From assembly GCA_902617625.1 (NCBI GenBank), contig CACMXJ010000001.1:77001-141000 (forward strand): a DNA stretch of 64,000 nt, read 5' to 3'. The DNA comes from an uncultured Pelagibacteraceae bacterium. GTDB taxonomy: Bacteria; Pseudomonadota; Alphaproteobacteria; Pelagibacterales; Pelagibacteraceae. Position 1 is the stretch's first letter, and each line of letters begins with the position of its first letter. Shown here in pieces: positions 1 to 64,000 of the stretch. The position numbers were made by a program, and so were the translations under genes. Under the pieces are notes generated by a model. That model worked only from the letters and a program-made list of their open reading frames with translations, had not been told where the DNA came from and did not search any database.

Positions 1-1
1 C

Positions 2-472
2 TCTGGAAAGAGCTCGATTGGCTCTATGGTATCAAAAAAATTAAACCTTAACTTTTTTGATATTGATCAATTAATTGAAAATGATCAAAAAATGAAAATA
101 TCAAAAATCTTCGAAACAAAAGGAGAAAATTTCTTTAGAGATATTGAAAAAAAGATAGCTCTTAATATTTTAAAAAGTAAAAAAGGTGTTATCGCACTTG
201 GTGGAGGTGCGTTCATAAATCGAGCTATTAAAAATGAGGTTCTAGAAAATCACCTATCATTTTGGCTTAATTGGAATATCGATACATTAATTAATAGGAT
301 TAAAAACAGCAAAAAAAGACCTTTGGCAGTAAATTCTAGTAAAAATGAACTTACAGAAATCATAAAAAAACGTTCAATTATTTACTCTAAAGCACTATAT
401 AAAATAGATTGTGAAAATTTTACAAAACAACAAATTGCAAAAAAAATCATAGATATTTATGAAGCCAATTAA
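2..472 (+). CDS. aroK: shikimate kinase, 5'-truncated by the window edge
   Basis: Phosphorylates shikimate to shikimate 3-phosphate with ATP in the chorismate (aromatic amino acid) pathway; cytosolic. The frame is open from base 2 and begins inside the P-loop (SGKSSIGS), so only the first residues lie outside the window. The ATG at 26 is an internal methionine, not the start. Visible family features are the FFDIDQLIE segment (shikimate-binding Asp region), FRDIEKKIAL (Arg/Glu segment) and ALGGGAF (the glycine-rich shikimate loop). It overlaps the following aroB by 14 bp, which suggests translational coupling. aroK-aroB is a very common proteobacterial pair. Confidence 0.95.
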   Translation, partial: SGKSSIGSMVSKKLNLNFFDIDQLIENDQKMKISKIFETKGENFFRDIEKKIALNILKSKKGVIALGGGAFINRAIKNEVLENHLSFWLNWNIDTLINRIKNSKKRPLAVNSSKNELTEIIKKRSIIYSKALYKIDCENFTKQQIAKKIIDIYEAN

Positions 473-1565
473 ACTGATAGTTAAAACTAATTCAGAAAAA
501 TATCCTATTATAATTGGAAGAAATTTGATTTCTAATTTATCACGGATATTTAAAACAAATTCTATCAACTTTAAAAAATGTTTATTAGTTTTAGATAAAA
601 ATATTCCAAATAAATATGTCAAACAAATTTCAAGATCCTTGAAAAGATATAAAGTTTACAAATTTATTTACAATGCAAATGAGAAAAATAAAAATCAGAA
701 AAATGTTAATAAAATTTTAGATCTTTTACTTCAAAAGAATTTTTCTAGAGATGACTGTTTAATATCTATTGGAGGAGGCATTACTGGTGATGTGGCAGGT
801 TTTGCAGCAAGTTTATTCAAAAGAGGTCTAAAATTTGTAAATATTCCAACAACATTGTTATCACAAGTTGATTCATCTGTTGGTGGTAAAACAGGTATTA
901 ACACATCTCAAGGTAAGAATTTAATTGGAAGTTTTTATCAACCTAAAATTGTTATCAGTGATGTAGAAATTTTGAAAAGCCTACCATATAGAGAAGTGGT
1001 TTGCGGTTACGCAGAAATAGTAAAACATGCATTAATTGCAAATAAAAAGTTTTATAATTTTTTGAATAGGAATATTAATGAAGTATTAAATCTAAAATCT
1101 CCAACTATTGAAAAATCTATTTACGAAAGTTGTAAAGTAAAAAAATCTATAGTTGAAAAAGACGAAAAAGAAAAAAATTTGAGAAAAATTTTAAATTTCG
1201 GACATACTTTTGCTCATGCTTATGAGGCAAGTTTAAATTTTTCAAAAAAATTAAATCATGGAGAAGCAGTAATTCTTGGTATGAAATCTGCATTTGAATT
1301 TAGTCATAATAGAAAATTAATTACCACTAAAGAATTTGATACTGCAATTAAACATCTCAATAATTCTCATTTTCCAATTTCTATTAAAAATTATTTTAAA
1401 ATAAATAAAATTAATCAGATCATATCCTTTATGATGCGAGACAAAAAAAATAACTCTAAGAATATTAAGCTTATGTTAATTAAAAAAATTGGAGGTCCGA
1501 TAATTGAAAAAGAATTTTCGGACCTTGCTGTCAAATCTTTTTTAAAAAAGAGATTAATTAATTAA
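459..1565 (+). CDS. aroB: 3-dehydroquinate synthase
   Basis: Converts DAHP to 3-dehydroquinate, the second step of the shikimate pathway, using NAD+ and a divalent metal. At 368 residues it has the usual family length. The NAD-binding glycine-rich segment GGGITGDVAGFAAS is near residue 105 and TTLLSQVDSSVGGKTGIN is near residues 128-145. The metal-ligand histidine segments are NFGHTFAHAYEA (about 246-257) and NHGEAV (about 266). The start overlaps the end of aroK, and the 3' end overlaps the convergent bolA by 12 bp. No unusual features. Confidence 0.97.
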   Translation: MKPIKLIVKTNSEKYPIIIGRNLISNLSRIFKTNSINFKKCLLVLDKNIPNKYVKQISRSLKRYKVYKFIYNANEKNKNQKNVNKILDLLLQKNFSRDDCLISIGGGITGDVAGFAASLFKRGLKFVNIPTTLLSQVDSSVGGKTGINTSQGKNLIGSFYQPKIVISDVEILKSLPYREVVCGYAEIVKHALIANKKFYNFLNRNINEVLNLKSPTIEKSIYESCKVKKSIVEKDEKEKNLRKILNFGHTFAHAYEASLNFSKKLNHGEAVILGMKSAFEFSHNRKLITTKEFDTAIKHLNNSHFPISIKNYFKINKINQIISFMMRDKKNNSKNIKLMLIKKIGGPIIEKEFSDLAVKSFLKKRLIN

Positions 1566-1814
1566 AATTTGTAAAGAGTGAACGTTATTTTTTAATTCCT
1601 CATCTAATATCTTGTAAATTTTTTTATTACTTTCTATTTTATTTAATTTCTTTAGCTCTTCAGACTCTATTGTTATTTTTAGATGAAATTTATTAATTTC
1701 GTGTCCTGAATGATTTTTATGTAAAAATGTTTTGTCTTCTATTAAAATATTTTCAATATTAATATTTTTTTTTATTTTTTTTTTTACGTTTGCGATTAAT
1801 TCATCTATATTCAT
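1554..1814 (-). CDS. bolA: BolA family protein
   Basis: An 86-residue protein with the BolA fold. It carries the conserved histidine-containing block HKNHSGHEINKFHLKI and the C-terminal LKNNVHSLQI. BolA proteins bind [2Fe-2S] clusters together with monothiol glutaredoxins in iron-sulfur trafficking. It is divergent from the J-domain gene (16 bp apart), and its end overlaps aroB, read on the other strand. A bolA next to a J-domain gene and cobS/cobT is a recurring alphaproteobacterial neighbourhood. Which BolA subgroup it belongs to cannot be decided by eye. Confidence 0.85.
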   Translation of the reverse strand: MNIDELIANVKKKIKKNINIENILIEDKTFLHKNHSGHEINKFHLKITIESEELKKLNKIESNKKIYKILDEELKNNVHSLQILIN

Positions 1815-1830
1815 CTAAAATAACTATATC

Positions 1831-2352
1831 ATGAAAAATATCTGTGACTGGAATAATTGCAGCGAAATAGGTGAATATAAAGCACCAGTTGAAAAAGATA
1901 ATAGCAAAAAATTTCGATTATTATGTTTAAATCATGTTAAAGAATTCAATAAGAATTGGAATTATTTTTCAGGTATGAATGATGATCAAGTAATCGACTT
2001 TTTAAAATCAGATATGGTTTGGCATAAACCTACGCAAAGCTTTAGTTCTTCAGATAACTTTTTTAAAGTCTTATGGAATAATACTTTGAGAGATGACCTT
2101 GATAAAGAAAAGTTAAAAAGTGATTTTAATCACATGGGACAATTTAGATATAATCATAAAGACATCAAAGCATTTGAAATATTGGGTATTTCAGTAGGGT
2201 CTAAATGGGAAAAAATTTATGATAAATTTAAAATACTTGTTAAAAAATTTCACCCTGATATGAATTGCGGTAATAAAAAATTTGAAGACAAACTTAAATC
2301 AATAACTTTGGCTTACACTCAATTAAAAAACACTTATAGAGAAAAAAATTGA
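1831..2352 (+). CDS. J-domain (DnaJ-like) protein
   Basis: A 173-residue protein whose C-terminal 60 residues form a J domain: [20 protein letters not shown], then the diagnostic HPD tripeptide at about 141-143 ([10 protein letters not shown]), then a helix IV-like end. The N-terminal part ([16 protein letters not shown], then [15 protein letters not shown]) holds two Cys pairs that could be a small metal site. J proteins stimulate Hsp70 ATPase and deliver clients; there is no G/F region or zinc-finger domain of classical DnaJ. Its stop overlaps the cobS start (TTGA), so the two are probably co-translated. Confidence 0.85.
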
Positions 2353-3323
2353 CACCAAATATAAATAATCAACCTGATATAAGACTCTCGATAAAACAGA
2401 CTTTTGGGATAGATTCAAATATGGAGGTAGATGCATTTTCTAAAAAAAGTGAATATGTGCCCGAAATAGATAAAAATTATAAATTTGATCGCGATACTAC
2501 TTTGGCAATTATCTCAGGTTTTGCTTTTAACAAAAGGGTTCTGGTTCAAGGTTATCATGGAACTGGAAAATCTACTCACATAGAACAAATTGCTGCAAGG
2601 TTAAATTGGCCGTGCATCAGAGTAAATTTAGACAGTCATATAAGTCGTATAGATTTGATAGGTAAGGATGCGATTGTTTTAAAAGATGGTAAGCAAGTTA
2701 CACAATTTAATGAAGGGATCTTGCCTTGGTCCATACAAAACCCTGTGGCTTTAGTGTTTGATGAGTATGATGCGGGGAGACCTGATGTAATGTTTGTTAT
2801 CCAGAGAGTGCTTGAAGCAGAAGGCAATTTTACTCTTTTAGATAAAAATAAAGTAATTAAGCAAAATAAATTTTTTAGATTATTTGCAACCTCTAACACT
2901 GTTGGTTTAGGAGATACAACAGGACTTTACCATGGAACGCAACAAATAAATCAAGGACAAATGGATAGATGGAATATTGTTACAACTTTAAATTATCTTA
3001 GCCTTGATAAAGAAATGGATATAATCTTAGCAAAAAATAAAAGTTTAGATAATACAAAAGGCAAAGAAAAAGTTTCAAATATGATTAAAGTTGCATCATT
3101 AACTAGAAAAGGATTTATAGCTGGGGATATATCTACAGTGATGAGTCCACGAACGGTTTTACACTGGGCTGAAAATGCAGAAATTTTTAAAGATACAGGT
3201 TATGCTTTTAGAGTGACTTTTTTAAATAAGTGTGATGAAATTGAAAAAAATATAATTGCAGAGTATTACCAAAGATGTTTTGGTGAGGAATTACCAGAGT
3301 CCTTGTTAAATATTCAAATTTAA
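2349..3323 (+). CDS. cobS: CobS-like AAA+ ATPase (cobaltochelatase small-subunit family)
   Basis: A 324-residue AAA+ ATPase of the MoxR/CobS type. Walker A is GYHGTGKST (about 68-76), Walker B is [10 protein letters not shown] (about 133-142) and the sensor 1 region is LFATSNT. I keep the TTG start at 2349, because the conserved family N-terminus ([11 protein letters not shown]) lies before the first in-frame ATG at 2421. In aerobic B12 synthesis CobS and CobT form the ATPase chaperone that drives cobalt insertion by CobN. No cobN or other B12 gene is in the window, so the substrate here is open. It overlaps cobT by one base (TAATG). Confidence 0.88.
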
Positions 3324-5122
3324 TGAATAACAAAACTGAGAGTTTAAAGGAAAAGCTTAGACAAGCTCTATCTTCTACAGCAAGAGTAATATCAGATGAT
3401 TTGGGTATCAATACTAAAAAAAATATCAAAAATTCTGAAAAACAAGATTTAATTGAACTAGAAAATTTAAGTTCGAAAAATGATTTTATAAAGGCTAGAG
3501 CGGAAACAGACTCGAAAGCTCTAAAAAAAAAATTTTCTAATGAGTCAATATTTAAAAAAAATTTACCATCCAGCTCATCATGTAAATCACTTTATACAAT
3601 CACAGAGAAAATAAGATACGAAAAATTGGGGTCAAAAATGTTAAAAGGAATAGATAAAAATTTAAGAGATAACTATACTCAATTAATAAATTACAAAAGA
3701 AGAGATCAAATTAAATCCAAAGATGATGTGCCTGTAGTTGAGGCTTTTGAATTATATATGCTTAAAAACTTTCACAACATCAAACTCAATGCTTTAACAT
3801 CTAAAATGTTAAACTTCTGGGAAAAAGATTTTGATAAATCAATTTTTGAACATATAGAATTTCTTAAACAAAATTTAGAAGATCAAAATGTTTATAGTTC
3901 TAAGTTCTCCCAGATATTGCAAGAAATGGACATTTTTCAATCAGAGGAAAATGAGGAAAAAAATGATGAAAACCCAGAGGATAATCAAGAAAATCAGTCA
4001 AGTGAAAATGATGATAGTGAGGATGAGGACAAAAAAGATCCTGATAAGCAAGATGAAGCAGAAGCAAGTTTAGATTCAGATTATAACATTGATGAATATA
4101 AATTAGATGAACAACTTGTAGACACAGAATCAGACGAGCAAAACTCTGAACAAGTTATTAAAAAAAAAAATTTAAAAGACTCTAATGTAGATTATAAAAT
4201 TTTTACTACAGAGTTTGATGAAATTACAAAAGCTGAAAATCTTGAAAACGCAGATGAAGCAAATAAGCTTCGAAAAACTTTAGATCAACAATTAATTGGT
4301 TTTCAAGATGTAATAACTAAACTTGCAAATAAACTTCAAAGACAATTATTGGCAAAACAGAATAGAGCTTGGGAGTTTGATTTGGAGGAAGGATTACTTG
4401 ATAGCTCTAAGTTACCAAGAATTATAATGGATCCATATAATTCCTTATCTTTCAAAAAGGAAAAAGATTTAGACTTCAAAGATACTGTAGTAACACTTCT
4501 AATTGATAACTCGGGTTCAATGAGAGGTAGACCAATTACAATTGCTGCTATTTGCGCTGATATTCTATCTAGAACATTAGAACGTTGCTCAGTAAAAGTG
4601 GAGATATTAGGGTTTACAACAAAAAATTGGAAAGGTGGTCAAAGTAGAGAGTTATGGAATAAAAACAATAAACCAAAGACACCAGGAAGATTAAATGACT
4701 TAAGACATATCATTTATAAAGGGGCAGATACGCATTGGAGACAAGCAAAAGATAACCTTGGTCTAATGTTAAAAGAGGGTTTACTTAAAGAAAATATAGA
4801 CGGTGAGGCTATTACATGGGCCTTTAATAGAATTAAAAAAAGAAAAGAAGAAAGAAAAATTTTGATGGTAATCTCAGATGGTGCACCTGTTGATGACTCA
4901 ACTTTGTCAGTCAATTCTGGCGATTTTTTAGAGAAACATTTAAAAAAAATGGTTAAGTTTATAGAGGATAAATCTGAAATAGAAATTTTAGCTATAGGAA
5001 TTGGTCACGATGTTTCGAGATATTATAAAAGAGCGATTAAAATTACTGATGTAAATGAACTTGGCGATGTAATGATTTCCCAATTGAGCTCATTATTTGA
5101 TAAAAAAATAAAATTACATTAA
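3323..5122 (+). CDS. cobT: CobT-like VWA-domain protein
   Basis: A 599-residue partner of the upstream AAA+ ATPase. It has an N-terminal helical region, a very acidic Glu/Asp/Asn/Ser-rich linker (about residues 205-275), and a C-terminal von Willebrand A domain with a MIDAS motif DNSGS at 395-399. Further MIDAS elements are GADTH and ISDGAPVDD. This architecture is that of CobT. Known family members act with CobS in metal insertion, while related MoxR/VWA pairs assemble other metalloenzymes. It converges on regB with a 4 bp overlap. Family assignment is firm; the pathway assignment is not. Confidence 0.88.
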
Positions 5123-6399
5123 ATTTTTTTTAGATCTTGATTTTTCCATCTTATATTTACTTCCGCCCCAGTCCTTGTTTTGGAGTTTTGACAATTTAAG
5201 GAAGCAAAATTTTTTTCAAGTAAGTTTTTGCCTATAAATATTCCTAAACCTAAACCAGATTTGCTCTTATCCTTATTCTTAAGTGATCTTAAATAGGGTT
5301 CACCTATTTTTGATAATATCTCATTCGGATATCCCTCACCATCATCTTCAATAGTGATTTCAGAATAATCATTGTTACTTTTTAAAGTTATGAATATTTT
5401 TTCTTTAGCAAATTTATTTGCGTTTCCAATAAAATTTCTTAGACCATATATTATTTCTATTGATTTCGGAATTTTTCTCGGGCTTGAGTCTTGATCAAAA
5501 TTTAAAATAAATATTTTATTACTTGTTTCTTTAAATGAATTTATAATTTGAATGATATATTTTTTTAAATTTAAGTCCTCATCTATAAATTCGTCTTCCT
5601 CAATGGGGTTTAACGACAACTTTTTTAAAATTTGATTACATCTCTCAACTTGACTTGATAATAATTCTATATCTGATGTTAATTCTGCGCGGTCTTTCAA
5701 CTGGTCTTTTAGTTCTTGTGAAATAATTTTAATTGTAGATAACGGAGTTCCGAGAGAATGGGCTGCTGCTGCAGCTTGGCCCCCTAAGGATAACATTTCA
5801 TGTTCTTGAGCCATTATTTCTTCCATTTTACTTAATGCCTCTTTTCTTTTTCTAGATTCTGAGCCAAATACTATCGCAAAATAATTTAAAAAAATTAAAG
5901 CAATTATTAGAGCAACTGGAATTGAATAATAATAATAGTTAGAAACATGAAAATGATTATTTAATGGCGCAGGTAAATCCTCAGAATAAAATGTCAAAAA
6001 AATAATTATTAATATTGTTGTAACAACAAGAAATAAATTAGTTCTGATACCTAAATTTGATGATGCAAACACACTAGGAATTAATAAAAAAATAACAAAA
6101 GGATTTACGATACCTCCTGTAAGATATATTAGTGATCCTAATTGAAATATATCAATCATTAAAAAAACCAGAGCAGATCTATCCGAAAGTTGTGTTTTAT
6201 CATAAATTGAAATTAAATAAAAATTACTTAGGATCCCAATAAAGATAACTAAATTTGATAAAACAAAATTAAAATCAAAATTGAAAAAAAAATAGACAAT
6301 ATATACTGAAATTAATTGCCCTATAATGCCTATCCATCTTAAAAAAATATAAGTAGATTTTTTTAAAGTGTGAAATTTTGAAGTCTCAAAAAACTTCAT
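5119..6399 (-). CDS. regB: RegB/PrrB/ActS-type redox sensor histidine kinase
   Basis: A 426-residue membrane sensor kinase. Hydrophobic segments fill roughly residues 15-175. The RegB ubiquinone-binding heptapeptide GGIVNPF is at 95-101. The phosphoacceptor box is [14 protein letters not shown] with His214. Cys254 (QVERCNQIL) sits where the redox-active RegB cysteine lies. The ATPase domain has the N box [11 protein letters not shown]1 EDDGEGYP and G2 GLGLGIFIG. RegB phosphorylates RegA in response to respiratory redox state; no regA lies next to it. It is 3 bp downstream of gyrB on the same strand, so the two may be co-transcribed. Confidence 0.9.
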
Positions 6400-6402
6400 A
6401 TT

Positions 6403-8490
<2,088 letters not shown>

Positions 8491-8614
8491 TCATATCATT
8501 ATTTAAATTTATTTGTGGATTTATAATTAATAGTTATGAATTATTTCGTTAAATAACCCTCAATTTTCAACACTTTTTTAACTTTTTTGAATATTGTTTT
8601 ATTGCAAATGATTT

Positions 8615-9298
8615 TTAAGAATTTTTTGAAAAAAAATAACTCGGCCCCATTTTTTTTTCAAAATAATAACCATGCTTCATTAAGTAATCACTCAATTCTA
8701 TCTCATTTTTTGGATTTAAAATCTCAATACATATAAGTCTAGGATTATAAAATTTTAAATTTATTGATTTAAGTACTTTTATATCTAATCCCTCTATATC
8801 TATATTTAAAAAATCAAATTTATGTTTAATTAAATCATTTATCATTTTGGTTTCGATAAAATAAGTTGTTTTTTTTAGTTTATCATTATCAGATAATTTT
8901 AAATGATCTGGAGATATTGTATTTAATGGACTAAATAAATTTTCTATATAAACTTGAACATTTTCAACCTTATCGCTTATAGCAGCACATATATTTTCAT
9001 CATTTGGTCTTAAGATATTAAACAAATCAATAGATGTTTGATTTAAATCTATATTGGTCCCTTTCCACCCTTTTTTATGAAGTAAATATGTATTATTAAA
9101 CTTGATTGGATTAAAGGCACCTATATCTAAATATATACCTTTGCTAATTTTATCTTTAAAAAATTCTAAAATAAAAATATCTTCACCACATTGTGAATAA
9201 CTTTTTTTTTTTAAAAAAAATTTTTCTAACCAAAATATTCTAAAAAATAGATACGGTTTATAAAAGATGTTATTTCTATTTATAAATTTTTTAATCAT
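8615..9298 (-). CDS. FkbM family methyltransferase
   Basis: A SAM-dependent O-methyltransferase-like protein of 227 residues, probably acting on a glycan or lipid. Its hallmarks are SQCGEDIFILEFF, the Gly-rich SAM loop YLDIGAFNPIKFNNTYLL, GWKGTNIDLN, and FLNIDIEGLDIKVLKS, which matches the FkbM D-x-E-G block. An open frame continues upstream, but it reads through tRNA-Ser, so I place the start at the ATG at 9298, 15 nt beyond the tRNA CCA end. It may be co-transcribed with the tRNA. The target is unknown, though the GT17 glycosyltransferase across the tRNA suggests surface polysaccharide modification. Confidence 0.8.
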   Translation of the reverse strand: MIKKFINRNNIFYKPYLFFRIFWLEKFFLKKKSYSQCGEDIFILEFFKDKISKGIYLDIGAFNPIKFNNTYLLHKKGWKGTNIDLNQTSIDLFNILRPNDENICAAISDKVENVQVYIENLFSPLNTISPDHLKLSDNDKLKKTTYFIETKMINDLIKHKFDFLNIDIEGLDIKVLKSINLKFYNPRLICIEILNPKNEIELSDYLMKHGYYFEKKMGPSYFFSKNS

Positions 9299-9313
9299 AT
9301 AAAAATTTGTTAA

Positions 9314-9403
9314 TGGCGGAGAGAATGGGATTCGAACCCATGAAAGAGTTTCCCCTTTACACGCTTTCCAAGCGTGCGCCTTCAACCACTCGGCCACCTC
9401 TCC
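9314..9403 (-). tRNA. tRNA-Ser (anticodon GGA)
   Basis: A 90-nt class II tRNA read on the minus strand. It has an acceptor stem GGAGAGR with encoded CCA, and D arm sequence GGCCGAGTGGTTGAAGGCGC. The anticodon stem CACGC/GCGTG encloses loop TTGGAAA with anticodon GGA. A long variable arm (about GTAAAGGGGAAACTC) and T arm GGGTTCGAATCCC follow. It reads UCC/UCU codons. It sits between two sugar-modification genes, with only 15 nt before the FkbM start and 8 nt after the GT17 stop. Confidence 0.97.
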
Positions 9404-9411
9404 AATTAAAT

Positions 9412-10221
9412 TTAAATAATAAAATCATTGTACATTTCTATATTCCTTAGAATATAGTCTGGAAAATCTTTATTCAATTCTACAACTTCATATTTGTGAC
9501 CTCTTCCAAAAAGATCTTCTTTGTTTGCTATTTTTTTTTTTATGATTTCCTCAGAACAAAATTTTTCGTCAGAAAATTCTGAGTGGGCAAAAGTTTTTAA
9601 TTTTAGAGATATTTCTTTTGCAGACATTATATTATTGAAATGCCATCCAGCATTATAAAATATTTGAATATTTTTTTCTTTATCAAATCTTAAAAAATTG
9701 TATTTAAGATTTTTTGTTTTAATTTTTTGTCTCATAAAATCTATAGACTTTAAATTTTTTTTTTTACAAACTCTTGTACCCTCCCAAGGTGTCTCGTAAG
9801 GATTAAAAATATTGAATTTATAATTGAAGCATTTTTGTAGAAATATTCCATATTTGTTACTTAGCTTAAAATTTTTTAATAATTCTGGCTTAATTATTTC
9901 ATCTGGATCAGAAAAAAAAATATAATCATCAGGATCAGCAAAATTTGTTTCTGAAAGCAAGAATTCCCTTTGAATTGCTTGATTTTCCCAGCGATTTGTA
10001 TTTGTTGGAAAAGGTTTTTCAATTAAAGAATATTTTATTTTTTTAGCATCATAATAATTTTTCCAAACAAAATTTTTTTTTTTTTCTTTACCTGTATGAT
10101 CAAATTTAGATTCACAAATTACAAAATAATCAACATAGTTGAATAATATGTTATACCTTAATTCAAACATAAAATTATTATCAAAAAAAGTAATGCAGTC
10201 TAAAATTTTGTTTTTTAACAT
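9412..10221 (-). CDS. glycosyltransferase family 17-like protein
   Basis: A 269-residue protein resembling glycosyltransferase family 17 (N-acetylglucosaminyltransferase III-like). It shows the opening [33 protein letters not shown], a nucleotide-sugar/metal motif [13 protein letters not shown] (DPDE near residues 105-108), and [18 protein letters not shown]. There is no signal peptide and no membrane segment. Bacterial members are usually in glycan or LPS loci. The start is 12 bp from lepA on the same strand. Donor and acceptor sugars cannot be inferred. Confidence 0.78.
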
Positions 10222-10234
10222 TAAAATAAATAAT

Positions 10235-12040
10235 TTATTCCTTTTGTATTTTTAATACTCCAATAAAAGCCTCTTGTGGTATTTCCACTTTACCAAATTG
10301 TTTGGATCTAGCTTTGCCTTTTTTCTGTTTTTCTAATAGCTTTCTTTTCCTATCTGTGGCACCACCACCATGAATTTTTGTCAAAACATCTTTTTTAAAT
10401 CCTTTTATTGTCTCCCTAGCAATTATCTTCCCGCCTATTGCTGCTTGAACAGGTATCATAAAATTATGCCTTGGGATTAAATCTTTCAATTTTTCACAAA
10501 CTTCTCTTCCAGTCCTTTGAGCAAAATCTTTATGTATCATCATGGCTAAAGCATCCACAGGTTCTCCATTTACTAAAATACTAAGTTTCACTAAATCACC
10601 TTCTCTGTGGCCAATAATTTCGTAGTCAAAGCTAGCATAACCACTCGTCATAGATTTAATTCTATCGTTAAAATCAAAAACTACTTCATTCAATGGTAAT
10701 TCATAAGTTAATACAGCTCTATTTCCAGAATAATTTAAATTGATTTGAATTCCCCTTTTGTCTTGGCATAATTTTATTATAGAGCCCAAATATTGGTCTG
10801 GTGTGATTATAGTAGCTTTGATCCAGGGCTCCTCTATAAAATTTATCAACGTAGGATCTGGTAAGCTTGAAGGATTTTGTAAATCTTTTATTTTTCCATT
10901 ATTTAAGTTAATTTTATATACTACACCTGGTGTTGTAGTTAATAAATTTACATCAAACTCTCTTTCTAGTCTTTCGGTAATTATTTCAAGATGAAGTAAT
11001 CCTAAAAATCCACATCTAAAACCCAAGCCTAAAGCAGAGGAAGATTCAGCCTCAAAAGAAAAACTTGAATCATTTAGTTGTAATTTTGCCAAACCATCTT
11101 TTAATTTTTGATATTCAGAACTGTCCACTGGAAATAATCCGCAAAATACTACTGGCTTGCTGGGTTTAAATCCAGGTAAAGCCTCAATTTTAGATTTGGA
11201 CGCATCACAAATAGTGTCTCCAACTTTTGTATCAGATAAAACCTTAATACCAGTTGTTATAAAACCAATTTCACCAGAATTTAATTCATTAATATCTTTA
11301 GGTTTAGGGGTAAAAACTCCAACTTTTTCTACAATATAATCTTGATTAGTAGAAAGCATCTTGATCTTCATATTTTTAGTAATTTTACCATTAATAACTC
11401 TAACTAAAATTACAACACCCAAATAAGTATCGTACCAACTATCAACTAGTAAACATTTTAAATCCTCGTTTATATTTCCTTTTGGTCCAGGTAATCGATA
11501 AATAATTTGCTCTAAGATTTCTTCTATTCCCTCTCCAGTTTTACCAGAACACGAGACTGCATTTTCTGTATCAATACCAATCACATCTTCAATTTGTTTT
11601 TTAGTTCTATCTAAATCTGATGCTGGCAAATCAATCTTATTTAAAACAGGAATAATTTCATGGTTAATATCCAGAGCTTGATAAACATTGGCAAGTGTTT
11701 GTGCTTCCACTCCCTGTGTACTATCAACAATCAATATTGAACCCTCACAAGCATAAAGTGATCTACTCACTTCATAGCTAAAATCTACATGTCCAGGTGT
11801 GTCGATAATGTTTAAAATATAATTCTTTCCGTTTTTTGCTTTATAATTTAATTTTACGGTTTGTGCTTTTATTGTGATACCCCTCTCTCTTTCAATATCC
11901 ATTGAATCTAAAACTTGGGATTTCATCTCTCTTTCCGTTAATCCGCCACAATTATGAATGATTCTATCTGCAATTGTAGATTTACCATGATCTATATGCG
12001 CGATGATCGCGAAATTTCTTATATTATCGATAGTACTCAT
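10235..12040 (-). CDS. lepA: elongation factor 4 (LepA)
   Basis: A ribosome-associated GTPase of 601 residues. G1 is AHIDHGKST (14-22), followed by the GITIKAQTV switch I region, G3 [15 protein letters not shown] and G4 NKIDLP. LepA-specific features are the EF-G-like domains without domain IV and the basic C-terminal domain with the signature [19 protein letters not shown]. LepA affects translation elongation and 30S assembly. Here it is downstream of the phe/thr tRNA synthetase and initiation factor genes on the same strand, 6 bp after pheT, as part of a translation-related run. Confidence 0.97.
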
Positions 12041-12046
12041 TTAAAA

Positions 12047-14452
12047 TTAAGATCGAATTTTAGCGCCAGTCTTATTTTCAACTGTCTTGATTATCAAATT
12101 ATTAATTTTCTCTAAATCAGATTCATTTAAGGTTTTTTCAGATGACTGTATTGTTACACTTATTGCTATTGATTTATGATTTTCAGGAATATTTTCACCT
12201 TCATAAACATCAAAAATTTTTACATTTTTCACTAAACTTTCATCTACATTTGAGATGACGTTTATTAAATCCTGAGCATTTACATTTTTGTTTACAATAA
12301 ATGCAAAATCCCTTTCAGATTTTTGATAATCAGAGAATGAGAATTTTACCTTAAGATCATTTAAAGTTTTCTCTGGTAATTTTAAATTATCCATAAAAAT
12401 TTCAAAACCAACTAAGGACTCAGTTTTCATATCAACCTGCTTTAAAATATTTGGATGCATTTCTCCAAAATATGCAGCCACTTGATCATTTCTTTTATCT
12501 AAAAACAATCTTCCTGATTTGCCAGGGTGATAATAATTAGGAGTTTTGTTATCAATGAAAAATTTTTTAGAATCATAACCAGCTTCAACTAAAGCTTGGG
12601 TTACGTCTCTTTTCACATCAAACACATCTACATTTCTATCTTTTTCTATCCAAGATAATCTTGTTTTTTTTCCTGCTGACAAACCACAAACTACGGTATT
12701 CTGTTCACCAGGATTAGAACCATTAAATATAGGACCTATTTCAAATATTGATAAATCCCTAAAACCTCTATCGAGGTTTTTATTAATATGCATTATTAAA
12801 TTTGAAAAAATTGAATTCCTTAAAACTCCTAATTCTGAACTAATAGGATTAATAATTTTTATCTCTTTTTTTGTCTCTCTAAAATAATCATTATAACGTT
12901 GGTCTGTGAACGACCAAGTGATTGCCTCCAGATAACCTTTAGATGCAATTGATCTTTGTAAAAAATGAAATAATTTCTGAAACTTATTTAAAGTAGATTT
13001 TTTTCTTTGTTTAATTGGTTCTACATTCTTTATCTTTTCATAACCACTTATTCTTACCAACTCCTCAACGATATCTACTTCCTGTGAAATATCTGGTCTC
13101 CATGAAGGAACAGCTAATTTTAATCCTTTTTTAACCTTTTTTACCCCAAAACCAAGATCCTCCAAAATTTTAATCATTTCTTTTAAAGAAATTTTAAAAC
13201 CGGATATTTTTTCAAAAATATTTGGGTCAAATGATATTTTTTTCGTTTTGTAAGTTTCTATTTTTTGAATGTCAATTTTGCTAATTTCACCACCGCAAAT
13301 CTCTTTTATTAATTTCGCAGCTTTATTTAAACCATTTTCGATTGATAACGGATCTATACCTCTTTCAAATCTAAACTTTGCATCAGTATCAAGATTCATT
13401 TTTTTTGCTGTATTTCTTATTGATCCCGGTTTAAAATAAGCTGACTCTAATAATACATTTTTTGTATTAAATTCAGTACCAGATCTTGCACCACCAATAA
13501 TTCCTCCAAGTCCTAAAACACCTTTGTTATCACAAATAACACACATGCCACTCTCCAATTTATAATTTTTATTATCAAGTGCAGTAAATTCTTCTCCAGA
13601 CTTAGAATTTCGAACAATTATACCTTTTTCAATTTTATCAGCGTCATAAGCATGTAATGGACGATTAATATCAAGCATAACATAGTTTGTAATGTCAACT
13701 ATTGCTGAGATAGGTTTTTGTCCTATAGAAATTAATTTATCTTTAAGCCATTTAGGGCTTTCAGAATTTTTGACATTTGTTATTAAACAGCTTCCAAACG
13801 TAGTACATCCTTGTCCTTTTTCCTTATTAATTTTTACTTTTAATGTATGTTTATTTTTTGAATGAATTTTTTTTTCTTCTAAATCTATTAACTTTCCAAA
13901 ACCTGACGCTGCCAGGTCTCTAGCAATTCCTCTAATTCCAAGACAGTCTGGTCTATTAGGTGTTATAGATATATCGATAAGATTTGATTTTGATTTTGAA
14001 AAATAACTTTTACCAATATTTTTTCTAAACTCCTGGGTTAATTCAGTAATCCCATCACTATCATTAGACAAATTTAATTCAGATTCTGAACAAAGCATTC
14101 CATAAGAAGTAACGCCCCTTATTTTAGCGACTACTAATTTTGTCTTAGTTTTGGGAATAATTGCACCTGGAGGAGCATATATGGTTAGTAATCCTTCTTT
14201 TGCATTTTCTGCACCACATACAACTTTTTTAATTTTATTTTCACCAATATTTACATCACAAACTTTTAGTCGGTCTGCATTTGGATGTTTTTCAGTTTTT
14301 ATGATTTCAGCTATTTTAAATAACCCATTATCAGCGGAAAGACTCTCTACACTCTCTACCTCTAGACCTATGTTGGTAAGTTGCTCTAAAAGATTTTTTT
14401 CTTTCAGATTTGTCTTCAGATGATCTTTTAACCAATCAAATGTTATTATCAT
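12047..14452 (-). CDS. pheT: phenylalanyl-tRNA synthetase beta subunit
   Basis: The 801-residue beta chain of the (alpha beta)2 PheRS. It has the N-terminal EMAP-like tRNA-binding domain ([19 protein letters not shown], then [11 protein letters not shown]), the B3/B4 editing domain ([22 protein letters not shown], shortened here by its core [18 protein letters not shown]), the B5 domain, and a C-terminal anticodon-binding FDX-ACB domain ([14 protein letters not shown]). The length is normal. It overlaps pheS by 4 bp (ATGA), ensuring coupled synthesis of the two subunits. Confidence 0.97.
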
Positions 14453-15516
14453 CGACTAAGGCCTCTATAATTCGTAGGTACATCCAATGGATCAAATCCA
14501 AAATGATTTAACCATCTATAATCACAATCAAAAAAAGCTCGCAAGTCATTGATACCATATTTCAGCATAGCAAGTCTATCAATCCCAATACCAAATGCGT
14601 ATCCCTGAAACTTTGATGGGTCTACTTTAACATTCTTTAAAACATTCGGATGAACCATTCCACACCCTAAAATCTCTAACCATTGATTTCCTTCTCCTAT
14701 TATAATTTTTCCATCTTTCATCTCGTATCCAATATCAACTTCAGCAGATGGTTCTGTAAAAGGAAAATGGCTAGGTCTAAATCTCATCTTAATTTTATCT
14801 ACTTCAAAGAACTCTTTAATAAAGTAATTTAAACATCCTTTTAGATGACCCATATTTATATTCTTATCTATATGAAGTCCTTCAACTTGATGAAACATTG
14901 GTGAGTGAGTTTGGTCACTATCTGATCTGTAAGTTCTTCCAGGTGCAATAATTTTGAATGGTGGCTTATCTTTCAACATAGTTCTAATTTGAACTGGAGA
15001 AGTATGAGTTCTTAATAGTCTCTGCTTTTTTTCATCCAAATAAAAAGTATCATGCATATCTCTAGCTGGATGATTTTCCGGTGTGTTAAGTGCTGTAAAA
15101 TTGTTATATTCATTCTCGACGTCGGGCCCTTCTTCAACGCTAAAACCTATTTCGGAAAAAATTGATGATATTTCATCAATTGTTTGTGAGACTGGATGAA
15201 TTTTTCCTCGAATAAATGATCTCTCAGGTAATGTAATATCAATTTTTTCTTTTTCTAATTTCTTTTTAATTTCAGCAGTTTCAAGTTCATTTATTTTTGA
15301 ATTTATTAAATTCTGAAGTTCATCTTTAATTATATTTAAGTCATAGGCAAATTTTTTTCTCTCCGACTCTGCAATTGTTCCAATTTTTTTGAATTGAGTT
15401 GAAATTAATCCACTTTTACCAAACAGATCAGATTTAATTTGGTTTATTTCAAAAATATCTAATTTTCCACCAAGTTTTGAAAGAAATTCATCTTTTATTT
15501 TTTTAAGATCTGACAT
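14449..15516 (-). CDS. pheS: phenylalanyl-tRNA synthetase alpha subunit
   Basis: The catalytic alpha chain, 355 residues. It has an N-terminal coiled-coil region (about 1-100), then class II motifs: motif 1 around [18 protein letters not shown], motif 2 [18 protein letters not shown], and motif 3 [16 protein letters not shown] as read in the C-terminal part. It charges tRNA-Phe with PheT. It lies 43 bp after rplT and overlaps pheT, in the classic order thrS-infC-rpmI-rplT-pheS-pheT. I see no tRNA-Phe attenuator in the short gap upstream. Confidence 0.97.
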
Positions 15517-15559
15517 TTTTACAGATTATTTCTTCAGAGAAATAAAACAATAGCGAAGA

Positions 15560-15916
15560 TTAATTTAAAGCTGATTGAGCTTTTTGAACGATAGTTTTAA
15601 AGGCTTCTGGACTATCATAGGCTATCTCAGCTAGAATTTTTCTATCGATTTTTATTCCACATTTATTTAATCCATTAATAAACTTAGAATATGTCAAACC
15701 TTCTGCTCTAACCCCGGCATTTATTCTTTGTATCCACAGTGATTTAAAATCTCTTTTCTTATTTCTTCGATCTCTATATGCATACTGCATAGCTTTTTCC
15801 ATAGCTTGCTTTGCAACTCTAATAGTATTTTTTCTTCTACCCCATTGACCTTTAACGGCTTTCAAAACTTTTTTATGTTTTGCTCTACTAGTTACACCTC
15901 TTTTAACTCTTGCCAT
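15560..15916 (-). CDS. rplT: 50S ribosomal protein L20
   Basis: A 118-residue basic protein that starts with [18 protein letters not shown] and contains the conserved RNA-binding block [20 protein letters not shown] and [15 protein letters not shown]. It binds 23S rRNA early in assembly and, in other bacteria, represses its own operon. It lies 1 nt after rpmI. The 3' end contains a short AGCT-flanked inverted repeat but no T-run. Confidence 0.98.
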
Positions 15917-15917
15917 A

Positions 15918-16124
15918 TTAACCCCTTAAACTGTAAGGCATATATGACTTAACAATTTTACCGTCTTGTTTTGACATAGTTGTAGTGCCTCTTAATTTTC
16001 TTATTTGAGAATTTGTTCTTTTTATCATGCCATGCCTTTTACCAGCTTGGGCCATTATTACTTTACCCCTTGCAGATATTTTGAACCTTTTTTTTGCAGA
16101 GCTTTTTGTTTTTAGTTTTGGCAT
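15918..16124 (-). CDS. rpmI: 50S ribosomal protein L35
   Basis: A 68-residue basic protein with the L35 signature [32 protein letters not shown] and the C-terminal [11 protein letters not shown]. It is located between infC and rplT as in most bacteria. There are 53 nt between infC and this gene and 1 nt to rplT. Confidence 0.98.
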
Positions 16125-16177
16125 AATTTTGCGAGTTTATACAAAGAATGTTATTAATTTACAACTACTATTAAAGC

Positions 16178-16723
16178 TTATAAAGGCTGAATTACCATTA
16201 TCATTTGCTTTCCATCGAACTTCGGATGTAATTCTACCTTACCAATTTCCTTCATATCCTCTTTGATTTTTGTCATTAACTCATTACCTAAATGTGAGTG
16301 CTGAAGTTCTCTACCTTTAAATCTTATTGTAAATTTTACTTTATCACCTTTAGCAATAAATTTTTTTGCATTTTTTACTTTAAACTCGTAATCATGTGTC
16401 TCAGTTACAGGCCTCATTTTAATTTCTTTTAATGCAATTATTTTTTGTTTTTTTTTAGCAAGGTTTGCTTTTTTTTGCGCATCGTATTTATATTTTCCCA
16501 TATCCATTATTTTACAAACTGGTGGATTTGCATTTGGAGCTATTTCTATTAAATCTAAACCTTGATTCCTCGCCATCGATATTGCTTCGTTTGTGCTAAT
16601 GACACCCAAATTTTCTCCATCACTACCTATAACTTGAACTTCTGGAGATGAAATTCTATTATTAGATCTTGGACCTCGATCTTTAGTTCTTCTCTGAAAA
16701 TAATTTTGCTTAAGATCTGCCAC
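16178..16723 (-). CDS. infC: translation initiation factor IF-3
   Basis: A 181-residue factor that prevents premature subunit joining and proofreads the start codon. It has the N-domain block RISSPEVQVIGSDGENLGVI, the linker KYDAQKKANLAKKKQKI and the C-domain KEIKMRPVTETHDYEFKVKNAKKF. The start codon is GTG at 16723, directly abutting the thrS stop codon (TAA then GTG, no spacer), so translation is probably coupled to thrS. A non-ATG start fits the general habit of infC, whose product discriminates against weak start codons (AUU in E. coli). Confidence 0.96.
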   Translation of the reverse strand: MADLKQNYFQRRTKDRGPRSNNRISSPEVQVIGSDGENLGVISTNEAISMARNQGLDLIEIAPNANPPVCKIMDMGKYKYDAQKKANLAKKKQKIIALKEIKMRPVTETHDYEFKVKNAKKFIAKGDKVKFTIRFKGRELQHSHLGNELMTKIKEDMKEIGKVELHPKFDGKQMIMVIQPL

Positions 16724-18643
16724 TTAAATTGAGGATACTTTATTTAAAGCAGAAAATGTTTTTAAAAATTTATTTAATTCCATATTCTCTTGTTTATTAG
16801 AATCCAATCTTCTAATAGTTACGGAGTTACTGTCAACTTCTTTTTTACCACAAATTAATAAAATAGGGACTTTTGCAAGAGAATGTTCTCTTATTTTATA
16901 GTTCAAATTATGATTTTTTAAATCAACTATTGAGCTCATACCAGCTTCTTTTATTTTTTTGGAAACTTTACTTGCATATTCCTCAAAGTCCTCTGAAATC
17001 GGAATTACCACTGTTTGCAGTGGAGATATCCAAAATGGAAACTTGCCAGCATAATTTTCTATTAAAATTCCAATAAATCTTTCAAGAGATCCAAACAAAG
17101 CTCTGTGTAACATCACTGGAACTTTTTTTGTTCCATCTTTGTCTACATAAGAAGCACCTAACCTTCCAGGTAAATTAAAATCAACTTGTAGGGTTCCACA
17201 TTGCCAATCTCTTCCAATAGCATCCCTTAAAACAAATTCAATTTTAGGTCCATAAAATGCACCCTCACCCTTATTAATGGTATATTCTAATTTAGTCGCT
17301 TTGACTGCCTCTAATAAAGCTGCCTCTGCTTTATCCCACACACTATCATCTCCGACTCTCAGCTCTGGTCTATCAGAATATTTGAGAACAACATCTTCAA
17401 AACCGAGATCTTTATAAATTTCTAAGATAAGATTAGTTACTATTAAACATTCTTTTGTTATTTGATCTTCAGTACAAAATATATGAGCATCATCTTGTGT
17501 AAACGCTCTTACTCTCAATAGACCATGAAGCGCGCCTGAAGGCTCATAACGATGTACCTTTCCAAACTCAGACATTTTTAATGGCAAATCTTTATAGCTT
17601 TTGAGACCTTGATTAAAGACCTCTACACAACCTGGACAATTCATAGGTTTAATAGCAAATATCTTTTCATCTGGAGTAGTTGATGTATACATATTTGCTC
17701 CAAATTTTTCCCAATGGCCAGATTTTTCCCACAGACTTCTATCTAATACCTCTGGAGTATTTATCTCTTTATATCCAGCAATATCTTGTTTCATTTTCAT
17801 ATAATTAATTAATTTTTGAAACAGTGCCCAACCCTTTTCATGCCAAAAGACAGATCCTGGGCTCTCTTCTCTAAAATGAAATAGATCCATCTCTTTACCA
17901 AGTTTCCTATGATCTCTTTTTTCTGCTTCTTCAATTCTTTTTAAATAATTATCTAGATCTTTTTGAGATGCCCAACTAGTTCCATAAATTCTTTGTAACA
18001 TTTCATTTTTCGAGTCTCCCCGCCAATATGCTCCTGCAACTTTTGTAAGCTTAAATGCTTTACCAATTTTTCCAGATGAAACTAGGTGTGGCCCTCTACA
18101 TAAATCATGCCAAGTATCACCATGATGATAAACAGTTAGCTCTTCACTCTCTGGAATACTCTCTATTATTTCTGCTTTATAGTTTTCACCAATCTTTTTG
18201 AAGTGGCTTATCGCTTTATCTCTTTTCCAAACTTCTCTTCTTGTTTTTACATCTTTATCGATTATTTCTGACATTTTTTTTTCAATTTTATCTAGATCAT
18301 CTTCTGTAAAAGGTTCTTTTCGAGCAAAATCATAGTAAAAACCATTTTCTATTACAGGTCCTATAGTTACCTGTGTACCCGGGTATAATTCTTGAACGGC
18401 CATCGCCATAATGTGAGCCGTATCGTGTCTTATAACTTCAAGACCCTCTGGATCTTTTGCAGTAAAGATTTTTACTGAACAATCTTTTTTAATTGAAAAA
18501 TACAAATCTTTTAACTCACCGTCGACACTCATTATCAATGCTTGTTTTGATAATGACTTGCTTATTTTTTCTGCAACATCTAAACCTGTAACTTCTTTGG
18601 GAAATTCAATATTTTTTCCATCTGGTAATGTAATTATAGGCAT
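16724..18643 (-). CDS. thrS: threonyl-tRNA synthetase
   Basis: A class II synthetase of 639 residues. It has a TGS domain (1-60, MPIITLPDGKNIEFP), an editing domain with HDTAHIMAMAVQ and a metal-binding region (YHHGDTWHDLCRGPH), then the catalytic core with zinc ligands (MNCPGCVEVF), motif 2 (GKVHRYEPSGALHGLLRVR) and motif 3 (HRALFGSLERFIGILIE), and the C-terminal anticodon-binding domain. It abuts infC downstream and the GT4 gene upstream with no spacer, so it is probably the middle of a long transcript. Confidence 0.98.
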   Translation of the reverse strand: MPIITLPDGKNIEFPKEVTGLDVAEKISKSLSKQALIMSVDGELKDLYFSIKKDCSVKIFTAKDPEGLEVIRHDTAHIMAMAVQELYPGTQVTIGPVIENGFYYDFARKEPFTEDDLDKIEKKMSEIIDKDVKTRREVWKRDKAISHFKKIGENYKAEIIESIPESEELTVYHHGDTWHDLCRGPHLVSSGKIGKAFKLTKVAGAYWRGDSKNEMLQRIYGTSWASQKDLDNYLKRIEEAEKRDHRKLGKEMDLFHFREESPGSVFWHEKGWALFQKLINYMKMKQDIAGYKEINTPEVLDRSLWEKSGHWEKFGANMYTSTTPDEKIFAIKPMNCPGCVEVFNQGLKSYKDLPLKMSEFGKVHRYEPSGALHGLLRVRAFTQDDAHIFCTEDQITKECLIVTNLILEIYKDLGFEDVVLKYSDRPELRVGDDSVWDKAEAALLEAVKATKLEYTINKGEGAFYGPKIEFVLRDAIGRDWQCGTLQVDFNLPGRLGASYVDKDGTKKVPVMLHRALFGSLERFIGILIENYAGKFPFWISPLQTVVIPISEDFEEYASKVSKKIKEAGMSSIVDLKNHNLNYKIREHSLAKVPILLICGKKEVDSNSVTIRRLDSNKQENMELNKFLKTFSALNKVSSI

Positions 18644-19798
18644 TTAGTTTAATAATCTTTTATACTCTGAATATGTAGAAAAACACATTTTTTCAACATT
18701 AAATTTTTTTATTATATTGTTTCTTCCTTCTTTGCCCATAAGATTTCTAGATGTTTCATCCATTGTTAATCCATGAATTATTTTTTTACTTAAAGACTCT
18801 GCATCCCCCGATTTAAATAAAAAACCTGTTTTTTCATCAATAATTGTCTCATTGGATCCTCCAATATTACTAGCTATAATTAATTTTTCCATAGATTGTG
18901 CTTCCACAGCAACTCTTCCAAAAGCCTCTGGTTCAATTGAGGCTGATACAATTATATCAGAAACTTTATAAGCTAATGCCATATCATTACAATGATCTAT
19001 AAATTTTATTTGATTTGTTAAATGGTATTGCTCAGTAAGACGTATTAATTTTTTTTTATAAAGGTCTCTTCCTTGATCGTTTCCAAGTATAACTGCATGG
19101 AAAGCTTCATAACCTAATTCAATTTTAACAAGATTAATTGCCTCAATAAATAATTCTTGTCCTTTCCACGAAGTAAGCCTTCCTGGCATTAAAATTATTT
19201 TTTTTTCATCATGGATGTTCCATTTTTGAAGTAAATTTTTTTCATCATTTTCTAATTTTGTGGAAGAGTCAAAATAGTCAACATTTATTCCCCTAAAAAT
19301 AACTAAAAATTTTTTTTGACTTGTTAAAAATTCAGAATAATTTTCTTTAATGTGAGAAAAAATAAAATTTGATCCTGCAATAATCAAATCAGATCTTACC
19401 ATCACAGAATTATAAAATTTTTTAAACTTGCCACTAAAATTGTAAGTTCCATGAAATGTAGTTACAAACTTTCTATTAGTTAACTTTGTTGCAAATAAAC
19501 AAGACCAAGCTGGTGCTCTACTCCTTGCATGAACAATTGAGATCTTAAAAAATAAAATTATCCCAATTAATAAAATTGTATTTATCAGAATCAATAATGG
19601 GTTTTTACTATGAACTGGAAGTTTAATTAGTTTTACTTTTTTTTTATCAACGAATTTTGTTAATTCCCCTCCGCTAGTTACTATAAAAGACTCACACCCA
19701 TTTTCTGGTAAATAATGAGCAATATCAAAACATCCTGTTTCTGCTCCTCCATAACCTAGTTTTGGTATTACTTGCAGGACTTTTATATTAGACGACAT
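18644..19798 (-). CDS. glycosyltransferase family 4 protein
   Basis: A 384-residue GT-B fold glycosyltransferase. The N-terminal part has VIPKLGYGGAETGCFDIA. The C-terminal donor domain has ILMPGRLTSWKGQELFIEA and the E-x7-E motif in SIEPEAFGRVAVEAQ, followed by GGSNETI. The likely reaction is transfer of a nucleotide-sugar to a surface glycan or lipid A core. It is the first gene of the minus-strand run and its stop directly precedes the thrS start with no spacer, an unusual coupling of a surface-glycan gene with a translation operon. The sugar specificity is unknown. Confidence 0.85.
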   Translation of the reverse strand: MSSNIKVLQVIPKLGYGGAETGCFDIAHYLPENGCESFIVTSGGELTKFVDKKKVKLIKLPVHSKNPLLILINTILLIGIILFFKISIVHARSRAPAWSCLFATKLTNRKFVTTFHGTYNFSGKFKKFYNSVMVRSDLIIAGSNFIFSHIKENYSEFLTSQKKFLVIFRGINVDYFDSSTKLENDEKNLLQKWNIHDEKKIILMPGRLTSWKGQELFIEAINLVKIELGYEAFHAVILGNDQGRDLYKKKLIRLTEQYHLTNQIKFIDHCNDMALAYKVSDIIVSASIEPEAFGRVAVEAQSMEKLIIASNIGGSNETIIDEKTGFLFKSGDAESLSKKIIHGLTMDETSRNLMGKEGRNNIIKKFNVEKMCFSTYSEYKRLLN

Positions 19799-19840
19799 AC
19801 AGTTAGATTATATAATAATAGAGATAACTAATAAACTTTT

Positions 19841-20587
19841 ATGAGCAAATTCAATTACTTTAAAATAAATAAATCAAAAAAAATCAGATACTTAAAATAC
19901 AACCAAAAAAATAAAGCTTACATAGTTTTTTTACACGGGTTTATGTCTGATTTAGAGGGAAAAAAACCTAAAGCATTTTTAAATTTTGCAAAAAAAAATA
20001 AACTTGGTTTTCTTGCACTAGAATATTCTGGTCATGGAAAATCATCTGGTAAATTTATCAATGGGAATATCTCAAAATGGACTAAAGAGACAACTTTATT
20101 AATTAAAAAAATTGTCAAAAAAAATAGAATCATCTTAGTTGGCTCAAGTATGGGGTCTTGGATCGCTTTAAATCAATTTAAATTTTTTAAAAAACAAATT
20201 GTAGGTTTTTTAGGAATTGGTTCTGCACCTCAATTTTTAGAGGGTTTAATGTGGAAAAAATTTTCAAAAAAAATGAAAAAAGAAATAACAATAAATGGGA
20301 TTATCAACTTAAAGCATGGAAATTATGAATATCCAATCTCTTTACAACTAATTAAAGATGGCCGGAAAAATAAAGTATTTCATAAAAAAATTTACGACAA
20401 GTTAAAGATTACTATGGTTCATGGACAAAAGGATGAATCTGTCCCTGTCAGTTATTCCAAAAAAGTTTTAAAAATTTTTATAAATTCAAAAAAAAAATTA
20501 GTTATCATTAAAAAGGGTGATCACAGCTTATCTTCACCTAAGTGGTTAGGCATATTAAAAAAAGAGTTAAAAATTATGATTAACTAA
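19841..20587 (+). CDS. alpha/beta hydrolase
   Basis: A 248-residue alpha/beta-fold hydrolase. It has the oxyanion HGFMSDLEGKKP, YSGHGKSSG, nucleophile elbow GSSMGSW (Ser103), probable acid Asp in MVHGQKDESVP and His in KKGDHSLSSP. No signal peptide is seen. The family resembles YqiA/BEM46-type or palmitoyl thioesterase-like hydrolases; the substrate is unknown. Its 3' end overlaps the convergent gltB by 8 bp. Confidence 0.85.
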   Translation: MSKFNYFKINKSKKIRYLKYNQKNKAYIVFLHGFMSDLEGKKPKAFLNFAKKNKLGFLALEYSGHGKSSGKFINGNISKWTKETTLLIKKIVKKNRIILVGSSMGSWIALNQFKFFKKQIVGFLGIGSAPQFLEGLMWKKFSKKMKKEITINGIINLKHGNYEYPISLQLIKDGRKNKVFHKKIYDKLKITMVHGQKDESVPVSYSKKVLKIFINSKKKLVIIKKGDHSLSSPKWLGILKKELKIMIN

Positions 20588-23500
20588 CTTCTTTAATCTT
20601 AGACTTAAAAGTAATTGGATTTTTAAGTTTATTAATCATCTCTTTTGGACAAACCTGAACAAAATTTTTAATTTCAACTTCAAAATTTTCAAAAATATTT
20701 TTTGATATCAACGATCCTGTCTCCTTTGAATGTTCTAAAATTAATTCTTTTAAATAACTTGTCCAATAATCTGTCTCAACATTTTGCCAAACAACTGAAT
20801 CTGGATTTACTTTTTTTTCAAACTCTTTAGATTTATCATAGATAAATGCCATACCTCCGGTCATGCCAGCTGCAAAGTTGTCACCGACATTTCCTAAAAT
20901 AACAACTGTTCCTCCAGTCATATACTCACAACCATTTGAGTCACAACCCTCAATAACTGTAGTTGCACCAGAATTTCTTACAGCAAATCTATCACCTGCT
21001 TGACCCGCAGCAAAAAGTTTACCTGAAGTAGCTCCGTACAGAACTGTATTTCCGATGATTGTATTTTCATTAGAGATTAAATTACTTTCATCCGAAAGTT
21101 TTATTGAGATTGTAGCGCCTGACAATCCCTTGCCGACATAATCATTTGCATCACCTTTAAGATTTAATTTTAGTCCTTTTGATGAAAAAGCACCAAATGA
21201 CTGACCCGCAGAGCCTTTAAAATTTATTGTAAGAAAATTTTCATCAAGTTTTTCGTAACCATACTTTTTGTAAAGATGATGTGAAATTCTTGTACCAACT
21301 GCCCTGTTTGTATTTTTGATAATAAATTCTTTCTCAACTTTTTCTAAATTATCTAAAGATTTTTCTATTTCTGGCCAAATTTCCTGGTCTAATGTTTCTG
21401 GTACTTTATTGATCTCCAATGACTCGCAGTATCTTTTTTTGTTTCCTGGGTCTGCCTGAACAAATAATGGATTTAAATCCAAATCATCTAAATTTGGTGA
21501 AGCTTTATTAACTTGCATTAATAAATCAGTTCTTCCAATTATATCATTTAATGATTTAAAACCTAATTCAGCTAAAATTTCTCTTACTTCAGATGCAATG
21601 AAAGTGAATAAATTTACAACCTTGTCTGGGGTACCAGTAAATTTTTCTCTTAATTTTTCATCTTGTGTACAAACACCTACTGGACAAGTATTTGAGTGGC
21701 ACTGTCTTACCATTATACATCCCATTGCCACTAGAGCTGTTGTTGCAACTCCATACTCCTCTGCTCCCATCATTGCAGCAATAACAACATCTCTTCCAGT
21801 TTTAATACCACCATCAGTTCTTAACGTAACTTTGTGTCTTAAATTGTTTAACGTTAAAACCTGATTTGCCTCAGTGAGACCCATCTCCCAAGGTATTCCA
21901 ACGTATTTGACACTTGTTTGAGGAGTTGCGCCTGTTCCTCCATTATGACCTGAAATTAAAATAATATCTGCTTTTGCTTTAGCTACACCTGCAGCAATAG
22001 TTCCAATTCCAGATGATGCAACTAGCTTGACACCAACTCGTGCTTTTGGATTTGTTTGTTTCAAATCATAAATCAGTTGTGCCAAATCTTCTATGGAATA
22101 AATATCGTGATGTGGAGGTGGAGAAATTAATGTTACTCCTGGTGTGGAATGACGTAGTCTTGCAATCTCCTTTGTTACTTTGAAGCCAGGTAACTGACCG
22201 CCTTCCCCTGGTTTAGCGCCTTGTGCCATTTTAATTTCTATTTCATTACAATTATTCAAGTAATTTACAGTCACACCAAATCTAGCAGATGCAATTTGTT
22301 TAACTCTAGAATTTGCACTATCACCACTATCCATCACCTTAAATCTTTCTGCATCTTCTCCACCTTCACCACTACAAGAAGCTCCTTTAATTCTATTCAT
22401 TCCAATAGCAAGTGTTTCATGCGCTTCTTTAGATAAAGCACCGTGGGACATGCTTCCACTACCAAATCTTTTCAGTATTTTTTCTATTGGTTCAACTTCA
22501 GATAAATCTATTGATGAACCCAATTTTTTTTTTCTAAAATCAATTAGATCCCTCAAATTTATTGGTGGTAAATTATATATACCTTCAGCATATTTCTTAT
22601 ATGCCTCATATGAATTTGAGCCTACAGCGCTTTGTAATAAATGAATTAGCTTTCCTTGATATTGATGTGTTTCACCGTTTTTCCTGTATCGATAAATACC
22701 TCCAATTGGCAATATAGTTTCTGTGCTTTCAAATGCTTCTTTGTGAATTTCTCTTATTTTTTTTTCAATTCCAACTAAACCAATGCCTGAAATTTTCGAG
22801 GTAACTCCAGGAAAGTATTCATTTACAACTGTTCTGCTCAATCCTACTGTCTCAAAATTACATCCACCTCTGTAAGAACTTAAAACCGAAATCCCCATTT
22901 TTGACATTATCTTCAATAAACCTGCATTAACTGAATTAATGTAGCGTTGTACACATTCATCAAAACTAAATTGACCAAAAAGTTTTTTTTCATATCTCTG
23001 ATATAAACTATCGAAAGCCAGATATGGATTTACTGTAGTTGCTCCAACTCCAATTAATGTTGCAAACGAATGAGTATCTATAGCCTCTCCAGACTGAACA
23101 TTTATAGAAACATAACCTCTTAGTTTTTTTTGTATCAAAAATGTGTTTATGGCTCCGACACATAATAACATAGGCATAGGCAATCTTTCAGATGAGAGAT
23201 TTTTGTCACTTAAAATCAGTTGGGTAATACCTTGTCTTACTGCAATTTCAGATTCTTTTTGAATCCTGTTAATAGAATTTTCTAAATTATCATTTTGTGA
23301 AAATGAGCAATCAATGGTCACTGAACTTTTACCAAAAAAATTAGTGAACTTGTTAAATTGTGAATTTGATAAAATAGGACTATTTAAAACATAAATATTC
23401 TCTTTGGTTAAAGTATCAAAATCAAGAATATTACCTAAATTTCCAAATCTAGTTTTTAAACTCATCACTTTATTTTCTCTTAAAGAATCAATTGGTGGAT

Positions 23501-25085
23501 TAGTTACTTGGCTAAAATTTTGCCTAAAAAAATGGTAAAGCGGTCTATACTTGTCAGATAGCACTGCTAGAGGGGTATCATCACCCATTGAACCTGTTGC
23601 CTCTTTTGAATCTTCTGCCATTGGATGTAATATAAGTTCTAGATCCTCTAAACTTATTCCGAAAGTATATTGTCTTCTCCTTAGACTTTCGCCATCAAAA
23701 TTATGTTTTTCATTGGAGATTGATAATTTTTCATCCAGATCAATTATTTGAGAATTAAAATGTTTAAATTCTTTAGCCAAATAATCTTTTATTTGACTAT
23801 TAGAAAAAACCTTACCTTTTTCAATTCTGACCCCGATAATTTCACCAGGACCAAGTCTTCCCTTGGTTAAAATCTTTTTTTCATTTAAATTAATCATTCC
23901 TGTCTCTGAACCTGCAAAAATCATTTTGTCTTTTGTAATGGCATATCTCAAAGGTCTAAGACCATTTCTATCATTCGCAGCTATAACCCATTCATTATCT
24001 GTAGCTGCAATTGCAGCAGGTCCATCCCATGGCTCCATTGTACTATTTAAAAAATTGAATAATTGCTGATGACTTTTTGATAATGTCTTATTTTTTTTCG
24101 ACCATGCATCAGGTACTAGCATTAATTTAGCTAATGGTGCAGATTGGCCCGATTTATTTAATAATTCAAATACATTGTCTAAAGCTGCAGAGTCAGAGAC
24201 ACCCTTTTGGATAACAGGTTTTAAATTTTCTATGTCTTCGAAAAGTGGGCTACTCATCTCTTGCTCATGAACTTTCATCCAGTTTTTATTTCCTTTATAA
24301 GTATTTATCTCACCATTGTGTGCTATAGCCCTAAATGGTTGAGCTAAGCTCCAGCTCGGTGCAGTGTTTGTTGAAAATCTTTGATGAAAAATTGCATATC
24401 TTGAAATAAACCTTGGGTCTCTAAGATCTAAATAGAAGTCAGATAATGCTTCTGCCAAATATAGCCCTTTATAAATTATAGATTTTGAACTAATTGAACA
24501 AATATAAAAATTATTTAATGAGGCATCAAAAGCTTTATTTTCAATTCTCTTTCTTGTTTCATAAATTTTTCTCTCTAAGTTTTTATCTAATAAATTTGGA
24601 TCATTGGGTTTAAAAAGAACTTGTATAATTTCTGGCATGGTTTGAAGAGCTTTTTCTCCTAAAACTTTTGAATTTACTGGTACTTGTCGCCAACCATATA
24701 TACTAAAATTATTTTTAGTTAGTTCACTCTCAACTATTGTTTTGCAACTCTCTTGCGCTGAATAATCATTTCTAGGTAAAAAAATCATTCCTACACAGAT
24801 TTCAGAATTATCATAATCGTGTCCGGTAACTTGTATTTTTTCTATAAAAAAGTCTTTCGGAATTTCAACATGTATTCCGGCTCCATCACCCGTTTTACCA
24901 TCTGCATCAACAGCACCTCTGTGCCAAACTGCTTTTAAAGCTTCAATTCCATACTCAACTATTGCCCTAGATTTTTTTCCTTCTGTAGATGCGATTAAAC
25001 CAACTCCACAAGCATCGTGTTCCATCTCTTTTGAATAAACATGATTTTTTGTTAGTAACTCTAAATTTTTTTTATAGTTTTCCAT
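20580..25085 (-). CDS. gltB: glutamate synthase (NADPH) large subunit
   Basis: Transfers the amide of glutamine to 2-oxoglutarate (GOGAT), the main ammonia-assimilation partner of glutamine synthetase. I choose the ATG at 25085, which overlaps the gltD stop (TAATG); the frame extends to 25172 only inside gltD. This gives 1501 residues. A short propeptide precedes Cys26 (MEHDACGVGL), the N-terminal nucleophile of the class II amidotransferase domain. Then follow the central domain, the FMN domain with the 3Fe-4S cysteines (CHSNTCPVGVCTQ), and the C-terminal GXGXG beta-helix (AGGQAGD-like turns near residues 1370-1440). Confidence 0.96.
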   Translation of the reverse strand: MENYKKNLELLTKNHVYSKEMEHDACGVGLIASTEGKKSRAIVEYGIEALKAVWHRGAVDADGKTGDGAGIHVEIPKDFFIEKIQVTGHDYDNSEICVGMIFLPRNDYSAQESCKTIVESELTKNNFSIYGWRQVPVNSKVLGEKALQTMPEIIQVLFKPNDPNLLDKNLERKIYETRKRIENKAFDASLNNFYICSISSKSIIYKGLYLAEALSDFYLDLRDPRFISRYAIFHQRFSTNTAPSWSLAQPFRAIAHNGEINTYKGNKNWMKVHEQEMSSPLFEDIENLKPVIQKGVSDSAALDNVFELLNKSGQSAPLAKLMLVPDAWSKKNKTLSKSHQQLFNFLNSTMEPWDGPAAIAATDNEWVIAANDRNGLRPLRYAITKDKMIFAGSETGMINLNEKKILTKGRLGPGEIIGVRIEKGKVFSNSQIKDYLAKEFKHFNSQIIDLDEKLSISNEKHNFDGESLRRRQYTFGISLEDLELILHPMAEDSKEATGSMGDDTPLAVLSDKYRPLYHFFRQNFSQVTNPPIDSLRENKVMSLKTRFGNLGNILDFDTLTKENIYVLNSPILSNSQFNKFTNFFGKSSVTIDCSFSQNDNLENSINRIQKESEIAVRQGITQLILSDKNLSSERLPMPMLLCVGAINTFLIQKKLRGYVSINVQSGEAIDTHSFATLIGVGATTVNPYLAFDSLYQRYEKKLFGQFSFDECVQRYINSVNAGLLKIMSKMGISVLSSYRGGCNFETVGLSRTVVNEYFPGVTSKISGIGLVGIEKKIREIHKEAFESTETILPIGGIYRYRKNGETHQYQGKLIHLLQSAVGSNSYEAYKKYAEGIYNLPPINLRDLIDFRKKKLGSSIDLSEVEPIEKILKRFGSGSMSHGALSKEAHETLAIGMNRIKGASCSGEGGEDAERFKVMDSGDSANSRVKQIASARFGVTVNYLNNCNEIEIKMAQGAKPGEGGQLPGFKVTKEIARLRHSTPGVTLISPPPHHDIYSIEDLAQLIYDLKQTNPKARVGVKLVASSGIGTIAAGVAKAKADIILISGHNGGTGATPQTSVKYVGIPWEMGLTEANQVLTLNNLRHKVTLRTDGGIKTGRDVVIAAMMGAEEYGVATTALVAMGCIMVRQCHSNTCPVGVCTQDEKLREKFTGTPDKVVNLFTFIASEVREILAELGFKSLNDIIGRTDLLMQVNKASPNLDDLDLNPLFVQADPGNKKRYCESLEINKVPETLDQEIWPEIEKSLDNLEKVEKEFIIKNTNRAVGTRISHHLYKKYGYEKLDENFLTINFKGSAGQSFGAFSSKGLKLNLKGDANDYVGKGLSGATISIKLSDESNLISNENTIIGNTVLYGATSGKLFAAGQAGDRFAVRNSGATTVIEGCDSNGCEYMTGGTVVILGNVGDNFAAGMTGGMAFIYDKSKEFEKKVNPDSVVWQNVETDYWTSYLKELILEHSKETGSLISKNIFENFEVEIKNFVQVCPKEMINKLKNPITFKSKIKEVS

Positions 25086-26524
25086 TAAGCTACTTTTGTT
25101 TTTTTCAATTGCATATTTTCTAAATATGTTTTCATAGAAGAAGCTGCATCTCTCCCATCTTTGATTGCCCATACTACTAACGACGCTCCTCTTACAATAT
25201 CTCCTGCAGCAAAAACACCTTCTAGATTTGTTTCCATCGTATTGAAATCAGTTTTAATTGTTCCCCATTTTGTTACTTGTAACTCTTGCGCATCAAATAA
25301 TAATGGTAAATTTTCTGGATCAAATCCAAGAGCTTTGATTACCATATCGGCTTTCACCATAAATTCTGAGCCTTCTTTAATTTCTGGTTTTCGTCTTCCT
25401 GATTCATCTGGTTCACCTAATTCAATTTGATTAACAACTAAATTTTCGATTTTATTTTTTCCCTTAAATTCTTTTGGACTAGAAAGCCAAACAAATTCTA
25501 CACCCTCTTCCTCAGCATTTGCAACTTCTCTAGCAGATCCAGGCATATTTTCTTTATCTCTTCTATATAAACATTTTACCGACTTTGCTTTTTGTCTTAC
25601 TGAAGTTCTTACACAATCCATTGCTGTGTCACCGCCACCTATCACAACAACATCTTTTCCTTCAGCGTTTAAAATTCCTTTATCAAATAACTCTACTTTA
25701 TCTCCTAAGCCTTTTTTATTTGATGCTGTCAAAAACTCCATTGCAGGAAAAATATTACCTAAATCATTACCAGGTAATTCAACTTCTCTTGGTTTATATA
25801 CACCCGTCGCTATTAAAATTGCATCATGTTTTTTTCGCAACTGTTCTAAAGTTGCATCTTTACCAACTTCAAAATTTTGAATAAATTTTATCCCACCATC
25901 CTTTAACAACTTTGTTCTTCGCTCAACTACATGTTTTTCAAGTTTAAAATTTGGAATTCCATAAATTAATAATCCACCTGCGCGATCATATCGATCATAA
26001 ACAGTAATTTTATATCCATTTTTCCTTAGCTGTTCAGCGGCTGCCAATCCTGCGGGACCGGCGCCAATTATTCCAACGCTTTGGTCTTTTTCATGTTTTA
26101 GAGAAATTGGTTTAACCCAGCCTTGTTCCCACGCTTTATCATTAATATATTTCTCAACTGAACCAATAGTAACTGTTCCGTGTCCTGATTTTTCAATAAC
26201 GCAGTTACCTTCACACAATCTGTCCTGAGGACAAATTCTTCCACACACTTCTGGCATATTGTTAGTGCTTTGAGATAATTCGTAGGCCTCTTTTAATCTT
26301 CCCTCAGCTGTAAGTTTTAACCAATCTGGAATATTGTTGCTTAATGGACAATGCACTTGGCAAAATGGAACTCCGCATTGAGAACATCTGCTTGATTGCT
26401 CTTCAGCTTTTTTAGTTAAAAACTCGTCATAGATCTCATTAAAATCCTCTTTTCTTGTGCCGATCTTTCTTTTAGGTGGAGTTTGTTGACCTATTTTCAC
26501 AAATTTTAACATTTTATCAGTCAT
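25085..26524 (-). CDS. gltD: glutamate synthase (NADPH) small subunit
   Basis: A 479-residue NADPH:acceptor oxidoreductase that feeds electrons to GltB. N-terminal iron-sulfur cysteines are in SRCSQCGVPFCQVHCPLSNN and VCGRICPQDRLCEGNC. The FAD motif is GAGPAGLAAAEQL, the NADPH motif is VIGGGDTAMDCVRTS, and the second FAD contact is VFAAGDIVRGASL. The order is gltD then gltB with a one-base overlap. A palindrome 57-77 nt upstream of the start and a TATAAT box mark a probable regulated promoter. Confidence 0.97.
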   Translation of the reverse strand: MTDKMLKFVKIGQQTPPKRKIGTRKEDFNEIYDEFLTKKAEEQSSRCSQCGVPFCQVHCPLSNNIPDWLKLTAEGRLKEAYELSQSTNNMPEVCGRICPQDRLCEGNCVIEKSGHGTVTIGSVEKYINDKAWEQGWVKPISLKHEKDQSVGIIGAGPAGLAAAEQLRKNGYKITVYDRYDRAGGLLIYGIPNFKLEKHVVERRTKLLKDGGIKFIQNFEVGKDATLEQLRKKHDAILIATGVYKPREVELPGNDLGNIFPAMEFLTASNKKGLGDKVELFDKGILNAEGKDVVVIGGGDTAMDCVRTSVRQKAKSVKCLYRRDKENMPGSAREVANAEEEGVEFVWLSSPKEFKGKNKIENLVVNQIELGEPDESGRRKPEIKEGSEFMVKADMVIKALGFDPENLPLLFDAQELQVTKWGTIKTDFNTMETNLEGVFAAGDIVRGASLVVWAIKDGRDAASSMKTYLENMQLKKTKVA

Positions 26525-26546
26525 AGAATCTTTAAATTTTTGGCAA

Positions 26547-26601
26547 ATTATACATTGTTTTTAGCAATAAAAGTATTATTTAGGTCAATAATCATGACCT
26601 A
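26547..26601 (-). promoter_or_regulatory. candidate gltD-gltB promoter and operator palindrome
   Basis: On the minus strand a perfect -10 hexamer TATAAT lies at 26552-26547, 23 nt before the gltD start; the -35 at normal spacing is weak. Upstream, at 26581-26601, is a perfect inverted repeat TAGGTCA-N7-TGACCTA. The palindrome is centred about 50 bp upstream of the predicted transcription start (near 26540). That position, together with a poor -35, suits an activator. The regulator is not identifiable from sequence. Confidence 0.4.
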
Positions 26602-26707
26602 TAATTAACTTTATTTAGCATAAAATGTGAGAAATTTATTTTTTGCATACCTATTATGATTAAATCGAATTGTTTAAAATGAATATTTTTTAAGTTACGA
26701 CATCTTT

Positions 26708-27487
26708 ATGCTTCAAGATTTTATAGAAATACTAATTCTTTCTGCAGTCCAGGGAATTTCTGAATTTTTACCTATTAGCTCTTCAGCCCATCTGATCTTA
26801 ATATCAAATTTTTATGATTTTAGCTCAAGCTCTTTATTCATTGATATTGGTCTGCACTTGGGTTCTTTATTTGCAATAATCTATTACTTTAAAAAAGATT
26901 TACTAAATTTAAGAAACAATCAAAAATTATTGGTTTTGATTTTAGTTGGATCAATACCTCTTATAATTTTTGGATATATAATATATTCGATCGAAATAAT
27001 TAATCTTTTAAGAAATATAGAAATTATTGCATGGACAACTCTATTTTTTGGTTTAGTCCTATTTTTATCAGATAAAAGAGATACTGATCAAAATATATCA
27101 ACCAACTTAAATATAAAATCAATATTATTCATAGGTTTATTTCAAATTTTAGCACTCATACCTGGTGTGAGTAGAGCTGGAATAACTTTAACAGCAGCTC
27201 GATTTCTAGAATTTAACAGAGTTGATTCAAGTAAAATCGCCTTTTTATTATCTATACCCGCGTTAGCAGGGGCAAGTTTTTTAGGTCTTCAAGATGCTGT
27301 ACAACAGTCTACTGAATTTAATTATTTATTATTAATTGCAGTTACTCTTTCTTTTATCTTCTCATTTATCACAGTCAAGTATTTTATAAGATATGTAAGG
27401 AATTTCTCTTTAACCGTGTTCGTAATTTATAGAATTATTATTGCTTTAGTTTTATTATTGATAATTTATTTTCCTCATCAAGGGTAA
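26708..27487 (+). CDS. uppP: undecaprenyl-diphosphate phosphatase
   Basis: An integral membrane phosphatase (BacA/UppP), 259 residues, that recycles undecaprenyl pyrophosphate for peptidoglycan and surface glycans. The conserved motif 1 is QGISEFLPISSSAHLIL and motif 2 is PGVSRAGITLTAARFLEF. There are about seven hydrophobic segments. It is divergent from gltD, and its end overlaps the convergent DMT permease gene by 33 bp. Confidence 0.95.
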   Translation: MLQDFIEILILSAVQGISEFLPISSSAHLILISNFYDFSSSSLFIDIGLHLGSLFAIIYYFKKDLLNLRNNQKLLVLILVGSIPLIIFGYIIYSIEIINLLRNIEIIAWTTLFFGLVLFLSDKRDTDQNISTNLNIKSILFIGLFQILALIPGVSRAGITLTAARFLEFNRVDSSKIAFLLSIPALAGASFLGLQDAVQQSTEFNYLLLIAVTLSFIFSFITVKYFIRYVRNFSLTVFVIYRIIIALVLLLIIYFPHQG

Positions 27488-28351
27488 TAATTGAGAAATT
27501 AAAACACCACACAATATGAATAAGCACCCTAACATATTATTAAAATCTAAAATTTGACTTAATAAAAACCATGCTGCGATAGTTGCAAATACGCCTTCTA
27601 ATGAAAAAATTATGGCTGCTGGTGCAGGTGTTATGTTTTTTTGAGCGTAAATTTGTAAAACGAATGCAAAACCACCTGATAAAATTCCTGCATAGAGTAT
27701 GGAGTCTATCTCGTTGAGAATATTTTCAATTACAAATTCTTCATAAATCAAACCAATGATAAAAGAAAATAAAGCCACTAATAAAGTTTGGATTGCACCT
27801 AATGTTAAGGGTAAGTTATATGTTTTAACAATCATTCCAGTAAATATGATGTGAGTACTCCAGAATAATGCTCCAAGAATAACCAACGTGTCTCCAAGTC
27901 TAACTGTAGCATCATAAAAATTGGTTAAAAGATATCCGCCAATTAAACATAAAATAACTGAAGGCCATACGCTCCAATGTAATGATTCTCTCTTAAATAT
28001 AAAAATAATAATTGGTACCATCGGTACATAAAAAATCGTAAAGAAGGCAGCATTTGCTACATCTGTGTAAAGCAGAGCTACTTGTTGCAATGCTGATCCT
28101 AAAAATAATGATAATCCTATTAAAAAAGATAGAATAACAAAATATCTAAAACCAGTTTTAAATTCTAATTTAAATTTTTTAGTCTCAAATAACAATGCTA
28201 AAGGAAGAATTGCCAAAAAACCCACAAAAAATCTTACTGCATTAAATGTAAACGGACCAATATCATCCATGCCAGTGTCTTGAGCAATAAATGTAGTTCC
28301 CCAAATAAATGTACACAGCAAAGCACTTAACAATGAAACGCTTTTAGACAT
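27455..28351 (-). CDS. DMT-superfamily EamA-type permease
   Basis: A membrane transporter with ten hydrophobic segments in two EamA repeats. It begins near SVSLLSALLCTFIWGTTFIAQ, and the second repeat starts near GDTLVILGALFWSTHIIF. I prefer the ATG at 28351 (298 residues), 8 nt after the aceF stop. A TTG at 28363, four codons upstream and overlapping aceF, is also possible. Members export or import small metabolites; the substrate is unknown. The gene's 3' end overlaps the uppP end. Confidence 0.85.
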   Translation of the reverse strand: MSKSVSLLSALLCTFIWGTTFIAQDTGMDDIGPFTFNAVRFFVGFLAILPLALLFETKKFKLEFKTGFRYFVILSFLIGLSLFLGSALQQVALLYTDVANAAFFTIFYVPMVPIIIFIFKRESLHWSVWPSVILCLIGGYLLTNFYDATVRLGDTLVILGALFWSTHIIFTGMIVKTYNLPLTLGAIQTLLVALFSFIIGLIYEEFVIENILNEIDSILYAGILSGGFAFVLQIYAQKNITPAPAAIIFSLEGVFATIAAWFLLSQILDFNNMLGCLFILCGVLISQLLPLMRKINYQ

Positions 28352-28359
28352 AATTTTTA

Positions 28360-29625
28360 TCAAACGGCTAACTTATAAGCAAAATTTTTACCAAGATTTT
28401 CTTTTAAATCATTATTAAATCGAGCTGCCTCCGCACCATCAATAATTCTATGATCATAAGACAGTGAAAGTGGCAACATAGTACGCGTTACAAATTTTCC
28501 ATTCATGAATACTTGTTTTTTTTCAGCTCTTCCTACTCCTAAGATAGCAACTTCAGGATAATTTATAATTGGGGTAAAAAAAGATCCCCCTATTCCCCCT
28601 AGGCTAGTTATCGTCATAGAACCTCCGAATAACTCTTTCTTATCAATTTTAAGATCTCTACATTGCTGACTGATTTTTTTTAATTCTGTGCTTATTAAAG
28701 AAATATTTTTATTATCCGCATTTCTTAATTTAGGAACCATTAAACCATGTGGTGTATCCACTGCTATGCCAATATGATAATACTTTTTAACAGTCATTTT
28801 ACCGTTTTCAATTAGATCGATTGAGGTATTAAAATTTGGAAATTTTTTTAATGATGTTGTTAATGCTTTTACGATGAAAGCTAAAGGTGTAATTTTTTTT
28901 TTTTCACCGGTATATACGTCCGTAAGAGAAGTTCTAAATTCCTCTAATTCGGTTATATCAGCTTCATCATGATTGGTTACATGTGGAATTTTTGTCCAAG
29001 AGTTCATTAAATATTTTGACGACAACTTTTTCACTCTGGGAATGTCTTTAATATCTACTTCTCCAAAATCTGAATGGGAATACTCTAGTTCAATTTTTTG
29101 CTCAGTTTTATTTTGATCCTTGAAACTTTTATCAGATTTAGTTGCAACAAATAACTTTACATCACTCTCGGTAACCCTGCCTTGTCTTTCACTACCTGGG
29201 ACTTTGTTAATATTAACTCCAAGTTCTCTCGCAAATTTTCTAACTTTTGGTGAAGCAGAAGCTTTTGTGGAAAAATCTTTAATTATTATATTTTCAGATT
29301 CATCGGTTTTTTTTATATCATTTTTTTTTATTTCTTTTGGTAATTGACTTTTTGGTGATTCTTGAACACTTGTTTCTTTTATTTCTTTCTCACTTTCAAT
29401 TTCAATAATTTTATCACCTTCCGATACCTTGTCTCCAATTTTAACATTCAAAGAAATTATGGTTCCATCATCAGAGGATGGTATTTCCACACTTGATTTA
29501 TCACTTTCTATAGTTATCAGTGGATCATTCTTTTTTATTTTTTGACCTTTTTTAATTAAAACTTCGATGACTTCCACATCTTTGAATTCACCAATATTTG
29601 GAACTTTTATATCCTTCTTTGACAT
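28360..29625 (-). CDS. aceF: pyruvate dehydrogenase E2, dihydrolipoamide acetyltransferase
   Basis: The acetyltransferase core of the pyruvate dehydrogenase complex, 421 residues. It has a single lipoyl domain (1-76) with lipoylation Lys43 in ESDKSSVEIPS, a linker, a peripheral subunit-binding domain (about 123-160, SASPKVRKFARELGVNI), and a catalytic domain ending in YDHRIIDG with His392 and Asp396. E. coli AceF has three lipoyl domains; here one is in AceF and another is at the front of AceE. It overlaps aceE by one base (TAATG). No E3 (lpd) is in the window. Confidence 0.94.
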   Translation of the reverse strand: MSKKDIKVPNIGEFKDVEVIEVLIKKGQKIKKNDPLITIESDKSSVEIPSSDDGTIISLNVKIGDKVSEGDKIIEIESEKEIKETSVQESPKSQLPKEIKKNDIKKTDESENIIIKDFSTKASASPKVRKFARELGVNINKVPGSERQGRVTESDVKLFVATKSDKSFKDQNKTEQKIELEYSHSDFGEVDIKDIPRVKKLSSKYLMNSWTKIPHVTNHDEADITELEEFRTSLTDVYTGEKKKITPLAFIVKALTTSLKKFPNFNTSIDLIENGKMTVKKYYHIGIAVDTPHGLMVPKLRNADNKNISLISTELKKISQQCRDLKIDKKELFGGSMTITSLGGIGGSFFTPIINYPEVAILGVGRAEKKQVFMNGKFVTRTMLPLSLSYDHRIIDGAEAARFNNDLKENLGKNFAYKLAV

Positions 29626-32600
29626 TATAATTTTGTCGGCATTGGTTTATCTTTATCAATTCGATACTTCTTTATTGCCTCTTGAGCATATTTAGATGCA
29701 ATTAATTGTTCTTTAGCTAAAACACTTAGTCCATATGCAACTACATGTTCTTTATCAACCTCAAAGAACTTCCTCAAATTTTTTCTGGTATCACTTCGAC
29801 CAAATCCATCTGTTCCTAACGAGTAAAAGCTCTTGTTAATATAAGGTCTAATTTGGTCTGAATTCATCCTCATATAATCTGATGCAGCCAAAATTGGACC
29901 TTCAGTTTTGCCTAAACAGCTTTCAACATATGATTTTTTTGGTTCTTTTTCAGGATTTAATAAATTATATCTTTCTACCTCTAAGCCATCTCTTCTTAAT
30001 TCATTGAAACTAGTTACGCTCCAAACTTCACTGTCAATTTGATATTCCTTTTGTAGAATCTCCGCACCAGCTATCATTTCTCTTAAAATTGTGCCTGATC
30101 CTAGGAATTGAATTTTGGTTTTTTTATATTTGTTAAATTCTTTAATTTTATACATTCCTTTTAAAATGCCTTCTTCACACGATTTTTCAGTTGGCATTGC
30201 AGGATGAGGATAATTTTCGTTCATTGTTGTAATGTAATAAAAAATATTTTCTTTCTTCTCATGCATTCTTTTCAATCCTTCTCTAAAGATTGTTGCAAGT
30301 TCATAATGAAATGTTGGATCATAAGACTTACAGTTTGGAATAGTTGATGCCATCAAATGACTATGTCCATCTTGATGTTGTAAACCTTCTCCTGCCAATG
30401 TTGTTCTTCCAGCAGTGGCACCAATTAAAAACCCTCTTGATTGACTGTCTGCTCCTGCCCAAGCAAAGTCACCTATTCTCTGAAAACCAAACATTGAGTA
30501 AAAAAGATAGATAGGGATCATTTCAATATCATGATTTGTGTAAGAAGTACCTGCAGCAATCCATGAAGACATTGCCCCTGCCTCGTTAATTCCTTCCTCT
30601 AAAACTTGTCCACTTTTTTCTTCTCTATATGAACTTAATTGTGCCGAGTCCTCAGGTTCATATTTTTGTCCTTCATGAGCATAAATACCGATTTTTTGAA
30701 AAAAACCCTCCATACCAAATGTTCTCGCCTCATCAGGAATGATTGGTACTAATCTTGAAGCAACATTTTTATCTCTAAGAAGATTGGTAAGCATTCTTAC
30801 TAATGCCATCGTAGTAGACATTTCTTTTTTACCTGTTGATTCTTTCATATTGTCAAAAATGGTTTTTGGGGGAGCTTTAATAGGTTTTGCATACGTAGTT
30901 CTCTCTGGGATAAATCCTCCCAATTGAAGTCTTCTTTCTTTAATATATTTTATTTCAGGTGAGTTTTGATCTGGCTTGTAATACTCAATATTTTGTACCT
31001 GTTTATCAGTTAGAGGAACATCAAACCTGTCTCTGTAATACATCAAGTCGTCTATATCTAATTTTTTAGTTTGATGTGTTGTATTTACGCTCTCACCACT
31101 TTTGCCCATTCCATAACCCTTTATAGTTTTAGCAATTACAACTGTTGGGCTTCCAATATTTTTTGAGGCTTTATCATAAGCTGCAAAAACTTTGTGAGGA
31201 TCATGTCCACCTCTATTTAATCTCCATATATCTTTGTCTGAAAGGTTTGAGATTAACTCTTTAGTTTCAGGATACTTACCAAAAAACTTTTCTCGCACAT
31301 AAGCTCCATTTCTTGCTTTCATAGCTTGATATTCACCATCAACAGTTTCATTCATAACTTTAATTAAATGACCAGTTTTATCGTTAGCCAATAGCGGATC
31401 CCAATAGGAACCCCAAATTACTTTGATAACATTCCATCCAGCTCCTCTAAAAATACCCTCTAATTCTTGTATGATTTTTCCATTACCCCTCACAGGTCCG
31501 TCCAATCTTTGAAGGTTACAATTGATCACGAATATTAGATTATCCAATTTTTCTCTTGCTGCTAAACCAATTGCCCCTAAAGACTCTGGCTCGTCCATTT
31601 CCCCATCTCCTAAGAAAGCCCAAACTTTTCGTCCCTCATCTTTGATGAGACCCCTGTTAATTAAATATTTCATATATCTTGCTTGATAGATAGCTAACAT
31701 TGGTCCTAAACCCATTGAGACTGTTGGAAATTGCCAAAAGTTTGGCATCAACCAAGGATGTGGGTAAGATGATAAACCTCCTGGATTAACTTCTTGTCTA
31801 AAACTATCTAATTGTTTTTCATTAAGTCTTCCCTCAAGAAATGCTCTTGCGTACATACCTGGAGCGCTATGTCCTTGAAAATAAATTAAGTCTCCTCCAA
31901 ATTTATTGTTTTTTGCTCTCCAAAAATGATTCATTCCTACATCATAAAGCGTAGCCGCAGATGCAAATGTTCCAATATGTCCTCCAAGTTCAGGAAATTT
32001 TTTATTTGCGCGAACTACCATTGCTGCGGAATTCCATCTTATCAATGACCGAATTCTTCTTTCAATATTTTGATCACCATTTGATTTTTTCTCTTCATTT
32101 ACTGGAATTGTATTTATATATGGTGTGTTTTGTGTGTAGGGAATATTTGCACCCTCCATATAAGCTTTATTAATTAATTCCTTTATTAAATAATGAGCTC
32201 TTTGATTTCCATCTTTTTCAATTACTGCAGTAAGTGATTCTAACCATTCACTAGTTTCTAATGGATCAATATCGCTGTCATTAACTACTTGAATTATTTC
32301 TGGTTTTTTTCTCTCAATATTATTTGTATGGATGATTTGCTCTTGTTTTTTTTCTAATGATTTTTCTGCTTCTTTAATCAAATTTTCTGTGTCTTTTGGA
32401 ATAGTTTTTGTTGTAGAGTGTTCTTCATTTGACCCTGAAATATTCAAAATTAAATCACCTTTTGAAACTTTATCACCTACTTTAACTTTTATTGTCTCGA
32501 TTATGCCTGATAACGTTGAAGGTATTTCAACACTCGATTTATCACTTTCTATGGTAACTACTGGATCGTTCTTGGCAATTTTTTGCCCTTCTTTGACAAG

Positions 32601-32663
32601 CAATTCAATGACCTCTACATTTTCAAAGTCACCTATATCAGGTACTAATAGTTTTTTGCTCAT
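29625..32663 (-). CDS. aceE: pyruvate dehydrogenase E1, homodimeric type, with an N-terminal lipoyl domain
   Basis: A 1012-residue protein; E. coli AceE is 887. Residues 1-78 are a complete lipoyl domain with Lys42 in ESDKSSVEIPS and the GDKVSKGD turn. A charged linker spans about 79-128. The E1 body begins near 129-134 (DPLETSEWLESL) and matches AceE throughout: GGHIGTFASAATLYDVG, the thiamin-diphosphate segment FLGDGEMDEPES, DEARTFGMEG and YSMFGFQRIGD. It decarboxylates pyruvate and acetylates lipoyl groups. The fusion would carry its own substrate arm. The lipoyl domain closely resembles that of AceF. It is one frame with no break, so not an annotation join. Confidence 0.95.
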   Translation of the reverse strand: MSKKLLVPDIGDFENVEVIELLVKEGQKIAKNDPVVTIESDKSSVEIPSTLSGIIETIKVKVGDKVSKGDLILNISGSNEEHSTTKTIPKDTENLIKEAEKSLEKKQEQIIHTNNIERKKPEIIQVVNDSDIDPLETSEWLESLTAVIEKDGNQRAHYLIKELINKAYMEGANIPYTQNTPYINTIPVNEEKKSNGDQNIERRIRSLIRWNSAAMVVRANKKFPELGGHIGTFASAATLYDVGMNHFWRAKNNKFGGDLIYFQGHSAPGMYARAFLEGRLNEKQLDSFRQEVNPGGLSSYPHPWLMPNFWQFPTVSMGLGPMLAIYQARYMKYLINRGLIKDEGRKVWAFLGDGEMDEPESLGAIGLAAREKLDNLIFVINCNLQRLDGPVRGNGKIIQELEGIFRGAGWNVIKVIWGSYWDPLLANDKTGHLIKVMNETVDGEYQAMKARNGAYVREKFFGKYPETKELISNLSDKDIWRLNRGGHDPHKVFAAYDKASKNIGSPTVVIAKTIKGYGMGKSGESVNTTHQTKKLDIDDLMYYRDRFDVPLTDKQVQNIEYYKPDQNSPEIKYIKERRLQLGGFIPERTTYAKPIKAPPKTIFDNMKESTGKKEMSTTMALVRMLTNLLRDKNVASRLVPIIPDEARTFGMEGFFQKIGIYAHEGQKYEPEDSAQLSSYREEKSGQVLEEGINEAGAMSSWIAAGTSYTNHDIEMIPIYLFYSMFGFQRIGDFAWAGADSQSRGFLIGATAGRTTLAGEGLQHQDGHSHLMASTIPNCKSYDPTFHYELATIFREGLKRMHEKKENIFYYITTMNENYPHPAMPTEKSCEEGILKGMYKIKEFNKYKKTKIQFLGSGTILREMIAGAEILQKEYQIDSEVWSVTSFNELRRDGLEVERYNLLNPEKEPKKSYVESCLGKTEGPILAASDYMRMNSDQIRPYINKSFYSLGTDGFGRSDTRKNLRKFFEVDKEHVVAYGLSVLAKEQLIASKYAQEAIKKYRIDKDKPMPTKL

Positions 32664-32762
32664 TTAGTATTTAGATCTTATACACTATATAATTTTACTT
32701 AATTGCTAATTTTAACACATTCTGCACAATTTTTTGACACTCTTCTGAAGTATCCTTTAAAA

Positions 32763-32879
32763 ATGATTAAAAAGTTATTAAATACACTTTTACGACCAAA
32801 AGAAAGTACTTACATTGATGCTAAAATTTGGATACAAAAAATTCTACTTGAAGAGAAATTTAAAAAAATTAATTCTTAA
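32763..32879 (+). CDS. possible 38-codon ORF, unknown
   Basis: A small plus-strand frame between the aceE start and the thiolase end: ATG at 32763, stop at 32877-32879, overlapping the convergent thiolase by 4 bp. The product is basic and amphipathic (MIKKLLNTLLRPKESTYIDA, then a WIQKILLEEK segment). There is no clear Shine-Dalgarno and no recognised domain. It may be chance, since the interval is only 212 bp and very AT-rich. Confidence 0.22.
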   Translation: MIKKLLNTLLRPKESTYIDAKIWIQKILLEEKFKKINS

Positions 32880-34051
32880 ATTCTCTCAATACATATAGCT
32901 ATACCCATTCCGCCACCTATGCATAGTGTGGCGCAACCTTTATTCTTTTTCTGTTTTATCATTTCATGAATGAGAGTGACTAATATTCTGGCACCTGATG
33001 CTCCTATAGGATGACCTAAAGCTATAGCTCCTCCATTAACATTAACTTTATTCTCATCAATTTTTAACTCACGTATTACTGCAATACTTTGAGCGGCAAA
33101 AGCTTCATTAATTTCAAAAAGATCTATATCATTTAAATTCCAGTTTGCTTTTTTAACTGCTTCACGTACAGCCTCAATTGGTCCTAGACCCATCAGAGTT
33201 GGATCAACTCCAACTGAGGCCCATGAGATTATCTTTACTAAAGGTTGAATTGATCTTTTTTTTGCCTCTTCAAAGGTTGTTAATAATAAAGCGGCAGCAC
33301 CATCATTAATTCCTGATGAGTTTCCAGGTGTCACAGTCCCGTCTTTTAAAAATACGGCTTTTAGCCTGCTTAAATCTGATTTAGTAAGATCTTTTCTTGG
33401 ATGTTCATCTTTCTCAAGATTGATACCAGATTGATTTATTTTAATTAGTTCTTCCTTAAATCTATTAGTGTTAATTGCAGTTTCTGTTTTTTTTTGAGAA
33501 TTTAACGCAAAGTCATCTTGTTCAACTCGTGAAATATTAAATTTCTTTGCAACATTTTCAGCAGTTACACCCATATGATAATTATTAAATGCATCTATCA
33601 ATCCGTCATTTATCATTGTATCTATCAAATGTTCTTCTAAAATTTTTTTACTATCCCGGTAAAAAATTGAATGTGGGGCTAATGACATGTTTTCTTGTCC
33701 ACCAGAAATTACATTTTTTACCTCTCCTAATTTAATTGATTGATAACCTGAGATTACAGCTCTAAGTCCAGAGCCACAAACCTGATTTACTATGTGGGCT
33801 GGTTTAGAAATATTTATACCTGCATTTATCGCAGCCTGTCTTGCAGGATTTTGGCCTCCACCAGCTGTAAGTACTTGACCCATAATAACCTCATCAATAT
33901 CGTCTTTATCTAATTTACTTTTTCTTAAAATTTCCCTAATAACAATAGATCCCAACTTATCAGCACTTAATTCTTTAAGGGATCCTTTATAAGCTCCAAT
34001 AGGAGTTCTAATAGCCTCCACAACTACAACTTCATTCATTGAATTATTCAT
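32876..34051 (-). CDS. acetyl-CoA C-acetyltransferase (thiolase)
   Basis: A 391-residue biosynthetic-type thiolase that interconverts two acetyl-CoA and acetoacetyl-CoA, or acts in beta-oxidation. Nucleophile Cys92 is in NQVCGSGLRA, the catalytic His347 is in ALGHPIGASGARI and Cys377 is in CIGGGMGIA, all as in the PhaA/AtoB family. The start MNNSMNEVVVVEAIRTP fits the usual N-terminus; the second ATG (M5) is possible. No other beta-oxidation or polyhydroxyalkanoate gene is adjacent. Confidence 0.92.
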   Translation of the reverse strand: MNNSMNEVVVVEAIRTPIGAYKGSLKELSADKLGSIVIREILRKSKLDKDDIDEVIMGQVLTAGGGQNPARQAAINAGINISKPAHIVNQVCGSGLRAVISGYQSIKLGEVKNVISGGQENMSLAPHSIFYRDSKKILEEHLIDTMINDGLIDAFNNYHMGVTAENVAKKFNISRVEQDDFALNSQKKTETAINTNRFKEELIKINQSGINLEKDEHPRKDLTKSDLSRLKAVFLKDGTVTPGNSSGINDGAAALLLTTFEEAKKRSIQPLVKIISWASVGVDPTLMGLGPIEAVREAVKKANWNLNDIDLFEINEAFAAQSIAVIRELKIDENKVNVNGGAIALGHPIGASGARILVTLIHEMIKQKKNKGCATLCIGGGMGIAICIERI

Positions 34052-34123
34052 AATAATTTAAATTTATCTTAGAATTAAAATACACTAAAAAATGATATAG
34101 AATAATATATAAAATTTAAAAAT

Positions 34124-34200
34124 GCGCCTGTAGCTCAACTGGATAGAGCGCTTGGCTACGGACCAGGAGGTTCTGGGTTCGACTCCTAGCAGGCGCACCA
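34124..34200 (+). tRNA. tRNA-Arg (anticodon ACG)
   Basis: A 77-nt tRNA with acceptor stem GCGCCTG/CAGGCGC and encoded CCA. It has D arm GCTCAACTGGATAGAGC, anticodon stem TTGG/CCAG with loop CTACGGA (anticodon ACG, read as ICG after deamination), and T arm CTGGGTTCGACTCCTAG. It reads CGU/CGC/CGA. Confidence 0.97.
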
Positions 34201-34215
34201 TTAATAAGATAAATT

Positions 34216-34314
34216 ATGATGAAATGGCTAATCAAATCCTCTCTTCAAATGTCTGTTATTTATTTTTTTATAATTATTCTTATAGTTTTACTTATTTTAA
34301 CTTTTATACTTTAA
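34216..34314 (+). CDS. candidate 32-residue single-span membrane peptide
   Basis: A short frame starting with ATG-ATG 16 nt after the tRNA-Arg CCA end and stopping 6 nt before the thioesterase start. The peptide begins MMKWLIKSSLQMS and then is a continuous hydrophobic stretch (about residues 13-32, Ile/Leu/Phe-rich) reaching the C-terminus. This is typical of tiny inner-membrane proteins with positive residues inside. No ribosome-binding site is obvious. A chance frame in AT-rich DNA is possible, since T-rich codons encode Phe, Leu and Ile. Confidence 0.35.
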   Translation: MMKWLIKSSLQMSVIYFFIIILIVLLILTFIL

Positions 34315-34320
34315 CAAATT

Positions 34321-34725
34321 ATGTCTAATTTATTTGAACAAATCAGTTTAAAGCATGGTTTTATGAAACATAATGGTGGTGTTATGTTTAGAAATATCTC
34401 TGAAAGTGAATATGAATTTAAATCAGTTATTAATGAAAATCATTTGAACGCAGCAGGCATTACTCATGGAGGATATTTGGCAGCTTTGATAGACGCTGGA
34501 GCAGGAACTGCAGCACATCGTAGTGCCGAAAATGCACCATGTGTAACAATTTCATTAGATCTTAAATATATCGGTGCTTCAAAAATTGGCGATGAAATTA
34601 TAGGGCATGTAAAAATTTTAAAAAAAACGAAAACTTTAGTATTTTTATTTTGTGAATTAAAATGTAATAACAAAATAATTACATCTGCTTCTGGAGTTTG
34701 GAAAATTCTTAAAAATAAGTCTTAA
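34321..34725 (+). CDS. PaaI-type hotdog thioesterase
   Basis: A 134-residue hotdog-fold acyl-CoA thioesterase. The active-site helix region is NAAGITHGGYLAALIDAGAG, where HGG is the PaaI family signature, followed by APCVTISLDLKYIG and GDEIIGHVKIL. It hydrolyses an unidentified acyl-CoA. It follows tRNA-Arg and the candidate small membrane ORF on the same strand. Confidence 0.85.
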   Translation: MSNLFEQISLKHGFMKHNGGVMFRNISESEYEFKSVINENHLNAAGITHGGYLAALIDAGAGTAAHRSAENAPCVTISLDLKYIGASKIGDEIIGHVKILKKTKTLVFLFCELKCNNKIITSASGVWKILKNKS

Positions 34726-34745
34726 GATTTAGTATTTGAGGTAAT

Positions 34746-34774
34746 TTGGACAATAGATCGTATTATGTTAAACT
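34746..34774 (+). promoter_or_regulatory. possible sigma-70-type promoter upstream of the helicase gene
   Basis: TTGGAC at 34746-34751 and TAAACT at 34769-34774 are separated by 17 bp, about 120 bp upstream of the helicase start. The rest of the 172-bp interval holds a CTACA-TCT-TGTAG inverted repeat (about 34857-34869) and a 24-codon ATG frame at 34794, neither of which I can support as functional. Confidence 0.25.
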
Positions 34775-34897
34775 ATCCTCTCAATAACTTGAAATGAGAA
34801 CTTTTTATAGAACGATTCGGTCATGTTTTAGTCTATTTTTGTTCTTCAAGAGCAACTACATCTTGTAGGTAAAATATTTAAGATACCAAAGATAGAA

Positions 34898-37375
34898 ATG
34901 AATAAAAATAAAATTACGGCAGTGCTTGGCCCAACAAATACTGGCAAAACCCACTTAGCAATTGAAACGATGCTCTCTTTTGATACTGGGATGATTGGTT
35001 TTCCATTAAGACTTTTAGCTAGAGAAGTCTATGACAAAGTTATTAAAAAAACTAGATATGATGAAGTTGCTTTAATAACTGGTGAGGAAAAGATTATACC
35101 TTCAAATGCAAAATATTTTTTATGCACAGTTGAGTCGATGCCAATAGATAAGGATTTGGAATTTGTTGGTGTTGATGAAATTCAAATGTGTGCGGACCAT
35201 GAACGAGGTCATATTTTTACCGATAGGTTGCTTAATATGAGAGGAAGTAAACTTACAATGTTTATGGGTTCAAATACAATTAAAGGAATAATTTCAAAAT
35301 TAAATGACGATATAGAATTCATAGATAGAAAAAGATTATCTAAACTCACTTACTCGGGTCACAAAAAAATTTCACGTATTAATAGAAAAACGGCAATTAT
35401 AGCTTTTTCAACAGAAGAAGTTTATGCAATAGCAGAATTAATACGAAGACAGAAAGGTGGGGCTGCAATTGTTATGGGATCTTTGAGTCCAAAAACAAGG
35501 AATGCACAAGTAGACTTATACCAATCAGGTGATGTTGATTTTTTAGTAGCAACCGATGCAATTGGAATGGGTATAAATATGGATTTAGATCAAGTGTATT
35601 TTTCAAATCTAAAAAAGTTTGATGGAAAAAAATTAAGGAAACTTAATCTATCTGAGATAGGCCAAATTGCTGGAAGAGCAGGTAGATATCTCAATGATGG
35701 TAATTTCGGTATCACAGGTGATTGTAAAGAAATTACAGCTGAAGAAGTTGAACTTTTAGAAAATCATAAATTTGAAAATATTAGAACATTATTTTGGAGG
35801 AATTCAGATTTAAATTTTAACAATCCCAACTCGTTATTAAAATCGCTTGAAGAGAGGCCAAATAAAGATTGGCTTAGAAAGATTCATGAGTGTGAAGATG
35901 AAAAGGTTTTAAAATATTTCTTAAAGAGGTTGGACTTATATAATTTGCCAAATGTAAAAGATACGCTGACACTACTTTGGGAATGTTGTCAAATTCCAGA
36001 CTTTGTTAAAAAAACCTACGGTAATCACATCGATGTCGTTGAAAAAGTATTTAATTTTTTAAACAGTGATAAGGGAAAAATATCAGATAATTTTATGCAT
36101 TTACAGCTTATGAAACTGGATAAATTGGACGGAAATGTAGATTCTTTAGCAAATAGAATTGCAAATGTGAGAACTTGGTCATATGTTTCAAATAAAAACA
36201 ATTGGGTTGAAAATCAAAATTATTGGATTGAAAAAACTAAACTCTTAGAGGACAAGCTTTCAGATAGACTTCATGAAGAACTCACAAAAACATTTATTGA
36301 TAAAAGAGCAAGCGTACTTGCTAGAGGTTTGAAACAAGATATGGAATTTGATACTAAGATTTTAGAAAATAATAATGTTATGATCGATGATCAATTTATA
36401 GGTAAAATAAATGGACTTAAATTAGAGCTTGATCTTAAGCAAGGTGCTTTGGAAACCGATATTAAATCTCTAAAAAAAGCTGCGAGGAAAACTATAGGAC
36501 CTGAACTTGAAAATAGAATCCAAATTATAATCGATACAGGTTTAGTTGAGTTAAAAAATGACTCTAAGATTTATTGGAATAATGCATCAATTGGTAAATT
36601 AATTCCAGGTAAAGATTATTTGAACCCTAATATAGAATTATTAGTGGATGACATGTTAGAGCAAACTCAAAAAAATAAATTAATTACTTTTTTAGAAAAA
36701 TGGCTAAAAAATAAAATTTCAACAGTTTTAAAAAGTCTTTATGATTTAAAAGATCTAAAGGATAATAACTCATCAATAAAAGCCTTAGCTTTTCAACTTT
36801 ATGAAAATAATGGTATAATTAAAAGAGATAAGGTTTCTGAATACTTAAAGAGATTAGACCAAAATGATAGAAAAATTTTAAGAGATCTTGGTGTAAAATT
36901 TGGCAGATACCATGTCTTTTTATTTAAATTGATAAAACCAGAGCCAGTTTCATTGAGAGCTCTTTTGTGGAAAAATCATAATCAAAAATACTTTAATTTA
37001 GAACCACCAACTTTTGGTTTAAATTTTTTAAATGATAACAAAGTTCAAAATAAAAACTTTATGTTACTTTGCGGATTTGAAAATTTTAATAATTTCTATA
37101 TTAGAATAGATATCTTAGAAAGATTATTTGTACAAATAATAAACTCAGATAAAAAAGATATGAAGGAAATAAAGATGATTCCAGAAATGTTAAATTTATT
37201 GGGATGTAATAAAGATGACTTTAAAAAACTGCTTAAAGCTATGAGTTACAAGATTTTTGAAAAAAACAATGAAATTTTCTTTAAATATATTCCAAAAAAG
37301 AAAGAAAAGTTTCAAAACAAGGAGAATATTAAAGAAAATCCTTTTGGTGTTCTAAAAAATTTAAATCTTAATTAA
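34898..37375 (+). CDS. SUV3-like DExH-box RNA helicase
   Basis: An 825-residue superfamily 2 helicase most like the mitochondrial degradosome helicase SUV3. Walker A is GPTNTGKTH (11-19), the DEIQ motif is near residue 93 (GVDEIQMCADHERGH), motif III region is MFMGS, and motif VI is QIAGRAGRYLNDG. A long C-terminal helical part follows. In other alphaproteobacteria this gene precedes an S4 protein, fdxA and carD; here fdxA and carD follow but a TerB-like gene replaces the S4 gene. Probable role: RNA turnover or ribonucleoprotein remodelling. Confidence 0.88.
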   Translation: MNKNKITAVLGPTNTGKTHLAIETMLSFDTGMIGFPLRLLAREVYDKVIKKTRYDEVALITGEEKIIPSNAKYFLCTVESMPIDKDLEFVGVDEIQMCADHERGHIFTDRLLNMRGSKLTMFMGSNTIKGIISKLNDDIEFIDRKRLSKLTYSGHKKISRINRKTAIIAFSTEEVYAIAELIRRQKGGAAIVMGSLSPKTRNAQVDLYQSGDVDFLVATDAIGMGINMDLDQVYFSNLKKFDGKKLRKLNLSEIGQIAGRAGRYLNDGNFGITGDCKEITAEEVELLENHKFENIRTLFWRNSDLNFNNPNSLLKSLEERPNKDWLRKIHECEDEKVLKYFLKRLDLYNLPNVKDTLTLLWECCQIPDFVKKTYGNHIDVVEKVFNFLNSDKGKISDNFMHLQLMKLDKLDGNVDSLANRIANVRTWSYVSNKNNWVENQNYWIEKTKLLEDKLSDRLHEELTKTFIDKRASVLARGLKQDMEFDTKILENNNVMIDDQFIGKINGLKLELDLKQGALETDIKSLKKAARKTIGPELENRIQIIIDTGLVELKNDSKIYWNNASIGKLIPGKDYLNPNIELLVDDMLEQTQKNKLITFLEKWLKNKISTVLKSLYDLKDLKDNNSSIKALAFQLYENNGIIKRDKVSEYLKRLDQNDRKILRDLGVKFGRYHVFLFKLIKPEPVSLRALLWKNHNQKYFNLEPPTFGLNFLNDNKVQNKNFMLLCGFENFNNFYIRIDILERLFVQIINSDKKDMKEIKMIPEMLNLLGCNKDDFKKLLKAMSYKIFEKNNEIFFKYIPKKKEKFQNKENIKENPFGVLKNLNLN

Positions 37376-37379
37376 AAGT

Positions 37380-37790
37380 ATGTTTTTTAAAAAAGATAAA
37401 AATGAAAATGATAATCTATCTAAAGTAGCTGCACTTTTAATTCACGCAGCTAAAATTGATGAAAACTTTTCAAAAAGTGAGGAAGCAATAATTAAACAAG
37501 CTCTTTTACAAATAGGCGCAAACGATGAGGATTTAGAAAAAATATTTTCAGATGGTAAAAAAATTGAAGAAAATTCAAATCAAATTTTAGAGTTTACAAA
37601 AGAGGTTAAAAATATGGAAGAAAATGATAAAATTAAAATAGTTGAGACACTTTGGAGAATAATTTACTCAAATAATGAAGCAGATATTTATGAGACAAGC
37701 TTAATGAGAAGACTAGGCGGACTATTATATGTTGACAGTAAATTAATGGGCGATATTAAAGAAAAAATTAGAAAAGAAATAATTAAATGA
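37380..37790 (+). CDS. TerB-like protein
   Basis: A 136-residue all-helical protein resembling the TerB/tellurite-resistance-like family. The block [25 protein letters not shown] carries the Asp/Glu residues of the TerB metal-binding helix pair, and a second repeat-like segment is [18 protein letters not shown]. There is no membrane segment. It lies 4 nt after the helicase and overlaps fdxA by 4 bp (ATGA). The molecular role of these stand-alone TerB proteins is not established. Confidence 0.78.
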
Positions 37791-38113
37791 CTTACATAGT
37801 AAATGATAAATGTATCAAATGTAAATTAATGGATTGTGTTGAAGTTTGTCCTGTGGATTGTTTTTATGAGGGAAAAAATATGCTTGTAATTAAACCCGAT
37901 GAGTGTATAGATTGTGGCGTTTGTGAACCAGAGTGCCCAGTTGATGCGATTAAAGCTGATACAGAACCTGGAAGCGAAAAGTGGTTAGAAATCAATAGTC
38001 AATATTCTGAAATCTGGCCGAATATAAGTGAGAAAAAAGATCCACCGTCGGATCATGAAAAATATAAAAATGAGCAAAATAAGTTTGAAAAATATTTTAA
38101 AGAAAACCTTTAA
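37787..38113 (+). CDS. fdxA: 7Fe ferredoxin (FdxA)
   Basis: A 108-residue ferredoxin with both [3Fe-4S] and [4Fe-4S] clusters. The cysteines visible are C9, C12, C17, C21 and C25 ([18 protein letters not shown]) and C40, C43, C46 and C50 ([15 protein letters not shown]), the FdxA pattern. The C-terminal tail ([15 protein letters not shown]) is also family-typical. It overlaps the TerB-like gene upstream, and carD starts inside its 3' end. The electron-transfer partner is unknown. Confidence 0.95.
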
Positions 38114-38939
38114 GACAAAATCCAAAACAAAAAAAGTAAGAAAAGTAATAAAAGCCAAAAAACCAAAAATTAAAAATATTAAAAAAAATAAAAAAAATAA
38201 AAAACATCCAAAAGTAATCTTAAAGTCTTCAAAAAAATTAATAAAAAAAAACGAAAAAAAAATTGAAACTAAGACAGAAAATTTAAGAATTCCTAAAAAT
38301 AATGAATTAAAACCTGAAATAAAAAAGGTTAAAAAACAAAGCACAGAAAAAAAAGAATACAAAATAAAAGACCACGTCGTATATCCAAAGCATGGGGTAG
38401 GACAAATTACTGAATTCAAAAAAATTAACATTGGAGGAATTGATGTAGAAACATACATCATAAAATTTGAAAAAGATAAAGCGAATGGAATGGTGCCCGT
38501 GAACAAACAATCTCATTTACGTCCATTATCTACAATTAACCAAGTTAATAAGAGTATATCTATTTTAAAAAGTAAGCCTAAAATTAAAAGATCTATGTGG
38601 AGTAGGAGAGCACAGGAATATGAAGCAAAAATTTCATCTGGTAAAATCTATGAACTTGCTGAAGTTGTAAGAGATTTAAATAAAGGAGATGATATAATGA
38701 TCGATCAGTCATATAGTGAAAGACAACTTTTTGAAAAAGCTTATGAAAGAATTATCTCAGAATTTCAAATAGTTTTGAATTTATCAAAAGATGATACACA
38801 AAAAAAATTAGATAAAGCTTTAAAAAGAAATATCAATAAAGAAGTAAAAGAGGAAAATAAAACTCCGAAAACTTCAAACAATAACGATTTACCTGTGGAA
38901 GAACCAATTTCAGATGATGAGGAGCAAATTGAAGAATAA
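38070..38939 (+). CDS. carD: CarD-family transcription regulator with a lysine-rich N-terminal tail
   Basis: The CarD/RID domain lies in the middle ([18 protein letters not shown], then [15 protein letters not shown]), followed by helices ([26 protein letters not shown]) that contact promoter DNA. CarD binds RNA polymerase beta and stabilises open complexes. I pick the ATG at 38070 (289 residues), which overlaps fdxA by 44 bp; ATGs at 38055 and 38028 are alternatives. About 95 residues before the domain are extremely Lys-rich and look disordered. The last 30 residues are acidic. A bidirectional terminator follows the stop immediately. Confidence 0.88.
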
Positions 38940-38980
38940 AAAAACGCCTCTCACACAAAAAGTTATGAGAAGCGTTTTTT
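38937..38980. terminator. bidirectional intrinsic terminator between carD and the polycationic peptide gene
   Basis: Nearly perfect hairpin: AAAAAACGC-C-TCTCA on the left pairs with TGAGA-A-GCGTTTTTT on the right, enclosing a loop of about 14 nt. The stem is bounded by A6 and T6 runs, so it can end transcription in both directions, for carD from the left and for the minus-strand 25-codon gene from the right. Confidence 0.85.
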
Positions 38981-38998
38981 ATAAAGAATACTAAGTTA

Positions 38999-39076
38999 TT
39001 ATCTTCTTCTTCTTTTCTTAGCTTTTTTCTTAGCTTTTTTCTTAGCCTTCTTTGCTTTTTTTCTTCTCTTAGGCAT
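38999..39076 (-). CDS. 25-residue Lys/Arg/Ala polycationic peptide
   Basis: An ATG at 39076 is followed by 24 codons made only of Pro, Lys, Arg and Ala: it begins MPKRRKKAKKAKKK and continues in KKKA steps to a terminal RRRR. Twenty of the 25 residues are positive. A strong Shine-Dalgarno (AAGGGAG) lies 8-9 nt before the ATG, a consensus -35 (TTGACA, 39159-39154) lies upstream, a stem-loop sits near the predicted 5' end, and a terminator follows the stop by 19 nt. It resembles lysine-rich histone H1-like tails or ribosomal tails; a nucleic-acid or polyphosphate counter-ion role is inference. Too short for most gene finders. Confidence 0.7.
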   Translation of the reverse strand: MPKRRKKAKKAKKKAKKKAKKRRRR

Positions 39077-39101
39077 CTTTAGCTCCCTTTTATTTAGTTA
39101 A

Positions 39102-39120
39102 ACGAATCAAAATGATTCGT
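39102..39120 (-). repeat. perfect inverted repeat in the leader of the polycationic peptide gene
   Basis: ACGAATCA-AAA-TGATTCGT, an 8-bp perfect stem with a 3-nt loop, 26 nt upstream of the ATG at 39076. If transcription starts at about 39124, as predicted from the upstream promoter, this hairpin sits 4-5 nt from the 5' end of the mRNA, where such structures protect against decay. It could alternatively be an operator. Confidence 0.6.
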
Positions 39121-39130
39121 AATTAACTTA

Positions 39131-39159
39131 TTTTTATTTTTTTATACACGTTATGTCAA
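39131..39159 (-). promoter_or_regulatory. promoter of the polycationic peptide gene
   Basis: On the minus strand TTGACA (39159-39154) is followed after 17 bp by TAAAAA (39136-39131), giving a predicted start near 39124, about 48 nt before the start codon. The -35 is perfect; the -10 is weak but AT-rich. Confidence 0.45.
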
Positions 39160-39277
39160 TTCTTTAATTAAAGTTTTAATTTTAAGAAAATAAAAATTAA
39201 AAACAAAAAATTTTTTATAATCTTAAGTGTAAAAAAGTTAATGTTTATGCGCTTTATAATCAAATTTTTTTATTCAA

Positions 39278-40978
39278 TTAATAAAGTTTTTCTAAATCAT
39301 CTTTATATTTGTCCAAGATTTTTTTTCTTTTAAGTTTAAATGTTGGTGTTAACATTCCATTGTCAATTGTAAATTCTTCTTTAATTAATTTAAATTTTCT
39401 AACTTTTTCAACTAAAGATAAAGTTTTATTTAATTTTTCTAAATAAATTTCAATATCTTTTCTATTTTCATTACTTTCAGAAACAATTAATGCAACTAAA
39501 TAAGTTTTTTTATCTCCATAAACAAAACTTTGTTTAATTTTTTCATTTAAACATAATAAATTTTCAATTTTAGATGGTGAAATGTTATCACCACCAAGAC
39601 TAACTATTATTTCTTTCTTTCTATCAGTAATTTTTAAATTTCCATCTTCTGTGATCTCTCCAATATCACCAGTATGCAACCAGCCGTTTTTTATAACATC
39701 AGCCGTCTCCTTTTCCATGTTCCAATAACCAAGCATTACATTTTCTCCTTTTACTAAAATTTCACCATCCTCAGCTATATTTACTTGGTTTGTTTTAAAA
39801 GGAGGTCCAACTGTGTCGATTTTGATTTTTTCTGGAATATTACAACTTACCACAGGTGAGGCCTCTGTGAGACCGTAGCCTTGGAGAGTGGGCAATCCTA
39901 TAGCATTTAAAAATTCTCCAATTTTTTGGTCCAAAGCGCCACCCCCAGATACAAAGGCCCTTAGTTTTCCACCAAATTGATTTTTAATCTTTTTTCTTAC
40001 TAATTTTTCACAAAAAAAATTAATTAATTTTTCTCTCAATGTTAAATTCTCATTATTAAGTTTTTTGGTACCAAGTGAGATAGTGGATGATATCAGTTTT
40101 TTCTTAAACCCTTTTTGTTTTGAAAAATTCATTGAAATTTTATTGTACAAATTTTGATAAAATCTTGGGACAGCTGTCATAATCGTAGGTTTTGCAATGG
40201 ACATATTGGATAATAACTTCTCTAGACTTTCGGCATAATAAATTTTTGCACCAAGTGAAATTTGAACAAATTGAACTGCATGTTCATATGAATGAGATAA
40301 TGGTAACCATGTTAAAAAAGTAGGTTCACTATCCTGAACTAGTTGGTTTAATATTTCTTGAGCTCCCTCACAATTTGATAAAATTCCTCCATGACTAAGC
40401 ATTACTCCTTTAGGATTACCAGTCGTTCCAGATGTATAAATTATACAGGCAAGATCTTTCCTTTCAAGATTTTGATTAAAACTTATATGAATATCTGATT
40501 TCTTTTTTTTCGAATATTCATTGAATATATTTTCTAGGTTCTCAACTCTTTCATTTATATTTTCAATAGATAAAACTTTTATTTCCTCTGAAATAAATTT
40601 TTGTATTTTTTTTAATTGGATTTCATTAGAGACGATACAAATTTTTGGCTTACAATCATTAATGATGTATTCATAATCTTTCTCTGAATAAGTTGTAAAT
40701 AGTGGAACCGTTACTCCACCTGCATTCATAATCGATATATCGGAGATAAGCCACTCTGGTCGGTTTTCAGATAATAGTATACATCGGTCTCCATCAGCTA
40801 AATTTGTTCTTAAGTATTCAGACAAAATTTGAATTTTTAACGTAACTTGTTCCCAAGTAAAAAAATTTTTTTCATTTTCTTTTAACCATTTTAAAAATGG
40901 CTTATCGGCAACTGAATTTATTTCTTTATACTTGGAAAAAAAAAGTTCTACTAAACTGTTTATTCTACTTAATTGCAT
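39278..40978 (-). CDS. long-chain acyl-CoA synthetase (AMP-forming)
   Basis: A 566-residue ANL-superfamily enzyme that activates fatty acids to acyl-CoA through an acyl-AMP. The AMP-binding P-loop is YTSGTTGNPKG (181-191). Further motifs are LPLSHSYEH, the adenine motif GYGLTEASPV, and GWLHTGDIGEI with the hinge DRKKEIIVSLGGDNISP. The C-terminal part is that of the FAA1/FadD15-like long-chain group. There are no adjacent beta-oxidation genes. It lies next to tRNA-Leu, whose 3' end is 4 nt upstream of the ATG. Confidence 0.9.
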   Translation of the reverse strand: MQLSRINSLVELFFSKYKEINSVADKPFLKWLKENEKNFFTWEQVTLKIQILSEYLRTNLADGDRCILLSENRPEWLISDISIMNAGGVTVPLFTTYSEKDYEYIINDCKPKICIVSNEIQLKKIQKFISEEIKVLSIENINERVENLENIFNEYSKKKKSDIHISFNQNLERKDLACIIYTSGTTGNPKGVMLSHGGILSNCEGAQEILNQLVQDSEPTFLTWLPLSHSYEHAVQFVQISLGAKIYYAESLEKLLSNMSIAKPTIMTAVPRFYQNLYNKISMNFSKQKGFKKKLISSTISLGTKKLNNENLTLREKLINFFCEKLVRKKIKNQFGGKLRAFVSGGGALDQKIGEFLNAIGLPTLQGYGLTEASPVVSCNIPEKIKIDTVGPPFKTNQVNIAEDGEILVKGENVMLGYWNMEKETADVIKNGWLHTGDIGEITEDGNLKITDRKKEIIVSLGGDNISPSKIENLLCLNEKIKQSFVYGDKKTYLVALIVSESNENRKDIEIYLEKLNKTLSLVEKVRKFKLIKEEFTIDNGMLTPTFKLKRKKILDKYKDDLEKLY

Positions 40979-40982
40979 AATT

Positions 40983-41067
40983 TGGTGGGCGAAGAGAGAA
41001 TCGAACTCTCACTTCTTGCGAAACACGATTTTGAGTCGTGCGCGTCTACCAGTTCCGCCATTCGCCC
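40983..41067 (-). tRNA. tRNA-Leu (anticodon CAA)
   Basis: An 85-nt class II tRNA on the minus strand. It has acceptor stem GGGCGAA/TTCGCCC with encoded CCA, D arm GCGGAACTGGTAGACGC, anticodon stem CACGA/TCGTG with loop CTCAAAA (anticodon CAA), a long variable arm and T arm GAGAGTTCGATTCTCTC. It reads the UUG codon. Confidence 0.96.
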
Positions 41068-41125
41068 CGATTGTTTAATAATTTATTAAATAGTATAAGA
41101 ACTAAAATTATATTAAAACCAAAAA

Positions 41126-41731
41126 ATGTTTAAAAATCTTTACAAAAAATGTTTAGATTTAGCAGGTCACAAAAGTTCTAAATACTATTTAGCGATTGTG
41201 TCATTTGTTGAGAGCTCTTTTTTTCCTATTCCTCCTGACGTTATGGTTGTTCCGATGGTAATCTCCAAAAAAGCGGATTTTAAAAAAATTTTTTTTATAA
41301 CAACAATATTTTCAGTTTTAGGTGGTATACTCGGCTATGTAATTGGAGCATTCTTTTTCGATTTTGGAGTACATATCATGAATTTTTACGGTTATGAGGA
41401 TAAACTTTATAATTTAAAAGAAAGCTTGATAAAAAATGATAGTTTTTATGCTTGGCTAGGGATTCTTTTTTTAGCAGGTTTTACCCCTCTTCCTTATAAA
41501 GTTTTTACGATTGCAAGTGGTCTCATAGGATTTAATTTTTTAATATTTGTTTTAATAAGTTTAATTTCTAGAGGGTTAAGATTTTTTTTAGTGTCATATC
41601 TCTCTTATAAGTTTGGAGACTTGTTTAATGAATTTATGGATAAACATGGGTCAAAATGGTTTACGATAATTGGGATATTAATTGTTATTGTTGGATTAGT
41701 GGTTTATCTAATTTTTAAATCTAATGTTTAA
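41126..41731 (+). CDS. DedA/YqaA-type VTT-domain membrane protein
   Basis: A 201-residue inner-membrane protein. It has the VTT/SNARE-associated motif region ESSFFPIPPDVMVVPMVI and GGILGYVIGAFFFDFG, with the conserved FAGFTPLPYKVFTIASG box of the YqaA subgroup. There are about four to five hydrophobic segments. DedA-family members support membrane homeostasis, some as undecaprenyl phosphate or phospholipid translocases. It overlaps dsbB by 8 bp. Confidence 0.85.
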   Translation: MFKNLYKKCLDLAGHKSSKYYLAIVSFVESSFFPIPPDVMVVPMVISKKADFKKIFFITTIFSVLGGILGYVIGAFFFDFGVHIMNFYGYEDKLYNLKESLIKNDSFYAWLGILFLAGFTPLPYKVFTIASGLIGFNFLIFVLISLISRGLRFFLVSYLSYKFGDLFNEFMDKHGSKWFTIIGILIVIVGLVVYLIFKSNV

Positions 41732-42209
41732 TTTAAAAGCTGAATTTTATTTAAAAATAATTTTTTTATTTAGCTTTATTGCTTTAATTTCTGCTTTTTT
41801 TATAGAATATATTCTTGGACATCAGCCTTGTAATTTATGTTTAATAGAGAGAATTCCCTATGGATTAAGCATTATGATAATAATGGCGATCTTTTTAATT
41901 AAAAAAAATCAGAAATTCTTAGTTATGTTATTAATCCTTACTTTTATCTTCTCTTTTGCAATTTCATTTTATCATTTTGGAATTGAACAAGGTTTTTTTC
42001 AGGAGTCATCTGTTTGTGGAGTAAAAAGTTCAACAGAAATTGTCACTAAAGAAGATTTGCTTAAACAATTAAGTGAAAAAACAATAAGTTGTAAAGATGT
42101 GACATTTAGGATTTTTGGATTATCGCTCACAAGCATTAATATTGTAATTAGTTTATTGTTTATTACAACACTTTTAAAAATTTTTAAGAAATATGAAAAA
42201 AACAAATAA
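41724..42209 (+). CDS. dsbB: DsbB-like disulfide bond formation protein
   Basis: A 161-residue inner-membrane protein with four hydrophobic segments. The quinone-proximal cysteine pair Cys36-x2-Cys39 is in HQPCNLCLIERIPYG, and the second periplasmic pair is Cys98 and Cys123. DsbB oxidises a periplasmic DsbA and passes electrons to quinone. No dsbA is next to it, but a TlpA-type thioredoxin lies 2 kb away. It overlaps coq7 by 17 bp, a link between two quinone-related genes. Confidence 0.9.
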   Translation: MFNLKAEFYLKIIFLFSFIALISAFFIEYILGHQPCNLCLIERIPYGLSIMIIMAIFLIKKNQKFLVMLLILTFIFSFAISFYHFGIEQGFFQESSVCGVKSSTEIVTKEDLLKQLSEKTISCKDVTFRIFGLSLTSINIVISLLFITTLLKIFKKYEKNK

Positions 42210-42723
42210 AAGAGTACAGGAATTTATTAGAGTTGATCATGCTGGTGAGAGAGGTGCTGTCAAAATCTATGAAGGCCAATTGTTAGCTTTAAACACTATT
42301 GTAAAAAATGAAAGTTTAAAAAAAACAATTGAAGATATGAAAGAACACGAAATAGAACATTGTCAATTTTTTGAAAAAGAAATAAAAAAAAGAAATATAG
42401 AACCAACAAAATTTTTACCCTTATGGGATTTACTAGGTGTTGGTTTGGGTTTTGGCTCTACATTATTAGGCAAAAAAGCTGCAATGCTATGTACAGCATC
42501 CGTTGAAGAAGTTATTGATAAACATTATTTAGATCAAATTAATCAGCTTGGTCCTGAAGAGGAAGAATTAAAAAAGAAAATTACAAAATTTAGACAAGAT
42601 GAATTAGATCATAAGGACATTGCTTATGAGCAGGGTGCAACAAAAAAAGGTTTTTACGCTATAATTGATAGAATTATCAAAACTGGATCTAAATTAGCAA
42701 TAAATATTTCTGAGAAAATTTAA
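42193..42723 (+). CDS. coq7: COQ7-type demethoxyubiquinone hydroxylase
   Basis: A 176-residue di-iron carboxylate enzyme of late ubiquinone synthesis. Iron ligands are visible in order: VDHAGERGAVKIYEGQ (Glu), EHEIEHCQFF (E-x2-H), SVEEVIDKHY (Glu) and DELDHKDIA (E-x2-H). It catalyses C6 hydroxylation of demethoxyubiquinone. Its N-terminus overlaps dsbB; ubiE and ubiB are about 10 kb away in the same window. Confidence 0.92.
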   Translation: MKKTNKRVQEFIRVDHAGERGAVKIYEGQLLALNTIVKNESLKKTIEDMKEHEIEHCQFFEKEIKKRNIEPTKFLPLWDLLGVGLGFGSTLLGKKAAMLCTASVEEVIDKHYLDQINQLGPEEEELKKKITKFRQDELDHKDIAYEQGATKKGFYAIIDRIIKTGSKLAINISEKI

Positions 42724-42725
42724 TT

Positions 42726-43295
42726 TTAAGCTTCCAGCTCAACATCCCAATATAAATAGTCCATCCAACTTTTGTGTAAATAATTTGGGGGAAAATTCTT
42801 ACCATTTCTATGTAAGTCTTCAGTTGATGGTTGATATGGATACTGATTAAGTTTCATTCCTGAAGATTTTAATAATTTTCCACCTTTTTTAACATTACAT
42901 GCAGAACATGCTGTAACAACATTATCCCAATGTGTTTCTCCACCTTTGGATCTCGGTAAAAGATGGTCAAAAGTTAATTCCTCTCCACTTCCGCAGTATT
43001 GACAGGAAAATTTATCTCTTAGAAAGACGTTAAATCTTGTGAAACTTGGTTGAGATTGTGGGACTATATAATCTTTAAGAGCAATTACGCTTGGAAGCTG
43101 CATTTTAAAAGATGGACTTCTTACAATTCTATCATAATTACTTACTATTATTACCCTATCTAAAAAAACTGACTTTACTGTATCTTGCCAAGACCATAAT
43201 GATAAAGGGTAATAGCTTAAAGGTCTGTAATCTGCATTCAAAACTAATGCAGGGCATTTTTCTAATGACACATCTTGTTCAATAAAATTATTCAC
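42726..43295 (-). CDS. HNH endonuclease family protein
   Basis: A 189-residue protein with a C-terminal HNH domain: zinc knuckle Cys98-x2-Cys101 (CQYCGSG), the DH pair Asp110-His111 (FDHLLPRSKGGE), Asn125 (WDNVVTACSAC) and Cys130-x2-Cys133. The N-terminal part (ALVLNADYRPLSYYPLSLW) is that of a stand-alone HNH protein widespread in alphaproteobacteria and cyanobacteria. Its cellular role is unknown; there is no linked modification gene. It converges on coq7 with a 2-bp gap. Confidence 0.88.
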   Translation of the reverse strand: MNNFIEQDVSLEKCPALVLNADYRPLSYYPLSLWSWQDTVKSVFLDRVIIVSNYDRIVRSPSFKMQLPSVIALKDYIVPQSQPSFTRFNVFLRDKFSCQYCGSGEELTFDHLLPRSKGGETHWDNVVTACSACNVKKGGKLLKSSGMKLNQYPYQPSTEDLHRNGKNFPPNYLHKSWMDYLYWDVELEA

Positions 43296-43340
43296 ACGAT
43301 AATTTTAGCTTATATAAAAAATGATTTCAATATTTAGTAC

Positions 43341-43994
43341 TCATTTTATTTTTTTTAAAATATAATTTAATGCTATACTAGAGGCCTCTACAGGAATATG
43401 ATGATCGCAATTTTTAATTAAATGGGTCTCAATTTCAATATTTGATCTAATAAAGAAATCTTTTGCCTCTAACATATGACTAGGTGAGACAACTTGGTCA
43501 GAGTCACCATGAATTAATAGGAAACTTGTTGAGGTTTTCTTTCTTCGTTTGAGATCTTCTTGATTTATAATCTTACCAGAAAAACCTACTACACAACTAA
43601 ACTTGTTTTTAGATGTAAGTCCTAGATTAATTGACATCATACAACCTTGACTAAAACCAGACAAGCAAATCTTATTATCTTCTAAATTATATTTAATCTT
43701 TATTTCATCTATGAATTGATTTAGTTTTTTTTCAGCCTTAATTGACTCCTCTAAGATATATTTTGGATCATCTTTTGTAAGATCAAACCATTGATACCCC
43801 GATGGATTTATTGAACAAGTTTCATGACCATTCGGACAGAGAAAAATTGTATTTGTTAGGTGCCTTTTCCAATTTAATGAAAGCATACTTATGTCTTTAC
43901 CATCACCTCCATACCCATGTAGTAAAATGACTGCGTTTTCAATTTTAACATCTTTTTCTGGTTTTATAATGGTTGTATCAAGGCAAAATGTCAT
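43341..43994 (-). CDS. carboxylesterase/phospholipase-type alpha/beta hydrolase
   Basis: A 217-residue protein of the phospholipase/carboxylesterase (YpfH/EstB) type. It has LLHGYGGDGKD, nucleophile Ser115 in SGFSQGCMM, acid in IHGDSDQVVSPSHM and His in KNCDHHIPVEA. No signal peptide. The substrate is unknown; it may hydrolyse short acyl esters or lysophospholipids. Confidence 0.87.
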   Translation of the reverse strand: MTFCLDTTIIKPEKDVKIENAVILLHGYGGDGKDISMLSLNWKRHLTNTIFLCPNGHETCSINPSGYQWFDLTKDDPKYILEESIKAEKKLNQFIDEIKIKYNLEDNKICLSGFSQGCMMSINLGLTSKNKFSCVVGFSGKIINQEDLKRRKKTSTSFLLIHGDSDQVVSPSHMLEAKDFFIRSNIEIETHLIKNCDHHIPVEASSIALNYILKKIK

Positions 43995-44043
43995 AGTAAT
44001 TGATTTATGTTTTTTTATCTATAAAACAGCCTACTATAATTTT

Positions 44044-44247
44044 ATGATTTCTGGAATATTAGTAAAAATTTTATCTATAATCTTACTGGTGGCAGTTGGT
44101 TTAGTTCTAATTCTTGGTATAGGGACTTTATTTAAAGGTGGAGAAACAAGTAAAAAATACTCTAACAAATTAATGCAATTAAGAGTCTTGCTACAATTTA
44201 TAGCAATTATAGCATTAGTAGCTTTTGCATATTTTTTTAAAAATTAA
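44044..44247 (+). CDS. HIG1-domain-like twin transmembrane protein
   Basis: 67 residues with two hydrophobic helices (about 5-28 and 45-64) separated by a short loop GTLFKGGETSKKYSNKLMQLR, which matches the HIG_1_N/twin-TM family of alphaproteobacteria. Mitochondrial relatives (Rcf1) associate with cytochrome oxidase. The start is the ATG at 44044; the longer frame from 43891 lies over the hydrolase on the other strand. It overlaps the TlpA-like gene by 4 bp at its convergent end. Confidence 0.75.
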   Translation: MISGILVKILSIILLVAVGLVLILGIGTLFKGGETSKKYSNKLMQLRVLLQFIAIIALVAFAYFFKN

Positions 44248-44753
44248 TTATAATTAGTTAACCACTTCATAAATTTTTCATCAATGAAGTCGATTGATCC
44301 AATTATCCTCGCAAACTCTAGTCCCTCTCTATTAAAAAAAATAGTTGTGGGAAGACCTCTTAATTTGAATTTCTTTGCCAATGTATTAGGGGAGTCAAAA
44401 TATATTTCTAAATTTTTTATTTTCAAATCTTCAAAGAAAGTTAGAGATTTTTGATAAGTATCCTTACCAATGTTTATAGGAAATATCTTAAGATTATCCA
44501 AATTAGGGTTTTCAGTTAATAAATCCAAAGATGGCATTTCATCTTTGCATGGAGCACACCAAGTTGCCCAAAAATTCAATATAACTAGATTTCCCTTAAA
44601 ATCATTTAAGTTTATTTCTTTATTTTTGATGTCTAAAAACGTTATATCACCGTAATTTTTTAACTCTTTATTAATGACTAAATTTTTTATATCGGTAGCT
44701 TCACTAGCAAAAGAATTTGATAGCATTAAAATAAATATTATTAATAATCTCAT
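44244..44753 (-). CDS. TlpA-like periplasmic thiol:disulfide oxidoreductase
   Basis: 169 residues with an N-terminal signal segment (about 1-17, FASEAT after the hydrophobic core), followed by a thioredoxin fold. The active site is Cys66-Ala-Pro-Cys69 in NFWATWCAPCK, and the cis-Pro loop is LRGLPTTIFFN. TlpA-like reductases keep thiols reduced for cytochrome c or cytochrome oxidase assembly. It is divergent from argH, with a 24-bp gap. Confidence 0.9.
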   Translation of the reverse strand: MRLLIIFILMLSNSFASEATDIKNLVINKELKNYGDITFLDIKNKEINLNDFKGNLVILNFWATWCAPCKDEMPSLDLLTENPNLDNLKIFPINIGKDTYQKSLTFFEDLKIKNLEIYFDSPNTLAKKFKLRGLPTTIFFNREGLEFARIIGSIDFIDEKFMKWLTNYN

Positions 44754-44777
44754 TTTAAAAAGGTATAATTAACTATC

Positions 44778-46169
44778 ATGGTAAAAAATAAAAACAACCA
44801 GACAATATGGAACACAAGAATTAAAAATAATTCATCTAATCTCTCACAAAAAATAGGCAGCTCTATTGATGTAGATAAAAGACTTTATAAAGAAGACATA
44901 AATAGTTCTATTGCTCATGTAGAAATGTTGTTTAAACAAAAAATAATTTCTTTTAGAGCAAAAAATAAAATAATTTACGGACTAAATAAAATTGAAAAAG
45001 AAATATCCAATAAAAAGTTTGAATTTAATAAAAAATATGAAGACATTCATATAAATATTGAAAAACGATTATTTGAAATAATTGGTGAAGAAGCTGGGTA
45101 TGTTCACACAGCAAGATCTAGAAACGATCAAGTAATTACCGACTTTAAAATCTGGATTAAATCTGCAAATCATAAAATTACCATGATGTTAAATAACGTA
45201 ATTAAAAGTTCAATTAATTTAGCTGAAAAAAATGTAGATACTATTATGCCAGGTTTTACTCATTTGAAAAATGCACAAGCAGTTTCATTTGCACATTATC
45301 TAATGGCATACGTAGAGATGTTTAAAAGAGACAAAGACAGATTTAAGGGTAATCTAAACAGTTTAAATGAAAACCCATTAGGTGTTGCTGCACTGACTGG
45401 AACCTCATTTAATATTGACAGAAATTATACGACAAAAAAACTTGGTTTTGAAAGGCCAACAAATAATTCAATCGATACTGTAGCAGATAGAGATTTTGTC
45501 TTGGATTTTCTTTACAGTGTTTCTGTTTGTTCATTACATTTATCAAGGGTATCTGAGGAATTAATTATCTGGAATTCTGATGGTTTCAATCTAATTAATC
45601 TTTCAGACAAAATAGTAACAGGTTCCTCAATAATGCCACAAAAAAAAAATCCTGATCTTTTAGAATACTTAAGAGGTAAATCAGGAACTACTTTCGGTAA
45701 TTTGTTTTCAATGTTCACTATATTAAAAGGATTGCCTCTTTCGTACTTTAAAGACCTTCAAGATGATAAAGAAATCATTTTTAAATCCTATGATGTGCTT
45801 TTTGAAAGTTTAAAAATATTTAATGAAATTCTTAAGAATGTAAGTCCTAATAAAAAAAGAATGCTTGAATTAGCTTACTCTGGATACATTACTGCGACAG
45901 ATTTAGCTGATTATCTTGTGAGAAATAATTCAATGTCTTTCCGAAAAGCCTACCAAAAAACAGCTTTACTTGTGAATTTAGCTGAAAAAAAAAAGAAAAA
46001 ACTAAATGAATTATCCATGGAAGACCTAAAAAAGATAGAGCCAACATTAACAAATGATGTAATAAAAGTGTTTGATTTAAAGAATTCTGTAAATTCAAAA
46101 AAATCTTATGGTGGAACGTCTTTTGATAATATCAAAAAAATGATAAAGAAATATAAAAAGTCAAGATGA
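44778..46169 (+). CDS. argH: argininosuccinate lyase
   Basis: The last step of arginine synthesis, splitting argininosuccinate into arginine and fumarate; 463 residues. The family signature is GSSIMPQKKNPDLLE, with HTARSRNDQVITDFK and AALTGTSFNIDR also conserved. The stop overlaps the ATG of the small lipoprotein gene (ATGA), and that gene overlaps lysA, so arginine and lysine genes flank the lipoprotein in one run. Confidence 0.97.
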   Translation: MVKNKNNQTIWNTRIKNNSSNLSQKIGSSIDVDKRLYKEDINSSIAHVEMLFKQKIISFRAKNKIIYGLNKIEKEISNKKFEFNKKYEDIHINIEKRLFEIIGEEAGYVHTARSRNDQVITDFKIWIKSANHKITMMLNNVIKSSINLAEKNVDTIMPGFTHLKNAQAVSFAHYLMAYVEMFKRDKDRFKGNLNSLNENPLGVAALTGTSFNIDRNYTTKKLGFERPTNNSIDTVADRDFVLDFLYSVSVCSLHLSRVSEELIIWNSDGFNLINLSDKIVTGSSIMPQKKNPDLLEYLRGKSGTTFGNLFSMFTILKGLPLSYFKDLQDDKEIIFKSYDVLFESLKIFNEILKNVSPNKKRMLELAYSGYITATDLADYLVRNNSMSFRKAYQKTALLVNLAEKKKKKLNELSMEDLKKIEPTLTNDVIKVFDLKNSVNSKKSYGGTSFDNIKKMIKKYKKSR

Positions 46170-46300
46170 TTAAAAAAATTACATTTGTTATTTTAGTTTG
46201 CTGTATTTTAGTTTCTTGTGGGAAAAAAGGAGATCCTGAATATAAATCCTCAATAGAAGAAATTAAAGTATCAACAATTATAATTAACAAAGTTTCATGA
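46166..46300 (+). CDS. lptM: small lipoprotein, LptM (YifL/LppL)-like
   Basis: 44 residues. A hydrophobic signal peptide ends in a lipobox: LVSC, with lipidation at the Cys in VCCILVSCGKKGDPEYKSS. After the Cys comes the Gly-x-Lys-Gly-x-x-x-Tyr pattern that marks LptM, the small lipoprotein assisting disulfide maturation of the LptD/LptE outer-membrane complex. LptM genes usually lie just before a lysA or dapF gene, as here. It overlaps both argH and lysA by 4 bp (ATGA junctions). Confidence 0.78.
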   Translation: MIKKITFVILVCCILVSCGKKGDPEYKSSIEEIKVSTIIINKVS

Positions 46301-47511
46301 AATATATAAACAAAAGACTGACAGTAGAGAAAGTCAACTTTCAGCGAATGGCCAAAAAATTTGGAACACCTCTTTATTGTTATTCATATTCAAAATTAAA
46401 AGAAAATGTATATAAATTTAAAGAAAATTTTAAATCTTTTTCACCTTTAATTTGTTTTGCAATTAAATCTAACACTAATGTTAATTTAATTAGAGAAATT
46501 AAAAAATTAGGTTTAGGGGCCGATGTAGTTTCTTTAGGTGAACTTATGATAGCCTTAAAAGCAGGAATTAAGCCTAATAAAATAGTATTTTCTGGAGTTG
46601 GGAAAACTTCTAGTGAATTAAATTTTGCAATAAATAAAAAGATACTGCTTATTAATGCTGAATCATTGAGTGAGATAATTGAAATAAATAGAATTGCTAA
46701 ATTAAGAAATAAAAAAGTTAGTGTCGGAATTAGACTTAATCCTAACACAGACGCAAAAACACTTAATCAAATTTCCACTGGAAAAAAAGAGAATAAGTTT
46801 GGGGTAAATAAAGATACATTTCATAAAATTGTAGATTTTTGTAAAAATTCGAAAAATATAAACTTAAAATGTTTGAGTGTTCATATAGGAAGTCAAATTT
46901 TAGATCATAAGCCTTATGGAAAAATGCTTAAAGCTGTTAGCTACATCTTAGATAAAACTAATCATCAATTTGAATTTGTAGATTTAGGTGGAGGTATGGG
47001 CATTAGTTATTTTAATAAAAATAAGATACTAAATTACAAAAAGTATAATGCTGCAATAAATAATTTTCTTAAAAAACATAAAGTAAAAATTATATTTGAA
47101 CCAGGTAGATCTATAATTGGAAATACCGGTATACTAATAAGTAAAGTCCTTTATATTAAAGATAGTGGTAGAAAGAAATTTATAATTTTAGATGCTGCTA
47201 TGAATGATTTAATGAGACCCGCACTATATGGAGCATTTCATAGAACATTGCCAGTAATAAAATCTAATAAGATGTCAAATAAAACATATGAATTTGTTGG
47301 TCCAATTTGTGAAAGCACCGATAAATTTATAACCTTAAAAAAATTTCAAAAATTAAAAGAAAAAGATTTAATAGCTATATGTGATGTTGGCGCTTATGGT
47401 ATGTCGTTAAGCTCTAATTACAATCTTAGACCTAAATCAATAGAATTATTAATTAAAGGTTCAAAAATTAACGTAATTAGAAAAAGACAAAAGCTCACAG
47501 AAATAATCTAG
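46297..47511 (+). CDS. lysA: diaminopimelate decarboxylase
   Basis: A PLP enzyme making lysine from meso-diaminopimelate, 404 residues. The PLP lysine is Lys57 in CFAIKSNTN. Further features are HIGSQILDHKPY, the glycine loop DLGGGMGISY, FEPGRSIIGN and the active-site cysteine in GPICESTD. It overlaps the lipoprotein gene upstream; plsC follows after 11 bp. Confidence 0.97.
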   Translation: MKYINKRLTVEKVNFQRMAKKFGTPLYCYSYSKLKENVYKFKENFKSFSPLICFAIKSNTNVNLIREIKKLGLGADVVSLGELMIALKAGIKPNKIVFSGVGKTSSELNFAINKKILLINAESLSEIIEINRIAKLRNKKVSVGIRLNPNTDAKTLNQISTGKKENKFGVNKDTFHKIVDFCKNSKNINLKCLSVHIGSQILDHKPYGKMLKAVSYILDKTNHQFEFVDLGGGMGISYFNKNKILNYKKYNAAINNFLKKHKVKIIFEPGRSIIGNTGILISKVLYIKDSGRKKFIILDAAMNDLMRPALYGAFHRTLPVIKSNKMSNKTYEFVGPICESTDKFITLKKFQKLKEKDLIAICDVGAYGMSLSSNYNLRPKSIELLIKGSKINVIRKRQKLTEII

Positions 47512-47522
47512 CTTTTGATAAA

Positions 47523-48224
47523 ATGTTAAGAAACTTTATATTTTCATCATTTTTTTTTACTGGAATTATAATTATTTTAATATTTTTTTTACCCTCATTT
47601 TTCTTACCTAAAAAAGTAGTTTTATTAGGTGGCAAGTTAATGGGTCACTGGACAGGTTTTTGCTTAAAATTTTTTCTCTCAACAAAAGTTATAACAAAAG
47701 GAAAAGAAAATATTATTAAAAACGAAAAATTTTTTATAGCAGCGTCACATCAATCAATGTTTGAAACTTTCTTTCTTCAAACTTTATTTAACTCACCAGT
47801 ATTTATTCTTAAGAGAGAATTATTACTAATACCTATATTTGGATGGTATCTAAAAAAAATTGGTTCTATATCAATTAAGAGAGGTCAGATAACAAAAGAT
47901 AATCTTAGTTTTTATGATGAAATCTCAAATATGGTTAAAAGTTCGGATAGACCTCTAATAATTTTTCCTCAAGGAACTAGAGTTTTGCCAAATGAGAGGC
48001 CACCTTTTAAAAAAGGAGCATCTAGAATTTATGAGAAACTTAATATTGCATGTCAGCCTATTGCAATAAATTCAGGACATGTTTGGCCTAAAATAGGAAA
48101 AAAAGCTTATAATAAAATAATTACAGTATCGATTTTGCCTAAGATAAATAAAAACTTAAAAAAAGAGGAATTTCTTAAAACTTTAGAAAATAGAATTTAC
48201 TCAGAATTAGATCTTATAAATTAA
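47523..48224 (+). CDS. plsC: 1-acyl-sn-glycerol-3-phosphate acyltransferase
   Basis: A membrane-anchored acyltransferase that makes phosphatidic acid, 233 residues. One or two hydrophobic helices (about 5-28 and 35-55) precede the catalytic block ASHQSMFETFF. The motif is H-x4-E (His76, Glu81) where many family members have H-x4-D; I believe this variant also occurs in other proteobacterial PlsC. Motif III is FPQGTRV. It converges on dnaN with a 4-bp overlap. Confidence 0.92.
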   Translation: MLRNFIFSSFFFTGIIIILIFFLPSFFLPKKVVLLGGKLMGHWTGFCLKFFLSTKVITKGKENIIKNEKFFIAASHQSMFETFFLQTLFNSPVFILKRELLLIPIFGWYLKKIGSISIKRGQITKDNLSFYDEISNMVKSSDRPLIIFPQGTRVLPNERPPFKKGASRIYEKLNIACQPIAINSGHVWPKIGKKAYNKIITVSILPKINKNLKKEEFLKTLENRIYSELDLIN

Positions 48225-49333
48225 CCCTTCATCGGCATTACAACGTAAATACTATCAAAATCGCTTGGATCTTTAATTAGTGCTGGGGATCCAGTATCAT
48301 TAAAGTATAGCTCTATTTTTTCTCCTTCAAGCTGGGACGCAACATCAATTAAATATCTTGAATTAAAACTGATTTCTAAATCATGATCAAATTTAACATT
48401 CAACGTCTCTTTACCATCTCCAGAGTTAGTATTGTTAACTGAAAGATTTAGATTATCCTTAGATAATTGAAACTTTACACCGTCTTTTTTATCAAGTGAA
48501 ACCGAAGCTACTCTATCAATAGATCCTAAAAACACTTTTAGATCTGTTTCCATTTTTTTTTGGTTATTTTTTGGAATTACTTGAATATAGTTTGGAAATT
48601 TTCCATCAATTAACTTTGAAATTAAGACGCTATTATTTAACTCAAATTTAATTTTTGATTTCAGATTTGATATTTTTAAATCTCCATCATAATTTTCAAG
48701 TAAATTGCAAAGTTGATAAATGGTTTTTTTTGGTAAAATGATTGGATCAAAGTTTATTTTTTCGTCTAATCTTATTTTTGAAATAGACATTCTATGACTA
48801 TCAGTCGCCACAGCAGTAAGATAAATTTTATCTTCAACTTCTGTTTGATGAAAGTATATTCCGCTCAAGTAATGTCTGGTTTCATCAGTTGATATCGAAA
48901 ATTTGCATTTATTTAAAAGTTTTAAAAAATGTTTTGAATTAATTATAAACTCATTTTGATTAAAATTTTCATCAGTTAAAGGAAACTCTGACGAATTAAT
49001 ACAATTTAAATTAAATATTGATTTATCAGACTCTAATTGAAGTTTACTATCACTATTCATTGTTAAATTTATCTTTTTGCCAGAGGAAAATTTTCTCACT
49101 ATATCAAACATTATGGATGAAGTTGTGGTTGTTTTACCATTTTCTAAAATCTCTACGTTATTTATTTGATGAACAAATATCAAATCCAAATCTGTAGCTG
49201 TTATAGTTAATTTTGAATTTTCTGCATCCAATAAAACATTTGATAATATAGGAAGAGTGCTTCTTTTCTCAATAACTCCCTGGCAGTAACTTAACGCCTC
49301 TTGAAGATCATTTTGATTAACATTAAATTTCAT
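48221..49333 (-). CDS. dnaN: DNA polymerase III beta sliding clamp
   Basis: The processivity clamp, 370 residues in three homologous domains, beginning MKFNVNQNDLQEALSYCQGV and ending DSIYVVMPMKG, both characteristic of DnaN. It holds DNA polymerase III on the template. It overlaps dnaA by 11 bp on the same strand in the usual order dnaA-dnaN. recF and gyrB, which often follow, are not here; plsC converges instead. Confidence 0.97.
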   Translation of the reverse strand: MKFNVNQNDLQEALSYCQGVIEKRSTLPILSNVLLDAENSKLTITATDLDLIFVHQINNVEILENGKTTTTSSIMFDIVRKFSSGKKINLTMNSDSKLQLESDKSIFNLNCINSSEFPLTDENFNQNEFIINSKHFLKLLNKCKFSISTDETRHYLSGIYFHQTEVEDKIYLTAVATDSHRMSISKIRLDEKINFDPIILPKKTIYQLCNLLENYDGDLKISNLKSKIKFELNNSVLISKLIDGKFPNYIQVIPKNNQKKMETDLKVFLGSIDRVASVSLDKKDGVKFQLSKDNLNLSVNNTNSGDGKETLNVKFDHDLEISFNSRYLIDVASQLEGEKIELYFNDTGSPALIKDPSDFDSIYVVMPMKG

Positions 49334-50729
49334 CTTGCTTGTTATATAAAATTATATTTTTTAATTTGTTAATGTTATCATTCATCTCAGGATTATTTTC
49401 CTTTAATTTTTCAATAGTTTTTACAGAATGGATTATTGTCGTATGATCTCTATTAGAAAATTCCCGTCCTATTTCAGGTAAAGATTTTGTAGTTAAAATT
49501 TTAGTTAAATAAATTGCTGTTTGTCTCGGTCTAACTAAATATCTAGATCTTCTAGAGGATAACATTTCATTTTTACTGATTTTAAAAAATTTACAAACAA
49601 CTGTTTGAATTATATCAATATTTACAGTGTTTTCTTTTAAGTTTAACAAGTCTTTTAAAACAACTTTTGTTTCGGCTAAACTTGGCAATTTATTATAAAT
49701 TCTTGAAAAGGATGCAATACGATTTATTGCTCCAATTAATTCTCTAATATTTGTTTTTATCTTTGTGCTTATAAGATCTTGAATTTCATCCGAAATATTT
49801 AATTTCTCCGAATACAAAGTAGTTAGTTCATTAATTTTATGATTTAGAATTTTTTTTCTAAGATCGTATTCAGGTTTTTGAATATCAACTACTAAACCTC
49901 CAGAAAAACGGGATTTAATCCTTTCTTGAATTCTCATTAACTTATTTGGAGGTCTGTCTGCAGAAACAATTATTTGTGACCCTTTTTCTAAAAGTGCATT
50001 GAAAGTGTGAAAAAACTCCTCTTGCATAGCCTCTTTTCCATTCATAAATTGAATGTCATCTATTAATAATACATCTGTATTTCTGAAGTATTCTTTAAAT
50101 TTAACCATATCATTAGATTTTATTGACTTAACAAATTGGTACATAAAACGTTCAGCAGAAATAAACATAACTTTTTTATTCTTATTCATTTGATGACCAA
50201 TAGAATTTAATAGGTGTGTTTTTCCGAGTCCCACACCTCCATAGATGTAAAGTGGATTATAGTATGAAAAATTTTCAGAAACTTTTAATGAAGCTTCAAA
50301 TGCTATTTTGTTACTTGACCCAGTTAAAAAATTTTCAAATCTTTTATTTGGATCTATTCGAGTATATTGAAGATGAGTATCTTTTATAAAAGAAACTTTT
50401 TCATCTTTAACTGTTTGGCTAAGATCAATTGAGCTTTCAAGTTTTTTATCTCTATTTTCAATTATCTTAAATTCTATTCTTATAATTTCTTTTTTATGTT
50501 TTTTTATATTTTGTAATATTTGATCTAAATATCTTGATGTAATCCAATCTCTAATAAATCTAGTTGGCACAGACAACAAGATATAATTATTAAATTCTTC
50601 TACTAATTTTATTTTTCTAATCCAACTTTCATAAACTTCTGTGCCTAATTTTAATCTCAATTCAGACTGAATAAGTTCCCAATCTAAATTAAATCTTTCT
50701 AAGTTTTTATTAGTAAATGTGTTAATCAT
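49323..50729 (-). CDS. dnaA: chromosomal replication initiator DnaA
   Basis: A 468-residue AAA+ initiator. Domain I is SELRLKLGTEVYESWIRKIKL, Walker A is YGGVGLGKTHLLNSIG, Walker B is VLLIDDIQFMNGKEA, and the DNA-binding domain IV signature is REFSNRDHTTIIHSVKTI. It melts the replication origin by binding DnaA boxes. The 278 bp upstream to rpsT show no convincing DnaA box by eye, so I do not call an origin there. Confidence 0.97.
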   Translation of the reverse strand: MINTFTNKNLERFNLDWELIQSELRLKLGTEVYESWIRKIKLVEEFNNYILLSVPTRFIRDWITSRYLDQILQNIKKHKKEIIRIEFKIIENRDKKLESSIDLSQTVKDEKVSFIKDTHLQYTRIDPNKRFENFLTGSSNKIAFEASLKVSENFSYYNPLYIYGGVGLGKTHLLNSIGHQMNKNKKVMFISAERFMYQFVKSIKSNDMVKFKEYFRNTDVLLIDDIQFMNGKEAMQEEFFHTFNALLEKGSQIIVSADRPPNKLMRIQERIKSRFSGGLVVDIQKPEYDLRKKILNHKINELTTLYSEKLNISDEIQDLISTKIKTNIRELIGAINRIASFSRIYNKLPSLAETKVVLKDLLNLKENTVNIDIIQTVVCKFFKISKNEMLSSRRSRYLVRPRQTAIYLTKILTTKSLPEIGREFSNRDHTTIIHSVKTIEKLKENNPEMNDNINKLKNIILYNKQDEI

Positions 50730-50978
50730 CCTTTTTTTTTGGGGAGAGTCCAGTTAGATCTATAATAAAATTATTGCAACAAATTATTTCTATTTGGAAA
50801 AAAAAAATAAAATCTACGATTGTGTAAAAAAATTTTTTTTTAAAAATTTCTTTGACAAAAAGAATTTTTATGCATCAAAAGAAAATAAAATTTATAATTG
50901 AATTAAATATATTATTTTTTTACTAATTCTAAATATTGTAAATTAAAGTCAATATCTAATATATGATGCGTATTCTTT

Positions 50979-50993
50979 AAGTTGAATCAACTT
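50979..50993. repeat. perfect palindrome upstream of dnaA and downstream of rpsT
   Basis: AAGTTGA-A-TCAACTT, two perfect 7-bp arms with one central base, 15 nt beyond the rpsT stop. No T-run follows on either strand, so it is not a typical terminator. It may be an operator or a 3' hairpin for rpsT. The surrounding 278-bp dnaA-rpsT gap is otherwise AT-rich, with long A/T runs. Confidence 0.4.
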
Positions 50994-51007
50994 GAGGTAT
51001 AGAACAA

Positions 51008-51268
51008 TTACAATGAAGCAATTTTTCTTGTTATTCTAGAAACATTTCTTGAAGCATTTTGTTTTTTTACAATTCCGGTTTTTGCTACTTTCATTAGTTC
51101 AGAATTCAACTTGGGTAAGAATTTTAATGCCTCGGGTTTCTTTTTATTTTCTATCAATGCGTTCATTTTTTTTAGTGCATTTTTATATCTGCTTTTCCTA
51201 GCTTTATTAACAGATGTTTGCTTTGATATTCTTCTTATTCTTTTTATTGCTGATTTTGTATTAGCCAT
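51008..51268 (-). CDS. rpsT: 30S ribosomal protein S20
   Basis: An 86-residue basic helical protein beginning MANTKSAIKRIRRISKQ and ending in KNASRNVSRITRKI as read with its neighbours, both typical of S20. It binds 16S rRNA. It lies between dnaA and mutM on the same strand, as in many alphaproteobacteria. Confidence 0.97.
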   Translation of the reverse strand: MANTKSAIKRIRRISKQTSVNKARKSRYKNALKKMNALIENKKKPEALKFLPKLNSELMKVAKTGIVKKQNASRNVSRITRKIASL

Positions 51269-51319
51269 TATTTTGCAGGGGTATATCTGCTTAAATTGAT
51301 ATGGTCAATAATATATTTA

Positions 51320-52183
51320 TTATTTTTGACATATTTTGCAGTAAAAAGTTGATCTATTTGATTGAATAATTTTATCTATAGTGCCTAGACAATTTGATCT
51401 TTTACAATTTTTTTTATCTCTACCGTAAACTTTAAATTTTTTTTGAAATTGACCTGTGTCACCGGTTGTATTTTTAAAATCTCTAATAGTTGATCCACCT
51501 TCTTTAATAGCTCTATACAAAATTTTTTTTGAATTTTTAATTATTTTTTTTAATTGGGATTTGTGTAGATCTTTAGCTGGAGTAAGTGGATTTATTTTAG
51601 ATGAATATAATATCTCACATGCATAAATATTACCTATTCCAGAAACAAATTTTTGATCTAATAAAAAACCTTTAATATCTTTCTTCTTTTCTTTAAAAAA
51701 ATTTGTAAGATAATTCAAATTGAATTTCTTATCGAAAGGTTCTGGACCATAATTTTTAAATAAATTTTTTAAATTTTCTTTATCTTTTATAAACAAGAAA
51801 AAACCAAATCTTCTAGGATCATTATAAATTAACTTGATATCATCAAAAAAAAATTCAATGTGATTATGTTTTTTTGGTAAGATTGGGGAATGATAAAAAC
51901 TAGTGTTTGTAAGTAAGTTTTTTTTCTTATTTTTGATTATGTGAATTGTTCCTGACATACCTAAATGAATTACACAAAAACTTTTATTTTGGAACATTAG
52001 GATTATATATTTTGAAAATCTTTGTATATTTGAAATAAATTGATTCTTTAACTTATTTTCAAAATATGGTTTTAGTTTAAATCTTAAATTTCTGTTTCTA
52101 ACTAAAACTTTATTGATTTTTTTAGCTTTTATATTTTTTGATAATGATTGTCGTACAATTTCTACTTCTGGTAATTCTGGCAT
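51320..52183 (-). CDS. mutM: formamidopyrimidine-DNA glycosylase
   Basis: A base-excision repair enzyme removing 8-oxoguanine, 287 residues. The N-terminal catalytic motif PELPEVE (Pro2 after Met removal, Glu3), the helix-two-turns-helix region FVSGIGNIYACEILY, and the C-terminal zinc finger (KNCKRSNCLGT and FYCKICQK) are all present. It is divergent from ubiE with a 33-bp gap. It may be co-transcribed with rpsT downstream. Confidence 0.96.
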   Translation of the reverse strand: MPELPEVEIVRQSLSKNIKAKKINKVLVRNRNLRFKLKPYFENKLKNQFISNIQRFSKYIILMFQNKSFCVIHLGMSGTIHIIKNKKKNLLTNTSFYHSPILPKKHNHIEFFFDDIKLIYNDPRRFGFFLFIKDKENLKNLFKNYGPEPFDKKFNLNYLTNFFKEKKKDIKGFLLDQKFVSGIGNIYACEILYSSKINPLTPAKDLHKSQLKKIIKNSKKILYRAIKEGGSTIRDFKNTTGDTGQFQKKFKVYGRDKKNCKRSNCLGTIDKIIQSNRSTFYCKICQK

Positions 52184-52216
52184 TTAATATTATATTAAAG
52201 GAATAATTTTTTTAAA

Positions 52217-52921
52217 ATGCAACAAATTCTTCAAAATAAAAAAGGTCTTGTACAAAATGTTTTTGATCAAGTTTTTGATAAATATGATTTAATGAATGAT
52301 TGTATGTCTCTTGGGATACATAGATTGTGGAAAAAAGATCTAATAAATATGATGGGTCCATCTAAAGGTAAAAATTTAATCGATGTCGCTTGTGGTACTG
52401 GGGATGTTGGAAAACTTTATTTAGATAATACAGCTATTGATAGTCAAATAACTTGTGTCGATCCTAACAAAGGAATGATTGATAAAGGTAAAAAAAAATT
52501 GGCAAATTATAAAAATATCAAATGGGTTGTTTCGAAAGCTGAAAAACTGCCCTTTCAAAATAATTCATTTGATTACTATACAATCAGTTTTGGATTAAGA
52601 AATACTGAAAGCTTAGAAAAATCTTTATCTGAGGCCTACAGAGTATTAAAACCTGGAGGGAGATTTTTTTGTTTAGAGTTTTCTAAAATACAAAATAAAA
52701 AATTAGAATTTATTTATAAACAATATTCTAAACTTATTCCTATAGTAGGAAAATATATTGTCGGGCAAAAAGAGCCTTATGAATATTTAATTGAAAGTAT
52801 AGAAAATTTTATCAATCAAGAGGAGTTATTAGATTTAATGAAAAAAAGTTATTTTGAAAAGTGTAATTATAGAAATTTAAGTAATGGGATAGTTTCAATT
52901 CATAGTGGTTGGAAAATTTAA
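52217..52921 (+). CDS. ubiE: ubiquinone/menaquinone C-methyltransferase
   Basis: A SAM-dependent C-methyltransferase of quinone synthesis, 234 residues. It has N-terminal YDLMNDCMSLGIHRLWKK, SAM motif DVACGTGDVGK, DPNKGMI and the UbiE-specific FGLRNTESLEKSLSEAYRVL. It is followed by ubiB with a one-base overlap (TAATG), a classical ubiE-ubiB pair. Confidence 0.97.
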   Translation: MQQILQNKKGLVQNVFDQVFDKYDLMNDCMSLGIHRLWKKDLINMMGPSKGKNLIDVACGTGDVGKLYLDNTAIDSQITCVDPNKGMIDKGKKKLANYKNIKWVVSKAEKLPFQNNSFDYYTISFGLRNTESLEKSLSEAYRVLKPGGRFFCLEFSKIQNKKLEFIYKQYSKLIPIVGKYIVGQKEPYEYLIESIENFINQEELLDLMKKSYFEKCNYRNLSNGIVSIHSGWKI

Positions 52922-54489
52922 TGATTAAAAAAATAATTACATTGTTTAAACTTGGAAGAAAAATTGCAAAATCTGATATTTTAAATATCGTTTCAAAATT
53001 TCAAAAACCACCGTTAGCAATCAAATTATTATTTAAAGTACTTGCATTGTCTTTTTTTGAGAAAAAAGAAATCAATTTAAATAAAAATGAGGGTGAGAGA
53101 TTATCGGATACATTGGAGTCTATGGGCACAACTTTCATCAAACTTGGTCAATTCCTTGCAACAAGACCTGACATTATTGGTGAAGATCTTTCTAAACAAC
53201 TCGAAAATCTTCAGGATAAACTTCCACCGTTTTCATTAGAAGAGGCTAAAAAAATAATAAAAAATGATTTAGGAGAGGATACTTTCAATTCAATTATAAA
53301 TTTAAGTGAACCTGTGGCTGCAGCATCTATAGCTCAAGTTCACAAAGCTCAAATAAATGACAATGGAACATTAAAAGATGTAGCAATTAAAATCTTGAGA
53401 CCAAATATAAAAAAAATTTTTAATGATGAAATAGATGCAATGATGCTTTTTGCTTTTTTGATAGAGTCATTTAAGAAAAAGACAAAAAGATTAAAATTAG
53501 TAGAAGTAGTTTTTTTATTAAAAGAAATTACTAACCTAGAAATGGACCTAAGATTTGAGGCTGCAGCTGCAAATGAATATGCAGAAAATACTAAAAACGA
53601 TGTAGGATTTAGGGTGCCTGAAATTTTTTGGAATTTTACAAATGAAAATGTGATGACATTAGATTGGGTTGATGGAATTTCCATTAGAGAAACAGAGGAG
53701 CTGAAAAAAAGAAATTTAGATATTGAGAAAATTGCAAACGATATTATTCAAAATTTTTTGAGACACGCGGTCAGAGATGGTTTTTTTCATGCGGATATGC
53801 ACCAAGGAAATATATTTATAGATAATAACGGCCATATCGTTCCAATAGATTTTGGAATAATGGGCAGACTCGACAAAATGAGCAAAAGATTTTTAGCAGA
53901 AATATTATTTGGTTTCATTCAAAGAGATTACCGCAAAGTTGCAGAAGTACATTTAGTGGCAGGCTTAGTTCCAAAAGAGGTCCCAATAGATGATCTTGCT
54001 CAAGCATTAAGATCTATTGGAGAACCTATTTTTGGTCAATCCGTCAAAGATATTTCAGGTGGAAAATTATTAAAACAATTATTCGATGTTACAGAAAAAT
54101 TTAACATGCAAACACAACCTCAACTTCTAATGCTACAAAAAACAATGGTCGTTGTGGAAGGTGTAGCTAGAAAATTAAATCCAAATACAAACATTTGGAC
54201 TACATCTAAACCTGTTTTAGAAAATTGGTTAAGAGAAACAAAAGATCCTATGACCGCAATTAATGAGACAATTCAAAGTACTACTGAAGTCATTAAAAGA
54301 TTACCTGAATTCCCAGAAATAATGGATAAAGCTAATCAAGCTCTAACATATTTAGCCAGTGGTCAAATTCCGCAAAATTCAAACTCTTATAACGCTTTAA
54401 ATACAAAAAAATCAGAAATGACCGCTTTTAGAAATCAATCAATTATTGGCTTTTTAGTCCTTGTAATTTTTGGTCTATTGGTATTTTAA
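52921..54489 (+). CDS. ubiB: UbiB-family atypical kinase for ubiquinone synthesis
   Basis: 522 residues counted from the ATG at 52921, which overlaps the ubiE stop; the frame extends 12 nt further up inside ubiE, but that start is less likely. It has the KxGQ motif (FIKLGQFLATRPD), the Ala-rich loop EPVAAASIAQVHKAQ, the catalytic HADMHQGNIF block and the DFG-like DFGIMGRL. A C-terminal hydrophobic helix ends the protein. UbiB proteins are ADCK/Coq8 ATPases needed for coenzyme Q synthesis. Confidence 0.95.
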   Translation: MIKKIITLFKLGRKIAKSDILNIVSKFQKPPLAIKLLFKVLALSFFEKKEINLNKNEGERLSDTLESMGTTFIKLGQFLATRPDIIGEDLSKQLENLQDKLPPFSLEEAKKIIKNDLGEDTFNSIINLSEPVAAASIAQVHKAQINDNGTLKDVAIKILRPNIKKIFNDEIDAMMLFAFLIESFKKKTKRLKLVEVVFLLKEITNLEMDLRFEAAAANEYAENTKNDVGFRVPEIFWNFTNENVMTLDWVDGISIRETEELKKRNLDIEKIANDIIQNFLRHAVRDGFFHADMHQGNIFIDNNGHIVPIDFGIMGRLDKMSKRFLAEILFGFIQRDYRKVAEVHLVAGLVPKEVPIDDLAQALRSIGEPIFGQSVKDISGGKLLKQLFDVTEKFNMQTQPQLLMLQKTMVVVEGVARKLNPNTNIWTTSKPVLENWLRETKDPMTAINETIQSTTEVIKRLPEFPEIMDKANQALTYLASGQIPQNSNSYNALNTKKSEMTAFRNQSIIGFLVLVIFGLLVF

Positions 54490-54497
54490 TCCATTTC

Positions 54498-55697
54498 ATG
54501 AGTAACTTGAATAATAAAAAAATCTTAATAATAATTTGTGGAGGTATAGCTGCATATAAAAGCCTTGAATTAATCAGGCTCTTAAAAAAAGATGGTGTAA
54601 GTATAAAAACAATTCTTACTAAAAGTGGTGCTGAATTTGTAACACCTCTTTCAATCACCTCTTTATCTCAATCTAAAGTTTATCAGGATCTTTTTAGTAT
54701 AGAAAATGAGGCGGAAATGGATCACATAAGTCTTTCAAGATGGGCAGATCTCATTTTAATCGCACCTGCAACAGCTAATACGATATCTAAACTTGCTAAT
54801 GGAAATTCAGATGATTTAGCTTCAACCGTTGCACTTGCGTCAAATAAAAAAATTTTTATTGCTCCTGCAATGAATGTAAGAATGTGGGAACATCAGTCCA
54901 CCAAACAAAATATAACAAAACTTAAAACCTATAACTATGAACTAATTGGTCCTAAAATTGGAGATATGGCATGCGGGGAATATGGTGAAGGCAAAATGTT
55001 AGAACCTAAAGAGATAATTGATAACCTTAAAATTTATTTCAAAAATTTAAAACTTAGAAATAAATTAAAGGCAATCGTAACTGCAGGACCCACTAAAGAG
55101 TACATTGATCCGGTAAGGTATATATCTAATAAATCGAGTGGCAAACAAGGTTATGAAATTGCGAAATCATTATCAAAAAAGGGTTTTGAAACAACTTTAA
55201 TTTCAGGTCCAACAAATTTAAAAGTAAATGATGATATTAATTTGATCAAGGTTGAAACTGCTGAAGAGATGTTTCAATCGACACTTAAAAGTTTGCCAGC
55301 TGATGTTGCAATATTTTCAGCAGCAGTGTGTGATTATAAAGTGAAAGAAACTTCTAAAATAAAAATAAAAAAACAAGATGAAATTAGTTTAGAATTAGAA
55401 AAAAACGTAGATATTCTTGATTATGTCTCTAATCATAACTCCTTAAGACCAAAACTTGTGGTAGGTTTTGCAGCTGAAACGAATGATTTAGAAAACTATG
55501 CTAAAAAAAAACTAAGTGAAAAAAACTGTGACTGGATAGTTGCAAATGATGTATCAAGTAAATCAATTGGTTTTGACTCAGAATTTAATGAAGTATCAAT
55601 TCTTTATAAAAATAAAAAGATAGACAGACTTAAATATAAATCTAAATCAGAAATTTCAGACGAATTAGTAGAAAAAATTATTAATCATCTAAACTAA
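54498..55697 (+). CDS. coaBC: bifunctional phosphopantothenoylcysteine decarboxylase/synthetase
   Basis: Makes 4'-phosphopantetheine for coenzyme A, 399 residues. The N-terminal CoaC half has the FMN flavoprotein pattern IICGGIAAYKSLELI, the active-site His in MDHISLSRWAD, the PAMN motif and Cys in GDMACGEYGEGKM. The C-terminal CoaB half has TAGPTKEYIDPVRYISNKSSG and AAVCDYKVKE. It overlaps dut by one base (TAATG). The operon order ubiB-coaBC-dut matches other alphaproteobacteria. Confidence 0.96.
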   Translation: MSNLNNKKILIIICGGIAAYKSLELIRLLKKDGVSIKTILTKSGAEFVTPLSITSLSQSKVYQDLFSIENEAEMDHISLSRWADLILIAPATANTISKLANGNSDDLASTVALASNKKIFIAPAMNVRMWEHQSTKQNITKLKTYNYELIGPKIGDMACGEYGEGKMLEPKEIIDNLKIYFKNLKLRNKLKAIVTAGPTKEYIDPVRYISNKSSGKQGYEIAKSLSKKGFETTLISGPTNLKVNDDINLIKVETAEEMFQSTLKSLPADVAIFSAAVCDYKVKETSKIKIKKQDEISLELEKNVDILDYVSNHNSLRPKLVVGFAAETNDLENYAKKKLSEKNCDWIVANDVSSKSIGFDSEFNEVSILYKNKKIDRLKYKSKSEISDELVEKIINHLN

Positions 55698-56134
55698 TGA
55701 TTAAAGTTTTAGTAAAAAAATTAGAACCTGCTGTAAAATTACCATCATATAAAACAAGTGGCGCATCTGGTATGGACCTAATGGCTTATATAGATAAATC
55801 AATCGAATTAGAGCCAGGAGAGTCATGTCTAGTACCGACTGGATTATCAGTTGCATTTCCTAAAGAATATGAAATTCAAATTAGACCTAGATCAGGATTA
55901 GCGGCAAAAAATAATATTAGTGTTTTAAATACACCTGGTACTATTGACAGTGATTATAGAGGAGAAATAAAAGTCATTTTATTTAATCATAGTAACAAAA
56001 GTTTTAAAATCCATAAAAATGATAGAATCGCTCAAATGATTTTAACTCCAGTTATAAAAATGGATTTAGAAGAAACGAACGAACTCCCAGAGTCAATAAG
56101 AGGAGCGGGGGGTTTTGGTTCAACTGGCAAATGA
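55697..56134 (+). CDS. dut: dUTP diphosphatase
   Basis: A 145-residue homotrimeric dUTPase that removes dUTP and supplies dUMP. The five motifs are visible: SGASGMDLMAY, RPRSGLAAKN, GTIDSDYRGE, NDRIAQMIL and RGAGGFGSTG. It overlaps both coaBC and the downstream ThiF-like gene. Confidence 0.97.
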   Translation: MIKVLVKKLEPAVKLPSYKTSGASGMDLMAYIDKSIELEPGESCLVPTGLSVAFPKEYEIQIRPRSGLAAKNNISVLNTPGTIDSDYRGEIKVILFNHSNKSFKIHKNDRIAQMILTPVIKMDLEETNELPESIRGAGGFGSTGK

Positions 56135-56868
56135 GAGAAAGTCTAAACAAATCTCAGATTGAAAGATTCTCTAGACAATTAGTTTTAAAAAACATAGGTG
56201 CGAAAGGTCAAAAAAAAATTTTATCCTCTAAAATTTTAATTGTTGGTGTTGGAGGTTTGGGCTGTCCAGCTGCAGAAAATCTAGTAAGAGCCGGTATTGG
56301 AAATATTGGTCTAATCGATAACGATATTGTTAACCTTTCTAATATACATAGACAAAGCTTATTTACCTCCAAAGATATAAAAAAATCAAAGGTTAGTGTA
56401 GCTGCAAAAAAACTAAGAGAAATAAATCCATCTACCAAAATTAAAACATACAAATCAAGACTCGATAGGAGTAATATCAAAAATATTATTAAGAATTATG
56501 AAATTATAATTGATGGTTCAGATAATTTTAAAACTAAATTTTTAATTAATGATTATTGTAAAAAATTAAAAAAAAAATTAGTGACGGGAGCAATTAGCAA
56601 ATTTGATGGTCATGTATTTACATTTGATTTTAATGATAAAAAAACAGCTTCTTTAAAAAGTTTCTACCAAGAAAATGAGATTTCAGACAATTACCTTAAT
56701 TGTGAATTTGAGGGAGTTTTAGGCACAACTGCATCAATTGTTGGAACAACTCAGGCAAATGAGGCATTGAAAATGATTATGAAAATTGGTCAAAACTTAA
56801 AAAATCAAATATTAATTATAGATCTTCTAAATCTTAATTTTAGAAAAGTTAAATTTAATAAGAAATAA
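56131..56868 (+). CDS. ThiF/MoeB/HesA-family adenylyltransferase
   Basis: A 245-residue E1-like enzyme. It has the ATP-binding GVGGLGCPAAENLVRAGIGN, DNDIVNLSNIHRQSLF, and DGSDNFKTKFLIND with the catalytic Asp. Near the end it has CEFEGVLGTTASIVGTTQANEAL. The Cys-x2-Cys zinc pairs of MoeB and ThiF are not visible, and no MoaD/ThiS-like carrier gene is in the window. The target (molybdopterin, thiazole or another sulfur carrier) is therefore undecided. It overlaps dut by 4 bp. Confidence 0.86.
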   Translation: MRESLNKSQIERFSRQLVLKNIGAKGQKKILSSKILIVGVGGLGCPAAENLVRAGIGNIGLIDNDIVNLSNIHRQSLFTSKDIKKSKVSVAAKKLREINPSTKIKTYKSRLDRSNIKNIIKNYEIIIDGSDNFKTKFLINDYCKKLKKKLVTGAISKFDGHVFTFDFNDKKTASLKSFYQENEISDNYLNCEFEGVLGTTASIVGTTQANEALKMIMKIGQNLKNQILIIDLLNLNFRKVKFNKK

Positions 56869-56882
56869 GGTGTTGTTAAATA

Positions 56883-57323
56883 ATGAAAAAATTATATTTT
56901 TTGATTTTAATCTGGATTTTTTTTCCATCAAACGTTTTTGCTGATGAAACTTTTCTCTCATTAAAAAAAGATAAGGTAAATGTTAGATATGGACCAGGAT
57001 TTGAATATCCTATTAAATATATTTATAAAAAAATTAATTTACCTATAAAGCAGATTGATAAAAAAGAAAATTTTAGGAGAATTATAGATCTCAAAAATAA
57101 TAGTGGATGGATACATATCTCTCAACTTAAGAAAGTAAATTCCATTATACCTAAAACAGATAAAATCTTGTTCAGCAAACCAACAAATTTTTCAAAGCCT
57201 TTAGCAAAAATAGAAAAGGGTAGAGTTTTGTTATTTCAAAATTGTAGTGATGATTGGTGTAAGATAAAAACTGGTAATTTTAAAGGCTGGATTCAATTAG
57301 GAAATATTTGGGGTCTTAACTAG
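56883..57323 (+). CDS. exported bacterial SH3-domain protein
   Basis: 146 residues with an N-terminal signal peptide (about 1-21, cleavage near SNVFA-DET). Two SH3b-like repeats follow: one opens with KDKVNVRYGPGFEYPIKYI, and the second contains GRVLLFQNCSDDWCKIKTG and ends GWIQLGNIWGLN. SH3b domains usually bind peptidoglycan or act as periplasmic adaptors. It is the last gene of the ubiE-to-SH3 plus-strand run. Confidence 0.82.
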   Translation: MKKLYFLILIWIFFPSNVFADETFLSLKKDKVNVRYGPGFEYPIKYIYKKINLPIKQIDKKENFRRIIDLKNNSGWIHISQLKKVNSIIPKTDKILFSKPTNFSKPLAKIEKGRVLLFQNCSDDWCKIKTGNFKGWIQLGNIWGLN

Positions 57324-57355
57324 TCTTCATCACCCTTATTTAATTTTATCGTAAA

Positions 57356-57535
57356 CTAATTTTGTTGCTCACAAACATCCTTGATTACTGGAGCGTTTGC
57401 ACAGTCTAAGCATTTTGTTTTCTGAACAATGCAACCATCGTCAAGAACTTCAACGTCTACAATTTTATCACACTTAGAACAAGTTGAAGAAATTGTTAGT
57501 CCACATTTTTTACAATTATAATTTTCTGTTTGCAT
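57356..57535 (-). CDS. 59-residue zinc-ribbon-like protein
   Basis: The ATG at 57535 gives 59 residues, and I prefer it to the longer frame from 57580, whose extra 15 residues look non-coding. Cysteines are paired: CKKCGLTISSTCSKCDK, then C-x-x-C in TKCLDCANAP, then a last Cys near VCEQQN. The first four form a plausible zinc ribbon. It is not recognisable as a named family. Two Fur-box-like repeats lie 46-95 bp upstream, so metal-controlled expression is a fair guess. Confidence 0.65.
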   Translation of the reverse strand: MQTENYNCKKCGLTISSTCSKCDKIVDVEVLDDGCIVQKTKCLDCANAPVIKDVCEQQN

Positions 57536-57580
57536 AAGAAAAAAGTAATCATAAATAAAATTATTGCAATTACTTTTCAT

Positions 57581-57630
57581 GCGAATGATTATTATTAGCG
57601 TAATTTTTTTTGAGAATGATTACTAATAGC
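57581..57630 (-). promoter_or_regulatory. tandem Fur-box-like repeats upstream of the zinc-ribbon gene
   Basis: Two 19-bp copies, at 57581-57599 and 57612-57630, agree with each other at 16 of 19 positions. Against the classical Fur consensus (GATAATGATAATCATTATC) the first matches 15 of 19 (minus strand) and the second 13 of 19. They are 31 bp apart (three helical turns), on the same face of the DNA. Each is followed by a T-run. Binding by Fur, Mur or Zur is inference. Confidence 0.5.
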
Positions 57631-57657
57631 TTTTTTTTTGGGGGATATTGAAACTTC

Positions 57658-57897
57658 TCATTTTTTTGACTTGCTTGTCCACCATTTATCTAAAATAAAA
57701 TACCAAATTGAATTCGCAATCGGTTCAACAATTGCATCCGTTAGAGCAATTTTAAAAGAAACATCCGCTACTATCATTAAAACTGTAATCGCTATTGCAA
57801 AATGTCCAATTGTATAAATTACAGTTCTAAGTAAAGAGCCTTTATTATTTTGATAAATATTTTGAGATGCTTGAAATATACCTTTAGTAATTTCCAT
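57658..57897 (-). CDS. DUF2061 small membrane protein
   Basis: 79 residues with two hydrophobic helices (about 25-45 and 48-70). It shows the DUF2061 pattern LLRTVIYTIGHFAIAITVL and ALTDAIVEPIANSIWYF, and ends in a Lys-rich tail. Function unknown. It overlaps the hydroxylase gene by 3 bp (TGATG) and probably shares the katG transcript. Confidence 0.82.
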   Translation of the reverse strand: MEITKGIFQASQNIYQNNKGSLLRTVIYTIGHFAIAITVLMIVADVSFKIALTDAIVEPIANSIWYFILDKWWTSKSKK

Positions 57898-58493
57898 CAG
57901 TTTTTGAAAGGACTGTCAAGAACACAAGCTACTAGGTGTATTCTAGCCTGTTCACCTCCATTAAAAAAATTATGATATTTTGTATTATTTGTAATCCAAA
58001 CTTTTCCATCAGCAGGCAAATGTTTAGCAACATTTTCTATAACCATTGAACACCCTTTGTTTGTTATTATAGGCACATGAAGTCTACATTCTGGATCTTT
58101 GTGCCAACTTAAAGTTGATCTAGGCTCTTTTAATAAAAGCCTTACCCTTCCCAATTTAAATCTCTTGCTTAGAACTTTGTAAACTTCTGCAAAATATGTA
58201 TTTTTAAATTCAGGTATTAATTGTGTATATTTAGACTCATCTATATCAACATCTCTTGAAACCTCTTTTCCGGTTTCGTCTGCAATTGTCCAATATTTTC
58301 CTCTAATATTACTCCCTTCAATCGAGCTCTTATCATTTGGAATTTGGTTTATTGGAATTGCGCCAAAATGTGTAACACCTGGTGAATTAAATTTTTTTAA
58401 TTTCAAAATTTTATCTAAGTCATCCTTTAACTTTGAAATGTCAAAATTTAAATTTGGAACTTCGTAAAAATCCTCAAAATTTGCTGTTGCCAT
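57897..58493 (-). CDS. aspartyl/asparaginyl beta-hydroxylase-like dioxygenase
   Basis: A 198-residue cupin-fold protein similar to the Asp/Asn beta-hydroxylase family. Candidate Fe(II) and 2-oxoglutarate ligands are the His and Arg residues in LSWHKDPECRLHVPIITN and the His/Arg in TKYHNFFNGGEQARIHLVAC. The substrate is unknown. It lies 23 bp after katG and overlaps DUF2061, so the three may form one transcript. Confidence 0.8.
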   Translation of the reverse strand: MATANFEDFYEVPNLNFDISKLKDDLDKILKLKKFNSPGVTHFGAIPINQIPNDKSSIEGSNIRGKYWTIADETGKEVSRDVDIDESKYTQLIPEFKNTYFAEVYKVLSKRFKLGRVRLLLKEPRSTLSWHKDPECRLHVPIITNKGCSMVIENVAKHLPADGKVWITNNTKYHNFFNGGEQARIHLVACVLDSPFKN

Positions 58494-58516
58494 ATAACTT
58501 TATCTTTTTTTCAAAT

Positions 58517-60754
58517 TTAATTTAATTTCAGATCAAATCGATCAGAATTCATAACCTTTACCCATGCAGCTATAAAATCTTTAACAAATTTTTCACTTGA
58601 GTCCTCACAGGCATAAACTTCTGCAAGAGCTCTTAGTTGAGAATTTGAACCAAAAATCAAATCAACTCTAGTTGCTTTCCATTTAGTTTTTTGAGTTTTT
58701 CTATCTCTTCCTACAAATGTTTGTTCTGATTTATCTTCCTCTTTCCATGTAGTATTCATGTCTAATAGATTTACAAAGTAATCGTTAGTAAGAGAACCAG
58801 GCTTATTTGTAAAAACGCCATAATTTGAACCATCATAGTTAGTATTTAAAACTCTCATACCACCTATAAGTGCTGTCATTTCTGGTGCAGTAAGACCCAT
58901 TAGTTGTACTTTATCAAGCAATTTTTCCTCTGCTGATACATTTGAAGTTCCTCCATTCAGATAGTTTCTAAAACCATCTGCCTGAGGCTCAAGAAGACCA
59001 AAAGAATGAATATCAGTCTGATCTTGTCTTGCGTCTCCTCTGCCTGCTGAAAATGGGACATTAACTTTATGACCTGCCTTTTTAGCAGCCATCTCAATAC
59101 CAACACCGCCTGCTAACACAATTAAGTCCGCCATTGATACACTTTTCTTTTTATTATCAAATTGATCTTTGATTTTATTTAAAGCTTTTATCACAACTGA
59201 TAACTTCTTAGGATTATTAACAGTCCAATTTTTTTGCGGCTCTAGCATTATTCTTGCACCATTAGCACCACCTCTTTTATCTGATCCTCTAAAAGTTGAA
59301 GCTGATGCCCATGCAGTAGAAACTAAATCTGAAATTGATATTTTTGATTTAGAAATTTTGTTTTTTAAATCTTTAATATCTTTTGATTTAAGTTTGTACT
59401 TTGGTTTATCAATTGGATCTTGCCAAATTAATTGCTCTTTTGGAACTTCATTACCTAAGTAACAAACTCTTGGACCCATATCTCTGTGAGTTAATTTAAA
59501 CCATGCCCGAGCAAATGCATCGTGAAACTCTTTAGGGTTTTGATGAAAATGCTTTGTAATTGGTCCATAACTTGGATCAACTTTCATTGATATATCTGTT
59601 GTTTGCATCATTGGTGGATGAAGCACGCCTTTTTGGTGCGCATCAGGAACCATTTTAATTTTTTGACCATTTTTCTTTGGAGTCCACTGATGAGCTCCCG
59701 CCGGACTTTTTGTTAGTTCCCAATCATGACCATATAAGCAATCTAAATAACCCATATCCCACTTAGTAGGATTTTGAGTCCAAGCACCCTCGATACCACT
59801 GCTTATAGTGTCGACACCTTTTCCAGATTTATATCCACTGTTCCATCCAGTTGATTGATCTTGAAGTTTTGAAGCTTCCGGATCTGGACCTTTGTATGAC
59901 TCTGATGCTGCTCCATGAGATTTACCAAATGTATGACCACCAGCCACTAAAGCTGCTGTCTCATAATCGTTCATAGCCATTCTTCCAAATGTCTCTCTAA
60001 TATCGTGTGCTGCTAGTAATGGATCTGGATTTGCGTCTGGACCTTGTGGATTCACATAAATCAAACCCATGTGAGAAGCACCTAACGGCTGCTCTAAATC
60101 TCTTTTTCCACTGTATCGCTCCACACCTAACATTTCTTTTTCTGAACCCCAATAAATATCATCCTCTGGTTCCCAGATATCAGTTCTACCTGCACCAAAA
60201 CCAAAAGTTTTGAACCCCATAGAGTCTAATGCAACGTTTCCAACTAATATAAATAAATCTGCCCATGAAATCTTTTTTCCATACTTTTTTTTGATTGGCC
60301 ATAACAGTAATCTAGCTTTATCTAAATTCACGTTATCCGGCCATGAATTGAGCGGAGCAAATCTTTGATTACCTGTACCTGCGCCACCTCTACCATCACC
60401 TGTCCTATAAGTTCCTGCAGCGTGCCAAGCCAATCGTATGAATAGAGGACCATAATGACCATAGTCTGCAGGCCACCATTCTTGTGAGTCTGTCATTAAT
60501 TTTTTTAAATCTTTTTTTAGCGCTTTATAATTAAGTTTTTTAAATTCTTTTGCGTAATTAAATTTTTTATCCATAGGGTTGGATAAATCAGAATGCTGAC
60601 TAAGAATTTTTAGATTTAAACTATTTGGCCAGAAATCTCTTACTGTTTGACCTCTCCCTGCAGAAAACTTTGCAGGTGTGCCTGCTCCTGTAAAAGGACA
60701 TTTGCTTAACTCATTAGCTTTAAAAGATTTATTTTTAAAATTTTCAGTACTCAT
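58517..60754 (-). CDS. katG: catalase-peroxidase KatG
   Basis: A 745-residue bifunctional haem catalase-peroxidase that removes hydrogen peroxide. The distal pocket Arg107, Trp110 and His111 is in [13 protein letters not shown]. The Tyr233 (LIYVNPQGP) and Met259 ([11 protein letters not shown]) partners form the KatG-specific Met-Tyr-Trp adduct with Trp110, and the proximal His274 is in [11 protein letters not shown]. The C-terminal duplicated peroxidase domain is present. The promoter region carries an Irr-box-like sequence, and the Fur/Irr-family gene lies 95 bp upstream on the same strand. Confidence 0.97.
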
Positions 60755-60787
60755 TTACTCCCCATGATTTAAGTTGATTATGAAATC

Positions 60788-60816
60788 AGTTTATAATGGT
60801 TCTAAACAACTGTCAA
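60788..60816 (-). promoter_or_regulatory. katG promoter overlapped by an Irr-box (ICE)-like sequence
   Basis: On the minus strand TTGACA (60816-60811) is followed after 17 bp by TAAACT (60793-60788), 34 nt before the katG ATG. Within it, at 60790-60806, the minus strand reads TTTAGAA-CCA-TTATAAA. This differs at one of 14 defined positions from the ICE (Irr-box) consensus as I recall it (TTTAGAA-N3-TTCTAAA). Binding here would block RNA polymerase. Confidence 0.5.
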
Positions 60817-60849
60817 TTGGTTAATAATGACGCTCAGTAAATTGACGAA

Positions 60850-61248
60850 CTAATCTTCAAGTTTGACCAGAACCTCAATGGATTTGATTTTCTTCCCATC
60901 AATTTTTCTTTTTATATTTATAGGTCCTACATCAGAGTTTTCTAAATCAATTAATTTACCATCTTTCAAATTATAAAAATGATGATGATTTGTAGTATTT
61001 GTGTCAAAATAAGTTTGGTTTGAATTTACAGGGATTTGTTTTAAATACCCTTTTTTTTCAAAAGCATGTACTGTGTTATAGATTGTTGCTAAGGATATTT
61101 TACTATCTATTTTATCTTTAATCTTTTTCTCTAATTCATTTATTGTAAAATGAAAGGTCCTTTCAGTATTAAACAAAACTTCGCATATTTGAAGTCTTTG
61201 TTTAGTAGGTCTTAATCCAGAATTTCTTAATTTATCTATATATTTCAC
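60850..61248 (-). CDS. irr: Fur-family regulator, Irr-like
   Basis: A 132-residue winged-helix metalloregulator of the Fur superfamily. The DNA-binding half has GLRPTKQRLQICEVLF and SLATIYNTVHAFEKKG. The His-rich HHH at 88-90 (NHHHFYNL) is the haem-linked motif of Irr, not the HHDH of Fur. The start is GTG at 61248, since an in-frame stop lies just upstream. No N-terminal Cys-Pro haem-regulatory motif is present. Irr represses iron-consuming genes under iron limitation in alphaproteobacteria. irr beside fabA is a conserved alphaproteobacterial order. Confidence 0.85.
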   Translation of the reverse strand: MKYIDKLRNSGLRPTKQRLQICEVLFNTERTFHFTINELEKKIKDKIDSKISLATIYNTVHAFEKKGYLKQIPVNSNQTYFDTNTTNHHHFYNLKDGKLIDLENSDVGPINIKRKIDGKKIKSIEVLVKLED

Positions 61249-61266
61249 TATTTAAGCAAATTGTTA

Positions 61267-61283
61267 GTTAAAATTATTCTAAA
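61267..61283 (-). promoter_or_regulatory. Irr-box-like sequence between irr and fabA
   Basis: The minus strand reads TTTAGAA-TAA-TTTTAAC, matching 12 of 14 defined positions of the ICE consensus (as recalled), with a perfect left half. It lies 19 bp before the irr GTG and 60 bp before the fabA ATG. This suits autorepression of irr and possibly control of fabA. Confidence 0.4.
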
Positions 61284-61342
61284 CAAGTATTATAATTATA
61301 TTATATAGTTACAAAATCAAGTAAATAAGAGTATTCAATTTT

Positions 61343-61843
61343 ATGAAAAAAAACTCTTACTCATATGACGAACTAATAAATTGTGGTGAAGGGAAACTAT
61401 TTGGTCCTGGTAATGCTAAATTACCTCTTCCACCAATGCTTATGTTTGATAGAATTACAGAAATTAATGATGACAAAGGAGCTTTTAAAAAGGGTTTATT
61501 AAAAGCTGAGCTAGATATTAAAAATGATCTTTGGTTTTTTAATTGTCATTTTAAGGAAGATCCTGTTATGCCAGGATGTTTAGGATTAGATGCTATGTGG
61601 CAATTAGTTGGGTTTTATCTAGGCTGGATAGGAAATCCTGGAAAAGGAAGGGCATTAGGAGTTGGAACGGTAAAGTTCACAGGTGAAGTATTACAAAACG
61701 TTAAACTGGTAACGTATGAAATTGATATGAAAAAAATTATGTCTCCAGGTGGAACAACTGTTGGCCTAGCTAATGGAGTGGTATTGGCTGATGGAAAAAA
61801 AATTTATTCAGCAGATAGTTTAAAAGTAGGATTATTTAAATAA
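61343..61843 (+). CDS. fabA: 3-hydroxydecanoyl-ACP dehydratase/isomerase
   Basis: A 166-residue dehydratase/isomerase that introduces the cis double bond for anaerobic-type unsaturated fatty acid synthesis. Active-site His69 and Asp83 are in [20 protein letters not shown], equivalent to E. coli His70 and Asp84. It overlaps fabB by one base (TAATG), so fabA-fabB-fabI form an operon. Confidence 0.97.
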
Positions 61844-63054
61844 TGAGAAGGGTAGTAATCACAGGATTGGGTATTGTTTCTTGTTTGGGTAATAATCAAG
61901 AAGAAGTCCACCAATCTCTTTTAAACTCAAAACCAGGAATTACTTTTTCTGAGGAATATAAAGAACATAATCTTAAAAGCCACGTTCATGGAAAACCTAA
62001 CATTAAACTTGAAGATCATGTAGATAGAAAAACTATAAGATTTATGGGTTCGGGCTCAGCTTATAATTATATTGCAATGAAAGAGGCAATTAAGGACTCG
62101 GGCTTAGAGGAAAAAGAAGTCAGCAATTACAAAACTGGTATTGTAATGGGTTCTGGAGGTCCTTCTATAGAAAACGTAATTTTGGCTGCAGACAAAACTA
62201 GAGCAAAAACTCCAAAATTAATGGGCCCATTTATTGTTCCAAGAACAATGGCTAGTACTGCGTCTGCAACACTTGCAGTACCTTTTAAAATCAAAGGAAC
62301 AAATTATACAATGAGCTCTGCTTGTGCAACTAGTGGACATTGTATTGGAAACTCTATGGAATTAATTCAAATGGGTAAACAGGATGTTGTATTTGCTGGT
62401 GGTAGTGAAGAAATCCATTGGGCAATGACTGCTATGTTTGATGCTATGACTGCTTTATCATCAAAATATAATGACACACCAGAAACGGCTTCGAGAGCCT
62501 ATGATAAAACTAGAGATGGATTTGTAATAGCTGGAGGTGGTGGAGTTTTGGTACTTGAGGAATACGAACATGCTAAGGCTAGAGGAGCTAAAATTTATGC
62601 AGAATTGACAGGTTATGGTGCTACCTCCGATGGATATGATATGGTAGCACCATCAGGAGAAGGGGCAGTAAGATGTATGCAAATGGCAATGGCTACAACA
62701 AAAAACAAAATTGATTATATTAATACTCATGGGACGTCTACTCCAGTTGGAGATATTACAGAACTAAATGCAGTAAAAAATACTTTTGGGGACAATATTC
62801 CAAAAATAAGTTCAACAAAATCTTTGTCTGGTCACCCTTTAGGTGCTGCTTCTGTTCACGAGGCAATTTATTGTTTAATTATGATGAAAAATAATTTTAT
62901 TGCAGGATCAGCGAACATAAAAGATATGGATGAGGAAGCTAAAAAATTCCCAATAGTTTCTAAAACAGAAACTGGAGTGAACTTAAATTCTGTTATGTCA
63001 AATAGTTTTGGTTTTGGTGGGACAAATGCTGCTTTAATTTTTGAAAAGGTTTAA
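61843..63054 (+). CDS. fabB: beta-ketoacyl-ACP synthase I
   Basis: A 403-residue condensing enzyme elongating unsaturated acyl-ACP. The catalytic triad is visible: Cys161 in [10 protein letters not shown], His in [11 protein letters not shown] and His in [13 protein letters not shown]. The C-terminal [13 protein letters not shown] block is also conserved. It lies between fabA and fabI, with 2 bp to fabI. Confidence 0.97.
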
Positions 63055-63056
63055 TA

Positions 63057-63842
63057 ATGAGTTTAATGAAAGGTAAAAAGGGATTAATAATCGGTGTTGC
63101 CAATGAGAGGTCTATCGCATGGGGTATCTCTCAAAAATTAGCTGATGCAGGAGCAGAATTAGCATTTACTTATTTGGGTGATGCACTTAAAAAAAGAGTA
63201 ATACCTTTGGCAGAAAAATTAAATTCAAAAGTGACATTTAGCTGTGATGTCGAAAAAAAAGAGGAAATAATAAAATTATTTGAGGATATTAAATCACAAT
63301 GGGGAGAAATTGATTTTGTAGTCCATGCCGTTGCTTTTTCTGATAAATCAGAGTTATCTGGTGAATATTTAAATACGACTAGAGAAAATTTTTTGAGAAG
63401 TATGTTAATTTCTTGCTTTTCGTTTACTGAAGTCGCTAGAGAGGCATCAAAAGTGATGAAAAGTGGTGGCAGTATGTTAACTTTGACTTACGAATCCACT
63501 AAGGCTATTCCAAATTATAATGTGATGGGTGTTTGTAAATCTGCTCTTGAAGCGAGTGTTAAATACCTTGCAAGAGATTTAGGTGCAAAAGGAGTAAGGG
63601 TAAACGCAATAAGTGCTGGGCCTATCAAAACACTAGCAGCATCAGCAATAGGAGATGCAAAATTTTTATATAAATGGAACGAAGATCATTCTTTTTTAAA
63701 AAGAAATGTAGATATTCATGATGTTGGTAATTCAGCATTATATTTACTTAGTGAACTCGCGAATGGTGTTACAGGTGAAATCCACTATGTAGATGCCGGA
63801 TATAATAAAGTTGGAATGCCAGATCCTAAAAATATAAGTTAA
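63057..63842 (+). CDS. fabI: enoyl-ACP reductase (NADH)
   Basis: A 261-residue short-chain dehydrogenase-fold reductase finishing each elongation cycle. The start is KGLIIGVANERSIAWGIS (FabI dinucleotide motif). The Tyr-x6-Lys catalytic pair is NYNVMGVCKSALEA, and RVNAISAGPIKTLAASAI follows. It is the last gene of fabA-fabB-fabI. Confidence 0.97.
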   Translation: MSLMKGKKGLIIGVANERSIAWGISQKLADAGAELAFTYLGDALKKRVIPLAEKLNSKVTFSCDVEKKEEIIKLFEDIKSQWGEIDFVVHAVAFSDKSELSGEYLNTTRENFLRSMLISCFSFTEVAREASKVMKSGGSMLTLTYESTKAIPNYNVMGVCKSALEASVKYLARDLGAKGVRVNAISAGPIKTLAASAIGDAKFLYKWNEDHSFLKRNVDIHDVGNSALYLLSELANGVTGEIHYVDAGYNKVGMPDPKNIS

Positions 63843-63851
63843 ATTTTAAGT

Positions 63852-63971
63852 TTAAAACCCACCTCGCCAATTACTTTTATCATTAAATTGATCCTTTTCT
63901 TTTTTAGAAGTGGGCCTAAATAAATAATAAATCACAAATACTAAACAAACTAAAAATATAAATATCTCCAT
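63852..63971 (-). CDS. candidate 39-residue single-span membrane peptide
   Basis: The ATG at 63971 and stop at 63854-63852 give a peptide with a hydrophobic helix (about residues 2-18) followed by a hydrophilic tail RPTSKKEKDQFNDKSNWRGGF. It converges on fabI with a 9-bp gap. The charged tail with an NWRGGF end is less like random AT-rich sequence than the other small frames here. No ribosome-binding site is obvious. The last 29 bases of the window carry no feature I can support. Confidence 0.45.
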   Translation of the reverse strand: MEIFIFLVCLVFVIYYLFRPTSKKEKDQFNDKSNWRGGF

Positions 63972-64000
63972 AATTTTTTAAATCTATTTAGCTGCTTGTT

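Follow-up and report, generated by a model that had tools for sequence, protein, structure and literature searches.

The 3' end of carD in an uncultured member of the Pelagibacteraceae is faced, on the opposite strand, by a frame of only 25 codons, and this locus raises the question of whether so short a frame is a gene and, if it is, what its strongly basic product might do. The window analyzed here is the whole stretch of 64,000 nucleotides that contains the locus (positions 77001-141000 of contig 1 of genome G000, 1.03 Mb in 27 contigs). A sequence-only reading of this DNA had proposed a complete miniature gene, with promoter, stem-loop, ribosome-binding site (RBS) and terminator, for a polycationic peptide resembling histone H1.

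The peptide gene and its signals

The coding sequence runs from ATG to TAA at 38999..39076 on the minus strand, on which the -35 element, hairpin and RBS of the gene are also located; its assignment is based on the frame, its conservation and a synonymous bias. Translation of 39076-38999 yields MPKRRKKAKKAKKKAKKKAKKRRRR, a peptide of 25 residues (3.13 kDa, pI about 12, charge about +19 over the 25 residues) which, as had been stated, contains beyond the start Met only Lys (13), Arg (6), Ala (4) and Pro (1). Among window frames of 20-60 codons it alone had a K/R/A/P content of at least 70%, and no frame of this kind arose in 60 dinucleotide-shuffled versions of the window. The RBS, AAGGGAG (39083..39089, minus strand), is found 6 nt before the ATG, and the sequence of this region, AGGGAGCTAAAG, is retained in most of the window's genus. 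It had been described as strong, and by duplex energy it was equalled by only one of the 57 window frames of at least 100 codons, each taken at its most favorable ATG.

Upstream of the gene, a -35-like TTGACA is present at 39154..39159 (minus strand), and TTGAC was found upstream in all genera examined. This part of the proposed promoter was confirmed, whereas the -10-like hexamer TAAAAA (39131..39136, minus strand), which is AT-rich as had been noted (TAAAAA/AAAAAT, 17-18 nt beyond TTGACA), is a poor match, and the promoter match by itself was not significant, one being found against a shuffle mean of 2.0. Within the window's genus, TTGACAT...TAAAAAAATAAAAAT is broadly retained. The perfect 8-bp stem-loop was located in the 5' leader at 39102..39120 (minus strand) and has a 3-nt loop; its sequence at 39120-39102, ACGAATCA-TTT-TGATTCGT, has a single occurrence in the window, against 0.00 expected. 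A terminator is likewise present, just beyond the range 38981-39160 first given for the gene. This intrinsic terminator (38939..38980, strand unassigned) consists of a 17-pair stem and a T-run, adjoins the carD stop codon and exceeds chance (shuffle mean 0.0); its nearly symmetrical stem probably serves carD as well as the peptide gene.

The convergent neighbor is a carD/cdnL-type gene (38028..38939, plus strand) with RID and CarD_C domains, and in SAR11 CarD the RID domain (Pfam RID, residues 111-167) is preceded by an N-terminal extension rich in lysine. The terminator stem, AACGCTTCTC, is retained across the genus. The 3' ends of the convergent peptide-gene and carD transcripts would be complementary at 38939-38980. 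At the Rfam gathering score only three tRNAs were detected in the window, and at the locus there were below-threshold matches only.

Conservation, coding selection and leader structure

It had been suggested to look for the same frame beside carD in other SAR11 genomes, where lack of conservation or frame-breaking substitutions would speak against a gene. In 78 Pelagibacterales carD loci, we examined the strand opposite carD up to 800 nt from its stop codon. Seven of the loci are cut off too early for a judgment (in three of them, L021, L093 and L096, the peptide start and frame are still visible), which left 71 assessable loci. A K/R-rich frame opposite the carD 3' end was found in 70 of these: 30/30 in the window's genus (g1), 22/22 in seven other genera of the family, 18/18 in the sister family (f2) and 0/1 in g12, a genus represented by one genome. 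This sole exception (L094, genome G414) retains the RBS, the start and most of the gene, and reading by eye places the break of the frame within eight consecutive A; this looks like a frameshift, which is either an assembly error or a real change. No such frame was detected in the 45 assessable carD loci of other alphaproteobacteria (47 taken; tblastn). Searching 289 alphaproteobacterial genomes with the 85-residue sister-family protein also gave no match, a result which is uninformative, as the set contained no positive control.

Of 397 genomes of the order, 219 contained an exact pattern of the RBS and first codons; all of these belong to the window's genus, and among the matches listed no genome had the pattern more than once. 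A reversed control pattern had no match in the 397 genomes. Of the genomes that lack the exact pattern, some are incomplete or contain a relaxed RBS, and the gene was present in all three loci checked from such genomes (L091-L093). In a named genome collection, the RBS and start pattern matched at least 120 stretches, and the 80 matches listed were all from Pelagibacteraceae, Pelagibacterales or Candidatus Pelagibacter. The DNA thus belongs to the Pelagibacterales (SAR11), in line with the earlier guess. Occurrence in viruses was set aside after one exact pattern gave 0 matches in viral_contigs.

To analyze the frame at the codon level we used the 230 of 265 loci that passed a frame filter. 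Those that failed were 27 non-SAR11 loci, five loci cut by a contig or stretch end, L094, and L087 and L089, two sister-family frames which the filter missed yet are intact. Among the 191 loci of the window's genus with the frame, a number that includes duplicates between collections, there are 94 different coding sequences, which encode 52 different peptides 21 to 41 residues long. When only genes for an identical peptide were compared, so that changes are synonymous by construction, 1, 0 and 49 variable sites fell on codon positions 1, 2 and 3, respectively. Between sequences that differ by a single base, 25 of 32 differences were synonymous, compared with an expected share of 0.19 for all changes and 0.33 for transitions (the pairs have sequences in common, and the 32 differences are therefore not independent); the seven nonsynonymous ones exchanged K/R (6) or A/P (1). 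Peptide length shifts by whole codons, whereas the leader just upstream shifts by single bases. Judged from these comparisons, the peptide gene of the Pelagibacterales is real and codes for protein, since its frame is conserved in 70 of 71 assessable loci. Thus, the search for non-conservation and broken frames did not refute the gene, and the earlier claim of a real miniature gene is borne out by a frame retained opposite carD throughout the order, with DNA changes that are mostly synonymous.

Peptides of the window's genus have 21-41 residues, most commonly 25 or 27. Their ends are conserved (M[AP]KRRKKA... and ...RRRR/RRKR), and the part between them is K-rich. Lengths are 21-24 residues in g8, g9 and g10 and 31-38 in g5, g6 and g11, and genus g7 of the window's family has an intermediate form of 34-58 residues with KKAPAKK and RKPAKK. 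On the same strand and in the same place, the sister family has a proline-containing form of 40-91 residues, which starts with MEELKVIFAKA... or MEDLK... and continues with KAAPKKK and KAAKRKP repeats. In composition these sister-family forms are H1-tail-like, in agreement with the H1-like product suggested earlier. Lys/Ala/Pro-rich repeats without a folded domain were seen in the sister-family and g7 forms; the window peptide contains K, R and A, with Pro only at Pro-2. The sister-family locus shares the hairpin box and TTGAC with the window's family. We infer that long and short forms are of common descent because position, TTGAC, the GAATCA...TGATTC hairpin and convergent carD are common to both; such descent cannot be proven from the sequences, which are too repetitive. 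We consider the 25-mer most plausibly a miniature relative, by position, of an H1-like polycation.

Neither Pfam nor NCBIfam contained a family for the 25-mer, a 30-mer or the 38-58-residue forms, and the 85-residue form had only a chance Pfam match (E 8.5) and none in NCBIfam. As these libraries and PDB gave no match, the resemblance to H1 is one of composition and repeat style. In the window's genus, non-K/R residues after position 5 were spaced by 3 or 4 in 170 of 217 cases, and of 51 distinct peptides, 55% showed a helical moment of these residues above that of 95% of shuffles; the peptides are mutually related and hence are not 51 independent tests. This helix signal was found in 0/8 sister-family peptides and was weak in other genera. 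The Ala/Thr spacing in the K-rich middle would suit a cationic helix formed upon binding.

A stem of 7-9 pairs with loops of 2 to 5 nt was detected by script in 139 of 141 distinct leaders of the window's genus. One of the remaining leaders had 5 pairs, and the other (L070) was scored as lacking a stem that is present by eye, the script having started at a later TTGAC. Among 77 distinct hairpins from g1, g8, g9, g10 and f2, six core positions pair in 73/77, 77/77, 77/77, 77/77, 76/77 and 76/76, and the next pair outward is A-T in 47, G-T in 22 and G-C in 3, with a G-U pair at this position in g8, g9 and g10. In g5, g6, g7 and g11 the AATCA box is retained and the stem moves to TCACTTA/TAAGTGA-type arms. 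Most of the stem barely varies and so provides little information on pairing. We favor an RNA hairpin rather than a DNA site for a protein because of the G-U pairs, the varying loop length and the stem swapping. The palindrome was found in 15 of 37 genomes searched, in 14 of them as a single site at this locus (G014 has a second site with a different center), and an operator of a larger regulon was rejected on this ground. In leaders of g5, g7 and g11 (L101, L103, L104, L106, L107, L109-L112 and L114), inspection by eye revealed CTCC upstream of the GGAG RBS, with which it could pair. It is possible that in these three genera a hairpin hides the RBS, leading to translational control with feedback by the peptide.

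Literature searches, with most subscription journals outside their scope, found no description of the peptide. The accessible portion of a study of structured RNAs of P. ubique (Meyer 2009, PMC2704228) does not mention carD or lysine, and that of an iron-limitation study (PMC2864753) does not mention the locus. The GMSC small-protein catalogue is described as taking frames from 30 nt (PMC11364881), and the peptide may be listed there without annotation. This gene, apparently missed by curated family libraries, is conserved throughout an order that ranks among the most numerous groups of bacteria.

Possible functions of the peptide

We give roughly even chances to the reading we prefer, in which the Pelagibacterales gene product is a stand-alone H1-tail-like polycation with DNA as its likeliest partner. 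The peptide would act like the disordered tail of histone H1, binding nucleic-acid phosphates without sequence specificity and then shielding and condensing them, with DNA as the first-choice partner and RNA or ribosomes second. Judging from composition, polyanion binding would be hardly avoidable because three-quarters of the peptide is Lys/Arg, and it would be non-specific because length and repeat style are loose, as in H1 tails and Hc2. The H1-like polycation would have been reduced to 21-41 residues in the window's genus; the sister family has the longer form. With its strong RBS, retained promoter and 5' hairpin, the gene would presumably yield the peptide steadily and in large amounts from a short, stabilized mRNA. 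We infer that the peptide is translated, abundant and nucleic-acid binding, and that its partner is DNA over RNA. HU-family proteins were detected in 61/61 genomes; thus, the peptide would supplement HU and not replace it.

The peptide gene is tail-to-tail with carD in both families. Its other flank is an acyl-CoA synthetase in 51 of 58 loci of the window's family and in 0/20 loci of the sister family, whose flanks are short. CarD of several other alphaproteobacterial families (L239, L241, L251, L257, L283) has an H1-like Lys/Ala/Pro N-terminal tail, and Myxococcus CarD is reported to be functional with its basic tail replaced by histone H1 (PMC8156234). To judge from the neighborhood alone, the peptide and CarD may be functionally linked, and a shared terminator would equally account for this neighborhood. 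A bolder proposal, which we consider speculative and distinctly unlikely, is that SAR11 compressed an H1-like chromatin protein to ~25 residues, the smallest stand-alone 'histone tail' yet seen and universal in the order, and that it joins CarD and RNA polymerase in trans in organizing or transcribing the nucleoid of a cell type which is among the most numerous in the ocean. The part played in trans is modeled on the fused basic tail of Myxococcus CarD.

The product might instead be a lineage-specific ribosomal or ribosome-assembly peptide seated in an rRNA pocket, which we regard as possible if rather unlikely. A precedent is bL37 of Mycobacterium, described as a 24-residue protein that lies buried in rRNA and is helical in its N-terminal part (PMC5876184), and the conserved ends, the helical K/A spacing in the window's genus, the strong RBS and the one copy per genome among the matches listed all fit such a role. 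However, a range of 21-41 residues within one genus and repeat-like growth to 40-91 residues in the sister family would be unusual for a pocket-bound protein, and the locus has no ribosomal-gene link. In addition, phmmer found 0 PDB chains at E up to 10, a search of low power with short biased queries.

It appears improbable that the gene acts chiefly through its RNA, as a small or antisense RNA directed at the mRNA of convergent carD, and that the peptide is of minor importance. The predicted RNA of the peptide gene is structured (z = -3.96), its predicted 3' end meets the carD stop codon, and antisense RNA is reported to regulate carD in mycobacteria (PMC8820732), but the terminator stops the RNA before the carD coding sequence. 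Strong codon-level selection, and length changes by whole codons in the frame versus single bases in the leader, also argue against it, and a transcript that is only non-coding was rejected on codon-level selection and synonymous bias. RNA action could be an added role beside the peptide.

Polyphosphate kinase (PF02503) is patchy in SAR11, being detected in 19/61 genomes (relatives G000-G060). Polyphosphate had been named among possible targets, and AlgP of Pseudomonas, an H1-like protein, is reported to be located at polyphosphate granules (PMC9239181). A polyphosphate-binding peptide of this kind is compatible with the presence of ppk in the window's own genome, but only 6/19 near-complete relatives have the gene, and one complete genome (G012) carries the peptide (L007) and has no ppk match. 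With ppk missing from 13/19 near-complete genomes, polyphosphate is unlikely to be a general target; it was rejected as a general function, the earlier suggestion is weakened, and we consider this explanation very improbable. Finally, that the frame arose by chance in purine-rich intergenic DNA, for which the A/G-rich tract and AT-rich genome might speak, has a negligible probability and is refuted by the shuffles, the conservation and the synonymous bias.

If, in line with the preferred H1-tail-like polycation, the peptide coats nucleic acids, it would bear on charge balance and DNA-ribosome mixing in streamlined, tiny cells. Modeling of the minimal cell JCVI-Syn3A is reported to involve abundant cationic proteins in charge balance and DNA-ribosome mixing (PMC12858079). 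The graded series from ~90 to 21 residues at one locus represents a natural experiment on the minimal working polycation.

Comparison with known systems

Bacterial H1-like proteins (Chlamydia Hc2, the Bordetella type and Pseudomonas AlgP) are similar to the SAR11 peptides in being Lys/Ala(/Pro)-rich, repeat-built and variable in length, with no folded core, and the KAAPKKK and KAAKRKP units of the sister family are much like their KPAA repeats. Hc2 is described as having 165-237 residues, its size varying by repeats (PMC2848022), and AlgP as having a 154-residue repeat domain (PMC9239181). Unlike Hc2 and AlgP, the peptide of the window's genus has 21-41 residues, is without the prolines of the repeats and was matched by no family model. 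With bL37, reported only in actinobacteria and missed until cryo-EM (PMC5876184), it shares small size, strong positive charge, a likely helix and a history of being overlooked by annotation; however, there is no sequence match, and the SAR11 peptide is far more variable in length. As in Myxococcus xanthus CarD (PMC8156234), an H1-type basic disordered segment is tied to the CarD family. The basic tail is fused in Myxococcus, whereas SAR11 encodes it separately, in a gene convergent with carD, and SAR11 CarD itself bears its own lysine-rich N-terminal extension.
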